Assembly (NCBI GenBank): GCA_002224055.1 | Contig: AZLU01000008.1 | Coordinates: forward strand, 299,492 to 363,491 | Length of the DNA stretch: 64,000 bases | From: Pezizomycotina sp. ARF18 | Taxonomy: Eukaryota > Ascomycota | Direction: 5' to 3' | Shown: one piece after another, positions 1 through 64,000 of the stretch | How the letters are laid out: the number at the start of each line of letters is the position of its first letter | Position numbering within the stretch: the stretch's first letter is position 1 | The notes under the pieces: model-generated | What the model was told of the DNA's origin: nothing | The model's database searches: none | The model's input: the letters and a program-made list of their open reading frames with translations, nothing else | Translations under genes and position numbers: made by a program

Positions 1-1829
1 TTCTGGCTATATACTCGCTATCGCGGCATCCGAAGAGCTTTTCTGAAATCCTCCATCCGGAGGATGAGGATAAATAATACTGGGAGTCAAAAAGCAGTTG
101 CATGGAATTAACTGGGCTTGGCCTCTTGAAGGGTCGTATACCCATGGAAATCGCAAAAGGCGCTTCCTAGAGAAATCTCCGCCTATGTTTTGACTCTCTC
201 CGCTTTTATGCCTTGTCAAAATCGCAGTATCATCCATGAACTCCCCCAACAGTCCTTTTTATATCGCCTCAGGATACACGGGAGATGCCAACGGTTTTTT
301 TTAGATAACTATAGCCTTATTTTTTTTTTTTTTTTTTTTTTTTTAACTGACATCTGAATTTTGTGAATTGAAACGTTACCAACCACGTCGTATTTCCTCC
401 CTTCCCTTCCTGTCCCCGTTTACCTACTTGACTTCTGATCTGCAAAGGAACCCGAACCGAAGGAAATCAAATCCCCTTGTGATAAGGAAAGGAAGCTGAT
501 TCGATCGTCCCAGAAAAGAGACAGGGATGTTTAAAGGGTCTCGAAAGGCTAAGAGAAGTGTTAATTAGGATACTAAGACACGGAAACACTCCATTTGACC
601 AGAGAGCGAAAAAAAACAATAAGTAATAGTAGTAATAAAAACTTCAGCCTTTTCGTCCCATTAAAGAAAAATGTCCCCGGTTGGATTAGCATTGAGCGAA
701 AATCTCTTTCAAAAAAAAAAAAAAAAAAGAAAGTCTGCAGTGTCTTTTTTCTCCACTTTTTACTTGAAATGATTCACTTAACCTGCAGAATTCCTCTTTC
801 AAACAGTCTACTACGGTATGTTTGTCTTCTCCTGAATACTGCATGAAAGGCCTGCAGAACTTATAGCAATACGGTAGCCATGCAAACTACGTATTTACAA
901 TACTCGACGATAAGACGTAGATTTGATTGGAGACTAGGATAGGGCGGGGGGAAACTACATTGGAGCTTGGGCCTCACTAGCCTGTAGGGATTTCGATAGA
1001 CTTCTAGGGAACAAATTCCAGTCCTTTCTTTAGCCTACCAAGACAACGGAGCCTATTTGTCCTAGACTCCCCTAGACTTCTAACCTATTAAAGGTGAGGA
1101 AGATTAATTATTGCGTAAAATTAATTTAGACTCTCTCCCTCCGGTCCGCATTACGCAAACAGGTATTTTATCCCCCTATCTAAAGTGTAAAAATTTTAAG
1201 GCAGAACATAACATAACAAGCAGAAGATCAAGCAAGCAAAGACAGGTCATCTTTTTTTTTTTACAGCCCAACAAAATTTAAAATCCTGCTGGTTATTTTA
1301 TTTTATTTTATTTTATTTTATTTTATTTTATTTTATTTATTTTATTTTTTCTTTTTTTTTCTTTTTTTTAGCCTCCCCAGGCCATTTATCCCCACTACGT
1401 ATACATTTATTATTTTTTACTGTTTTTATTTTTTTTTTTTATTTTAACAATAAAAAACAAAAACAAAAAAAAAAAAAAATAAAACTCAACAATCTTCCCA
1501 CTTCCCTTTGTCTTTTTCCATTCCTCTCGAAACCACCATCGTCATCAACACAATCATCATCCATCGATATATCCATCACAGGGCTGTTCGTTACGATGTA
1601 AGGAGCAGATCAGGTCCACTTCGACGGAGAACTTGATAAACCCCCCTTTATCGGAGTATAAGTGGGAAACAAAAAATCGATCTCGCATTTTTATCACGAA
1701 TCACATCACAAATCACACTTCCGCAAACAGCGAACTTTCCGGGGGTCTCGAGAGGGAGAGGTCCCTTTTTTCTTGGCAACATCACAACGCACGGATACCC
1801 TTTCTCCCCCCCCATAGTGATACAATACA
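1..1829. other. Intergenic, AT-rich, upstream of first gene
   Basis: No convincing gene. It contains a 25-base T run (320-344), an A run near 714-729, a pentanucleotide (TTTTA) microsatellite at about 1294-1345, and mixed A/T runs at 1430-1480. The last 250 bases are rich in CT and ATC triplets and lead into the ATG at 1830, so they probably hold the promoter and 5' leader. An 80-residue open frame on the minus strand at 7-249 has no recognisable motif and is not called. Confidence 0.5.
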
Positions 1830-4800
1830 ATGGCAACGCTTACAGTCCCCGGGCCTTCATCATCGCCTTTCTCAAACGACACCATCCCTTCATCGCCTCC
1901 CGATTCTCCGACGAACCGCCGCTCAACATCATCATCCCACCTCGCCCCTTCGTCATCGCAACGTCGACGCCGCGCAGCAGCAGCAGGAAACATGGCTCGA
2001 CACGGCGGTCAGGCGGTTTCCTGCTCGAACCTCGCTCCCGGAACTCTTTCCACCACGGTCTCCCGTTCTCCAACAACGGCGGCGGCCGTACTAGCCCAGC
2101 CCCGATCCGATCGATCGCATTCCCCCGGTTCGACTCGTGCGCTGTCGGGTACGACTAGAGTCGTCAGCGTGGCTCGTCGATGACGTCCTCCGCTGCCGCT
2201 CCCGTTAACGCTTTCTTCCGATCACACGGTTCCGAGAGGATAAAAGGGAAAGGTCGGCCGAACAGCTCCGCGCCGAAGACGAACGGCTGAAAGAGCTGCT
2301 GGCGAGGACTATCGAGGGCGATACCGCACGCATCGTAGAACTCGCGGGTGCGATCGACGGCAGTTCCTCTTCGAAAAAGAACCGAAAAAGTGTGGGCGAG
2401 GATACCGGGGAGAGGAGGATGACGGAACACCGGTTAGGTTACTCCCCGCTCCGGGTGGGGCGAGATACGGCAGAACGGCAGCAGCATAGTCCTGGCTTCT
2501 TTAGCCCATGCGGGCAGGGATACGCCGCAGATGGTAACGGAACGATGGGCCGGAAAGCCAGTGCGACGCTGGCGGCTCCCACCCGGACGTGAGTGCTTCG
2601 CCGATGGTACGACATAAGAGCGTTTCGTCGCCGCAGCCGCAGCAACCACAGCTGAAGATCTCCGAGCATACGTGCGCACCGCGCGCAGCGGCGGCGCACT
2701 ACATCGGTCTCATGGCACAGTTCCGGTCGATGCTAGCGAACCAGCCGCCATTCTACGGGTCTGGGATGGTGGAAATAGCGGGAGAAGTACAATCCTTTAC
2801 AGGCTATCGAAACCGGAGACTACGGCGGCAACTGCGCGTCCCGCCGCTCGACGAAACGCCGTGGGAGGATGAGAGGGTTTGGCGGAGTGGATAGACAGCT
2901 ACCCGGACTACAACCCCGCGATCACGAGCAACTTACGAAGAGTACTCCGCCAACGGCCAGGATTACCTGGCGCGGAAGGTGAAGATGCCGAAGAGGATAC
3001 GCTGGGGCTGGGTATCGCCGCAGGTCAACGTAGGGCAAGCAGACATCGGACGGACTGTATGTTACGCCTGAGGAGTTATTCGCGGACAACTACTGGGCGA
3101 AGAGAACCAGACGCTGCTGGAAGACCGTACGGAGATAAAAGATATCCAAATCCGACGTCAACCAGTTACGCTTACGATGCCCGAGCTTTCCGCACGTACA
3201 CAAGGAGCATCATAAGCTACACAAGCACCACCCACCACCGCCACACTCGAGAACGCATTCATTACGTCATCACCACCCGCATCATGGCCTGGAGAAGGCA
3301 AATCCTCGCGCCACACCTGAGAAGCTGAAGGAGGAAGGGGAAGATGGGATCAGGGGAAATTGAAAGGGAGGAAACAGAAACACAGACACCATCACGATCA
3401 TTCATCATCGGATGAGCTGGAGTATTCGGAGGAGGACAGCGATGTCCCTGGTCCGGAGAAGACGTTCATCAATACGAATTTCCCGCGGAAACCGTCACCC
3501 CACCGCATTTAACGCGCCATAGCTCCGAGGGAGCTCGGAAGAAGTACCGATGGTAGATGAGCAGGAGGTACTTCTCCAGCCCACCGCAACGCAGACTCAA
3601 GTCGGCGGTTTCAGCTGGAACACCAGCCACCGGCGCTCCGAATCCCCGAAAAGTCGACGCCCGGTAAGAATTCGTTAAAGTCTGCCGCGAGGAAGATACA
3701 GCAGACTGCCATACCGGGAAGAAGGTAGGACCCAGAGCCTCGATTTCCAAAATCCTCGACAAGGCCAACGAATCGCCTAATTCGAAGCACAAGAGGTCCG
3801 TTACGGCTGCGAACGCGCTTATGGTGAGAACGAGCAAATCGGTGGATAGCAGCGATATAGTGACGCCGAGGCGCCAGTGGCCTAACGTACTGCTCAGTGA
3901 TGGCAATTCTGTATCTGCCGGTACGTCGCGGTACCGTCTACGAACCCCAGCCGGAATCCGAGCGCAAGGACGAGCTTGGAGGAAGGCAGAGGTAGGACAA
4001 GAAGCGGGATAGCATCACGCAGGACTTTTTCGGCGCGCTACGGCGGCGGCAGTCGCGACCAAATCCATGTCCCCGGCGCTTAGGAACGCGTCGTCGTCGG
4101 TTAAGAGTCAACGAGGTGGAAAGGACCCGGAGATGCTCGACAGGAGCTCGTCTAGCTTGGATTTAAAGAGCAACATGACGGATACCACGGACGATTCCCC
4201 GCTGCAGCAGAGCAAGCCGTTCAAATTCGGTACGGTGAAGAAACTACGCTCTGGCGCAGGAAGGGTCGGAGAGATAGTCAGAAATGAAGTCGCGGGCGTC
4301 GGCGATTTTTGCTGGGTACCGGAAGCGATAAGAAGGGCGATTCGGCTAGTAGCGCTAGCAGTCCCGCTAGTTCATCCGACGAAGGCGCGACGGGGATTCG
4401 CAAGCGCATGTCTGTGTTTGGTCGGAAGAAATTACCGGGACTGTCTTCTTCGAAACACCCGACAACGATGAACGTGGCGATGGGAACGCTAGCACGGACG
4501 CGGACGAGACGGACGATGATAATAAGAGCTCGAGAAGAAAGGTAGCAATAACAGCAGCAGCACGAGGAAGAAGTCCTGTACCGGTTACCGCGGATGCCGA
4601 GCGCGGGTCGGGTTCGTCCGCGCCGCCGTCGCCGCTGAGGGAGTCGCAGTCGTTCGATGAGATCGAACGGCCGAAGAATATCCTCGAGGGAAATAATCAC
4701 GGCGAGGACCCGATCGCGGCGCAGTCGAAGATGATAAGGACGCAGCGTCGCCCGTCGCGGTTCTCGCGCCTAGCGCCGCCGGAGATCGAAACGTTCCAGC

Positions 4801-5641
4801 ACCGCGATAGGAGCCCGTCGGCCGCGTGCTTATCGAGTCGATGGAGCAGAAAGCTCGACGGCTCGAAGAGGAGAAGACGCCCATGCCGCCGCGCGCATGT
4901 TATCGCCCGACGGCGATGAGACTCCAAGGACTTACGCAACTGCATGGCTGTCACGCGCAACGACTCCGTCGGCACGATGGCTCTCAAGTCGGTGCCGTAA
5001 CGCACTACTGCGCCGGCAAACCGGGTTGCAGAAAAGCGCTACTGAGACTGCAAGCGGGCATAATGTCCACCGGCGTCCTCTGCCGCGGTATTACGTCCAC
5101 GACACCGCGCCATGAACGCTTCGAAAACACTCTACCCCATGTTCTGCCGTCCCGAAGGTGGCGGCGCCGTCATCGCGCGCGTCGTCAATAGGACGTCTAC
5201 GGTATCTAATAGCATTAAGAGCACTACGACGCACTAGTAAGCGCGCAGAGTACTTTTACTCATAAAACGCTATCGAACTTTATGGGTACGCTTGAGGGTT
5301 TAAGGCGGACGTGGATTTAGACTGGTACCCCTGCGTGCAGCGCATGGCGGACGAAGCCGACGGCCTTAACGCCGCCGTCACGGCGCGTGACACGCTCGAG
5401 GTTAAAAAAGTTAGCGAGATGGCGGAGCGGTTGATTAGACGGAGGGGGAAGGGTATGAAGTGGTTAGGAGGTGGGGGTACGTTTGCTCGAGTGGACGCTG
5501 TTGGGCGTTATGTGGCTGGTGTGGTTGGTCGTCGTCGTCGTTAAGATCGCGAGGACGGTGGTGGGGGGCGCGTTTAAGGCGTTAGGTGGTTCCTGTGGTT
5601 GCCTTAGAAAGGTGTCGCTGGCTTGCTGCTTACGGTCTTGA
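1830..5641 (+). CDS. Large low-complexity, coiled-coil protein with C-terminal membrane anchor (frame-interrupted)
   Basis: A GC-rich coding trace of about 3.8 kb, read in all three frames in turn. It starts at ATG 1830 (MATLTVPGPSSSP, then Ser/Pro/Arg-rich). A charged coiled-coil stretch follows at about 2231-2330, including RSAEQLRAEDERLKELLART. The middle (2.6-5.0 kb) is Ser/Lys/Asp-rich and probably disordered. Near the end, NASKTLYPMFC (about 5115) and DLDWYPCVQRMADEADGLNA (about 5311) are well ordered. The last frame gives a hydrophobic helix, LLGVMWLVWLVVVVVKIA (5498-5551), a short Cys-containing tail, and stops at 5639-5641. A Ser-rich N-terminus, coiled coil and C-terminal tail anchor suggest a membrane- or envelope-tethered protein. 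The C-terminal anchor faintly recalls fungal proteins annotated as 'pathway-specific nitrogen regulator'; that is memory-based and weak. At least eight frame changes are needed, so it is either decayed or carries assembly indels. Confidence 0.5.
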
Positions 5642-6408
5642 GGTGCCTCCGGAGGTGGATTTGGTGGGTGTTTGAGGTTGTGGTGGGGAGGTGTTAGGTG
5701 ATGTTGGGAGAGGGAGCGTTGGTTTTGTGGAGTGGGGAGTTCTATGTATAATACTTGCGACTTTCGTTTTTGTTTGTTTTTCGAGAAGCAATGCTTGTTT
5801 TCGATTCTTGGTACATACTTATTTCCTTCGTCTTTTGTTTATTTTGTCGTTTCTGATTGTTCTATTCTGTTTTTCTTTTTTAAGCGTGTTCCTTTTGTCT
5901 TTTGTTCGTCTTCAGTTTTTGAAGGGTGTTATTATCATCTCGCCTGCGAGATATACCAGCAGAACTTAACATATTATCTCAAGGCAATTTATATAGGCCG
6001 TATATGAGTTACATCACAGTATAGTATAGTATTAGTTTCCTTAATATTATTGTAATAGTAAATATATAATTCTTATTACTCTTGAATTTATATATATATA
6101 TATATATCCAGAAAAATAATCTATATGGTTCAGTCGTTATACGGTATTTTCCTTTCGAAACATCGTGGTGAAAATGACCTCAATTTTCGCGCCTTATACT
6201 TGCATACTCTGCTTAACGTCAAGATAATAGGTACTAAATATTCAGCTTGGAAATGACAAAAGTGGAAAAAAAAAGGAAAGAAAATTAAAAGAGAGATGTC
6301 GAATACTTAATTCACATCTGGCGATATCTTAACCTAGAAATACATAGAATAGTACTCCGCTATTCTTTGTCTCTCGCGGTGTACGTGGTTGAACTCGGAC
6401 GTTTATTG

Positions 6409-6439
<31 letters not shown>

Positions 6440-7257
6440 CAAAATCTTGACATGGCGAGCTCGTTCAATTGAGCTGTTCATGCACGCTTTTATTTTCTGC
6501 ATTGCTTTTTCCTGTCTTCTGGGAAGCGAGCGCAGTTTCCAACAAGGTATGCGGGCAATCGATAACATGCAACTGGCGAAAACGGGTGGAAAGGGGAACG
6601 TCATTCAAGTACGGAGTATAAGATGCCTTAACAAGCCAATAAGGACAACAAGGAAGCGGGGTCAATTGACTCAGTAGACTTCGGATGTATATACGTAAGG
6701 AGCGCTTTTATCAAAAATGTTTCACAGAGAAAAAAGTAACAAATAATTCGTTCCAAGTTGTCATCATCGTCGTGGCTTCCAGCGGATCCTAAATCATGTT
6801 CTTTGACGCTTTGGGATTGGAATGGGAGGGCAGCCTCACTCCGTAAGCTCCGTAGGAGGGATCTCCACTAAGAAAACACGGGGAAAAAGGAAGGAAAGAG
6901 GGAAATTGGGGGGATCCGTAGTTACCCAATAGTCCCATATTTCCAAGTTATTACAGTGATTTTTTTTTTTTTTTTTAAAGAAAAAAAAAAAGAAAAGAAG
7001 AAGGGGGCGCCGGAGGGGATATACCACTCATGTATGCGATGCCTACTATGAATCGCTCAGCCATGTTAGGAAAGATAAGCCGCTCAAGTATAGAAGTTCT
7101 TTTTATCATTCCTAAGTCCATGGCCAGCTAGAAACGGATCCCTTTTTCAGCTTTGTGCATAGATTGAGGTGTCTATTGTAGATTTTGCCGATGAAAAAAG
7201 GTGTCGAAATGTAGGTGCTTGATAACGTAGAGCCCTCTTAGTTCTCTTCACTTAATT
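5642..7257. other. Intergenic, T-rich 3' flank and AT-rich spacer
   Basis: No supported gene. It holds the T-rich 3' flank of the preceding gene, a TA dinucleotide run (about 6088-6107), a 26-base A run (6409-6434) and paired T and A runs at 6960-6990. Short open frames here are driven by homopolymers. Confidence 0.5.
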
Positions 7258-7888
7258 ATGAATATATGGGAAGACTTTTTGGAATCAGCGAATTCAGAGA
7301 GGGGAATCTATGATACCTCAAAAAAAAAAAAAAAAAAAGAAAAAGAAAAAGAAAAAAAGAAAGAAAGGAAATCCAGCACGAGGCCTTTTCGACTTGCTAG
7401 CGACCATATTTATTGGAGGAAAAGTGGCGAGAGTGAGCTGAGTGATTATGAATTTCAACTATATAAAGCTACAGGTTTGATACCACAGGGGACGGATTTA
7501 ACTACAAGACTATTTCGCCTTCGAAAATAGAGGACTAGACTATTTTAAATCTCCACAACCGGACTTAAGAAGATTATTCTCAATACCAATCTCCTTAGAG
7601 AAAAATAAAGAGCAGAAGCTGGTTGGAAATGCACTCTCGACATCTTTACCGGAGTCAGCAGTAAAATATCTTAACATGGAAGATTTCTAGCCTTGAGAGT
7701 TTTTATTTACTGAGCTTGAAATCTCGTTAGTGCGATCTAACGCATCTCTAACGACACTATTTGACATCGTCTTCGGAATTGTGAACGTCCTGATCGGTAT
7801 CGGCACTTGGTTGCTAATGGTCAACGAGAGCAGCGCACGAAGTGCTGTTAAGCATCGCCTAGAGAGCCCGGTAAACTCCCCTTTATAG
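7258..7888 (+). CDS. Small protein with Lys-rich N-terminus and one membrane segment (frame-interrupted)
   Basis: Start at ATG 7258. The first 90 codons include a poly-Lys/Glu stretch encoded by an A-rich tract (about 7320-7368), then FRLASDHIYWRKSGESELSD. The reading then changes frame to RRLFSIPISLEKNKEQK (about 7588) and ALSTSLPESAVKYLNMEDF. It changes again to ISLVRSNASLTTLFD, followed by a hydrophobic helix, LTTLFDIVFGIVNVLIGIG (7748-7804), a Trp-Leu-Leu-Met exit, a basic tail and a stop at 7886-7888. Three compositionally coherent stretches in order on one strand support a real gene of about 205 residues. The family is not recognised. A single-pass or tail-anchored membrane protein is inferred from the helix alone. 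The A-rich tract could also lie in a 5' leader, in which case the start is further downstream. Confidence 0.4.
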
Positions 7889-9183
7889 GAGCTTCTGCTT
7901 CAATGTTAGGGATATTCAATAGCTAATATGAGATATTTGTTAAGAGGAGAGTTTCGAGGTCGGAACGAAATCGAGTCAGACCCGCCTCTTGCTACATTTA
8001 AACCTCTCCTCTCTCCCTCTGGGGCAGGGCGGCCTGGAGTCTTTGTTGAGGCGACACGTGGCCTCTCCCCAGGGCATTACGGGATATATTGCGGTTGATC
8101 TGGACGGCTAGGACATTATGGGAGATTTAGATCATAGACGATATTAATGAAAGTATGAGGATCGAGCGTCATGCTGAATGTTTTATTGCGCGATTCCATA
8201 TTTCTCCTAAAATTTCTAACTTGGATTTGTTATACCATGCTCACTAAGTAATCACAATGATACTCTATGAAGAATTTCTGTGAACTGGTGAGTGGTGAAA
8301 ATGAAGAGAAGTGCTGATCGTAATAAAACCGGAGACTGTAGCGTGGTATCTTAGAGGAAACGTAGCCGGGGATTGATATACAAACGAATTAAACCTATAG
8401 CTAGAAACCCACGAGGTTTAGCCCATTGTGCAAGTGAGCATGAAGACCATCTTGATGCTACTTCAGTCATGTCCTACTTAGCTTCCTAGCTCATTTGAAT
8501 TCCGTGAATGGCCATACAAGGAGGTCTCTCGATGATTCCTTTAATCGCAGAGCTTTGCCGTGTGTAACATTTCTGGCAAAGAGCGTGCTGTTCTCCAGCC
8601 TGATTTGAAATTATTCGTTCCGTCCTGGTATAGACTTTCGTTCTTCGAATTCCGCCATAAATTGCGAAAGACTTGAGATGGACCAAACGCTCACTTAAAG
8701 ATGAGAAATTATAGAATTCCTAGGAAAGCTCAAAGAGGGTCAGGACTATCAAACGCCTGTTTGCTGCTCATTTGACCGTTACTGATTCCTTTAGTCGGGC
8801 CTGTGTGCGGAGTGTGCATTGCAGACTGAGGCTCTTAATGTAGCTTCCGGTATACATGTAATAGGTACTTGAATTGAGGGAACTAAAAAAAGGCTGCGAG
8901 TAGAGCTGCAAACAATGCATTGGCTGAAGTTATATGGAAGCGCCACCTGCTCAGTAGTATTCCATGGTTTCTTGTTTTGCTGTCCATATCTTTACCCTGG
9001 CCAAAAAAAAATCTTACCTGCTCCGCTAATTTTCTTTCGGTAGATGCATTGATTCTTGGGCTACCATTCCCTTAATAGTTGATGAGGTGATCTGGGTACG
9101 CTTGATACAAGCTAAAATATCCTAGATCGAACTTTGGGCGTCCAAATTAGTTTTAAGTCAAAGTTGGGTGATCTACCTCAACA
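7889..9183. other. Intergenic spacer upstream of HET gene
   Basis: No confident gene. A 66-residue minus-strand frame at 8486-8686 reads like protein but has no start context, motif or continuation that I can defend. The last 150 bases before 9184 are ordinary AT-rich leader. Confidence 0.4.
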
Positions 9184-11973
9184 ATGGAACATTTACTATC
9201 ACCGCAAGGAGCGAAACCAATTCGCGTACCGTACGTCTGCCGTCGGCCTTACGAACAGATGGAACAATATCAAGAATATCCTGAACACGCGAAATTAGCG
9301 GAAATGTACCCATTCGGCCCTAGTAAGGATAGTCTAGACAATATACGAAACTTCAAGAGCTTCTTTGAGCGTGTGGCTGGACACGCGATTCAACGGCCAG
9401 AGTATATCCTGCAAAGGCCGAACCCCTGAAGAGATACTAGATTTCTTTCAGACTTATTTCTACTTTGGCATGTTGATTTCCGTGTTTAGATGTGTTGGAA
9501 TAGCAGTAAGGACGAACGACCTTGTCGATGCGAGCGGAAATTTCCTAGACACTTCGAAGCTCCGTCGCTGATCGCGGAGTGGCACAAGCGAGAAAACCCT
9601 TCCTCTTTTGGTGGCTTTGCGGAATGACCGGGAATTTCGATGCGCAGAAACAGAACCGCGGTCAGAATATCATGGAAATGCTCCACTGGACGCATTGGTA
9701 CACCAACGGCGGGGAATTCGGTGCAGACGCTGCCGTCAAGCCCGACGAGAATATTTTCTCCCTTGTCAAAGCAGCGCTTATGGCGCTCGGAGAAAGCTTG
9801 GCATCTGCAATGGCTGGGACATATGGTACGACAGCTATGGAGATGCCGACGTGGGTCCCAGTCCGCTCCTGGTGAAAAGGTTACGAGATAACGATTGGTG
9901 CGTCAGCGACACCCCGTTCTTTCCGGGATCGGTGAGGAATTCTTCTATTAGTGCGGATTACTATTTCGGTGGCTTGGTTTGTCCACGGCCGCGCGGGATC
10001 ATTCCGGCTGCTCGCCCGTTATATGCTATGCGTATCGGCAAAATGTAGACACGAAGACGTATAAAGCTAAGCACAGACCTGACTGCAAAGGCTGCGACTA
10101 TATCTTGGCTCCTGAGGAGTTCATTGGGATTGTGAGAGCCGGCGGCGTGCCTATTCTTTACTGGGACGGGGAATCGCTTACCGTCAGCGCTCATATGCCA
10201 TCGATGAGATATGTGGCAATATCCCACGTGTAAGTAGAACAATTTGCAAATTAGACATCTCTGATAAAGATACTAAGTCTGACTGCGTACAGGTGGTCTG
10301 ATGGCCTAGGTAATGACGACATATACAACCAGCTCCCAAATGCCAGCTCTCTCGTATCCAACATTTGTTAAACAGCAGTACGCCGAGCGTCACACGTCAT
10401 CTGATGGCACATATCTACCGGAATTGAACCCTGATGAAAAAATCGGATTCTGGCTCGATACGCTCTGCGTCCCCGTCGGCAACCACAATGTTGACCTTCG
10501 GAAATTGGCAATCCGTCAAATGCGCGCTATCTACAAGAACTCCGATAGAACCCTCGTTCTCGACTCGTTCGTCCAGACTCTACCCGCGAAGCTGATCTAC
10601 TAGAGAAGTACATCCGCTTGCATTTATCCACGTGGCACCACCGCCTGTGGACTCTGCAAGAAGGGCAGCTGGGCCAAACGCTCCTCTTCCAGTTTCAAAA
10701 TGGCGCGGAGACATTCTACGATATGATGGCGCCCTACGGAATATGGACCTTAGAGATGCGGCTATCGTGTCACCTTTGAAAATGCTCTGTGCAACGGAGT
10801 TGGAGGCTTTTTATCGATTCTTCGAAGATTCCGCACGCCAGACAGATATAAGCGCGCGCATGCGCTCATGCGCGAAGTACCTCCGCGGTCGGCAGACGAG
10901 CAAGGCAGAGGATGAGCCGTTGTGCGTGCCCACGATCATGGACTGGATCCGAGTTTGATATTAGCGGGTGGAAACAGCTTCGAAGAGCGGATGGAAAGGT
11001 TCTACAAGACCGTGAGGCAGTTCGATCAGCGTATTATCTTCAACGACCACCCGAGGTTACAGAGGGATGGATTCCACTGGCCCCGCGATCGTTTCTACGG
11101 CAGCTACCGCCTGACCTCATAACGGCCGAAGATAGCCCCGCTACAACGTCCTCCCGTTGAGATATTCCTAACGGCGGCGGCCTGCCGGTTACTTTCCCCG
11201 GATTCGAGATACACAACAACTCCGGCAGCCAGCTCGGGACGTCGCTGCTGATTCTGCCGAACATGGACGCGTTCCCATGCTGCAGCAACAGAACTGCAAC
11301 TATTTTCCGGACAAGATCCCCTGGTGAAATGCTTCTATAAACTCCAAATAAAGCCCGATAACGGCGAAAACTTCGCCTGGGATCCTAAGCAGCGCTACGT
11401 GGTAATAATGTATGTGGATTTCCATAAAGACTTAACGCCGGTAGTAGCAATACTGGCCACGGTCGAGCCATCCATGCATTTACAGCACGTCGGCCCCGAC
11501 CCCTTCACGCAGGCAGACTTCCAAGCGAAAACCGAGCTGGACCAAACCATGTACGCCCCAAACCCGAACCTATGGCTACCGCTCCACTCGGTTCCGCAAA
11601 GGGTAACGGTGCGACACGTATGCAGAGCTACCGTGTATCAGATATCTCGAGAGGAGCTGGATAAGCAGAAGAGCTTTTTAGAACCACATATCAACAGGGT
11701 CATGCAAGAAAAGATGAACCAGTCGGTGCAAGGTATTTTCAGGGCGAATAGGATAATTGGGCAACAGAAGGTAGTGATTCGTTACCGCAGATTCCGCCGG
11801 GCGGATGCATCCCGTACTGCGACGGTCTACAGTAGAGTGCAGAGGTGGTGCGTACTCTGATTAAGCCAAAAGAAACTGAAATAGTATTACAAAGTTATAT
11901 CGACGAGTTAGACAAGAAGGGTAGCCCGGTTCAGAAATTGTATGCTGGCTTCGAAGACGATCTTGAAGTCTAG
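9184..11973 (+). CDS. Heterokaryon incompatibility (HET) domain protein (frame-interrupted)
   Basis: HET-domain proteins mediate self/non-self recognition and programmed cell death when hyphae of filamentous ascomycetes fuse. The trace starts MEHLLSPQGAKPIRVPYVCR. An N-terminal cysteine-containing region has HSGCSPVICYAYRQNVDT and CKGCDY (about 9990-10105). The HET core begins MRYVAISHVWSDGLGN, interrupted by a 63-nt intron (10230-10292, GTAAGT..ACAG, branch TACTAAG/CTGAC-like) inside His-Val-Trp. Then come FWLDTLCVPVG (about 10448), IRQMRAIYKNSDRTLVLDS (about 10512) and STWHHRLWTLQEGQLGQT (about 10626), the usual order of the family. A C-terminal region follows (ERMERFYKTVRQFDQRIIF, about 10985), then a GFEIHNNSGSQLG segment and the tail ending at TAG 11971-11973. 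Roughly 900 residues. About ten frame changes are needed. All motifs survive, so the domain call is firm even though this copy does not read through. Confidence 0.85.
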
Positions 11974-14305
11974 CTCTTCTCTGTCTTCTCATAGCCTCGC
12001 TCGCTCATAATCTCTGTATCAACTTTAAATTAAATGTTTCTCGCCTTTACTTGCACTTGCTAAAGCAGTATACAAAGGAAAAAAAAGGGGGGTAAGGTTG
12101 AATGATAAAATCGAGGTGCCTTGGGAGCTTGGTCTGATTCAAATGCACCTTCAGTATTTCTTCTGCAAGGACTTAAGCTTTTGCTAGGGCTTTCCCTCTG
12201 AAGCCCTGTTAGGGCTATCCTGCTCTTCCTTAGCCACAATGAATTTTTGGCGTGTAGCAAAACTAATGCATTCTGTCCTTTTTCGAATCATTATTGGCAG
12301 ACTTACGACCTGTCGCTATAGGAAAGAGAGATCATACAGGTACACAGCGGTTTTAGGCAGGGATCTACCTCGAAACATGAATTAATAACGGTCAAGGCAA
12401 AAAAATCTACAGTTATCTATGGAAGTAAGACTTCACGATACGTGCTTGGAACGAGATGCTCCTACCACGGAAACAAATTTGCGTCCGGAAATAGGGGACC
12501 AAAAAAAAAAATCACAACGGGTCTTTTAATTCCCGCAGGTTTCTTCCAAAAGCCAGCATCGGCTTTAGCCTTCATTTCATACCAAAATTCCATCTTTACA
12601 GCCTTATGTATCTTTTTTTATATACCATCAAACATTTGATATGTAGAAGATACACTAATCTTGGCACGTATGTGCAGTAACGCTCGGGCTCAGCCCCGTT
12701 TCATCGAGAGAACAGACATAATCTCCAGGCAATTCTATTGGACCGTATTTCCATGCTCTCATGAAAATTCTTCAGATCGTGGGCAAAAAAAATAAGGGCT
12801 TTTCTTCCACGCATGCCGTTTCTGATTTCTCCGTTTTTGTAACGTTCGTGCCGGTGCTATGCCGCAGAATAGCCCGAAATAGAAAAGAAAGGAGAAGACT
12901 CTGGGCAAAACGACATCAGCATGCAGAAAACGGTGGAAAAGTAACCAATAGATTTGTTCCTGAACTGAGTATATCTACATGAAAGGAAACAATAACTCAC
13001 CGAAACATCCCGCTACATCGTCAAGAGTCGCAATTGTGACTCCATATGTTTGGGATCGCGTTCTACATCCGAAGCTTCCAGGATACGTGCATTTGCATTT
13101 CAGGCTCCGTTTGTCTCGGGGATTCGGCAGGGTAAATAGTTATTTATCCACGAGTGCAATTCTAAGTGCGTGGTCGAGTTTCCTAGACAATTGCAATGGA
13201 TAGTAATTTATGGTAAATTCTGAGCGATTCTGATATCCAGCCGAGTTTTATCACTGAAATTTTCATAATATTTTTCTTTCGTGGAAGTTTGTATTTGTTG
13301 GTCGTTATATCATGCAACCTACTTGCTAAATGAAGAGCTTGATGTATACATTTCTCTTATAAAAAAACATGCTCTAAATAAGTTATCTACCTCAGTGGAG
13401 ATTTTAAGGAAAAAGGGGACAGTGGAAAGGAGACGGAGAAATATACGTAATTGGCTTATCGTCATCAGCTTGAAGCAATATCTTGAAGGCTAGGCGTCGT
13501 GGCAAATCCTTCATAATGACCCAGGGCATGATCCGATACACGCCTATCCATGGAAGCGAGAAACGACAAACCCCCTTTTATCTCTTTTGGCTTGCAACAA
13601 AGTTCTACTTTAGCTAGCGAGGACGAGCCTCAAGCTTTTAAAAATATTTGTGATCATCGATGGCCAATGAGGATGGTGAACGAGTCGTGGGGTAGCATGC
13701 AGGGATAAGAATTATATTCATAGTTAAGACTCAAAGGCGAATCTCGAGGTATCCTATCAAAGGCTTTGGATGGAGATGTGATCGGAATTGAGATTAGGTG
13801 TTCTCAAAGAAAGAAGGGAAATATCACTTCAGGATGTAGGTAGATCCTGTCAGCGCACATTTGCCTCGCAGGAACGCGAACGTTCGCTAATGTAGGAACA
13901 AGGCAGAACACCCTTGACCAAGTGAGTTCCAATTTACATCGTGAGCTATTATAGCGTCAGGACATAGTTCATTTAGGTGATAACTTAAAAGCGTGTAGAG
14001 ATATTTTTGAACATAAATTAGACACCTCATCCTCTCTTATTCCAGATAGAGATCTAGAGTACAATTCCGTTCCATCTCAGAAGAATATAAAACTTTTATT
14101 TCCTACCCGGTTACTTTTATGCTTCCAGACCGGGTACCGACCCCTTCGCATTTATTCCCCCAGATTTCTTTGAAAACCCTCAATTTCACAGTATCCGAAC
14201 CTACTCCAGATAAATCGGGTCTGATCCTTTCTCGTAGATAGTTTCCTAGTCAAACTGGTATCGCGAGCGTTTCGAATTTTATTAGAACTTATCTAGAGAT
14301 AAGAT
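11974..14305. other. Intergenic, no supported gene
   Basis: Mixed-composition DNA with only short open frames (60-75 codons) that show no motif, intron signal or continuation across frames. The first 150 bases are presumably the 3' end of the HET transcript. Confidence 0.45.
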
Positions 14306-14621
14306 ATGGGTGCCTTATATCGTCGTCGATCGTCAGACTCAGGCGAAGATTCAGAGCAAAGTGCCAGCAAGCCCCCCTCATCGGTTGTACTTGTCAGCGG
14401 AATCTTCTCACCGAAGGACTACCTCAAGAAGTTGAGCCTAGCTATCTCCTCGAACGATATATTTGGCGGGGCCGTACGGATCCGATGCCAGCTTCAGTCA
14501 TAGCGCTGCTACCGATTCGAGCGCGCATCAGAACAATGCTACCGAAGCTAGCTTAGCTTACATAAATTCGCACGAGACCTTCAATTCTTTGGTTGTAGAA
14601 CCTCGAGGTGCATTTGTCTAG
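14306..14621 (+). CDS. Hypothetical Ser-rich protein (one frame change)
   Basis: Start at ATG 14306 gives MGALYRRRSSDSGEDSEQSA, a Ser/Asp-rich opening, then VVLVSGIFSPKDYLKKLSLA. Near 14480 the sense reading moves to another frame: SDASFSHSAATDSSAHQNNA, AYINSHETFNSLVVE, and a stop at 14619-14621. Both halves have the polar composition of an intrinsically disordered fungal protein, and the join needs one indel. Downstream, at about 14950-15120, all three plus frames stay open with a GC-richer composition, so a further exon is possible but cannot be assigned. No family recognised. Confidence 0.3.
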
Positions 14622-15540
14622 GTTTATCCATTTCATTTACCGCAGTCGACGGCGAGTGGAATGTAGGGCTTTGAGCCTGGCTAACAATTTGCACTGTATT
14701 ACCTGATTATCTGCTATTTAGGATCTGCTGAGATCACGAACCATTTACCAGCTTTTCCCGCGGTCACCGGCGAGATCCCTGCTTGCACCAACCCGTCTAG
14801 AGCTAGAGAGTGTGTTGCTTGTAATTTATACATGCACTGGCATGGAATAAACAAGAAGAGGTCATCGAAGAAAAAGAAAATCATGGTTTCTTTAGAAGGA
14901 TATGGCGGAGGCTGTTTGGAAGGGCTACTTCTAAAACCTTAGTTACCGCAAGAAAGGAGACAAAGCCTTGGTCGAAGATGCACAACCTTGCGCGAGCTGT
15001 TCGACGGTTGTGTCATTGCTACAGGGGGGCGTTGGTACAGCTATCCGCTGCCTACGGGCCGGTCGACTTCTACATTAACCTACCTTGGATACCTCTGGCA
15101 CCTTCTTAATGTTGGCTCCCTCTTTGACTATTTTTAGTCCTATAGAAAACATATCACATATAATTGTTAATGTTAAATGTATATAGAATACACGAATCGA
15201 ATCTTTTTGTATCTTGTAAGATATGATGCGTAGACTAAAATATTGGAGCCGATTATCTCACTCTAAAAGCCATTGCAAATAAAAGGAATGTGTTTCATAT
15301 AGTCATATTTCATTACCTTTATACTCATACCCATGGTGATGAGAAGAGATATTCAAGTAAACTATTTTTGCAAAGAGAGTCTAAAGGGGTTGAAGAAGAT
15401 AGAGAGTACTTTCTAAGCAATAAACCAATATAAACCACGCTGCTATTGTTCCACAATATTTTCAGTCCTGTAACAAATCATTAGTATTTCGTTTATAAGG
15501 ATTAATCTTAGAAAAGGGATAATTCAAAAAAGAAAGAAAA
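14622..15540. other. Spacer with possible unassigned exon
   Basis: At about 14950-15120 all three plus-strand frames are open (one includes RELFDGCVIATGGRWYSYPL). No splice signals tie this to a gene. The remainder is AT-rich with no structure seen. Confidence 0.3.
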
Positions 15541-16655
15541 TATTAGGAAACAAAGATGTTTAGCTTTATTAGCTCGGCCCGTAGTACTAAATAGTCTAAA
15601 TTTATCCTATGGAGTTGCTTCTTGTGCGAGACTGTCGCCGTTATCCTTTTAATTGTGATCCTCATCTCTGGTAAGCACCCATCGCTCTATCTTACCTTAT
15701 TTTAGTATAATCCGTCGTTTAAATACTCCGTAGCTACCTAGCTACTAAGTTTATCGGAGATATCGATAATCTTCTTTTATTAAATAAAAATAATAATAGT
15801 CGCGGCAATACGTTTCCTTAGTCCGCGTTAAGCTTAGTAGTTTCTACGTTTCTTTAAATAAGGTACTTAGGAGTGCGGGAATAGCGCGAAGGCTAACAAC
15901 CTCGAAAAAAGCGTATTCGACGATCAGTTTGATCTTATTAAGGTCGCCGCTTTTTTTCGCGATAAAGTCATGTTTGTATTGCCGTGGTGTTTCGCGATCT
16001 CGATTAGATCTTTATCTATCATTATATTATGTATACTCGCTAAAGGCGTCTAGAAAATCTAAGTTCCGTTACTCTTTACGTTAATCGTAGTAGGCTTAGC
16101 AGCCTTAGCCTTTTAGAGGCTCGATGCTTATGTACTCTCTTAGTAGCGCCGCCATAACTCTCTCCGGCAGATTTACCTTAGAGACTATTTAGGTTACTAC
16201 TAGCTCGGCTATCTAGGCTATCTACTAGGTCGCTTCCGTACCTACTATTATTACTACGGTTACTACTGCTATTATCGCGTCGTCCGAGGCAACGATATAC
16301 GAGTATTTAGCTAATAGAGAGAGCGCTGAACCTATCTCGGTTCCTAAAAGCCCGAAGTATATTTTTAGGAGGTTTATGAAGGCTAATATGAAGGGCGAGA
16401 CCTTGTATCCGCCGGCGTACTTCTAAGGAAATATAGAATTATATATAATATTAAGATTATATTATAATATACGTTTATATTACTTACTCTAGGAAGCAAT
16501 GAGGAGAGAACTTTACGTAATAATTTAAGATATATGTATAGCTAAGCAAAACGCTTGCCGCTTTATAAAAACTAAACTTTATAAATAAAACTGTTAAATA
16601 TTCATTATTACATTTATTAAGTTACTTTTAGAACTATCGAAAACCTAGTTCTTTC
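15541..16655. mobile_element. Degenerate, RIP-like AT-rich repeat relic
   Basis: A stretch dominated by TA-rich words (CTATTA, CTACTA, TTAGCTA) with scattered CG-containing islands, as left by heavy C-to-T mutation of former coding DNA. One frame still gives a protein-like trace at about 16270-16420 (SEATIYEYLANRESAEPISV, then FRRFMKANMKG), ending in an in-frame TAA. I infer a decayed transposable element, perhaps the gag-like part of a retroelement. No terminal repeats, reverse transcriptase motif or target-site duplication were seen, so the class is not assigned. A 26-base T run (16656-16681) borders it. Confidence 0.3.
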
Positions 16656-16926
16656 TTTTTTTTTTTTTTTTTTTTTTTTTTGGAGACGGACGTTTACTCG
16701 TCTCGTATTGTCTCATACCAAACTCTCCTTTTTTTGGCCCTCCGGAAAAAAAATATCCGTATTATTATTTTTCGAGAAATTTATCCCATCAAGCGCTTTT
16801 ACGCGGGATCTATATGTAAATATATATAAAGGACACAATATGAGCCACTAAAATTAAGTGGCTGTTAACTTTGTTATTATTGTGCTTCTCATACGTGGCA
16901 GGCATTTTACAGGACGACCTTGTCCC

Positions 16927-17298
16927 ATGGCTCGCTACCATTCTGCGTCCCATCACATTACGCTCTTCCTCCTTTTCTTCTCCTTCCTCTTCTCCTTTAC
17001 ATTTCCTTCATTTACAGGGCAAACGGTGAAAGTATGCGTTCTTTATTACAGCATAGACAGGTCTCCTAATATAAGTCACTTCCCCCAGTGTTCTCATCAT
17101 CGGTCGCCGTTTGGACGTCGTTCATCATACTCCAGCATGGTGGTACTAGTACGAGAAGAGGACGAACTGAGGTGCGAGGTAATTGTAACAGCGGTGGGAA
17201 CCAGGTTTGGCGCAGGCGCACTTATATCTCTCGTATTCAAAAAGCAAATACCACGGGGAGATTACACGGGTCTCAATGCTCGGTACTCATCAAGGTAA
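16927..17298 (+). CDS. Possible small secreted protein
   Basis: An unbroken frame of 123 residues from ATG 16927. The N-terminus has a basic start and a long hydrophobic core (ITLFLLFFSFLFSFTFPSF) that could be a signal peptide, followed by three cysteines in the next 90 residues (VKVC, PQC, LRC) and a basic tail. The hydrophobic part is encoded by a CT-rich tract, so it may instead be a pyrimidine-rich leader or intron acceptor region read by chance (a CAG lies at about 17018). A second overlapping frame is also open from 17088. No family recognised. Kept because it is intact and has a plausible secretion signal. Confidence 0.25.
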   Translation: MARYHSASHHITLFLLFFSFLFSFTFPSFTGQTVKVCVLYYSIDRSPNISHFPQCSHHRSPFGRRSSYSSMVVLVREEDELRCEVIVTAVGTRFGAGALISLVFKKQIPRGDYTGLNARYSSR

Positions 17299-17823
17299 AT
17301 GCTGACTACGCAGTTTGTATATGCCATACGAATTTGGACGAACATATAAATGCAAGAAGCAGAAAGTGAACCAGTAATAAAATATTATTGATAATGGGAC
17401 GGGGGCATTGGTATTACTTATCCATTCGTTTCCTTTGTACTAATATCATTGGTCGTAACCCATCGATGCGGATGAATTGTATTCGCTGCAAAGATCATTG
17501 GTTTTTAAGAGGCTTTAGTCTGTTTAGTATATTTTATCAGGAACTCTCATTCACATCGGTCTCGCATTGAGTTTAGAAATTGAATCGGGCGGACTAAAGA
17601 GATATTCCGCCTTTATTCATTTCATTTTTCTTTGCTTTTTAGTCCATGATTAGCAACATGTATCTCCTGCTCTTAACTAACAAGACTCCCCAAATTATTG
17701 ACTTTTGGCGCGTCGTTTGCCCCTCCGACAAGATCTTTACGTGTGCTTGGCTTCACTTCACTCATGAGCTATTAATATAAGATATTTCCATGTACCATGG
17801 AATGTGATTTCTTAATTTTGGTA
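17299..17823. other. Intergenic spacer
   Basis: No gene seen. AT-rich, with the probable 3' flank of the minus-strand gene that ends at 17824. Confidence 0.4.
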
Positions 17824-18365
17824 TTATGTATCCTCCCCAGGCCCCTCTGCAGCTTTGTTGTTTAGAACAGTTTTCCAAAATACGTGTGTAGTACGTAGTG
17901 GATCGGTAGATGACAACGGGGAGGACGTTTTTTCTGAGTCGTGGTCTTGCTTTGCATCGTTGTTTTTAACCGAATTGTTGTCTTTGTTTGCTTTGTTGTC
18001 TTCGTCTCCTGACGCTGGTGATCGTGTGGCAAGCTGTTTACCGGTACTGCGGGGTTTTTTCGGATTGTTCCTCCTGCGCCACTGTTGATGGGAATTAAGA
18101 AGCCACTCGAGTTGCTTCCTTGATAGATTTATGTTGTATCCGTTCAGAATCCTAGTATGTACTTCTTTGCGTATAGCCGAGAAATTCTCGTTCGGGTCTT
18201 CGTACTCCCAAAGACATGTCGGACCAGTTTCCTGATATCTAGATACTTCTCTTCTCTCTTCTCGTTACCTTCACTTAGACCTACCTCCTTTCTCCATGTT
18301 GCTGCTAACATCCGCTTGTCATACTCGCATTTGCCCCATTCTTCTGTTCCCTCTGCCTCGCTCAT
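17824..18365 (-). CDS. Hypothetical charged protein, about 180 residues (one frame change)
   Basis: Read from ATG 18365 (MSEAEGTEEWGKCEYDKRML, then RKEVGLSEGNEKREE). Within an AG-rich tract near 18255 the trace shifts frame by one lost base and continues SRYQETGPTCLWEYEDPNEN, then SAIRKEVHTRILNGYNINLS and RKQLEWLLNSHQQWRRRNNP. A Lys/Asn/Asp-rich disordered tail follows, ending in EGPGEDT and TAA (17824-17826). The second frame is open for over 140 codons. The pattern of an acidic start, one compact helical region with conserved-looking Trp residues, and a hydrophilic tail is typical of real fungal proteins. No known domain recognised. An ATG further upstream (18575) is possible but adds a low-quality hydrophobic stretch. 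Confidence 0.42.
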
Positions 18366-19771
18366 TGCCGGTCTTTGGTTGGATTTGAGACGTGAAAAAG
18401 GTGAAGCAAAGGAAAGCGGGCAACGGAAAGCGAACGAAAAGCAAAAGACTGGAAAAAGCAAAGAAAAAACACAAAACCACAAAAACCACGACCCCGATTG
18501 TGTTGTGTGTTTGGGAGTTTTTGAGCCCTTTTTATAATTAAGATCCACGTTCCCCCCACAAAAAGTAAGCACCAATCCGAGTCAAATCGCTTCTATACGC
18601 TAAAAAAAAAGGAAAGAAAAAAATACAAAAACCTCTCAAACATTTTTTCGAAGGAATATCAAAAAGTCACAAATGAAATTAAGGCACTAGACTATATCCT
18701 TTGGGGCACCAGTAACAAATCATTTAAACTTTGGGAGAAATACTTTCTTTTCTTGGTCATAATTGTCAATTGTCAAAGGATGATGTTTTCTTTACTTCTG
18801 TTGAAGTCTAGCCAGTCTTTGCAGATTCTATATGATATAGCACGCTATATGGAAGAATATAGTAATAATACGTGCTGTGAGCAGATCTAGCAAGCGCTCC
18901 TCCGCTCTCCAGCTCTTCGTGGCAGGACTTTTTAGGTTTGTTCATGATAAAAAAGGGAATTGGGATTTTTTTTCCCTACACAAGTTGATGGTAAAATTCT
19001 CCTTTGGGTCTTTCCTAGTTAATTCAGTTTGTAACAAAAAGGAAAAAGAAAAAGGAAAGAGGCAAAGGAAAAGACAAAAGAAATAGGAAAACAAAAGAAA
19101 TAGGAAAAAACAAAAGAAATAGGAAAAAACAAAAGAAAAGGTAAACGTTGTGATGGTGATAGTCAGGCTCGAGGAAAGGGGAGTATATTATATCGGTTGC
19201 TGAATAAAAAAAACAAAGCAAAAAGAGGTGCAGGCAGGACGACCGGTTTATTGGGAAATGCCGGTTCATAGTTGAGGTATTTATTTCTTAAGGAGGGAAA
19301 GAACCTCTGGTAGGCTGCTCTTCTATGGGTAGCGTTAGTGAGCGGCCCGTTACAAAAAGTCTACAGAAATTAAGCAGATAAAATAAGAGATGCAAAACGA
19401 TCTACAAGCAAAGGAATTGAGGATTCAAGGAAACTTAACAGGACTAGGAGGAAAAAGCAGAATGAGAAAGAGGGTTTAAACATTAAGCGGAAGAAGAGAG
19501 CAATACAATATCCAACCAAAATAGCCAAGGGATGTTAAGAAGCCCAGTCCCGGCTCCCCATTCGCTTTCTCCCCTTCGCTTTCCTCTTCCCTTCACTTTC
19601 CCATGCCCATGCCCATTCCCATTTCACTTCCCATTCCTCTTCCCATTCCTCTTCCTTGCCTCTTCCATCCAGTAGCCAGACTCAGAAGTAAACGTTGCTA
19701 TTTGGTATTGGACAAATCCTTTCCACTCCTTCACCAGGGCGTATTTTCACGCTGAAGACAATAATTGATTT
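18366..19771. other. Intergenic with AG-rich and CT-rich simple repeats
   Basis: No gene supported. At 19074-19140 the unit ACAAAAGAAATAGGAAA recurs four times (starts 19074, 19091, 19110, 19129), a minisatellite of 17-19 bp. At about 19555-19672 there is a CT-rich array of CCCATTCC/CTTTCC-like words. Confidence 0.5.
19074..19140. repeat. 17-19 bp A-rich minisatellite, four copies
   Basis: Four imperfect copies of ACAAAAGAAATAGGAAA start at 19074, 19091, 19110 and 19129. The difference in period comes from the length of the trailing A run. No coding role is apparent. Confidence 0.7.
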
Positions 19772-20590
19772 CTAAGAGTATCCCTTCCTTGAGCTGCCTC
19801 CTTCCAGTTTACGACCCAGGTTAAGCAAACGGTTGGTTATCATCTGTGAAAACCTCACCGCTTCTGCGATGAAGGAAACGCAAAGCTGAATAGACTTCAG
19901 CCGAACACTTCTCTTAGCAATGGCATTGATAACGAATAACGAGTTCGGATCCATGAATTTTCAAACGCGGTATTCGCATATTGATCGCCGTTAGCCACTA
20001 AAGTTAACTCTTCTAAATTATGGATGATTTCGATATCCCTAATAGTGGGATACAAGGTTTTGATTGACCATCCTTTACAAAGCTTTTTTCGTTAGGAAAA
20101 TTGGACGAGTTAAGTGCCGCTTCTAACTCCCTGGAAGGGTTGGCTGAGAGTATGCTGCGTGTTGCTGGTATTTGCGGAAGACCGGCCCCGAAACCAGTTT
20201 TCCAGGCAGTTGTAATGGCGGAACTCTGAGTGGATGTCACTGTGAGGCAGCGACAAGCGAAGCTCCCGTAGGTTCGAGCGCCGGAGCTCAGGTACGACAG
20301 AAATCCTCTGTCAAAGGGAATTCCTGCTAAGCGATTGATAGATTCTTCGCCCTGCGCGTCTATGAGAACGTTCGCAAAAGGCACGGGGAAGAAGCAATGA
20401 GGTTCAGCTGTTTACATGAACGGCGAAGGCTCTCAGATGGCCCGAGCTACGTATGATTTAGTTAGCTGTCACCTTTATCGTAGACTAATTATTGCATTAC
20501 CATTACTATAATCCTAGTTAAGATATTTTTTGGAAGGGTATTAAATAAAACCATTGTGAGAATAGGTTTAGCTGAGGACGTAACGTGCAT
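19772..20590 (-). CDS. F-box protein with leucine-rich C-terminal region (frame-interrupted)
   Basis: F-box proteins bind Skp1 and choose substrates for SCF ubiquitin ligases. Exon 1 (ATG 20590, or 20554 giving MVLFNTLPKNILTRII) carries the first half of the F-box. A 60-nt intron (20447-20506, GTAATG..GTAG, branch GCTAAC) splits it. Exon 2 continues LGPSESLRRSCKQLNLIASS, then PCLLRTFS, completing the F-box in phase. After frame changes come SNLRELRLSLPHSDIHSEFR and YPTIRDIEIIHNLEELTLVA, which are leucine-rich repeat-like strands, then NAIAKRSVRLKSIQLCVSFI and a basic end at 19772. About 255 residues, short for the class, with four or five one-base frame changes. Divergent from the F-box genes at 37.7 and 48.2 kb. 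Confidence 0.6.
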
Positions 20591-20912
20591 TGCTAGAAGA
20601 TGAATAGTTTAGTGTGGCGTGGTAAGAGGAAAAGAAGGTAATTTAATGATAATTGAGTTGTATCATGATTGAGGTAAAATGGGCGTTTTTATATAGGCTA
20701 GAGCATCATAACAGCGTGAAAAAGAGTGGCAGCAATGCTCGGTCGAGAGTGCATAACATAATAATACTCAATCGGTCGCATTGGTGAAGTGAAAGGGTGA
20801 AGGAAAGAAGGAAAAACAACTTTAGAATCTCTAAAGATAACGGTATTATTAGCTTGAGACTGAACAATAAGACGTGGATAGGGGAAATTTCTGAAGCACT
20901 TGGCAAATTATG

Positions 20913-22567
20913 TTACCTAGGAGTATTTAGCTGGGTTTCGCGCGTTTGGGACGCGGGAGCACTCGGGCCGGCAAAGTCGCCCGAACTCCCTGCCTCATCG
21001 CTCGTTGTTCCATCATCCAGGCAATCTCCCACGATCCGGGTATCGTTAGGAATCTCTTTCTGAGCCCGGGTAATCGGCCTAAACCTCTCATCATAATTAA
21101 CCGTGAACGTTTGAGTGAAGCTTTTGGAAACGTTTTGGTCCACTTTCCAACGATTTTGAGGCATTCGGTGCCTGTTTTTCTCTTCTTGGATCACTCTCCC
21201 AGACCTGTCAGGAGGTGAAGCTTAGATGTTGAAGTTGCCGTTCATGTCATGCAGAGCCTTCGACAACGCCTTTGGCATCCCTCGGTCACCGGCGTTAGGA
21301 AGGCCGGCAGGTTCAACAGTAAACTCGAAGAGCACAACACCCAACGACCAGATGTCGACAGCTCCTGTATATGGAGATTCCCCGCAGCATCGCAGCATTT
21401 CCGGGCCTTGAAGCATTCGGTTCCAACGCTGGTACTAGTTGGAATGGTAACAGCGGTTTCGAAGTCTCCAATCTTAACGCGAAACGGGGACGCAGAGGAT
21501 ACTAAGATGTTGCTGGGTTTTATATCGCGGTGCATATACCCTTTCTCGTGAATGAAGTTCAACTTTCCAATGTTTGGCTTGCCAAAGCTCCGCCTTCGTA
21601 GTCCGTAAGTGTCCGGTGACAATTTTCGCTTCGTTCCACGTAAATTCGACAGCCAGCCGAGAGGTAGTCATTCAGTCACGATATAAAAAGCGCCTTCGAT
21701 AGCAGGAACTCTTCGTACTTGAGAACATTTCTGTATACACAAGAATAAGTAAGCACTTATAAGACAGCTAATCAAAGGATACTGACTCACATGTTGGCAT
21801 TCCCTGAGAATATCAGTTTCATTTAGAAAGCTCCGTACACTATCGAGGCAATTCTCCTTGACTTTCTTCTTTTGCCAGCACAATGACCTTTAGGACTGTT
21901 TGATGAAGCGGTGCAGTTCTGATTAACTTGTATACGGAGTAAGCAACGCGTTGTACAGACGCGTAGTTCTTTTGACCTCTATAACCGGTGTTGTTATATT
22001 ACACATTTCGACATCATTGTTGCTGTCAATGGTTTTCATACAGACGGAGATTCCGCTGATATCTTTTGGTCTCGAGAATTTCGAGCGAAAACAAAGGTGA
22101 ACGTGAAACCGCGTAGGATACCGTGCAGGCTGACCCAAGAGAATAACTTGAGTGCGTTTTGGAGCAATTCGCCGCCATTGTACTTCATACGCCTCTTGTT
22201 TGCCTTCATATTGAATGAGCAAAGAGCCATCGTGGCTGAAACGAATTGCAAAGCCCTCGCAGACACGCATTCGCCAATTTCTCGAGAAATAATGAAGTCA
22301 CAAATATCAGCATCCATGCCGAAAAGATGGCCACGGCGAGCGTTTTTAGAAGGTCTGTCGAACCGTAAAGGAAGCGCATCTGCTTCGAATCCATGTCTGA
22401 CGGAGTGACATCTCTGGCACTGGCTGAATTGGCTGGACTAGCCGGCGGCGTGGGTGCTTTTTCATCTTCAGAAGATGACTCTTCTTCTAGCAGCGCCTCA
22501 TTCTCCTCGAATGCTTTGTGGCATCAGGAGAGGAAGGGCTAATGAATGCATAAATTTGATCAGACAT
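20913..22567 (-). CDS. FHA-like / Ser-Thr protein kinase (frame-interrupted)
   Basis: Starts at ATG 22567 (MSDQIYAFISPSSPDATK), then an acidic, Ser/Pro-rich linker. The segment GHLFGMDADICDFIISREIG and CEGFAIRFSHDGSLLIQYEG (about 22340-22210) resembles an FHA phosphothreonine-binding domain, followed by QWRRIAPKRTQVILLGQPAR. The kinase domain follows: a likely ATP-lysine in VIVLAKEE, helix C SFLNETDILRECQH, a 60-nt intron (21731-21790, GTGAGT..ACAG), the hinge EGAFYIVTE, catalytic loop MHRDIKPSNILV (about 21530), the Mg-binding loop as DFE, not DFG, GPEML in the APE position, and DIWSLGVVLFEF (about 21350). The C-terminal tail is polar and ends at 20913. FHA plus kinase recalls the Rad53/Cds1 checkpoint class, but similarity is limited to architecture. 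Several frame changes, and an in-frame TAA at about 21222, break this copy. Confidence 0.65.
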
Positions 22568-22598
22568 GTTATTTTTTTTTAAAGTGAAAGAATAATAA

Positions 22599-22622
22599 TG
22601 TGTGTGTGTGTGTGTGTGTGTG
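22599..22622. repeat. (TG)12 microsatellite upstream of kinase gene
   Basis: Twelve uninterrupted TG dinucleotides lie 32 bases upstream of the kinase start codon at 22567, in its presumed promoter or 5' leader. Confidence 0.85.
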
Positions 22623-23173
22623 AACAGATCTTTATGTCACGGAGAGTATCTTGCTCGCCGAAAGAGAAACAAGGCCGTTATATACTTTTTTGGTCAACTG
22701 TATATACTAGATTTCTGTTAGACCTTCGGGAAAAATAGAGTGTACCTAGGTAGTTAGTGCCTCGTAACTGGATCTTTGTTCTATCTATTTATTTTTTTTT
22801 TTGGTCGGAGTCTGGTTAAGGGACTGAACCAAGTGCGTTGATTTTTGTTAACCTCACTTTCTACCAGCGGGAACTTTTGCTCGTCGGCAAGTTTTTACGA
22901 AGAGCGTCCTTCAAACAAAAGTAGGAATACTATATCACGTAATTGTTGGGTATCCAGTACTTAACGTACACAAAGCTACATAGTGGTATAAAGAACGAAA
23001 GTACATCAAACCAACATTGCCACCTGCATGAGAATTAGTAATTCGAAAATATAAACGAATAGGGAAGCGAATAATGGTGTACAGTGGGTAATCATGCTCT
23101 ATTCAGAGTTTTAGGCAAGCAAAGAGGGGGCGTCAAAAGGAGAGAGAAGAGCGCCTATTGCCCACATTTTTTT
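22623..23173. other. Intergenic spacer between kinase gene and 23.2 kb gene
   Basis: AT-rich with no gene seen. It should contain the kinase promoter and the 3' flank of the next minus-strand gene. Confidence 0.45.
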
Positions 23174-23820
23174 CTATGTCCAATTTTTTTCCATTGGATC
23201 ACAGTTTCCACTCCTACTGGAATTTCTATGCTTTTTTATTGCTCCATTGTCCACTCGTTTGGTTGTTTGTTTCTTTGACCTCCGTTTCTTTCCAACGGGG
23301 TTTGCATCCGCAGACTGGCTAGCTGTGCCACCTTGAGAGATGACGAGAGGGAGGTCTTATGATGCTTTTACCGTTTTTCCCTTGACGAAGGGACTTGAGG
23401 ACCTTTTTTTGATATGCGATTTGTCCTCGACGTGGAGCCGGGTGTCGTTGTGTCTATCATGGATAGCTTCGTCCTCTTTCGTGGCGTTATTGCTGCAGCA
23501 GCAAAGGCTTTGGGCTACCTGTTGCTGCTGCTGTTTTTGGTCTCATTCGTGACGATAAGCGTGGTGATGTTGCTGTTTTTGACCTCGTTCGTGACGATAC
23601 GGGTGATGGTGTGCGGCGTATCGAGGGGTTGATCCAGAGCTAGGACTTGTTTCTTGCGAGGATTCCGGAGTTTGAGAACGAAGTTCGTTAGTTTTCTCTT
23701 GAGGTCATTCGAATCGATATGACTTTCACGTCCGCTAAGGGAGAAAGGTCTCGTCGTGGTGCCAGTATAAAAGTAACGGTGTTTCAATGAAAGCGGAGAA
23801 CGTGAAGTCTTGAGAGTCAT
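23174..23820 (-). CDS. Hypothetical basic protein, Gln/Asn-rich middle (frame-interrupted)
   Basis: From ATG 23820 (MTLKTSRSPLSLKHRYFYTG) through SNDLKRKLTNFVLKLRNPRK and LDQPLDTPHTITRIVTNE, with two related Thr-Asn-Glu segments. The trace then moves to a second frame at a CAG repeat: QQQQQVAQSLCCCSNNATKE, then HVEDKSHIKKRSSSPFVKGK. A third frame gives GGTASQSADANPVGKKRRSK and KQTTKRVDNGAIKKHRNSS, with TAG at 23174-23176. The C-terminal GKKRRSKKQTTKR cluster looks like a nuclear localisation signal, so a nuclear protein of about 215 residues is inferred. No domain recognised. The two frame breaks lie in short-repeat DNA, which is prone to indels. Confidence 0.42.
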
Positions 23821-25080
23821 TTTCCACCGAAAGCCTTTCTTTTGTTTATATACGCGATATTCCTTATAACGTAAATCAGCGAAAACACGCCCGGGCGTGC
23901 AGTACATAAACTCTTACCTCCTACAGTAAGTGCTTAAGTACACTTTGCCACAGTGCAATACAATATGATCCAATACAATACTTAATAAGGCCGACGCATT
24001 TTCATCTGAATTCCTTTTTCTCCCAGGGCGTTCTCACAATGAGGGTAACCCTTTAAATTCATTCCTATTGCCAAAAGTTCATGACTACAAAAATCCTCAG
24101 CATCAGGCTCAGAATCGGGCATGTATGAAACAAGTTAATAAAACATTCGATGATCAGGAATAAGGATCAAGACGACAACTGCCAGATTATTAAAAAGAAT
24201 AGGCCTTTTTTTACGTAATGGTAATTAAAACGTAAATGACTTATCATCTGGGTGATTTTTGTATTTTTTCTTTGCTATTCTCAAGACGATATTAGCTTAG
24301 CTGAACGTGGGGTGCCTCTGCGGTGTTTTGTGTTTTTTCGTTGCTTTTTCCACATTGCAAAGACGAAGCACTGCTACATTTCACAAAACTTAGCACTCAG
24401 ACGAACAAGTCAAAAGATGGTAGCAACGTATCGCCAACCACAAGGCAAAGTCATTACCTACTTTTCATAGTCAGGTCGTCCCGGACGAAAATTTTTAGAA
24501 ACCGTAGACGTGAACAATCGGTGATTGGATTTTTACGTAATGGTTTTTTTTATAAGTAGTTCATTGATACCAGTGGTTGCGCTTTTACAATTACCTTATC
24601 CGTGCACTATTGACTACAATACATGCAAAGCTATCTCACTCCCTCTGATGCTCATTATGATGGAGCGGTAACAGTTAAGTATATTTTCGCTCTCAAATGA
24701 ATAATCTGAATTTCTTGTTTCGTCACATCCAAAGGTATATGTGATATCCCTAAATAAATTTACACATGGATTCTTCACCAAAACACATCTCTTTCAGATA
24801 TACGCTATGTTTCCATCGTTTACCGAAATTCTATCACTGCAACCGCGGACCCTTGTTTCGTTGCTCAGCCGTTTGTAATATTTCATCAGATAATTGAGAG
24901 ATGAAAAACTGCCATGACAACTGAATATCTTATGTTGCCGACAATGACGATCGTCGCATCCCGTAATATTTGTAGCAAAAAACTCGTTCTATTATTTATT
25001 ATCAGGCAGATCGCGCGCAAAATATCATTAACTGATAATCCGATGTCTACTGAATCCTTGGAAACTGTAATAGTCAGCTC
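23821..25080. other. Intergenic, no supported gene
   Basis: AT-rich, with only short open frames lacking motifs. It should contain the promoter of the minus-strand gene starting at 23820. Confidence 0.45.
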
Positions 25081-26830
25081 AAAGGAGATTTTATGAAGAA
25101 ATACGTACTTAGTATACTTTATTAAATGTAGTATACAATATACTATCCAGAAATAGCTCGGGCTGATAAGCTTGATGCTTAGTCTCCTATTTTTTTTTTA
25201 TAAATTTTCTATTGCGTCTAAAGAGCTCCGTTCTTATAAATTATTCAAGTTAGTTTATTTATTTCTTATTGAGTATATTCATATATTTATTTTTATTTAA
25301 ATTTTACTTTTTACTTTTTTTTCTTTTTGTTAAGTATTTTCGCCGTCCTTTTTTAACTACTTTTTCTTTTTCTATAATTTTTCTTTTTTCTGCTATTTTT
25401 ATTTATTTTTTTTATTTTATTTTTTTTTTTTTTTACTAATTTTTTTTCTTTTCTGCTATTTTTCTTTTCTTTTCTTTTTTTTATATTTTAATTAATTTTT
25501 TTCTTTTTTACTATATTTATTCATTTTTTTTATCAGACCGAAACTACTTCAATCAATTATATATAGGGTAAGCTCTTGCTGTAATTTTTATATTCTTCAT
25601 CATAATGCTCTATAATATTGTGTAATACTTACAACTCTTCCCATATAAGATATATCTTCATTTTCCACCTCATTTTTTCTCCCTTCCTTTTATCTTGTGT
25701 CCCTATTTCATTAATTACTTATCGAAGAATTCGTAGTATCAAGCTCAGGTAGCCTTTTTGTTAACTTCTTGCGATCGTATTCCTAAACTTAAAACTGCTT
25801 TTTAGTTTGGCTAAAGCTAAAACCGCGGTCTAAATGATTCCTACACAGCCGTTAGGAGTTATAATTGTATTTTTGATGGCTATACTTTGGCTGTAGTTGA
25901 AGCTTAGGTTTTATTTATGAATTACTCCTAGTTTAATAGAGACCGCCTCATAAATTAGCATCGCGTCTAATTATCTTTCTTAGATGATATATATTAGAGA
26001 TAGACTGTAAACTCGTGGTGACGCGAGCCTCTAGGACAACCGACATGATTTCTACAGTATTATGATAAATTGCGTTGGTGGGACTGCTGCGGAGGGCCCG
26101 ATGGTGTCGTTTCGGCACTGAGTAAGCCTGTATTAGGTGTACGAGGATATTGAATGTCTAGGTTAGTGTACATCGACGATGTCCGTCGGAATTTAACTCC
26201 AAGTTATATATCACAATGTGCAAGCCTTGTTGTATACAGTATCTAATACCGTTCCTTCTACTATATCTTCGTCTAATAAGTCTAAGGAAAGTAGAGCGTT
26301 AGGACCAAAACCCCCTCAAGCCATCACGAGAAGGCTACTTTACTATAGTACAGAAGACTTCCTTGAAGTACACTAAAAGACTACTCCTGCTGTAGTATAA
26401 AGCCTTCTTCGAAACATACTGAAAAGGCTACTCCTACTGTAGTACAGAAATCTCTACGAAGTATGCGGAAAAGACTATTTCCACTATGGTATAGAAGAAC
26501 CCTATTCTTTCCCCGCGGATAAAACTACCGCCCACGTAGATAGAACTACTTCTTATGGTGAAAAACCTACTTCTACCTCCGTAAATACCGATCGCTTATA
26601 TCTAGGTCTATATGCACGCCGTAAGCTTATAAGAAAAAGGATAAGCTAATAGCCCTAAAGCTAAAGGGAGTGCCCGTTAAGAGGTCCCGACTTACTGCGG
26701 CATATATAAGCTGCCTAATCTAATGGAGGCTTGATAAGGCTCGTACGAAGCCACCACTAATCTCTGACAACCTTTAAACTATGAGGGCTTAGAAGACGGC
26801 TAGCAGCTAAAATGAAAATTTTATAAAGAG
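25081..26830. mobile_element. AT-rich degenerate block with RIP-like composition
   Basis: From about 25190 to 25540 the DNA is almost entirely T/A with long T runs. From 25740 to 26830 it has the TA-rich word use seen at 15.5-16.6 kb, with residual protein-like fragments around the tandem repeat at 26.33-26.50 kb. I infer a relic of one or more transposable elements degraded by C-to-T mutation. No terminal repeats or enzyme motifs are visible, so this rests on composition alone. Confidence 0.3.
26331..26490 (+). repeat. 47-bp imperfect tandem repeat, about 3.5 copies
   Basis: Units start with AAGGCTAC/AAGACTAC/AAGGCTAC/AAGACTAT at 26331, 26377, 26424 and 26471 (spacing 46, 47, 47), each followed by a TGTAGTA-CAGAA-TTCGAAG-like order. 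One frame reads ATPTVVQK and SSKYTEK, so the array probably began as a coding repeat of about 16 residues and has since decayed. Confidence 0.7.
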
Positions 26831-27527
26831 ATCTTAACAGGATTTATATTTCCCCAATGTGCAGGTTCACTTACACCCTAATATAAAAAAAAGTTTTTTT
26901 TTTTTTCATTTCCTATTATCGTCAGCCTTGTATATATATATATTATTTATATCCCGCACCAAAAATATTTACCTTCTATCTCGTCGCTCCCACAGCGTCC
27001 AAATATTCGGCGGGGAACGGGTCGGATCTCTTATTGTGTCATTAAAGGTAGTTAGGTCTAAGTATTTTTGGTTATTATTGGGGGATGCATAAGTGGGAGT
27101 ATCGCCAACATCGAAGTAGTCGAAGCGCTCGTCGGCACTCGTAAAATTTTGGCCGTCGAAGGCGGGGGCTTTGCTTGTTTCATACGCGAATTCCCGAGCC
27201 TATCCGAAGAAATAAAATTACTTTCCCCAAAATTTCGTGAAAAGCCTCTACGTCCAGAAGCCTTACATCCGGAAAACCCCCTATACTTTTTTTTTTTTTT
27301 TTTGCACTGCTCAGATATTTTTCTTGCTTGTCTTAGTTTTTCATTTTGCCTATGGTTCACATTAAAATAATTTTTCAACGAAAATAAACATTCAATGTAA
27401 CATGAGATTGGTGGGAAATAAAGCACGTATGCCTAAACACGATGGGGATCATGTAAAATGTGGCGTCTGGTGTCTGCAATATCATGAGAATCTAAACATT
27501 AATTTGAGCTCTATCTTGTAATTTCAG

Positions 27528-27700
27528 AGTTGGCCGAGCTCCAGTCCTACTTATCCCAGGATAATAGAAAGAGAGAGCTACATCACCTAGCAAACGATAT
27601 AATCATATCCACGATGGGAGAACAGGTTAGACTCCAGTCTTACCTACCTTATCTACCTAAAGAAATATCCATCAGCATGCGGAACATGATATATATATAG
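27528..27700 (+). CDS. Possible internal/terminal exon, unknown protein
   Basis: A good acceptor (TTGTAATTTCAG, ending at 27527) opens directly into a 57-codon frame that reads ELAELQSYLSQDNRKRELHH, then LANDIIISTMGEQVRLQ, and stops at 27698-27700. The composition is helical and charged, like true coding DNA. The upstream exon cannot be identified. A frame at 27068-27300 (IIGGCISGSIANIEVVEALV, then LAVEGGGFACFIREFPSLS) could be part of the same gene but has no matching donor that I can defend. No family recognised. Confidence 0.25.
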
Positions 27701-29487
27701 CTTTATCTCTGCACCTCCATCAAATCCTCCCTTATTTTATGCTTTATTTCATAGAGTATGATTCATTTCTCATTTATACCCCCCCCCCCCCCAACGCCCT
27801 TTAACTATTTCAAGATACCAGGACAATCAAACCGTTGACTATCTTGATAGCCTGAGAAAGTTAACCGTTGACTATCTCGAAGCATAAGAAAGTTTAAAGA
27901 TGCAAACCCTCTTCAATCATGTGCATGTCAAAGGGTGTCTTGAAGCAAACCCAGTGCGCATCCTTCCTTGGACGTACTTACCAGAGTGACTTTAATTGTC
28001 CACTGACACAGTCCTAACCCTGCAATCGTGGAGGCAGTCTTAAACATACGTGGATGCTACTCTCTGCCGTAACGTATTGATGTGTGAAAATATGGAAAAA
28101 AACCCAAAGCGAAGAGGTTTTCCGACCACTAGAAATCCATTTGCGACGCAAGGATAAATTCTCCGCGGACTAATTATGCATTGCCCTGTTGCAAAATCGT
28201 GGCAAAGTTTTGATGTGCCGGATGTATAAAAGCCACATCTGATTTCATGCGTTTTAAAAGGCGTTTATGCATGTTCAAGATGCGGGTGATTTATCTCGCC
28301 TATCAGGTTTTTTTAGACAAATCTCCGGGACCACTGAAAAAAAGACTCTAACTCACTTATTGGAATACCACCCTATTTTGCCCTGTGGATATTCCGGCAT
28401 GCATTGGCTGGTCTAAAGCTGTCATGTCGGCTGCAGCCTGCACCTACTAATAAGTAGACTTTTCCTTTTTAGGACTTCCGCTTCCTTAAAATATCTACTA
28501 TGCAGAGATGCCTAACAAATGAAATCAGAACATTGCAGGATTGCGATGTGGCCATGTAATAAGTTATACGCTATAGAAATCGCAAAGTTGTTCTTATATG
28601 AGCCGTTTACCATCGTAAAGCCTACAGAGTGGGAGGGAGCGGAAAAGATGTTTCCCATATACCCACCCCAAACTGATAAAGTGGAGATTATACATCTCGC
28701 GATCGGGCCGCAGTTCACTGCATGGGGATTGGTGGGCCCTGCGGCAATTACTATTCGCTCACAAACAGCGTAGCGTTGTTTTACAGCTCCGCGAAAGTTT
28801 AATGAAGGCGGACAGACAATATCGTTAATACACTTCAGCCAAATCCATTAGCCTAACGCGTTGAGCTGAGGTCATGCAGGTATAAGCTCGGACATAGATT
28901 CTTAATTATTCGGTCCCCTATTCATCTATGGAAATACAATGAGCATTCGCAGTACTGCAGCATCCTTCCTGTGTCAACACCACAAAGGGGGGATCATGAC
29001 TAGATTTCTTCTTCCCCTTTGCTTTTTCCTAAATCCCCCCGCGCCCCTATTCGCCCACAAAAGACAGAAGTATTTAATGTACTCTTTACCACATCAAAGA
29101 TGGAAGAGAGTGGAATTAGAGTGACCTGACGTGGTGAACATGAGTGGACGAGGATGATTTATTCTCTCTTTAATTTGTTAATGAATCCTCTTCCACCATT
29201 AAGCAAAACCGCGAATTTAGCCCTTCTGGTGCATTCCAGATTCAAGTTCAATATTATAGATCTTAGTGCTCATAACCTACCTGATAATTTCAGAAAATAT
29301 CAACAGTTGAGATTAATACTGATCTTAGGTTCTTCTACAGATTCACTACTGCTTGAATGGATTCATTTGAAGAATTATCGGTCATAGTCTCATGAGAGTA
29401 TTTAAATAAGGTTACTACATTAGTTCTGACGATTACCGTTGCGGCCTCCTCTGCTCATAGTGTTGTTTTAAAAAGACAGACCAGAAG

Positions 29488-29520
<33 letters not shown>

Positions 29521-30440
29521 AGGGCATAACCAAAACTAATTCATGTAGCACATTCTCAAAAGCAGAAACATCTAACCCAAACGTCCTGAAACATGGATCT
29601 GGAGGACTGTTTCCTCCTGCTAGTAGACGAGTGCGGAACTTGAGGCTAAAGATAATCAATATCAGAGAAAGTTATAGATAATCCTTAACAAAGGCAAAGT
29701 CAGACAGGAATATGACAAACAGAAGTAGTAACTGAAAACAGTAAAGTAATACGAGAATCGAGAGATATGAAGAGATCTGTTGATACAGTTGTAAATTAAT
29801 TAGCTCGACCGTGAGGGGTCCTTCATTGACAACTAATGGGATACAATATCCTAAAAGTCAAACATGCATAGGGAGAGATCCAGTCATTTTCGGTAACCGT
29901 CTAAAACGTGCCCTAGGCGAATAACGTGGCTCTGACCAATACGCAATTTTTTCCTTTGTTTTATTTAATATTCTCCAATCCGAAGGATACGGTAACTTTA
30001 AGGCTTGCATATAACAGGACCGTGGGAGGAATGGTTAAAAAGGAAAGGAAGGAAAAGGAGCTACCGGTCCGCTCGGGCGAAGAAACCAGCAACCAGTGGC
30101 AATTATACCCGATTAAGGAAGGCCGGAACCAGATTACCAAGAGAAGGCTCTACGGGTCATATTGCGGATGAGAAGCGTAAAACAGGGGACGTATTACCCC
30201 ATCGATTCTCAATATATGTGGCGTGCGCAGTGTTTAATGCGGCTCTCTCGCTCCAATAAGGGACATGAAGTAAAACATCACCATCTTAGGTTAGTCTTTG
30301 GCGCACTCGTCCATAATACACATCAAAAGTATCATTCGTGAGGGTGTATCTCTATTCAACCCTCGTTTGTTGACTTCGCTATTATATTGTTAAATATTCA
30401 ATTATCTGCGTCAAATCGGCGTTGTTCAGATTTATAAGTT
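27701..30440. other. Long spacer with no supported gene
   Basis: AT-rich. It contains a 14-base C run (27779-27792) and a T13-A21 junction (29488-29521) that forms a perfect A/T hairpin. An 84-codon plus frame at 28519-28773 and a 77-codon frame at 29154-29387 have no motif and are not called. Confidence 0.45.
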
Positions 30441-31465
30441 GAGACGGCATCCCTGCCTATCTCTTCCGGATGCTTAGCATTGTCTACACCTCAAACCAAC
30501 AAACTACCCCTAAACTCCGTGCGCGTATGCAAAGCTCACGCTATCTCGCTACGACTCTACTGTTCTCAACCTTGCGCTTTAACAACTTCCATTTTCTGCC
30601 CGGCAACATTCCATTACCGGTCGTTTCCCACCGAAGGCTCACGACCCGAGTCAAGCCGTCAAATTACCCGAGTTAGGACGAAAATACAACGCAGCAGAAT
30701 GGGCGCCCTGTATATTTCTTCAACAAAGATTGGCCTCCCAATAAGAAGCAAGCTAGAAATCGTAGAGGTAAGCATCGGCGTCTCGAATCAGTGGTCACAT
30801 ATCACATCAAATCACTCAGACCTCCTAGATCGCCTAATCACGCACATCTCGATATAAAAATCCCTTGTATTCCTCTCTCTAGTCGACTTCATGACCGCCT
30901 TGCTAAAGAAAACTTCTTTGTCTTAAATCATATGTATAGATCCTGTTAGGCCTCGAATGCTGGTGAATCATCCAAAATCTGGTCTCGATTCGCGAAAGGC
31001 AAAGTTAAAGCGGCTACTATTTCTCGCGAGAGTCAGCAGCACCAACAGATTTAGCAAATATTGGAGAAGCTCCGTACCCGGCAGAACTTAGCCAGGCATG
31101 CTCTTACTGTACCTCCGAGCAGTCGGCCACGAGGATATCGATTTCAACTGGGAATAGGAAGCATGGGTTTTTCTTTTGCTGTTTCGTTAAGCTCTTCTGA
31201 ATATGGTAGAAAGGGGGTGCGACAACACTACCCTCGAGCTTTGCGAGCCTTGCTGCTACTCTCAATCATGAAAGAGAGAGGTCCCTCTATTAGAGATTAC
31301 CATTCGATCAAATTTAGACGCGGCCGCTACCCAAAGGGTATTTGCAAAAAGATTACCTATGTTACCGTCTACATATGTCTTATTTGCTTTACAGCTCATA
31401 TTTTCTTTCGTTACCTTGGCCTTTTCTTTTGGTTTCGTTTTGTTCACTTTCATTCCCACGCATGA
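30441..31465 (+). pseudogene. F-box-like gene relic (multiple frame changes, in-frame TAG)
   Basis: The opening trace reads IPAYLFRMLSIVYTSNQQTT, then, after a frame change, a Val-Cys-Lys-Ala-His turn and YLATTLLFSTLRFNNFHFLP. This has the F-box pattern of Pro-x-x-Leu, a Cys-Lys turn and Ala-Thr-x-Leu-Leu-Phe. Later frames give LESVVTYHIKSLRPPRSPNH (about 30780) and NAGESSKIWSRFAKGKVKAA (30956), followed by an in-frame TAG at a likely Gln codon (QQHQQI stop QILEKLR) and further open frame to 31465. No leucine-rich repeats can be defined. The fragments are on one strand and in plausible order, but at least five lesions separate them, so this is more likely a relic than a working gene. Confidence 0.35.
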
Positions 31466-32300
31466 TTCTTCTTTCCCTTATGTTACTCATCGGAACGCAG
31501 TACTTAGATCTAAATCCAATTCCACTCTTTTAACTACTGGAAAGCATCGATCACGGCTGTACAGGGTAACCCTATTGCCGTTTTGAATCTATCTATACCT
31601 TCTGGCTATTCATTCAAGCCTCCTTTACTCCTCGACTTTTCTCCACAATCAAAATATATCCAAGCAATTGATGCGACGAGTAACTTAATCTAGCCTCTAT
31701 GGGTAGCATATAGATATCGGATATGAAAAAAGACCACGAAGAGCAAATGCTGTTTCGCGCGGAAAATGCTTGAATACCATGTCCTTTCATTCATCTTCTT
31801 CATAGTAGAAGTGTTTATGTATGGAGACGACGCTCGTAAACGCGATCGTTGAGAGAGGATATCTATACGGCACTCCTTGTACGGGAATTTCAAGATCAAT
31901 AAAATGAACCTAGAACTAGGATAATAAGATTTTCAGAAACAGCACAGTTTCCTTGAAGGGAAGTGCAACATGTACTGCTGAATGAGAACTCTTCAAAGGA
32001 ACTCTCGCGCTCGATGTGCGTCCCCTGACCTTGGATTGTAATAATATTGATACTAGTAAGATACAAGTATGCAGCATTGCAGCATCTCATAGCAGTACTA
32101 ATCGTCTGTTTAAATGTTCAAAAATCATATCGTGAGTGTCCAAGGAAGATTCTGGATAGCTACGCAAATTAGCCACCTTCATCCTTTCAACGTCTCGCTA
32201 AAATGGGGATGTCTTCGGCAAGATCTCATGCATATATACCAATCCCATTTTCTCAAAAAAGAAAAAGTAGATGCGGCTCTCATACGCCTGGTATTATTCG

Positions 32301-32334
<34 letters not shown>

Positions 32335-32836
32335 TCGAGGCGTACAATTAACTTCTGAAGAAGCCTAATAACCATGTTTCCTCTATTCTCGGAGCACCCG
32401 AAACATTTCCAAGAAGTTATCAAGGAAATGGCGCATCAGCGCGCAATCAATTAAAATAAAATAAAAATTAACGTGTATAAGATGAAACTTAGCATAGTTC
32501 AATTTCTTTAACTGCATCATGCAGGAGCATGCTTGTTCTGCCAGGTGTTGGCAAAGGATCACTGGCTGCGAGTGGGTGTTTTCGCTTAAATGCTAGCGAA
32601 TTATAAACGCATGTCTGCGGTCCGAAGAAGATTATAAAAGGCACCGTTCTGCGCCGGAAAGGTTGGATTTTCTTTTCCGTCAAAATTATCATTCCCTCAG
32701 TTTTAGAGGCATTATACTATCAAGGCATTCTGCATGTGCCAGCTATTTAGCAAATCCGATCCCTAAGCGCAGCAGCCCCGCGGGGCGCATGTTCCCGCGT
32801 TCTAGCTTTCGTATTTAACCTTGACGTTGTGTACGT
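31466..32836. other. Spacer with 32-base A run
   Basis: No gene supported. A 32-base A run lies at 32301-32332. A minus-strand frame at 32489-32692 is protein-like but short and unplaced. The last part leads into the ATG at 32837. Confidence 0.45.
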
Positions 32837-33277
32837 ATGTCGGCTTTCCATTCTGACCTTAATGACGCCGCCGCCGATAGGGATACTTCGCCTGTGTTTC
32901 TGAAACCGGAGTCTGCAATGAACGAACCTGAGAAACCGACCGTCACTGTTTCTCCGTGCTGTACTCCTAAGATGGTCAAGCGCATGCATCCTGTTGCCAT
33001 TTCTAACGTTTCCTCCAGTACGTTTAATTATAGATCCTGGAGCAGTCAACTGTGCTTGGTGGCAAAAATTGATGAAGCTAGGGCTTTGGTGGTTTATGCT
33101 TCAAGGAGTGAGTTGAGATTGGGGATATATCAGAAAGATTGCCAACACTCGTGTCCAGCAAAGACAAAGAGCGGTAAGTGCATGGACTGAACGGATTTCC
33201 AAATATAGGATACATGGCCTTCAGGCGCTAGGTATTGCGAAAGGCGCAAAATAGTCTACGTACGCAAAAACGACTGA
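32837..33277 (+). CDS. Hypothetical two-exon protein, about 129 residues (intact)
   Basis: Exon 1 runs from ATG 32837 to 33173 without interruption: MSAFHSDLNDAAADRDTSPV, then KPTVTVSPCCTPKMVKRMHP, SQLCLVAKIDEARALVVYAS and YQKDCQHSCPAKTKSG. A short intron (33174-33224, GTAAGT..TTCAG, with a CTGAAC branch) joins in phase to exon 2, which reads ARYCERRKIVYVRKND and stops at 33275-33277. The splice signals are good and no indel is needed. The protein has seven cysteines, no signal peptide and no membrane segment, so it is probably soluble and intracellular. Family not recognised. Without the intron the frame ends at 33190, giving a 117-residue product. Confidence 0.45.
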
Positions 33278-34235
33278 ATTTTGAAGAGTTTGAGAGCTGT
33301 AGACTTCGATATAAAATAAAAAAAGAATAGAGAACCAGCAATCGCGAAGCAGAAGCCTGGAAACCTTTTGATCTATTTCTGGGCTCAGGGTGAGTGGCGT
33401 TTAAAAAAAAACGAAGAAATCCTAAACATATGAAGTCCAAGGTCATTACGAAATTCAGAGTTCTAAAAGAGTTTAGCCATAAGGGCTATATATTCTCTGA
33501 AGCCTCGTCAATACTGCATGCCACGCTTTGCATATGGATCATCTTTGCATCCAAGCCTTGTCCTAATTCCAAAGGCTCCCAGCAGGGTATACTGTGTTTT
33601 TTTTTTTTTTTTTGGCTATAGCATTGATATTCGAGCCATTCGAAGCGACGGATTTGCCGTGTCCTTCGATCCATCTTGCCCGGCTCCCATCACAAAACGC
33701 TGCCAATTCCTCACGAGGACGGCGGCAAAAAATACAAACCGCTTCTGAGCCCGATTTATGACATCATGAGATCGTAACGTCAATCTTCGGAAAGTCCCCA
33801 TTTGCTGCGGGAAGCCAATAACGCATATTTTCCGAGATGGTTTCGCCTGGTAACGCTTGAATTCCTGCCTCTTTTTTCCAGCGAAGGAGATATATAGTTG
33901 CAATTTCTCTTTTGGGAAACTTAACCAACTTCGCTTATTTGGTAAATACAAGAGTGGCTTGGGTCTTATATAATAATAGATCCACGATCGATTTACATTG
34001 CCATGGTCTTATTTCAATTTAGATCCCCGCCAGCCATGAGAATATCCTGCCGACATTTATAGTGTCCTGCTTCACAGCAGATGGACAGGAAATGTATACA
34101 GTGAACGTAAATTAAGTTTATACAAAATGAGAGCGATTCAAGATAGCATGATACATAAGACTATTCTTAGACAATTTATCATGGTCATAGGTTTTCCTTC
34201 GTGATCCGTCGAAAGAAAGTTTTTACAACTGATAG
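33278..34235. other. Intergenic, no supported gene
   Basis: AT-rich with a 17-base T run near 33598-33614. A 111-codon minus-strand frame (33616-33951) crosses it but looks compositionally random and is not called. Confidence 0.4.
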
Positions 34236-34644
34236 ATGGTTGATGAGCAGTGGCGCCTTGTCCTTGAAACATTGTGCTACTTCCCTATATACATCTTGGC
34301 ATGGGCACGTAGCACGGTCCACGCAAATTTACGCAAATCTCCGCCCGACCACGCAAAGAGGACGACCAGAGACATGGAGGCGAATCAGCGAGACCTCCAG
34401 CTGAAAGACATATTGCCTGCGGAGAAAATGAGAAACATCCTGTGGAGTTCTAGAACTCTGGAAGAAAGCCTAGTAGGGATAACGTCGCCGACCATGGAAA
34501 AAAAAATAAATATAAGTTTCCATTCAGCCTTTCAGCCCCCTACCAAGTCCCACGCACCTCGATATCCACTCCGTTGGTGTTACCGCTTATATAGCTACCG
34601 TCTTAGCGGTGCCGATCCCGAATAAATGGATTTCCATAAAATAA
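34236..34644 (+). CDS. Hypothetical protein (one frame change near the end)
   Basis: An open frame of 129 codons starts MVDEQWRLVLETLCYFPIYI and continues KRTTRDMEANQRDLQLKDIL, then NILWSSRTLEESLVGITSPT. Near 34525 the better reading shifts to SPLPSPTHLDIHSVGVTAYI and ATVLAVPIPNKWISIK, with TAA at 34642-34644. The first part is a helical, charged domain with a short hydrophobic patch (residues 10-22). No family recognised. The call rests on length and composition only. Confidence 0.28.
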
Positions 34645-35262
34645 AGGAGCAGGAATCTATGCGAATGCCATGCAGAGATCATGCCCTCACCGGTGCGGTG
34701 TGCCTAAAATAACTGCCCGCAGCGGTTGTAGTTACGGAAAACGCCGCTCATGTTGAATTCAACTTGGCAGCTCGGTAACCAGCTTCCGGAAGGATTCACC
34801 CTCGCCTAAAACTGTTTTATCACACCATTATCATATGATCTCCAGGCTTCAACATCGCAGACAGAAGATGAGGGAAGTGTAAACGGAAGAAGCGGAATTT
34901 TAATGAGGGGGCTAGCCTCAAGGCATATTAATCGATGTGCATATCTGTGCAACCGAAGAGAAAATCAAGCAAACAAAATATATTTTGACTTTGGTTATTT
35001 TGGTGAATTTTAGTTATTTTTGAACATTGCACGACTCGAAACGCACAGGCATGTACCAACCTTCCTTCTAAATGTACGATGATATTAAGACACCCGAATA
35101 CCGCGACCCCTAACACTTATAAAAGGCATCGTCTTCGCCCCGAGGAGAAAGCTACCCTTCTCCATCCTTCAACAAATCATGCCAATAGATACAAAGTCGT
35201 TTATTCCGACAACATTTCCTACCATCTACCTTCGTTAGAATCTTCAGATCTACTTATTCAAA
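34645..35262. other. Promoter region of the secreted repeat gene
   Basis: No gene seen. The last 150 bases are CT/AC-rich with a TATAAAA-like stretch at about 35118, a plausible core promoter for the gene starting at 35263. Confidence 0.35.
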
Positions 35263-36016
35263 ATGTTCAAGTCTCTCGCTCTCCTCACTATTTTCTCTGC
35301 GGCTGCTATCGCCGGACCCATCTCCGTCGGTATGTGCTTATTTCCCAGAGATATCCTCCCCATCTGTTGCTCTCTCTTTCTCCCCGTTTCTATTGTAAAA
35401 TTCTGACCGTAATATCTACTATCAGGTGAGGGTGCTCGGTGCAACCCCAGCGCACGCATGAACTGTAATGACGGCTACCGCTGCGATGCCGATCACCCCG
35501 GCCTCCCCGGAGGCTCCGGCACTTGCGTCAAGGTGTGCAACCCCAGCGCACGCATATACTGTAATGACGGCTACCGCTGCCAGGCCGACCACCCGGACTC
35601 CTCGGAGGCTCCGGCACTTGCGTCAAGTTGTGCAACCCCAGCGCACGCATAAACTGTAATGAAGGCTACCGCTGCGATGCCGATCACCCCGGCCTCCCCG
35701 GAGGCTCCGGCACTTGCGTCAAGGTGTGCAACCCCAGCGCACGCATATACTGTAATGACGGCTACCGCTGCCAGGCCGACCACCCGGACTCCTCGGAGGC
35801 AATGGAACCTGCGTCAAGGTGTGCAACGCTAGCGCTCGCATAAACTGCGATGCTGGATACCGCTGCAAGGCTGACCACCCCGGACTTCCTGGAGGCTCTG
35901 GAGTCTGCGCCAGGACTTGCAACCCTAGCGCCAGGAGACTGTGCCCCTCCAACCAAAAGTGCGAAATGGACCAACCAATAATGCCGGGAAGCGGCGGCGT
36001 CTGCGTTCCCAAGTAA
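35263..36016 (+). CDS. Secreted protein of six tandem 32-residue cysteine repeats (two frame changes)
   Basis: Exon 1 (35263-35329) encodes a clear signal peptide, MFKSLALLTIFSAAAIAGPI. A 96-nt intron (35330-35425, GTATGT..ATCAG, branch CTGAC) leads in phase to exon 2, made of repeats of the form CNPSARINCNDGYRCDADHP followed by GLPGGSGTCVKV. Each repeat has four cysteines spaced C-x7-C-x5-C-x13-C, then x3 to the next. Five near-identical units and a divergent last one (SNQKCEMDQ) end in GGVCVPK and TAA at 36014-36016. Units 2 and 4 each lack one C in a CCCC run at the same site, shifting the frame. Restoring both gives about 215 residues. No known family assigned. Cysteine-rich secreted repeats in fungi are often extracellular or effector-like, so that role is inference. 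Confidence 0.7.
35428..35926 (+). repeat. Tandem 96-bp coding repeat, arranged as a duplicated two-unit block
   Basis: The anchor GGCTACC/GGATACC occurs at 35473, 35569, 35664, 35760 and 35855, with spacing 96, 95, 96, 95. Units 1+2 and 3+4 are almost identical over 191 bases, showing that a two-unit block was duplicated. Units 2 and 4 share the same one-base loss and the same variant bases (CAGGCC, GACTCCTCGG). Confidence 0.9.
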
Positions 36017-37667
36017 ACAACCTTCACGAGGAATGCACGATGGGTTTTCTTTAGTTAATTTTCGTTTTGGAGTGTGGGGAAAGAAAAGCAAGAAATGACT
36101 GGCAGAGTGGAGATGAGCTTATTGCTCGGTGGTATGATTAAAACGATAGATTTACGAGGGTTAAATATAGAGTTGTTTTGATCTATATTCTTGATACCTG
36201 TGCATGCATATTTTTTGTGCATGCATATGTCACCATAACGATAGCCAAGGATGGTTCTTAGTCTCTGACACCAAAAAAATAATCAACCGAGAACTTTTTT
36301 TATACTGGATCCCAATAAACCATAGTTAAAGAAACCTTTATATAATATCTATTTGAGCTGCCCATCCCCGATCCTTATCGGCGAATTCAATCCCCGTGGG
36401 GGGTTTGGTTTAGACGTGACTCTTTGCTTTACCTCGTAAGGTAAGCTGTTTATAGTGGCCCATTTTCCAAAATTCAATTATTGGTCGGGAGTAAGCTTGT
36501 AAATAAAGCTTACGTACAGAGCTACACATTTGCAGGCCGGTCAAGTATAAGTATTTCACCACGCGTCTGACATTGAAAAGAGAGAGAGAGAGATACACAT
36601 ATTTTTATTGACCATTTTTGCCATACAAAATACGTGCAGATATGTGCCCGTCAAAAAAAATTTTTTTTTGGAGGGGGGGGATGTGCTCGCGCTAGGCTGC
36701 GGCTTATCATTTTACCCGGCTCTTAACCAGTCGTGGACCTATAGACATCGGCACATTCTAAGAGGTTTAAGCTCGGTGTAAAGGCCTGTTGTCTATTGGT
36801 CTCTCGATAATGGATAATAAGAGATGGTAATAATACAAATCTAAATACTTAAGTAACCTCAAGTTCTCTGTGAGACACCACTGGTGCATAATCTTAGTTT
36901 GAACTAGTTGTCCTGTTTTGTTTGAAAATCCCTCGAGGGACCTCCAATGTTCTCCGGGTGCCCAGCCTAGACGCCTCGTACTAAAGAGTTCATCGATAGC
37001 AGTCGTATAATCTTTGCGTATATATACTTGGACTGTGACGGTGCCACTTTTCAATACTTGGGTCAAGTATTTTATTTCCTTCTTTTTTCCGAGCATATTA
37101 ACTTCTTCAAGGACGTTCATTTACGTCTTTCAATCCGCGCTGCCCTGGCAATGTTACGTCACTGGGAAATGCCTCGGCACGTCGAAATCTTTCAACAGCA
37201 TCGAATCCTAAATAGAGCCAATCTTGAAGTGATTATCGAGAAGAAAAAAAAGAAAGGAAAGGAGGGGATTTTGGATTTTCCTTTCGAGTCTCATCAATCT
37301 GGGTTAAAACTGAAAAGCTGAATTCTTCCCCTCCTCCGGCCCCACTATTGTCACCGTTGGGTTCAAGGCTTGAAATGTATCAAGTACTTATCTGCAGTGT
37401 TTTCAGCCACTCATCAGCCATTATTTTCACAAACTCCGGCAGGTTTTAAGTAATTACCTGCAATTCTGTGGCGGATATTTTCGGAGAAAAAAAGGGACTG
37501 GCCTATAACACTCTTACCAAGAATTCAAGATTCAGATATCCGTCTATTCGATATCAGGTACAGATTTCGCCTAGCACTCAGCTAAGCTAAGTAATCGGTA
37601 TTTTTCCATTCTTCCTTTCTAGTCCGATTGATCATATTAACTGGCGATTTGGAATTATTTTTCCGAA
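36017..37667. other. Spacer, possibly with a minus-strand exon
   Basis: AT-rich. A 117-codon minus-strand frame (36767-37120) begins MNVLEEVNMLGKKKEIKYLT and contains TTAIDELFSTRRLGWAPGEH. It looks moderately protein-like but has no motif and no supporting splice signals, and an overlapping plus frame is equally long. An (AG)n run lies near 36580-36590. The remainder holds nothing I can identify. Confidence 0.3.
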
Positions 37668-38867
37668 ATGTCTGCTTTTCACTTTACACAAATGAATCCT
37701 CGATTTCTACGATAGCGAGAATATCGATACGGTCGCGTCCAGATATACTTCCCCCAGAACTTCTCCTCGAGATATTCTCTTATCTTTCACCATCCGAGCC
37801 CGTCTGTAAGAGGACACTACAGGACCTCCGCCTCAGTAGTCGAAGCTTGAACTGTATTGCATCGCCGCTTCTCTTCGCCGTTCTCTCACTCCCCGTTTCG
37901 ACAGAAGAAGATTCTGCATCGCGGGCGGATTTCGATTTCTGGTCCACACATCTTCTCCAATACGTTAGATGCCTCCGCGTCAACTCCATCGTTCTCTTAA
38001 CAAAATGGTTTGACACTTATAATCTAGGATGGTGCCCTGAAAATATACATCTGACAATATCTGACTTCTACGCTAAATTCGCTTGGCTTATAAGATTAAT
38101 CCAGAGCATTGATGACAATGGCAACAGTGCTGATGTCGTCCGAAGATCGCCCTTGTGTCTCGCTCTCATTTATACTCTCATATATATTATCGAAAGGAAG
38201 AAGGGGTCTTTGGAAGAGTTACAAGTTTATTGGAAGACGCCCACGGAAAGCGAGTCCGCTTTCGAGAATGTCAATGAAGACTCGGTTGCGGATCTATTCA
38301 GACAAGCTCTGGCTCCCGGTACTTCGATCGTAAATAAAGTACGAGATTTAAAAGTCGGACGAATAAGCGCCAGGCTCGGTGACAAAGAGTTGGGGCTTGG
38401 CTGGGATGCCAGGGGCTGCCTTCCTGATGTTACCTCTACGTCTGAAGATAAGGACAGCCGCGGCAGGAGAACTAAGGGCGTCACCCCGCTCGAATACGCT
38501 CAACGCCACTGATTTTCGCGCGTTAAAATTATGCAATACCTCGGAAAGCTCGGTTGAGATTAAGAAATATCCAAAAATTTGGCTCCGATAATATATATAT
38601 TATATGACTCGGAATATATTTGTCCATATTGGGAATTTCAGTATATGGTTATTTGTTACAACCCTCCAATTTGTTCATGTGGAACGATGCAGTGAAGTAT
38701 TGCAACTTTCGTTACAAACCTCTTTCGCGGCGGACGGTAGTCGCTCTCTTCATACCGCGAAATATTTCCTTTCATTTTCGAATCTTCCTTACGGATTACA
38801 AGCTCAACAAGAGAGTTATTCCTATCTCTACATCCCTTTGAACGATTCGAACATATTATTTTCCTAA
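37668..38867 (+). CDS. F-box / leucine-rich repeat-like protein (frame-interrupted)
   Basis: Likely start at ATG 37668 (MSAFHFTQMNPRFL) with one frame change into the long frame, which then reads unbroken to 38512. The F-box is clear at 37735-37885: LPPELLLEIFSYLSPSEPV, LRLSSRSLNCIASPLLFAVL. It is followed by FWSTHLLQYVRCLRVNSIV, the usual strand after an F-box, and a helical central region with a short hydrophobic patch (LALIYTLIYI). After 38512 the trace continues in other frames, with DFRALKLCNTSESSVEI, VERCSEVLQLSLQTSFAADG and KYFLSFSNLPYG, ending at 38867. About 400 residues. It probably acts as an SCF substrate receptor. Three frame changes and a possible stop near 38590 remain unexplained. 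Confidence 0.65.
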
Positions 38868-39071
38868 TCTCTTTGAGCCTTGAGAACTTCATTTAGGCAC
38901 TTCCATCCCGCAAAGTTTCTGACTGATCGGTGCTTTATAGTGGGTTTGGGAGGATGGAAGTGGAATACTTTCGCTAATCTGTTCTTCTGCTACATTATGG
39001 GGGGGGGGGGGTAAAATCCTGAAATATTATATTTATGTCTTATTCAAACCTGCATTTGCAATCTAAATATC

Positions 39072-39374
39072 TCAAGGCGGTTTCAAGCCTTGTGCCCGGA
39101 TCACTTTCTTCCCGAGGAGGTCTGTAAAGTTGACACTTTGTACCAAGAAATCTTTACCCAGATCTAGCTTCTCGTTGGTATCGCCGTTACACGAAGCTAG
39201 AAAACTTGGAAACTGTTGTAGAACATAGCTAGTTCTCATAAGGAATAGCGTCTTGGCATTAGACGACCAAGCAAAATCGTAGGCCTCGGTAGGACGCAAG
39301 GGCACGGTATATTCCAGGAAATAATACTGTGGGTAAAACATGGTCAAGGGCTTTTGGCAATAATACAGATACAT
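39072..39374 (-). CDS. Hypothetical protein fragment
   Basis: A 100-codon open frame: FYPQYYFLEYTVPLRPTEAY, DFAWSSNAKTLFLMRTSYVL, FLASCNGDTNEKLDLGKDF, ending VIRAQGLKPP. The composition is that of a folded protein and differs from the surrounding AT-rich DNA. It may be the last exon of the minus-strand gene upstream (40.1-42.4 kb), but the 770-base gap has no coding trace that I can see. Family unknown. Confidence 0.28.
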   Translation of the reverse strand: MYLYYCQKPLTMFYPQYYFLEYTVPLRPTEAYDFAWSSNAKTLFLMRTSYVLQQFPSFLASCNGDTNEKLDLGKDFLVQSVNFTDLLGKKVIRAQGLKPP

Positions 39375-40146
39375 AATTTATATACATAAAGTATATACAA
39401 ATAACTGCATTGCTTTAATCAATTTAAGTTTGTAAACACTGTCAAATACGTCACACCCCTAACCCGTTTAAATGCTAGCTAGAGTACAAACGCACTTCCA
39501 TTTACTATTTGCAAAAAAACGTATCGTGTAGAAGGGCCAAGCCCCCAATATTGCTTCCAGATTAAGCACCGAAAGTGAGATGCATAGCAAATCTTCCATA
39601 ATAGTTTACGCTCCAACTACGCTATCAATCGCCTTGAATACGTCTGGTTTCTCTGGATGATAGATATGTCAATGGTTGAAATACAAATGTGACGACGTAT
39701 TTGTATATACAGTACGGATACCACAACATTCTATCGAGATTCTTTGGCCCAGAGTAGACATTCTTTATACGCGAATACTCGTGAAACACTGCCAGCAGCA
39801 CTCAGCTTTGAGCGATATGCGAAGCACGCACTGAGCGTAAAACGCACCTCTTAGAGTAAGAGCGAAAATTAATAGGCACTATCTCATATATCCAAGATAT
39901 CAACAGGGTTACAATAGTTAAACCCCAATTCCTAGGAGAGTCAACACTTCTTATGCAACCAAGGTCTTTAGTACGACGAACAAGTTGCCTTTAGAGCTTA
40001 TCGAAATGTGAGATATGGCTATATATAGTTTCAAATTCTGTAGAAATGAGTCTTCGCTATTTTCCTTTAGGCTCTCCTCACAAAAACAACTAGAATTCTC
40101 GAGTGCTCTTCCCACCCCTCACAATCCTATACTACATTTATTCCTC
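39375..40146. other. Spacer, nothing identified
   Basis: AT-rich with no open frame of interest. Confidence 0.45.
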
Positions 40147-42400
40147 TCAGTGTAGGAAATCTATATAAAGTGCATTTTCGATTGCTCGTGCTTTATTATC
40201 CGGAAAGCCTTTTTTTACTACTGCCGAGTTCCCGCTCTTCTCAAACTCCGCGTTGTTTATCTGTCCCTTTACCCACGATTGAAAATTATTAAGCGAATTT
40301 AGAATGACATCGTTCATTCCCAGGCCCTTATTCACTGCTAAGAGCTGGGTTGAGGTTTGTGCGAGGAACATCTTTAATAGAAGGTTGGCTCGCTGACCTG
40401 TAGATAATTCCTTCTTTCAGATGCGATATACAAATGAAGAGTTTAATATATCTGCTGTCGTGACTCTTCTTCGTGAGCTCATCGATCTCCTCGCAGATCC
40501 ATCGACATAAGGTGATATACGCGATGATTTACGTTATAATATTTTCGATGTTTATCAGTACTTTTTCGAAACGCCCATAAGAAGCACTTCGTTGATGCTT
40601 GACGCGGCGACCTGCAGTAAGAAAAAGGTGGGACCAGAGCAAGATGCCGGAATAGAACTGCGGCATTTTGCATTCCGTTTCATTAAGGTTCTTTCCAGGT
40701 ACCTGGAGCTTCCAACCGTTCCAAACGACCCGAGGGGTGGAAACTGCGTTCCATGCTGGCCTTTGTAATCGACCAAGGCAAGGCTCCCCTTTTTGGAAGC
40801 CTGCCCGACCTAAATCATGTGGGTGATCGAGACAAGATTTCGGTTTCATTTTGATCCGGATACAGTCTTTGGATATATCTAGCCCCGCGGTTTCACTGGG
40901 AAATGCTTCTTTCAGGGCAAACTCTTGCCAAGAGCTGTAATCTTCTTCTGTACGCGGCAATATTTTAATCGTCGAAAATATTTGCTGGCTCTTTTGCCCG
41001 CGATTAACCGGGTAAGAGTCCTTAAGCGCTTCCAGAATTTCTTTTGTGGTGGTGGATATTAGCACACGTGAAAGCCGATATGAAGGACTAGTCTGCCAAT
41101 AATTGTGGGCGAGGATGATGCGGAGTGAAATTGGCCACGAAATATTTTTGGAAGCAGGAATGCTGTCATTTGATTTTTAATTGCATTTATGGGACTATTT
41201 CTTGTGCAAACGCCCTTTTCTTTCAACTTCCGTTGCCTTTGACGGTTTATGAAAATGCAAGTGCATCTTTCGCAAGTCGCTCCCATGCTGCGCTATTGTT
41301 GATACCCTCATTAGTATTGCCTCCAAGTTAGGTTCGACTGAGTATTAACTGTACCCTTTCTTTACGTATCCTGCACTAAACATGGAGAAAGCTTATGGAT
41401 TGCCTTCCTGTTCTTGATATCTGCTTCAGTTCTGCGAAACTTTGTCGGACGATTCGATAAAGGTGTCTCGAAGACTTATTGCAGCGACTCAGAAGAATAA
41501 AGGTCATCATTTACGTCTGGAGTCCCCGAATTCTTTCGTTTCTTCAGATCAAGACATCCATTTTGTTGATATTCGTCTGGAGTGGTGGCGGAGAATTATA
41601 TCTTTCGGAATTTTATCGGACGGGCTGACAGCGGCATTGTCGATGTGAGGGGAAGCCCCTGAGATAGACCACCGTTGTGACCTTCAGGTTCTGTTACGGA
41701 TCTTTTTCGCTTCGTTCTACAAAGACTCCCGCTTGTTTGGTTTCATGTGCGTCCAAGGGGAACTGCGCTGAATACTGGGAATTCGAGTATTTGCTAGATG
41801 TGGAAACTCCTACATTATTCGGATCTATGAAACAATAATAAATATAAAATGAGCGTTCAATCTTAAGCCTAAACATTTACTCGCCTTTATAGGAAATTCT
41901 TATCCTGAGCAGATTCCTCCATCTCCCATGTCGCCGTATCGCGATCGGGCATATCTCCTGTTAAACTAGGCGCTATGAAGCCGGTCCCAACCCCTCTAGA
42001 ATCGAATAAAGAGCCGAAGGTCTTTAGATAACTTTGTAGTACACTCCGTCAAGAACGAATCTTGTATTTCTTCTGAGACCAATCTTGGCGTAGATATTGG
42101 TGAATAGTCACGGTAGGTTCTTTTACTGAGGTCGTATCAAACGAATGAACATTTCCGGTGAAAATTCCCCACTCTTCAAATCGTTTAGGAAACCTTTCCG
42201 TTCTGACTCATCCCAGAAGTCTTCGGAAAAAATTTCGACTAGACAAGGGTCAAAATCGGGAAACCATGGATGATCCAGGAAATTGTCTTGAATATCGCTA
42301 ACTTCTTCCAGGGCTGTTACTTGCGAAGGCCATAGGGAGGCATCATGATCGGTGACGTTACGGAAGTCCGTAGCTCTCAAAGAACAGGGCCAAGGTTTCT
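40147..42400 (-). CDS. Large unknown protein, possibly several exons (frame-interrupted)
   Basis: A run of protein-like segments in order on the minus strand. An acidic start: MRATDFRNVTDHDASLWPSQ and DHPWFPDFDPCLVEIFSEDF (42380-42123). Then SEEIQDSFLTECTTKLSKDL and GVGTGFIAPSLTGDMPDRDT. After an apparent intron ending TTTCATAG at about 41840: NVGVSTSSKYSNSQYSAQFP. Two related basic stretches follow, SARPIKFRKI and SNRPTKFRRTEADIKNRKAI, then WPISLRIILAHNYWQTSPSY and LISTTTKEILEALKDSYPVN (about 41065), DYSSWQEFALKEAFPSETAG, and finally NDVILNSLNNFQSWVKGQIN to the stop at 40147. About 650 residues in all. Ten or more frame changes and at least one intron make exact structure unknowable here, and it could be two adjacent genes. 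No domain recognised. Confidence 0.4.
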
Positions 42401-42703
42401 TATGGGCTTTGAGAGGTGAAAAGCTGAAGAATGAAGAAGCAGGAAGGAGGAGGAAGAAAGAACTAGTCAGTTTAGAAGATTAGATTATTTAGTAAGAGGA
42501 GGCTGAACAGCAAAATCCAGGACCTGTTTGCTGAACGGATAAGTAGAAGTACGCTATGCCTGATTTGTCGAGCGATTGGACCGATTGAAAATCTGAGGAG
42601 GTGGCACAGAATTTAGCGAACTATTCGCCCACACAAGCCTTAGCCACACATAATTTCCTATTCGCACGTGCTGTTCGCTTACGCCAGGCTCGCCAAATTC
42701 GCC

Positions 42704-42797
42704 AACCGGTTCCATAATATCAACCGGTTCCCAAAATGCCAACCAAACATCAACCGGTTCCCAAAATGTCAACCGGTTCCCATTACACCGACCGGTT
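42704..42797. repeat. Cluster of five ACCGGTTCC palindrome-core repeats
   Basis: AACCGGTT occurs at 42704, 42722, 42752 and 42771, and GACCGGTT at 42790, each followed by CC and mostly by CAAAATG or CATAA. Spacing is 18, 30, 19 and 19, so this is a degenerate 18-19 bp minisatellite whose core is a perfect 8-base palindrome. On the minus strand an open frame reads repeated Trp-Glu-Pro-Val-Asp. Whether it is coding, regulatory or neither is not settled. Confidence 0.75.
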
Positions 42798-43230
42798 CCC
42801 ATAACATCCATCGGCAGAATAGAAATATCGCCAAAAAGGGAACCGCTGATAGTGACAAAGACCAAAAGTGACAGGCAAGATTGGATCAATATGCTGAAGA
42901 ATCGGTTGAGAGTAAAGACTCTTATATATAGAGAAGGAAGAATTAAGGAGGACCAAAACATTTATTTAAGACTCGTAACTCGCCCTCCGTGATAAAATAG
43001 TAAACCAGGCTTTCCACATCACCACATACTCCAACAAAGAAATTCACGAATTTTGAGAGCTTTCAATCTAATCGGTCTCTTATACTATCTCTCCATAGCC
43101 CCTCAAGATCGCCACAACAATAGGTTTGCGCATTTTAACTCCAGAGTAAGAAGTCTTATACTATCAGTAAAATGTTCCAACTTTTAACAACTTAATCATA
43201 AGCGGAAGAAAACTCTCTCCGTTAGTCACC

Positions 43231-43464
43231 ATGAACCCAAGCGCTAGTCAGCAAGGAGCCATACTTCCAGGCAAGGTATAAATCCGTTCAGTCCTTATAC
43301 AATTCTTACTCAAGCCGCAATTATCAAGACCTTAATGTACGCATATACTTACATGTTTATAACAACCACAGAAAGTCGATTCGAAGAAGCCGCCTCGTCA
43401 ACCCAATGCCGCATTCGATACTTGGCTGATCCAAAAAGGGACGAGGAACCGTGGTCCCCTATAA
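43231..43464 (+). CDS. Two-exon mini-protein, 45 residues
   Basis: Exon 1 (43231-43275) encodes MNPSASQQGAILPGK. A 96-nt intron (43276-43371, GTATAA..CACAG) removes cleanly in phase 0. Exon 2 (43372-43464) encodes KVDSKKPPRQPNAAFDTWLI, then QKGTRNRGPL and TAA. The protein is basic and hydrophilic, with no signal peptide or cysteine. No indel is needed and both splice sites fit, which is why a frame this short is listed. It could be the edge of a longer gene whose other exons I do not recognise. Confidence 0.3.
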
Positions 43465-44084
43465 ACCTTCGCGATAAACCAATTACGTCTTCAAACGCCC
43501 AAAAAAAATCTTTGAAGCTTTGATATTCACATCGATGCGTGGCTCAAGTAATACGCTGCCACGCTTTACGATTATCACCTGAGTCACGAAATGCTCAATC
43601 AGGGGAGGGGTTAAGGAAAGGGTAATGATAATATAGCCGATCGGGATACCGCTGTGTTTTCGTGTTGCAAACTGATTATTTTGTTTTCCTTGTGCTATAG
43701 TTGATAATCATTTGGGGTCAAGGAGTGTGTATTCTAATAGAGTTGATTCTTTTAGGTAGTTAAGAACTGAATTCCGTGTTACCAACAAGCCTTTAAGTCC
43801 TCTGTAATGTCTGTCTAGCTTATTTAGAGCAAAAAGCAAGTCAAATATCTCAGGCGGCTCCAAAAAGTCATCGGGCATTCTGAAATAAGTTTAGGTGAAA
43901 GTTAGACGCGTAAAATAATGGAGTAATCTTTAGCTTTGGCGATTTGGAAATCAAAAAGCGAAACGAAGGAAGAAACTGAAGCAAATGACCTTCGCAGATA
44001 GTCAAATTATATTGATATATGGAAAACCTCAAAACACTGAGGTGATCTCGAAACTTAGTTGACTATGGTTATTTTTATTTATCA
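43465..44084. other. Spacer, nothing identified
   Basis: AT-rich with no gene trace seen. Confidence 0.4.
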
Positions 44085-44649
44085 TCAAGGACATATGCTG
44101 CGAAATGGTGAGAATATTCTTGCGGAAGCTTTTCTATTATACGAAACCTTTCCCACAGTAAGTCTATTGGTCCGCTTTTGATTCATTTCGCAGCAGACAT
44201 AAAAGGGCTCGATTCGGAACGGCCGAGGTTTTGTATTCTTGATAAATTCTACTAGCAAGGCGTAGTTGGACTGAATTAAAAAATACATTATTGAGCGATC
44301 TAGTGATGAGTTGAAATTTGTCCTTATTTCTTTACCTTTCTTGGGGTTCATCTGTAAATCCCGTCGGATGTACTAAAGGATTACTACATATAACTCGAGA
44401 CTGAAGTGGTAGAATTCTTACACCACTCTGTAGTATATATCTACTCCCGCACACGGATTTCGTAGTACCTAATTTGCGCATCAAGCTTGGTACAAATAAT
44501 ATTCTAGCAGGGCCCATAATTTTAATAACTAGTCTGGCCGAAGGCCTTGAAAATTCAGAGAAGAGTGACTGAGGGGTTTGTCCAAAATCGTTCATAATAA
44601 ACAAAATATCGATCGGTACGGAAATCGTGGAAGGTCCCATTTCTAGCAA
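44085..44649 (-). CDS. Hypothetical protein, possibly F-box-like N-terminus
   Basis: Two adjoining frames form one trace. The first (from 44649) reads MLEMGPSTISVPIDILFIMN, DFGQTPQSLFSEFSRPSARL, VIKIMGPARILFVPSLMRKL. The second (from about 44350) reads EIRTNFNSSLDRSIMYFLIQ and RIEPFYVCCEMNQKRTNRL, ending at 44085. The opening 'VPIDILFI...' faintly resembles the start of an F-box, but the rest of the motif is not convincing. Listed as a probable gene remnant of unknown function. Confidence 0.25.
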
Positions 44650-45530
44650 TGCTACAGGATAGAACCCCTTGTACCCTGAGCAGCAATCGCAATGTACCTA
44701 TTGGCCACTTTAAACAGACACAGCCACGGAGAACAGCTTTGTTTCCTTATAGGGATCAAGGTTATACCAAGGCTCGGGTAACTTTATAGATACTTGACAT
44801 CGCCAGCGAATCGTTAAATGAGCAGTTTTTAGGTAATCATCGGTGGTGAGCTTCCTAATTCGGGGAAACGAGCGATTTACGACACAAAAAGCTTGTTTTC
44901 TGAATTGGTGGGGTCGGCTGTTGAAAACCCACTTGCCGAAAACATGGTAACGGAAGCTGCCGGATCAACCAAATCTCAAGGAGGGGATTTTGGCTTCTAA
45001 TGAGGCTATTGGCAGGGGAATTAGCTGTCAATGCTCTCTGCATTAGCTATATTATCTTATAATAATCTCGCTATTAGGATAGGTTAATTAGCCTTTTGGC
45101 GTAAGAAAAGATTTCCTAGCTAAGGAGCTGACGGGCAAGAACGCACAGAACCCACTAGGTGTATTATACCTTGTATACGAAAAGTGAACAGGCCACATCC
45201 AAATCCGGATACAATGATGATTCCATGAACTTAGGCGAATCAAGCTTCGAGAAGCCCGGAAGAAGGATTTTCTCCCCTCTATTGCTGCTCCTTGTGCGGA
45301 TTCTGGCCAATACCTGGCGTTGCTTGTAGCCAGGCAACGTAAGCTTCATCCTTCCAGTCCACAGACATAAAACCTAGTTATTATGGGAATGTAAATTATA
45401 AATACTGCGCCTCGGCTCCCCTTGTGGATTGCTTCCTCATCATTACCGCGACCTCTTGGCCTTGAAAACTTATTCACCGAGTTTACTACAAGCACATTGA
45501 AATTCCTTCCCACGAACCTTCCCAATAACA
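44650..45530. other. Spacer and promoter of the 45.5 kb secreted-protein gene
   Basis: Short minus frames at 44855-45043 and 45164-45349 are open but unsupported. The region just before 45531 is AC/CT-rich and carries TATAAATA at about 45397, a plausible TATA element. Confidence 0.35.
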
Positions 45531-46044
45531 ATGCTCGCTTCATCTCTCGTCGTCTTCTTCGCGGCTCTAGCCGCTGCCAACCAAGGCTGGACCGTTCCAC
45601 CCACCACAAAGATGGAGTCTACTCCGTCTCCATCTCCACCACGGTGAACCCACGCACACACACATCCGTTCCATCGATGAGACTGTCATCGCTGCACGCA
45701 GCTCCAACCTTCTCCGCCGCGGGTCGCCCTACTCTGTTAACTGTGGAAACTACGGCCTTAACGCGAACGATATGGAAAAGGCTGCAAGGGGCATCAGGGA
45801 CCAGTGCCGTAGGAGCGCGAGCGTCAAGCCGAACAAGGATTTCTACACTGTTTCTGGAGGCGTTGTTTGCTACTATTGTGACTTTGCGAAGGGTAGCGTA
45901 TGTAAGGCGCGGGAAATGGATGAAGCGCTGAGGCTGGTGGAGGGCGCGTGCGGACGGTATCAATCCGGATGGCAAAATATCCAAGGACACGGTCAGTACG
46001 GCTGCGAAGCTAAGGGGAAGAAGTTCTGCGGTCGTGGTATCTAA
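45531..46044 (+). CDS. Small secreted cysteine-containing protein (two frame changes)
   Basis: ATG 45531 opens MLASSLVVFFAALAAANQG, a textbook signal peptide, then WTVPPTTK. Loss of one base moves the trace to DGVYSVSISTT, and a second loss to IRSIDETVIAARSSNLLRRG. From there the frame is clean: SPYSVNCGNYGLNANDMEKA, RDQCRRSASVKPNKDFYTVS, GGVVCYYCDFAKGSVCKARE, then a helical stretch and YGCEAKGKKFCGRGI, ending at TAA 46042-46044. The mature part has about eight cysteines (C-x-C pairs around YYC), which could form four disulfides. About 170 residues. The LLRRG site could be a dibasic processing site. It recalls secreted fungal proteins of unknown function. An effector or antimicrobial role is only inferred. 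Confidence 0.6.
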
Positions 46045-46344
46045 GGAATTATATCAAGATTGGTTAGCGACAGTGTAAAGAGCTCAGCGGGGTGCTTTGG
46101 TGTTTACATTGTTGACTAAGGCTGAGCGTGTGTTTTATTGGCGGCGTAAATATATTAACAAACGGATGGTTCGTTTTACGCGTAGCTTTTAGATTTTAGA
46201 TCAGGAATATATGACTTTCGTTATTAAAGCGATTTATATCGCGTTAATCAGCTACAATGGATCGCACATGACTTCTAAATATAGATAGTTGGACTTATTC
46301 CAAGAAACTGCCTTCCGAAGACTCATAGAAAGGATACCGACATC

Positions 46345-48210
46345 TTAATTCAGTAATGGGCGCAAACCCGCGACCGCGTAAGTGGGGAACTTTTCTTCAA
46401 CAATATCCTTGAACGCCTCGCCACTCATCTTGCAGTTCACGAGTGTGCTCGTCAAAGCAGTCCTTCGAACGTCTCATAACTTCGAACCAGGATTGTTTAG
46501 AAGGGTAGATTGAGTAGAAGAAAAGTATTTCAGCTTGGGAAACCTATCGGCCGAGGTATGCAGTATTTCCTATATTCTAGATTTAATATTCGGAATATCG
46601 TATGAATCGTCATCTATTCTTAGCTGTAAGATCTCGAGCTGGCGGTGGCTTTCAGGATGTGTAAAACACTTTTTCTTTCTCCTTCCTGCAACAAACAGGC
46701 CACGAGCTTCGTTTAGTAAAGATCGGAGAACGTGGCATCTCTCTCTGTCTCTCTTCGTAAAACAGAAAAAGAGAGGAAATTTTTTTTAAAAAAAAGATCA
46801 GAATTTTTACGAACCTTCCGCGGATCGCAATCATTCCCGGCATGCGGCAGCTCACACCCAAGGAAACAAGCTCGGGTAGCTTTTCAAGAGGCATGCGAGC
46901 AATATCCTCATCAAACCCCTCCGTTTTATCGCCAGAAAAATGGAAGTATTGCAGAGGTGAGGTTTCCATTGCCTGTAAAATTTCACGACGGTCCTCTCTT
47001 TGATATTTGACAGGTTGCTTAGCTCGAACCTTCGGAGCGCTGAAGTCTGCCTTTGGCGAAGAAGTTAATGGGCCCGGATGTGAAATTTGAAATGGACAGT
47101 GACTGTAGACTTTTTGCCCGCGATTGATCAAGCACTTCCCAACTACTTCTCCTTCTACCCTATATGTGTTAAGGTAAGCGTGCTCGGGGCACGAGAGGTC
47201 TATCATCCTGGAAAGGTAATTATCCGGTTTCGTCCAGCTCTTTGTCCAGATACAAGTCTCCTCCGAGGCGGATACTTTGAGCCTTAAGAGTCGGTTGCCA
47301 GAGCCCATATCGTCACCTTGCAGTGCTTCCGCTTTCGCGGCCTCGGCTTCGCACAGTCTTTCAAGCGACTTAATTTCAGATTTCCATGGACGGTATAACT
47401 CGTTGATTTCATTAACCAGGTCGCTCGCGAGGGACTGCAAGTTTAGACACCAGACCAACGTCTGTGCAATGGACTCGATACTTTCTTCAAATATGTGGTT
47501 AATTCCGAAATGCGAAAGATTTCTTCCGATGGGCGGCAGCAGGTTCGCCTCCCGATCGATTGCTTTGCCTTCGCGCTTGGTCGGCGTGGCGAAGATTTCG
47601 CGATTTAGGTGTGATAGCTCTACAAGGCCAGCGAAAGTATCCGGCTCCACCATGTCGTAGACAGGGTAACCAGGGAAATCTATAGCGAAGCTGTTATCCC
47701 TTTTAGACTGTTATTTGACAGCGTATCATTTATAAATATAATGAAACGAGTAACGGAGAGAAAAATGGCAAAAAATGTGAGAATATAGAGCAATCCTTAC
47801 GTAAAGCTTTTCAGATTTCACAATTCTCCATTAACCTTTTTATACACCGATCCCAGGCAGTGCCATCAATCGAGGCTAGTGTAGGTTCCGGTTCTGGGTT
47901 ATAACTATACGTGAATTGTTGAGGATTCCATGGCAGATAACAAGCTCTTTAACGAGATTCGCACGACCTTTGCCATTCTTGCATGACACTGGCGAGGCAA
48001 AGTATGAGAGATAAGTTCTGTAATCTGAGTTGTCCACGTACCGCCGCTGATAGATGGTGACTTTCCTAAGTGCCTTGGGTGTTACTGCTTCATCGAGGCT
48101 CTTACGGGTGAGCCGTAAGGAGCGGACCGTCTCGCCGTCCTCATCCGATATTTGATCCGGGATACACCTTAGGACGTCCAAGGAAGAAGGTCCAATCTAG
48201 CCATCTCCAT
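46345..48210 (-). CDS. F-box / leucine-rich protein (frame-interrupted, two in-frame stops)
   Basis: ATG 48210 gives MEMARLDLLP, then one lost base in a T run leads into LDVLRCIPDQISDEDGETVR, SLRLTRKSLDEAVTPKALRK, an F-box. An intron with donor near 47810 (GTAAGG) and acceptor near 47692 (ATAACAG) joins to FPGYPVYDMVEPDTFAGLVE. Then come a long helical domain (SIAQTLVWCLNLQSLASDLV, EIKSLERLCEAEAAKAEALQ) and leucine-rich strands (METSPLQYFHFSG, LEKLPELVSLGVSCRMPGMI). A second intron (donor about 46817, acceptor TTGTTGCAG near 46689) leads to HRQLEILQLRIDDDSYDIPN, then an in-frame TAG, EILHTSADRFPKLKYFSS, an in-frame TGA, and SGEAFKDIVEEKFPTYAVAG to TAA at 46345. About 540 residues, typical for the class. 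Confidence 0.6.
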
Positions 48211-50585
48211 GGAAAAGGTTAGCAACAAGTTTATAGTTTCCTATCTTGCGGTACGTAAACCTATGAAGTGTACTGGTTCACCGAAATATTAATATCAATT
48301 CTGCTTATGAAGCTCAATGGAGGCCGGGTGGAGGCCCCAGCCCAATCTGGTTTAGTGCAGTAATAAACGCTAACCACTTTCCCGGGTTTGCTCACAACAT
48401 CGGTATTACTAGTACCTGAAAATGGGCCTTTCTGCTTTGCTTCCGAATCGTAGTGAAGAAGGAAAGAAAGAAAGCAAATAGCCCATGAAACTTACAGATA
48501 ACTGCAAAATCTGCTATCTAAATAACAACCACGGTGGCCTGGCTACATACACACGTGGTCTTGAGGAGTTCATAGCGAACTCTCAGAGTTCTCCGTCTCT
48601 GGTTGTGACCCGATTGTATCCCGCTGCGTTGAGAACCTTTTGGTATCAAATATCCGATGTGTGGTTTTATATATACTGTATCGCGGATATGCACCCCGAT
48701 AACTAGTGGTTATCCGTCAATATCTCCGGGACGGGAGGTTTTCGCGCGGTCGGCATCTTGATATTCCTTCAATGTCGAGGAATTGACGGTGTTTCCAACT
48801 CTTGTATGAGATCTGAGACACTGATACCCAGAAACCCGCCCTATCGGGGTTGCACCTGCTCAAACCGATATAGTTTGCTGCCAGCCTTACTTCGACTCTC
48901 GCAGTACAGCTCTGAGCTTGTAGTCGGAAGACGGCTAAATGGGAGCTTCATCGCCGGAAATGATGAACTTTCTGAAAGCTTGAGAAAGTGATTGACGTTT
49001 CTCTCCGCTGAGCTGCTGCACTGCTCGGAAACCAATGTGCAAATGTGCTTTATCAGTTGCATTGGTCGATCCAGGGACGGCAAGCCGCCCATGGAAAGAT
49101 GGCTGAAATATTACCTCATCTGAACGTATGTATATTCTCCGGCTCTTGTATATGTCCAAAATATCATCTCCTTTCTGGCCGTAAATAGCGGGATAGTGAA
49201 GCAGAAACGGAATAAGAATGTATTTGAAGTAATTGAATATAAATTACGAAAATTATAGTACCACCGACAATATAATTTCAATAATTTTATAGTTTTAAAT
49301 AATACTGAAATACTGGTAATTTTATCACGTATTTTTATTTCTTTTTGAGATCTGAGAGTGTAGAGAATGTCTAAAGAACAATATATACAAACGGGCTGGT
49401 AGGTCTAGTTGGGAACAGCAAAGGCGGGGGTATAGGGAGGTATACCTAAAAAGGTGAAAAAGCTCGCGGCCGCGGCACCTTCCATGTCTCCCAGATACGT
49501 GTAAAGCGATCCCCCCTTATTTAGACCCACGCTGATAACCTCAATAGAAACGAGTGATTAGTGGGTCCAAAACATCGCGAACTGGTCCACCAGAGAATTC
49601 TGGTTACGCATTTAACGTATATACTAGTCCAGAAAGGAAAGTCCCTATTTTATCTGTTCTGCATACAGCCGAATCCCTGAACGAGGCGCTCCACGTCCTA
49701 AATTCAGCTTGGGAGGGTTCCGGGATCACAATTCAGTGCCAAAACCCAACTTTCCGTATGAGCGCTAATTGCTGTTAATGTTCACACCACAACGGTGCTG
49801 TCAATATATTATAGTTGGAGACAATATGAAAGTCATGGAAGTTCTGCTGTCATGGAGTGTTCTCCATTCATATCCATTCATAAAATCTAGCAACACTGAT
49901 CACAGACTGTCTACTTAGATATTGATATATATAGGCCTGCTGCTCTCCCGACTTCCTAAAAAAACAATATCAATAAACACCAATATCGCTTCCTTATTCT
50001 CAAATTTGTAATATAATTAGTTATACGCTTGTGTACCTTCGCTTATCCACAAGCGTAAACAGTTGAATATAAACTTCGGGGCCCTTTTGAAATAAGTTTA
50101 TACACTTTTTAAACCGTGCTTTGGCGAGTTGTTAGGGCCTTGTCTACAGTATCGTAAGAAATAGACTGTTCTCAATATTGAGACGGCATCAAAAAAATTT
50201 TGATACCTGTATTGTGACCGGGACCTCCGAAGCTTCATACAGCGCTTGAAGGGGGGGAAAGAAAGGTAAAAACAAGGTGCTGTTCTTTTTTCATACACCA
50301 ACTGACTTATTCTCTCGACTAGCGGAGTTAATTGACTGAGCAAAGTGAGAATTGCCTACAAGGTAAGAATAACATGCTTCATTCAACCAGGAGAACTGAA
50401 AATAAATATGTAACAAAACAATCAGTGAAGGGGACTCGATTCGCTGGATCGCAGCCGGTTACGAGGACCATTCACTCGATAGTATTGTGCACTTGATGTG
50501 GGTCAAAGACTGGATATTTGCTGAAGCCTACACCAGGTCTTAACAGAACTCTATCTTTATCGATCAAAAATCGCTCCAGAACGCC
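48211..50585. other. Spacer with a coding-like minus-strand patch
   Basis: At 48935-49159 the minus strand reads DIYKSRRIYIRSDEVIFQPS, FHGRLAVPGSTNATDKAHLH, IGFRAVQQLSGEKRQSLSQA, a coherent 70-residue trace that continues in a shifted frame toward 48840. It may be a gene fragment but has no start or splice support. 49.2-49.4 kb is very AT-rich. Nothing else identified before 50586. Confidence 0.3.
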
Positions 50586-51145
50586 ATGCCTTCCCCAAAT
50601 AACACTCCCACATACTCATATCCAGTCTCCGTTACGACGGGAATCCAATCAGAGGAGGTAGCCAACCGAGCTCCAGAGAGGAAGGAAACCGTCATTTTTA
50701 ACACGCCAATTGATCTCGGGTACACAATGGAGAAGTTTATCTCGGACACTTCTAGCGCCAGCGTTGGCTTTCACATCGGGTCAAGGTCAACCATCGATGA
50801 AGCCGAACTCGAAAAGCTCCTTTCATACTATCTAGATGAAATGGTTGAAGCTGTCGTCGATGAACTTGATAAAGGTAGGCTATTGCTTATAAACTTGAAG
50901 GCTTAATTTTCCTTTATTTTTTGTCGGACGTTGACTTGTTGGAATGTTTTCTTCGTTTAGAGTTCGTCGTGGAATGTCAGACACCGTATTCCACCAACAT
51001 TGACATCGACATCGACGCTGCTGACGCCCGGGAAACCCCGGCTAAACATTGCGACGAAGCTAAGCAGCCGTTGCTTGACGGTTGCGTACTTGTTGATGGG
51101 TCGAGCGATGTGTCTCATTTCGAGTCGAACTGTCAAGGCAAATAG
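50586..51145 (+). CDS. Two-exon small protein, member of local 'Y-x-x-[DE]-[LM]-V' family (intact)
   Basis: Exon 1 (50586-50874) begins MPSPNNTPTYSYPVSVTTGI, is polar through residue 45, then reads TPIDLGYTMEKFISDTSSAS and LLSYYLDEMVEAVVDELDK. An 86-nt intron (50875-50960, GTAGGC..TTTAG, phase 1) follows. Exon 2 (50961-51145) begins with the bases AG, giving Glu, and reads EFVVECQTPYSTNIDIDIDA, then an acidic tail ending SNCQGK and TAG. 157 residues, no indel. No signal peptide or membrane segment. The helix at the exon 1 end, the intron phase and the Y-x-x-x-[IL]-D-I motif after it recur in genes at 53.2, 55.6, 58.3 and 62.1 kb. Function unknown. The best-preserved copy of the set. Confidence 0.65.
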
Positions 51146-53190
51146 AACTCGCCATCGTGTCCAGACGACATGCTACCTAGAAGTTCACGAAATTCGGTTA
51201 TGCCTTTAGTTAGCCCTGAATCTACATGTGATTTCATGCTGAAAACCGACGAAACGGCGGAGGAGAAAAAGAAATGTTAATTTTTATTGAGCATTCTTCT
51301 TTATGATAATGGCTCCGAGCCTTCAAGAAATTAAAACTGAGAAAGTACTTAACTGTTTCTCTTAAAAAAAATTTTTATTCTTAGTAGGTTTATTCATTTT
51401 GATTTGTAATTTAATAGATTTTTAATAATAATATAGTCATGTTTCCTTCTTCATTCTTTCTGATTGTTGTTCTTTTAGATAAAATAATAGTAGTGTTTCT
51501 TTTCCTCGTTATTATTTCTTTCATATGGGGTTCGTATGTGCAGAGGAAGGATGAAGGAAAGGATTTTGGGGGAGAAGAGGGTTTTATTGGAGACACTCAG
51601 CCTCAGCCTTCTTTTTCTTTTCTTTTTTCTTGAATGTTACGCCGCGGTGCAATATTTTCTCCAAGCCCCGTAATACGCGATGACAATTCGCTCATGCAAA
51701 TGCAATGCAGTTCCTCCTCCTCCTTCTCCTTTCCTTCTCCCTAAAATTTTAAATTCTCCATCTATCTCCCTCGGTGCATGTGTAGTAAACTACCGGTCTA
51801 TTGTGTTATCATTCACCAGCATTCTCCATTAAAATTAGGTGACGAGGCTACGGCCATGTTATTTCAACTTCCGATGATCGGTTCTCTTAGAACAAATGAT
51901 TAAAAAAAAGAAAAGAAACAGAAGTAAAACAGTAATCGTCATCTAGCCGTGATTCTAAATTTCTTAGAGGGGCTAGCTCGGACTCCTGGTTGGCCGATAC
52001 GATGCCGATAGGTAGAACGTCACAGGTCCACTTTTCGTCCAGCCAGCTTTCTTTTCCATTTCCCCCTTTTTCGCTTTTCAAACATCGGTAACCATAGAGG
52101 GCGTGTTGTGCACGTTTTATATATTTCACGTTCGCAGCTTCGCCAAAAGCTTTGATCTTGGCATTCCTTTTTAAACCCCAGCAAAAAATTGCTTATCAAC
52201 TGGGCAGTCACGTGCCTTGTGTAAATAGTCTGATATCTTTTATAAAAAAAAAAACAAAAAAAAATGATGCCACGAGACCAGCCTTCAAGTTAACAACATG
52301 AGGAAATAGGATAAGAAAAGTAGGACGGGGCTAACTAGGTTTCCGGGTTTAACAAAGAATCTTTGTTAACCACTTGGTTAGAACTTCTCTAATAAAATTA
52401 TTAACCAGATTATCAATTATTTCAATGTTCAGGTTCAGTTGGAAAGGTGCGAAACAAAAGTTGAGGTGAAGGGGAAGGGAGTCAGGATGCAAGCTGCAAA
52501 AAAAATGTAGAGTTAGAGGGAAGGGGTCCTTTCTGTCTTTTACCATCTCCCCCGTCCAATCATTTCGACTATAGACCTTCCCGCGCCAATCTTTTCCAGT
52601 AGATTTTCTTCCAGTAGATTTTCTTCTAGTAGATTTTCTTCCAGTAGATTTTTCTTTTCTTTTTCTTCCTGTGAACCCTAAAAAGCTACCAGTCAAAAGC
52701 GAACATCAAACCAAACCATGGAAATTTAGAGCTGTTAGGAACCCAGGCCCACATTTCGGAGAAATGCTCAACTACAATGCCTTCTTTTGCTACCTCCCTC
52801 CCCGTCATATATTCACGAACAGAACATGAAATATTATAAAAATGGGAGCAGCACCAGCTTCAGTCACAAAATTCCAAAAGAATAAAACTTCAACCAAGCT
52901 ATAAAGCCAGTAATAACATACAATCCTCGTTTACACTCCGCAAAATACCTTACATTCTATATAAAATCTTAACCTTTACATGTATCAGTCTCATTTATAG
53001 AACTTTTACCAATACAATTCATTAGTAACACATTAGATATCTGAACATAACATTCTCCCGAACATCTATAGTTATATGCTTCTTTCCTTTTATAATAGCC
53101 TATACAAAGGACCAGTCTTTATTTTTTTTTTCCCCTCGAGCATACCCAGTTTCATCTCTTTTGCTTTACCCTTAAGGCTCTATATTCACA
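51146..53190. other. Spacer with 15-bp minisatellite
   Basis: AT-rich. Contains the minisatellite at 52598-52657 inside a 115-codon minus-strand frame (52349-52696; starts MTGSFLGFTGRKRKEKSTGR and is Lys/Arg-rich). The frame may be an artefact of the repeat. CT-rich leader precedes 53191. Confidence 0.4.
52598..52657. repeat. 15-bp minisatellite AGTAGATTTTCTTCC, four copies
   Basis: Copies start at 52598, 52613, 52628 and 52643, with one C/T variant. On the minus strand it encodes Ser-Thr-Gly-Arg-Lys in each unit, and the period is a multiple of three, so frame is kept. Confidence 0.85.
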
Positions 53191-53704
53191 ATGCCGGCCT
53201 TTGCAAAGACTTGCTTCCCTTCAACACTTCCTACCGAGGCTACTCCGATGTATATCCTCGCTAGGGGCCCTTCAAATCCTAAACCAAAATCCAAACCAGA
53301 AATCCGCGCTGTTTCGGGAGTACCCGTGCACCTAACTTATTCCATGGAACGGTACCTGACTTCAGGAACCTCGAATACCGTTTTCGATCCATACATCGCC
53401 GTCGAACAGCAGGTCTACCGAACCGGAGTCGTGAAAAAGACCTTAGAGAATACATAAGGAACCTAGAATTATAACCTATAGCTCTGAAGAATGTAATTAC
53501 TCGATCCTTTTCTATCTTCAAATTCTTTTCTCTATCAATTACCATTTCATCTAATTAACTCATTCTATAGACCTCGAAGATAGTACTAGGAGCCCTGCTG
53601 AGCCATACGAAGCTCATTACCTGACGGAAATAGAGGATTTCGGGAAATATAGAAGCGACGAATTCGTGCTACCTTCCCCTACCTTCTATAATAAACAGAA
53701 ATAA
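53191..53704 (+). CDS. Two-exon small protein, divergent paralogue of the 50.6 kb gene (one frame change)
   Basis: Exon 1 starts MPAFAKTCFPSTLPTEATPM, then a basic Pro/Lys linker, and GVPVHLTYSMERYLTSGTSN, which lines up with TPIDLGYTMEKFISDTSS of the 50.6 kb gene (Pro, Leu, Tyr, Met-Glu, Ser shared at the same spacing). It continues DPYIAVEQQVYRTGVVKK, shifts frame once in an A-rich tract near 53450, and reads HKEPRIITYSSEE. A 78-nt intron (53493-53570, GTAATT..TATAG, phase 1) joins exon 2: LEDSTRSPAEPYEAHYLTEI, EDFGKYRSDEFVLPSPTFYN, with TAA at 53702-53704. Its Y-L-T-E-I-E-D matches the Y-x-x-E-[LI]-[DE] motif in the other members. About 170 residues. Confidence 0.5.
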
Positions 53705-55366
53705 GAGTTGCAATCCACCACTTCTAATCAGGAAATATGGTGCTTGCTCGGAAAAAAAAAAATAAATAAATAAAATGAAATAAGTAAAATACCGATCGCA
53801 ATTAGTAATGATTATAAGGCCGGCAAATATTCTTTAGGTATAGGTAAAGGCGGTTGTCGGTTGTAGGAGTTTCTTCTTCGTTTTCATTCATTCTCTTACT
53901 AAAAAGAAAAAAAAAAGAAAAAGGGCGCCCCTTCTGAATCTAACTCATATCTTGCCTTGTGGGGGTAGAAAAAGGGCAAAAAAGTGTGGGAGGGCACCGG
54001 TTTATGAGAATATATACGTTTTGTTTGCTTGAGCCTCACAGCCTTGTTGCGCTTTCCACGGTTATTCTTACTTCGCACGGGTATTACTCCCAAATAACTC
54101 TGTCGTTTGTCAGCTTATATCCTTCGATGATGCAAGCCTTTCTGTAATTGTTTATCACGATTATGATACGGATTTTTCCCGTGATATAATATTAACAGAA
54201 ATCAAATGATGGTAATCAAGATCATGATCATTCTTGAGTTTTCGTGTAAGCGGAACATCGTAGTATTTTCTCACCTATGGTTTCTTCAAGGAATCTTGAA
54301 GGCTTGTGAACCGGAGAAGAAAAAATCTTTCACCGCAAGATTTTGCTCGTATGACTAGCAATCGCAAGATATGAGCTCCAACTTACTCCGGGTCAGCTTA
54401 CGGCGTTGCCTTTCTCAAAGGTGTGTGAACAAGAAGAGGCTTTTTTTCGGCTCTGGTTCGCCTCGTAGTTTCAAAATAGGTGGGGTTTAGAGCTTTTTGA
54501 TTAAAAGAGCAAGCTCTCATTCAATTTCTTCATCGTTTCTTTTTCTTAGATGTTGGTGCAAAGGGCGTAGGCGTTCGAGATTCATGCGAGTAACAGAAGA
54601 AACGTGTCAATCAGCTTTCTTTCCTTTTTTCTAACTTGATCTTCTTGGCCGCCCGATTTCACCTGATAATTTCTGTTACCCGTTTCAGCTAGAGGGATTC
54701 AATCAAATCAAATCAAATCAATCGCGGAAAACCTTTTAACGGCAAGGATGCTTATTGGTTCGCTTAGAGATTAACTTGCTTTTCCATAGTCGAGGATCCA
54801 AAGATGAAGGCAATAACAGCACGCAGTTTGTCCCTGTACTTTCGTCTTTCTCTTTCTTTTTTTCTTTTTTTTTTTTTTCTTTTTTTCTTTTTCCCTATCG
54901 ATCCCATCTATTTTTATCTGCTGAATATCCCTAAGTTTCCCCCCGAAGAAAGTTGCCCTACTGCTCTTCCCTCCCCGGTGTTTCCCCTCCATCCTCTGTA
55001 CAAAAAGTGATTTTATTCACGAACTTTCGGTCCTCCCACCAGTCTGATCTATAGTGATTAATAAATATATTCCTCGCTCACATATCTTTTCACGCAAGCA
55101 GATTTCTTTGAAGTTTGAATAAAATTCGTTTACTCGTAGAGTAACTATGTGCATCATATAACACATTACATTGGAAGAGTGAGGCTCCGCCATCCTAGGC
55201 ACAACAAAAGATACTCTCAGAGTAAAAACATATTTACAATCGTGATTTCCCAGCGCCGCACACGTTATATGCCCAAACAAAAAAACCTTTTTTTTTTTTT
55301 TAGAAATTATGAATCTACGCCGGGAATACAAAATAGCTATTACGGCGCCTTTTCTCGCGTCTGACT
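53705..55366. other. Spacer, homopolymer-rich
   Basis: No gene seen. It contains AATCA pentamers at 54701-54720, T-rich tract 54850-54890, and A/T runs. Short frames across these tracts are not real. Confidence 0.45.
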
Positions 55367-55737
55367 TTAGATATCGAGTTCTGGTGGGTAGGAATACGAA
55401 GAGGGTCTAATTATATTGGCCAAGAGTATATGTGAGAGAAATGTTCTTGATACAGAAATCATATGTAAATAATGGATGAGCGCATTATTCACCTTCATAA
55501 AGGAACCTTGCCGCAATATCGACGAGATCCTTAATATATCGAATCGGAGGTTCTTCTTTCGCTGAGGCATCGTATATTGGCTTCCGTGTTGCTTAGCCCA
55601 ATGGTGGGTTATAAGGACTTGATTGTTGTCGGTATTCAACTGCTGATTCGCCGTAGTCTTGATTTATCGTAAGACAAATGGGATTCCGAGGACGACGAAC
55701 AGGTGAAGACGAGTGTGAAGTGCAAAGTTGTCGACAT
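55367..55737 (-). CDS. Two-exon member of the local small-protein family (frame-interrupted)
   Basis: From ATG 55737: MSTTLHFTLVFTCSSSSESH, then NQDYGESAVEYRQQSSPYNP, then KPIYDASAKEEPP and RYIKDLVDIAARFLYE, directly followed by a GTGAAT donor at 55492 (phase 1). The final exon reads SSYSYPPELDI and stops at 55367-55369. Its acceptor is probably the ATTAG near 55410, though that is one base out of phase. The helix RYIKDLVDIAARFLYE and the ending YPPELDI match the genes at 58.3 (HYIKDLVDMLRNHLAK, YPTELDILE) and 62.1 kb (HYIKDLVAIAMTILNK, LPVELDISDGDE). This is the only minus-strand member. About 110 residues with two frame changes. Confidence 0.45.
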
Positions 55738-58316
55738 GATGTAAGTATCAAGCAATAGTTATAAACTGGAGGTGGAAGATACGGTTTGAAATGTAGTGCA
55801 CAACATATACCAGAGACCGAGGTTACAGGGAATATATTTTGTTTTATTACGAAAAAAAGACGATATGAAGTATATGAACGTATGAAAGCTGAGCTTTCTG
55901 ATTAATAGTCGGTTAACAGTAGACGGTTGAAATAGTTTAAATAAAAATGACAGGCGACGATGAAGGACAGAGGAGGGAATATATATACACATTTGTAATT
56001 CAGGAAACCGACTGTGCGAAGAGTAAGCTTACGAGCACTCTTTCCCCTCCGATTAAATTACAATGAAAAAAAAAAAAAAAATCCCCAGGCTACGTAGATT
56101 TTAGCTTCGATTCGCCTCGTAGGTCTTTGGAGGTGGGGTAATAGTGTAATAATTTCCTTGAAGGTGCGAGAATGACCATTTCCGCCAGTTGAAGTATTCG
56201 CCGAGAAAGGGGAGCCGGAAGCTCTATCGTCGTCTTTTCGGAAGGTGGCTTTCTAATTTATGCGGGGATAGGCACCTTATTCTTTCCCTCTCTTCATCTT
56301 TTCCCTTTTTTCAGTCGCGAGCTCCAAAAGTGCTTTTTGCTTTTGTAAAATTTTTAAATAAGAGAAAAATAAAAAATCCAGTCCGATTTTCGCGGAAATT
56401 TTGTCATTGTTTGGCCCTGATTGGCTCGCTTACATCCGAATTTTTCGCGCACTTTATAAAGCAAGGGTAGTGACGAAAGTTGGATATGTATAAATTTTCG
56501 GTGTCGCTTTTTCGCTTTTTTTTTTTTTTTCCTCCTTTCTTTCCTTTTTGGCTTTATTCCATTCCCTCCCCCCGGGGAAGGAAGGATAAACCTGTTGAGC
56601 TCGGAACTTTCGAAGAATAACACCACCAAACCCGATTTTCGGCCAAGTTTGTTCCCTCTTAGTCTGTCTACTTACACAAACGCTCTTCTACAATACAATC
56701 CTCCTCCTTCCTCTTTCTTTCTTTTTTCTCCTTTTTTTTTTTCTTACTAAATACCACACATACCACGCGCCCAGTCGTCTTAAAATACGTAAACTTGCTT
56801 ACCGACCTTTAATTTTTTGGCGTATATGAGCTATTAAAGTCACGTGATTTGATTATATTGTTCTGTGAATTGTTAAGTACGGCTAGGCTAAGGCGTAGGC
56901 AATGACAATCTGGATGACTGGAACCGAAGAAGTTCTTTCTTTAAGGGCAAATATAAACGATTAACATAGCCTCATCTGCTACAACCGGTAACAGTGGTGT
57001 ACCGATGATATATATATATATAATAAGTATTGTTTATCACGTTCATGGCGTCATAGGTTATGAACGAGTTTTTTTTTTTTTTTTTTTGGGGGGGGGTTTG
57101 AGCTTTCGCGGTTTCGCGGGTGTTCCGGGGTGGCAGGGACACTGAGCGTTACACTACTAGTAAGTCGCTTCGATTCGCGATTCGGTTGAATAAGTCGCTT
57201 TAGACAACTCAACTCCCATATTATTTTTGTTTTCCATCCATTGAGATCTTTCACGCAAGGGCACACAGCCACTATCCAATGACAAACATAACAACCACGG
57301 AAACGTCCGAATTGCGGTTTATTCCACAAAAAGTCAAGGGTTTAAGTTAAGTCTTGGGGAAACAAAAAATAGCTATAGAAGAAATGCGCACGCTCCTTTC
57401 AGGCCAATAATGTTAATCTTCGGGTAAGAAAATCAATAACTATTTCATATTTTAAAATTGCCAAATAATCGTAATCAATGGATTTGTTTTTCGGAAGCAA
57501 TATCTAACGATTTTGAGATATAGGTACAGAACTTTTTTGTGGGGTTGTAACTGGAGATACAGTATAGAAGTCGTCGTGATCCCACGGAGGCTCTAGATAT
57601 ATAACTCAACAAAAAGACATTATTAAGGTGTCTTAGTATTTTGGCTAATCCGCAGTCAATAAGAGGCTAACGCACAGCAGACCAGAAGCAACAAACAACC
57701 TTTCTTATCCCGCGAGTGAAGAGCGTCTGGTTTTGCCTGATGGTAGAGCTTTACGAGGCCAGAGCTTCTTCAAATTATCGAAAGTGAAACTGTATAGCTA
57801 AACTAGAAGGCGGCTTAAGCAAGGCCAGCTCGCTGTTTTTTCTTTTCGCTAGCTTTCCCCCCAAAGTTTTTGTCCCACGACGCCCGCCCCCAACACAAAA
57901 AAAAAAGTGGTCGCCCACCAGACCATTTTTTCGAGCTGTTGGGGGCCAAAAAAAAAAAGATGGGCCGCGAACAGTAGCCAGCTCTTCAACTTTTGTTTCG
58001 AGTTATTAGGGCCAAAATAAATAAATATATAAAAGGACTGCCGACGAGGCGCCCCTCAACCTTTTTCTAGCTATGAAGGCAAAAAACGACGCTAAAGCCC
58101 TTCTATTCTCGCGACCAAATAACAAGCAATCGATGCCATTAATTATCGTGAACGAGAGAAAAACCTATACATAATTCTTTATCATTCCCCCCCCCCCCCC
58201 ATCGTCACCTTCTCTTTGCAGTACATTTGTAAAAAAATCCTTCGTCAACCGCTTCAGCTGATTCCTTTTAGGGTTTCTATCTGTCCAAGTAAAATCCAGA
58301 ACGTCCTTTCTTCATC
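55738..58316. other. Long spacer, homopolymer-rich
   Basis: No gene supported. Includes A, T and C runs (57071-57087 T run followed by Gs; 58187-58200, 14 Cs just upstream of the next gene) and a locally repeated word (CGAGCTGTTGGGGGCC at 57933 and CGAGTTATTAGGGCC at 57999). A 92-codon minus frame at 57051-57329 crosses a T run and is not called. Confidence 0.45.
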
Positions 58317-58592
58317 ATGTCAAAAAGCTCGTACCATCCGTCAATATCGTCAAGCCCAAACCATCGTCCGATCAACTCTCGTTAATAATGAGAGTCAAGT
58401 TAGGCTCAATATAACTATCGGGTCTCAGCAGTCCACCAGCTACCAGGCGCCAGTAACACGTTCTTCCAAAAATGCGGGCGGAACCAATCTCAGACTACAG
58501 GAGAAAGCTTAGAGGAGTCCAGGGTCATTATATCAAAGACCTCGTTGACATGCTGCGAAATCACTTAGCGAAGGTGACGATACCACTCATAG

Positions 58593-58629
<37 letters not shown>

Positions 58630-58943
58630 GCGCCATTCATTCTGTAGTATCCAATATCTTCATTAACTAGCTCATTACAAGAAGAATAAAAGAAGAAAAA
58701 GAAGTTTACAATAAAAAATAAGATATAAACAAACATTCCTCATAAGTCTCTCTCCTTCCATACATTTGGAAACTTGTTTTCCAGATCTATCTCCCATTCT
58801 CTATGTATCCAGAATATCCTACAAAACATTAGTCCTCTTGTTTCTATTTAATATTTCTTCGGTATATATGCTAATCTTCCACAATATGAAACTCAGAGCT
58901 TTCTAAATATCCTTATCCTACTGAACTCGATATTCTGGAGTAA
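58317..58943 (+). CDS. Two-exon member of the local small-protein family (frame-interrupted, T33 in intron)
   Basis: ATG 58317 reads MSKSSYHPSISSSPNHRPIN, shifts frame, continues NNESQVRLNITIGSQQSTSY, QAPVTRSSKNAGGTNLRL, then ISDYRRKLRGVQ and HYIKDLVDMLRNHLAK up to a GTGACG donor at 58574. The intron would end at ACTCAG (58896), about 323 nt, and contains a 33-base T run (58596-58628). Exon 2 begins with AG (Glu), reads ELSKYPYPTELDILE and stops at 58941-58943. Exon boundaries, the helix and the YPTELDI motif match the other members. About 100 residues. Two indels are needed. The long intron is the weakest part of the model. Confidence 0.45.
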
Positions 58944-60026
58944 TGGGATAGAAACCATTGCTGAGCAACTTCTGCTCTTATCACCTGAAGGTTTCAGTTT
59001 CTTTTCGAACTTCCTGGCTAGATTATAAGGTTTCGATACAGCATGTGGGAGATAGGGACTTGGGATAAGATAAGTATGGGGAAGAGCAAGGGTAAAAGGG
59101 TGAGGAGAGGGTGTATGTAAATCTGAAATTCGACCCTTAATTCATCTTGTTCGGGCTACTTCTGAGAACGCGCGCGGAGCCTCGGTCTCGCTTATTTTAC
59201 TTTTTTTTATTTTCTTTCCATTCTAGTACAACTAAATCGAATAATTATCCTTTGATAGATATATAGGCTCTTGCTATATTGGTACTCCAAAAATAGTTAT
59301 ATCGGTACTCAGACGCTCTCACCTAATTTATATTAAGTAAAAAAAAAAAGGGAGAGAAAAAGTTAACGCTGAGGATTTATAATTAGCGTTATAAATACCT
59401 CGTCGTGTCATAAAAAATAAATATATAAAGTAGTAATACTTATTAAATGATAGTTACTTTCTATTATATTTATTATTTTTTCAAGACCTAAAAAAATTTA
59501 TAATTTATTTGTATACTATATATATATCACGAATTTTATTACGAAAGCTATTTACGTCTGTCAGTTGCGAATCTTAGCTACCGTCTTTCTCTCTTTCTCT
59601 CTCTCTCTCTCTTTTTCTTCGTCTGTCCGTCTATTTTTTTTTTTTTTTTTTTTGATGGGATAGTTGCTATTAAAAGCTTAGCGGCGCGTGCGAGTACGTA
59701 TGCAACAGTTTTTGGGGTACGTATATAGTAAGAGCCTATATATAATACCTTAATAAAATAGTATGCTAGAGGACCTGGGGTAGATAGAAAGGGACAGCAG
59801 TAGTTTCTATATTGTAGATTTTTTTCTCGAATAGGCGACTAGAAAATGATAGTAATCGGAAAACTTTGCAGCCTCAAAGTCGTTTCTCCGACTCACGACA
59901 CCTTCATCCCTTAACCAATTTTTTGAAAGCGATAATCCCTGGTTTCTCTGTAGTTAACCGGGTTAACTCCAAGCAAGACGGCAGGTTTATAGCGCTTGCT
60001 CTCCCCCGGTCTTCGATACAGATTAC
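58944..60026. other. Spacer, AT-rich with CT microsatellite
   Basis: No intact gene seen. A CT run lies at about 59587-59612 and an 18-base T run at about 59636-59653. The final 115 bases may hold a last exon of the minus-strand relic upstream (59911-60026 reads RYKPAVLLGVNPVNYRETRD). Confidence 0.4.
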
Positions 60027-60437
60027 CTAATGGAAAGTAATGGATCAGTTGCGAGACATGTCGCGAGGATGTACGGCGATAAACGTTGAGGCCTGCCTTG
60101 CAAGTTGTGCCCGTCAAAGGCGGGCCCAAAGAGAATAAATCCTGCAGACTCCACAATAGCTGTTATTACGTTTCTCTTCCCTCCCTGTATTCCATATGAG
60201 CTGTACTAATCTGCCGCCACTAAGCAAGTCAGAAGAATTATTTTGGATCCCTCTTCCTTGGTTTCTGCACCATTTAAGTGTGAAAGGCTGAAGAGCCTTA
60301 CTAGGATACGTCCTTGCACGTTCCTGCACGGGTTCAATTCTGTTGCATCCTTGCCCGACTCGTCTTGCCCAACGGAACCGTGCAATTTTTAACGTCCATC
60401 CTTCTCCCGTGCCCGTCTTTGCTCCAGTCTCATACAT
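60027..60437 (-). pseudogene. Decayed exon, membrane-protein-like (possibly RTA1-like)
   Basis: One minus-strand frame is strikingly protein-like: HGSVGQDESGKDATELNPCR, VQGRILVRLFSLSHLNGAE, IILLTCLVAAD, an in-frame TAG, then YSSYGIQGGKRNVITAIVES, AGFILFGPAFDGHNLQGRPQ, RLSPYILATCLATDPLLSI, ending at a GTAATC donor (60026). The order Glu-x-x-Gly, a loop and Pro-Tyr-Ile...Cys-Leu recalls the fungal RTA1-type lipid-translocating family, which has seven membrane helices. Only two short hydrophobic segments are left, so this is a guess. The TAG sits where CAG (Gln) would fit, as C-to-T mutation would leave. No start codon in frame. Confidence 0.3.
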
Positions 60438-62088
60438 CTAATCTAAAGTAATATCGAATCTCTATCTTTATTTCTATTTAAATTAATAATCTTAAATAAA
60501 TAATAAAGGTACATATCTTCAAGACCCTCGCCGGTATGAAGGTGTGAGTTGAAAGAAAGAGTGATTGATGGAAGGGGGAGGCAAGGAAGTGAGAATCTCC
60601 TGGCGGTTGGTCGCCTGTTTTACCTATCAGTCACCCTCTTTTCTGGCCATCCGGTGTGGATTCCCACCCCCTTTCCGTACGCCTGCTGAATCGTCACGCC
60701 AAAACGTCTTTTCTTTCTTGTTTTAAAAATATATATATATCTGATTATCAACTCATCAAAGCGACGCGGGCACGGGAGTTGGCAGACGACTATTACAAAG
60801 GGAAAAAAAAAAAAAGACATGCATGGTGCGAAATGGTAAGATACGTATACCAATCAAAAAGGCTTGGAGAATTCTCTAAGTAACGGCCATCGAACGAATG
60901 TTTTTTTCCAATCGTAGACCTGAAAAAGGGTGCATAGAGAGGAGGAAAGAGTCAAAGATAAGGGGCAGAAAAGAGGGTTCTATAGTATTCGTCAAAATAG
61001 ATTAAGATCCTGTAGAGGACTTCACTGTTCGGCATTGCGTAAATAGATTTGGAGCATCAGGCGAGGTTGACCAATGGGGCAAAAGAAAAAAAAATAAAAA
61101 GTAAAAGGGGGGGAGGCGGTTTGGGTTGCGCAAACTCTCCGTGTAAATGCTCAACCACAAAAACCGTGGTCTCGCTAGACTCTTAGGCGAGGTTGACCAA
61201 TGGGGGCAAAGAAAAAAAAAGAAGAAAAGGTAGAAGGGGGAGGCGGCTTGGGTTGCGCAACCTCTCCGTGTAGCCAAAAGAAAAAAAGAAGAAAAGGTAG
61301 GAGGGAGGCGGCGACCTCTCTGTGTAAATACTAAACGTGGTCTCGCTCAGACTCTCCCGGGAAAAAACTCAAACCGTCCTTCTTTCCTCCTTCTCCGATA
61401 ATCCAATTACATCGATAGCCTACACTTTGGATCAAACAAAAGCAAATAAAATTTGAAAATACTGTAATTTCTTTTTTCCTCCTTATTTTGGTTTCTGAGT
61501 CGTTTTTGTCCGGTATTTTATATGCGATGACAACCCTGCTGGCACATAGCTCACCTCATTCTAGCCGCTTTTTCTTTTTTTTCTTTTTTTTTTATTTCTT
61601 AGTATCTTAGGTACTCATTAGCTAGTCTTACCAAGTAGCTCCGCAGCCCAAGATGGATATGAAGGTTTGCCCGGATATTTCCTGCACGACCGTGCAGTAG
61701 CAATGTGTCTGTAGAGCTACATATCGTTTGCACAAAATAGTTCTCCAGCTAAGAACAACACCGTCAACTACCTTAATTTCATGGCGCACTATTTTGAAAT
61801 ATTATTTATAACCCCCATCTATCGTTCTTCTTTGCCATGAAGAGGTCAGGAAGTTCTGAGTTTTCTACTAATTTTTCATATAAGCGAACTCGAACAAATA
61901 CATGCAATTGCTTATTACCTCTCAAGCTCTCCAGTCCATCACCGCTCCAAAATATAATCCCTCCGTTCCTCTAGTTCGGTAGCTCGCTATTCCGTAGGCT
62001 AACCTGCTTAACAGCTCGACGTCTGGCCGGGTGTACTTCTGCAATTCTAGTCAAAATAAGGTCTCAAGTCCTCCAGTGCTTCTTAGTC
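60438..62088. other. Spacer with tandem duplication
   Basis: No gene supported. Contains the 126-bp tandem duplication at 61061-61357 and a CT/AC-rich leader before 62089. Open frames here are low in complexity. Confidence 0.45.
61061..61357. repeat. Tandem duplication, about 2.7 copies, 126-bp first period
   Basis: GCGAGGTTGACCAATGGGG begins at 61061 and 61187. Both are followed by an A-rich stretch, GGAGGCGG, TTGGGTTGCGCAA and CTCTCCGTGTA. A third, shorter copy (from about 61272) keeps the A-rich stretch, GGAGGCGG, CCTCTCTGTGTAAAT and CGTGGTCTCGCT. The internal A-rich and G-rich runs vary in length between copies. Confidence 0.85.
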
Positions 62089-62601
62089 ATGTCAGTAGCA
62101 TCGCAGGAGTTGCCCTCTACGTCAAGCCTCCGGCCGTCTATACAAAGTTACTCGCCGGGCGAGCAGGATCACTTTGCCTCCAATCAAACGATTAGTTCAC
62201 AGCACAGCTATTGCGAATAAACCGCGATGACCCGCCCTTCTACAAAAGAGGGAAGAAATGAAACGAGGCCCGCGGAGGGCGTGAGAAGAGCTGGAGCTCC
62301 ACTATATCAAGGATCTCGTAGCTATAGCTATGACCATCCTTAATAAGGTAAAAATTTAAACCCGCTATCTAATTCCTATGTTCTATTTCCGCTGTTATTT
62401 CTCTCAAGTCTATTCCGTATTCAGTTTTATCCTGCTTTACCTTCCCGGTCGTACTATAATCTTATTTTTATATTATTTGTAATACTCCTTTGTGCCTGCC
62501 TGTTCTTTCTAACTCTACCAATATACACAACAGTCCATTCTTCGTACCTACCCGTTGAACTCGATATCTCGGATGGAGACGAGAAGGAAAACTCTATTTG
62601 A
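62089..62601 (+). CDS. Two-exon member of the local small-protein family (frame-interrupted)
   Basis: ATG 62089 reads MSVASQELPSTSSLRPSIQS and YSPGEQDHFASNQTISSQHS, and stops in frame at about 62220. After indels the trace resumes with ELELHYIKDLVAIAMTILNK up to a GTAAAA donor at 62348. A 186-nt intron ends ACAACAG (62533). Exon 2 completes a phase-1 codon and reads HSSYLPVELDISDGDEKENS, with TGA at 62599-62601. The Ser/Gln-rich N-terminus, the helix before the intron and the VELDI motif after it match the members at 50.6, 55.6 and 58.3 kb. About 115 residues. Two or three indels are needed in the middle of exon 1. Confidence 0.45.
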
Positions 62602-63901
62602 TTCGTGCAGATCGTCGGGGTCTTTTTTCGGCTTTTAACGGCCGTTTGGTATCACGTTTCCAGTGATATGGTGTGAAGATATATAAGTTTCCTGTACAGC
62701 TGGGGGAAAAGATAAGGAGATACGGAGAGAAGAGCTCTTTAAGTATTTAGATTTCTCGAACCAATGATTTATCTATTCTGAATTTATTTACATACTATTT
62801 TATTTTTGGGCTGCCTCGCGGCCGCGGTATGAATGCCCAGTCTTATTTTCGTTTTTCAACTTTTCAACAATCTTTTATTAGCCGACCTTAGTCTTGACAA
62901 CTGATTTTCGATCCTGAAATTATTGGCACGTTTTTGCATTTTCATAGTTTTGGCATTCTATTATTTTTGCTTCTGTTGCCTTTTGTAAAGGATTGATTAT
63001 CTGTTTCAAACGAAAGATGATTGCTCTTACGAGCAAATATCTTTACCTGACTCACCCGCCGGGACCCACCTCCCCGCTCTTGTGTAAATCATAAATTACT
63101 CTTTTTTTTCTTCTAAGAATATGAGGCCCTTTATTAACCAGTGCGAGGGAATCCTAGTACGATAGCTTAAAAGAGATCTCAGTTCACCCCCCCCCCTTTT
63201 CCTCCTCTTCCCCTTTAAAATAAGCCAAGATGTATACCTCCTATAGTTCTTTTTCATAATAAAATTTCGTGCTCTTTAAGATCGTATATCAATATTATTA
63301 GTTCCTCTTATCCATTTCGCTCATCGTTCTTGGGCCGAACCGAAATCAATGTTCAAAAGCGTTTCCTCGAGTGTCCCTGTGCATCATCTTATTATTTCCG
63401 CTTCACTCACCGAAAGCTGAAGCTATCTACCGTGCTGCGCCACTGCAATGTTGGGTGGCCATGGAACTCCAGATGTTTTTTATTTTCTCGATCAGGACAA
63501 AACTTATTTGTTTTTTCTAATATTTTTTCCAGTAATCTGATCGCAAGCTTGCAATCACCTTTTATTATTTTTTTTTTTTATTTTTTTTTCTTATGCCAAA
63601 GGGTTGGAAGGGGGTCTCCCCCCAGTACTATTAAGAGGCTATGTTTTTCATTTTTCATTTTTTGCTTCTCTTTACATTTTCCATGTGTCGTGTCTTAGAT
63701 ACTTCAGTCCGCGTCGTTGACAGGGTAATAGCCTTGATAATTATACCAAAGTTATGAATTATACCTCATGAAATATCAGGGCCCCTTTTCTTTTTTTTCT
63801 TTTTTCTTATTTTCACAACCTTTTCTCATTTGTAAAAACAAATATTATTATTCTGCTTTCCCTTTTTCTATTTTTTTGGCCCAAGATATTTGAAAGTATC
63901 A
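62602..63901. other. Spacer, T/CT-rich, no supported gene
   Basis: A 122-codon plus frame at 63330-63698 runs through T-rich tracts and is not convincing, although alternative frames at 63350-63500 look partly protein-like. The last 120 bases are pyrimidine-rich and lead to the ATG at 63902. Confidence 0.4.
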
Positions 63902-64000
63902 ATGGTTGCTATTAGCGAATTACTTGCCACTGCCACCAAAAAGAATTCTCATACCAGACTCTCATACCCAGACTGTCTCATAGACCCTCCTAATCAAAAT
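63902..64000 (+). CDS. Start of a gene cut by the window edge
   Basis: ATG 63902 opens a frame that stays open to the end of the window (33 codons): MVAISELLATATKKNSHTRL, SYPDCLIDPPNQN. Amphipathic N-terminus, no signal peptide. A pyrimidine-rich leader precedes it. Too short to assign to a family. Confidence 0.3.
   Translation, partial: MVAISELLATATKKNSHTRLSYPDCLIDPPNQN

Follow-up and report, generated by a model that had tools for sequence, protein, structure and literature searches.

A tandem gene family, apparently restricted to one lineage, in the genome of Pezizomycotina sp. ARF18

As a kind, the orphan tandem gene families of fungi are the closest known systems to the locus described here, with which it shares small proteins and tandem copies at one locus. 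In basic helix-loop-helix (bHLH) proteins, helix 2 often ends in Y-I-K/x-x-L, and a YIKDL string encoded in the array resembles this helix end, a likeness that we treat as a lead only. The locus begins at 50.6 kb in a 64,000-nucleotide stretch of contig AZLU01000008.1 (hereafter, the window). An initial annotation had proposed a clustered, undescribed family of two-exon genes that arose by local duplication and divergence. This proposal was supported: the tandem family is real, it is apparently restricted to one lineage, and it continues outside the window.

Extent of the array and gene design

The array covers approximately 25 kb, from 50.6 kb in the window to the equivalent of approximately 75.4 kb past its end, and holds seven to nine copies of paralogous genes, all on the plus strand except one. 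The four genes and probable fifth first reported underestimated the family, since three more helix copies (window-equivalent 71.1, 73.1, and 75.1 kb) and a site with exon 2 only (66.0 kb) lie past the window. Judged from sequence, the copies are probably paralogues of a single tandem family encoding small proteins of roughly 100–160 residues. Their genes combine a variable Ser/Pro-rich N-terminus, a helix of approximately 15 residues, a splice donor, and a last exon that mostly adds little tail. Specifically, the copies at 55.5 (minus strand), 58.3, and 62.1 kb (both plus), in which the helix and exon-2 motifs occur where they had been annotated, have in common an amphipathic helix (YIKDLVDIAxxxLxK), a donor where the helix ends, and a short exon carrying YPxELDI. 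The two clearest copies also carry motif A (Y-[KQ]-A-P-[IV]-T-R-S-S), and Y-[KQ]-A-P-[IV]-T-R is found approximately 90 nt upstream of the helix in two copies. The features within the window are as follows (left-out profile E values are from profiles built without the copy concerned).

50586..50874, plus strand: exon 1 of the 50.6 copy, an open frame with a Ser/Pro-rich N-terminus, LGYTMEKF, and the helix YYLDEMVEAVVDELDK
50875..50960, plus strand: putative intron of the 50.6 copy, 86 nt, phase 1; the GT-AG join leaves the frame open
50961..51145, plus strand: exon 2 of the 50.6 copy, YSTNIDIDID and an acidic tail, to the stop
53191..53704, plus strand: the weak 53.2 site, an N-terminal frame with LTYSMERY at 53332-53355
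55370..55390, minus strand: exon-2 motif of the 55.5 copy, YPPELDI, then a stop
55494..55592, minus strand: helix exon piece of the 55.5 copy, ATRKPIYDASAKEEPPIRYIKDLVDIAARFLYE; left-out profile E 2.4e-5
58317..58573, plus strand: exon 1 of the 58.3 copy, with the start MSKSSYHPS, motif A (YQAPVTRSS at 58441), and the helix YIKDLVDMLRNHLAK at 58529-58573, in three different frames; left-out profile E 0.014
58574..58898, plus strand: putative intron of the 58.3 copy, 325 nt, phase 0 using the second of two adjacent AGs
58899..58943, plus strand: exon 2 of the 58.3 copy, LSKYPYPTELDILE, then a stop
62089..62347, plus strand: exon 1 of the 62.1 copy, with the start MSVASQELPSTSS, an MTRPST region, and, in a frame other than that of the start, the helix YIKDLVAIAMTILNK at 62303-62347; left-out profile E 2.6e-5
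62534..62601, plus strand: exon 2 of the 62.1 copy, LPVELDISDGDEKENSI, then a stop; out of the helix frame via the nearest acceptor

In the 50.6 copy alone, the frame runs from start to stop without a break. Its predicted join agrees with the intron annotated at 50875-50960 in both phase and open frame, and four further GT-AG joins would equally leave the frame open. In a protein model of this copy, a helix was predicted at residues 72-96 with pLDDT about 90-95, the remainder scoring low. The pattern LxY[ST]ME[KR][FY], noted earlier as common to the 50.6 and 53.2 copies, does occur at 50715 and 53332; the LGYTMEKF of the 50.6 copy is a possible counterpart of motif A. At 53.2, a helix-like YIRNLEL at 53451 stands in a different frame and is followed by a stop, and a possible exon 2 from 53571 has no in-frame join.

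An in-frame join of helix, putative intron, and motif at the helix end was obtained for five of the eight copies tested (50, 58, 71, 73, and 75), with phase 1 in 50, 71, and 73 and phase 0 in 58 and 75. The 55 copy would require a donor inside the helix and the 62 copy an earlier acceptor, and none was found for 53. The phase of the predicted introns is mixed. The second exon at 58.3 does not begin with Glu, since the acceptor that keeps the frame is at 58898, 2 nt past the intron end first annotated.

Recognition and conservation of the copies

A profile of the 55.5, 58.3, and 62.1 helices was searched against 304 kb, where its best other matches were the three sites past the window. These scored 23.4, 17.1, and 10.0 bits, as compared with at most 9.6 bits in five 302-kb Markov controls; a lack of profile matches elsewhere, which the initial annotation named as counting against the family, is answered by these matches further along the same contig. 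In leave-one-out profiles, each of the six helix copies (55, 58, 62, 71, 73, and 75) was the best non-training match in the 304 kb, with E values from 7.9e-6 to 0.024. The amphipathic helix Y-[IV]-[KR]-D-L-[VA] accordingly groups all six left-out copies, and 50.6 and 53.2 were not recovered. Among the six, all 15 pairwise alignments of spliced pieces were equalled by 0 or 1 of 400 shuffles. The helix moment was high relative to shuffles in seven of seven copies (fractions 0.004 to 0.053).

The 46-Mb genome was also searched with patterns. All five matches to a degenerate helix pattern fell in the array, within 20 kb (control 0), as did both matches to motif A (control 1). Exact YIKDLV had four of its seven matches in the array and three elsewhere (control 2), and YPxELDI two of five, with three elsewhere (control 0). 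The six outside places are C1, C22, and C296 for YIKDLV and C122 (YPSELDI), C64, and C135 for YPxELDI; the first four of these, inspected by eye, had unrelated contexts without the remaining design.

Among five copies of YIKDLV, pairwise base differences by codon position numbered 0, 4, and 31 (31 of 35 at the third), and 29 of 33 codon differences were synonymous. The peptide was therefore under selection. Counting against our main reading, nonsynonymous and synonymous codon differences were about equally numerous in YPxELDI (11 versus 12), and nonsynonymous ones prevailed over the whole helix (65 versus 45). At the DNA level, blastn between copies gave a single match besides local repeats, 48 nt shared by the exon-2 blocks at 55.5 and 66.0 (79%, E 0.004), and four of 21 pairs scored above all 100 shuffles, every one inside a motif block. 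The array probably grew by old local duplications followed by divergence, until the motifs were nearly all that stayed alike. Could the resemblance instead be due to chance or a DNA-level repeat? The limitation of inter-copy DNA similarity to motif blocks would suit this explanation; however, neither source would give third-position changes in YIKDLV, and the looser helix pattern matches nowhere outside its 20 kb. Unless they are in error, these changes, the leave-one-out recovery, and the genome pattern refute it, and we consider it extremely improbable.

Placing the divergent genes at 50.6 and 53.2 is less simple. The six helix copies could be a family of their own, next to a pair of genes that have no relation to it or only a separate one. 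Neither gene was among the top 40 matches to helix profiles built from the remaining copies. A search of the genome with the 50.6 protein returned the query alone, and exon 1 of 53.2 was linked via 50.6 alone (0/400 shuffles; 39/400 at best with any other copy). Pieces of 62, 73, and 71 likewise matched only themselves in the genome; for these and 50.6 alike, the lack of other matches counts against our main reading. Against a separate pair, the spliced 50.6 protein could be aligned with 71 and 75 (0/400 each) and 58 (1/400) along both the helix and exon 2, its alignment with 71 also spanned the motif A region, and its putative intron lies at the same place as in the aligned copies. Alignment was doubtful with 62 (10/400) and unsupported with 73 and 55 (99 and 111 of 400). 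We consider a separate pair rather unlikely. The membership first given to both genes is supported for 50.6 by its alignments with 71, 75, and 58, not by the profile, which misses both, and 53.2 joins only via 50.6.

Frame breaks and assembly errors

Start and helix were in different frames at seven of the eight sites with an exon 1, the exception being 50.6. An extra 5' intron was considered as the cause and rejected: loose rules allowed models for all seven copies, yet did so for 129-171 of 300 shuffles of each copy as well, and strict rules allowed them for one of seven versus 46-61 of 300 shuffles. By our own count, the putative coding DNA at seven sites of the array, about 2.4 kb in all, contains at least 10 apparent frame breaks, or approximately 12 if intermediate frames are included.

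Frame changes without room for introns also affect housekeeping genes of the same assembly. Five of six HSP70 loci are split in this way, with 21 frame changes over the six loci (approximately 10.2 kb span) and zero in one locus; two of the 21 fall between largely overlapping segments (C70, C3), and 19 is the safer number. One of three RPB2-family loci, Rpn2, and a copper ATPase (four, by eye) were likewise affected. The HSP70 count used 38 rows minus one (C10, alone on its contig), and the RPB2-family count 10 rows minus three (C257). Broken frames are therefore no proof of pseudogenes, and many of those in the array are probably assembly errors rather than decay. The initial view of 50.6 and 53.2 as the best-preserved genes is not supported, as they are the most divergent copies and frameshifts extend to housekeeping genes.

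Nevertheless, the array could be the relic of a formerly functional tandem family whose copies have all, or for the most part, become pseudogenes, 50.6 perhaps being the last live one. The differing start and helix frames, the failure of an extra 5' intron to explain them, and the stop within the helix frame at 53.2 favour such a relic, as does the apparent density of frame breaks, which is higher than in HSP70, so that some copies may be truly dead. On the other hand, the shifts in HSP70, RPB2-family, Rpn2, and copper ATPase loci can hardly all be real, and YIKDLV codons differ almost solely at synonymous sites. We regard a relic as possible but rather unlikely. In error-rich assemblies, technical faults can make most copies appear dead, and gene prediction easily overlooks or miscalls families of this kind.

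Possible role and relation to known families

By eye, a hydrophobic stretch is absent from seven of the eight N-termini and short in that of the 55.5 copy, from which we infer that the proteins probably stay inside the cell. They may act as small docking proteins: the helix, together with the C-terminal Y-P-x-E-L-D-I strand, would bind a single partner, the disordered N-terminus being the variable part. A bolder reading, which we consider quite improbable, makes the array a fast-evolving recognition or genetic-conflict locus, with a constant docking helix and tail, an N-terminus varying by paralogue, and copy content differing between strains. Examples of genetic conflict include self/non-self recognition between strains, and a selfish element with its resisters. 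If expressed, the array would clearly exemplify how one fungal lineage can create a gene family and retain it at a single locus, and its copies are numerous enough to show which residues are kept.

In agreement with the initial annotation, no known family was matched. A homology search with the 50.6 protein examined 24 candidates with none at E up to 10, and one with the eight-member alignment gave no homologue among 743 candidates. The database includes fungal proteins (the best Rpn2 match was from Tuber magnatum, 78%), and the search requires shared 5-residue words, which makes this absence weak evidence. The fungus itself is probably a pezizomycete. The PDB gave no match to 50.6 and six to the alignment (E 0.23 to 0.46), taken as chance. 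Those parts of the literature that were accessible contained nothing found on the family or this genome. Pfam CdrL_M (PF24252) and DUF7115 (PF23428) matched 50.6 weakly in the region of its helix and second exon (17.3 and 15.7 bits); both were rejected, being under the 27-bit curated cut-off and found in one of eight members only.

None of the eight members (composites with X) matched Pfam HLH at E up to 1, and, unlike bHLH proteins, the array proteins have by eye no basic region and first helix ahead of the YIKDL helix. Many secreted families differ in having a hydrophobic leader. With the orphan tandem families of fungi, to which no sequence relation was found for any that is named, the array further shares fast divergence with few conserved positions and the lack of a database homologue.

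Recurrence of the motifs in the window and genome

The array comprises tandem genes for small proteins with a Ser/Pro-rich N-terminus, a helix carrying YIKDLV, a putative intron, and a short second exon carrying YPxELDI; copies are named by their position in kb relative to the window. The stretch from 50 to 64 kb was read throughout, and the five sites within it were read in three frames. A six-frame scan of the window confirmed the initial annotation in placing YIKDLV at 55521-55541(-), 58526-58546(+), and 62300-62320(+) (coordinates start at the residue preceding Y) and the exon-2 motif (YPxELDI or LPVELDI) approximately 150, 385, and 245 nt downstream of these sites. The same scan found LxY[ST]ME[KR][FY], likewise described in that annotation, at 50715 and 53332 only.

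The genome consists of 46.4 Mb in 408 contigs, and the window was drawn from contig AZLU01000008.1 (C8), where it spans 299492-363491. The source organism is probably a pezizomycete, since the closest match of Rpn2 on this contig in a protein search was that of Tuber magnatum (78% identity). Exact YIKDLV matched seven times in the genome, as opposed to two for the reversed control, and four of the seven matches were on C8 inside 16 kb, one of them beyond the window end at 71.1 kb. Scanning the following 30 kb for the motifs revealed another copy at 73.1 kb together with an exon-2 motif at 66.0 kb. A copy at 75.1 kb (13.9 bits, E 0.029) came from a profile scan covering 304 kb (C8:149492-453491). 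When the profile was built from the three window copies, the best other matches were 71.1, 73.1, and 75.1 (23.4, 17.1, and 10.0 bits), the last barely exceeding the top score among five Markov sequences of 302 kb (9.6 bits). Left out of a five-copy profile, the 75.1 copy obtained an E of 0.024, and leave-one-out profiles recovered all six helix copies (best E 7.9e-6).

Three further patterns were searched genome-wide. A looser helix pattern, designed around five of the six copies (all but 62), had all five of its matches inside the array and none in the control, which shows that there are no further such forms rather than being an independent discovery. Y-[KQ]-A-P-[IV]-T-R, derived from copies 58 and 71, where it lies 88 and 91 nt upstream of the helix, matched these copies alone (control, one), and YPxELDI had two of five matches in the array (control, none). 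Single-copy protein searches of the genome retrieved only the query itself. Recurrence of the motifs exceeds chance.

Membership and gene structure

The copies at 55.5(-), 58.3, 62.1, 71.1, 73.1, and 75.1 kb are firm members of the array. The 50.6 copy is likely another, judging from alignments of proteins whose pieces we spliced or joined ourselves: 0/400 shuffles against 71 and 75, 1/400 against 58, and, with less support, 10/400 against 62; it failed to align with 73 or 55 (99 and 111/400). Exon 1 of 50.6 provides the sole, weak link for 53.2 (0/400 shuffles, versus 39/400 at best against other copies). The 66.0 kb site (C8:365523) consists of exon 2 only, supported by a 48-nt match to the 55.5 exon. 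A run of 1886 Ns (C8:363492-365377; positions 1-1886 of the stretch directly after the window) lies between the window end and this site, shortly before the latter, and would hide any helix exon there.

In copies 50, 58, 71, 73, and 75, a GT-AG join at the end of the helix would preserve the frame; alternative joins are also possible in 50, 71, and 75. Copy 55 joins in frame only via a donor within the helix and copy 62 only via an earlier acceptor; no in-frame join was found for copy 53. The second exon is short: it encodes about 60 residues in copy 50, compared with 14 to 31 elsewhere in the array. Regarding the intron proposed as conserved, its position holds to a base or so, but its phase varies among copies (phase 1 in 50, 71, and 73; phase 0 in 58 and 75).

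Other features were observed in the window. Upstream of the 62.1 copy, 61059-61312 contains a direct repeat with a unit of about 87 bases, present as two long copies at 87% plus a third, partial one. At 52590-52660, units resembling TTTTCTTCYAGTAGA were seen by eye to form a short tandem repeat. At 45300-46053(+), what looks like a small secreted cysteine-rich protein is divided between two frames: one contains a piece with a hydrophobic leader, MLASSLVVFFAALAAANQ, and the other a Cys-rich piece, SVNCGNYG...CEAKGKKFCGRGI. A GC-rich island at 2001-5000 (0.55-0.61 versus 0.36-0.47 over most of the window) holds long overlapping frames on both strands.

Frame breaks and conservation of the peptide

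At seven of eight sites, the start is in one frame and the helix in another. These breaks resembled decay until the same kind was seen in housekeeping genes. Across six HSP70 loci we counted 21 frame changes that leave no space for an intron (19 if two between overlapping segments are omitted), none in one locus and six each in two; five of the six loci are split in this way (e.g., C49:53036-54818 and C70:64385-65993). One of three RPB2 family loci has a single frame change, and Rpn2 and a copper ATPase on C8, read by eye, likewise change frame. Small indel errors are therefore frequent in this assembly. They are a known feature of long-read assemblies (PMC12007338), and the present assembly is presumably one of these. 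Nevertheless, some copies may truly have decayed, since breaks are denser in the array, where our own count gave at least 10 in approximately 2.4 kb, than in HSP70 (21 in approximately 10.2 kb of span).

What is conserved is the protein. Differences at codon positions 1, 2, and 3 numbered 0, 4, and 31 over the six YIKDLV codons in five copies; 45, 40, and 92 over the 15-codon helix in five copies (45 synonymous, 65 nonsynonymous); and 11, 6, and 21 over YPxELDI in four copies (12 synonymous, 11 nonsynonymous). DNA similarity among copies is limited to the motif blocks, and the duplications are therefore old.

Possible role and known relatives

The helix is amphipathic in seven of seven copies analyzed. 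In the predicted structure of 50.6 exon 1 (pTM 0.30), the single confident element was a helix at residues 72-96; a second, at 48-56, had low confidence. This anatomy, in which a variable, disordered N-terminus precedes a short helix and tail that stay constant, suggests a protein that would dock to one partner. When 20 of the contig's reading frames were scanned with Pfam, three exceeded the cut-off, none giving a clue to the role of the array:

37.6 kb, F-box-like gene
21245-21667 (-), protein kinase domain fragment (Pkinase, E 2.1e-10)
downstream of the window, fungal rhodopsin-domain gene

Among the array members, Pfam gave a match below cut-off in one of eight and none in seven; the protein database search found no homologue, and the PDB search no convincing relative. 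Within the reach of the Pfam, protein, PDB, and literature searches, the family is undescribed. As a kind, tandem families of small proteins restricted to one lineage are well known.
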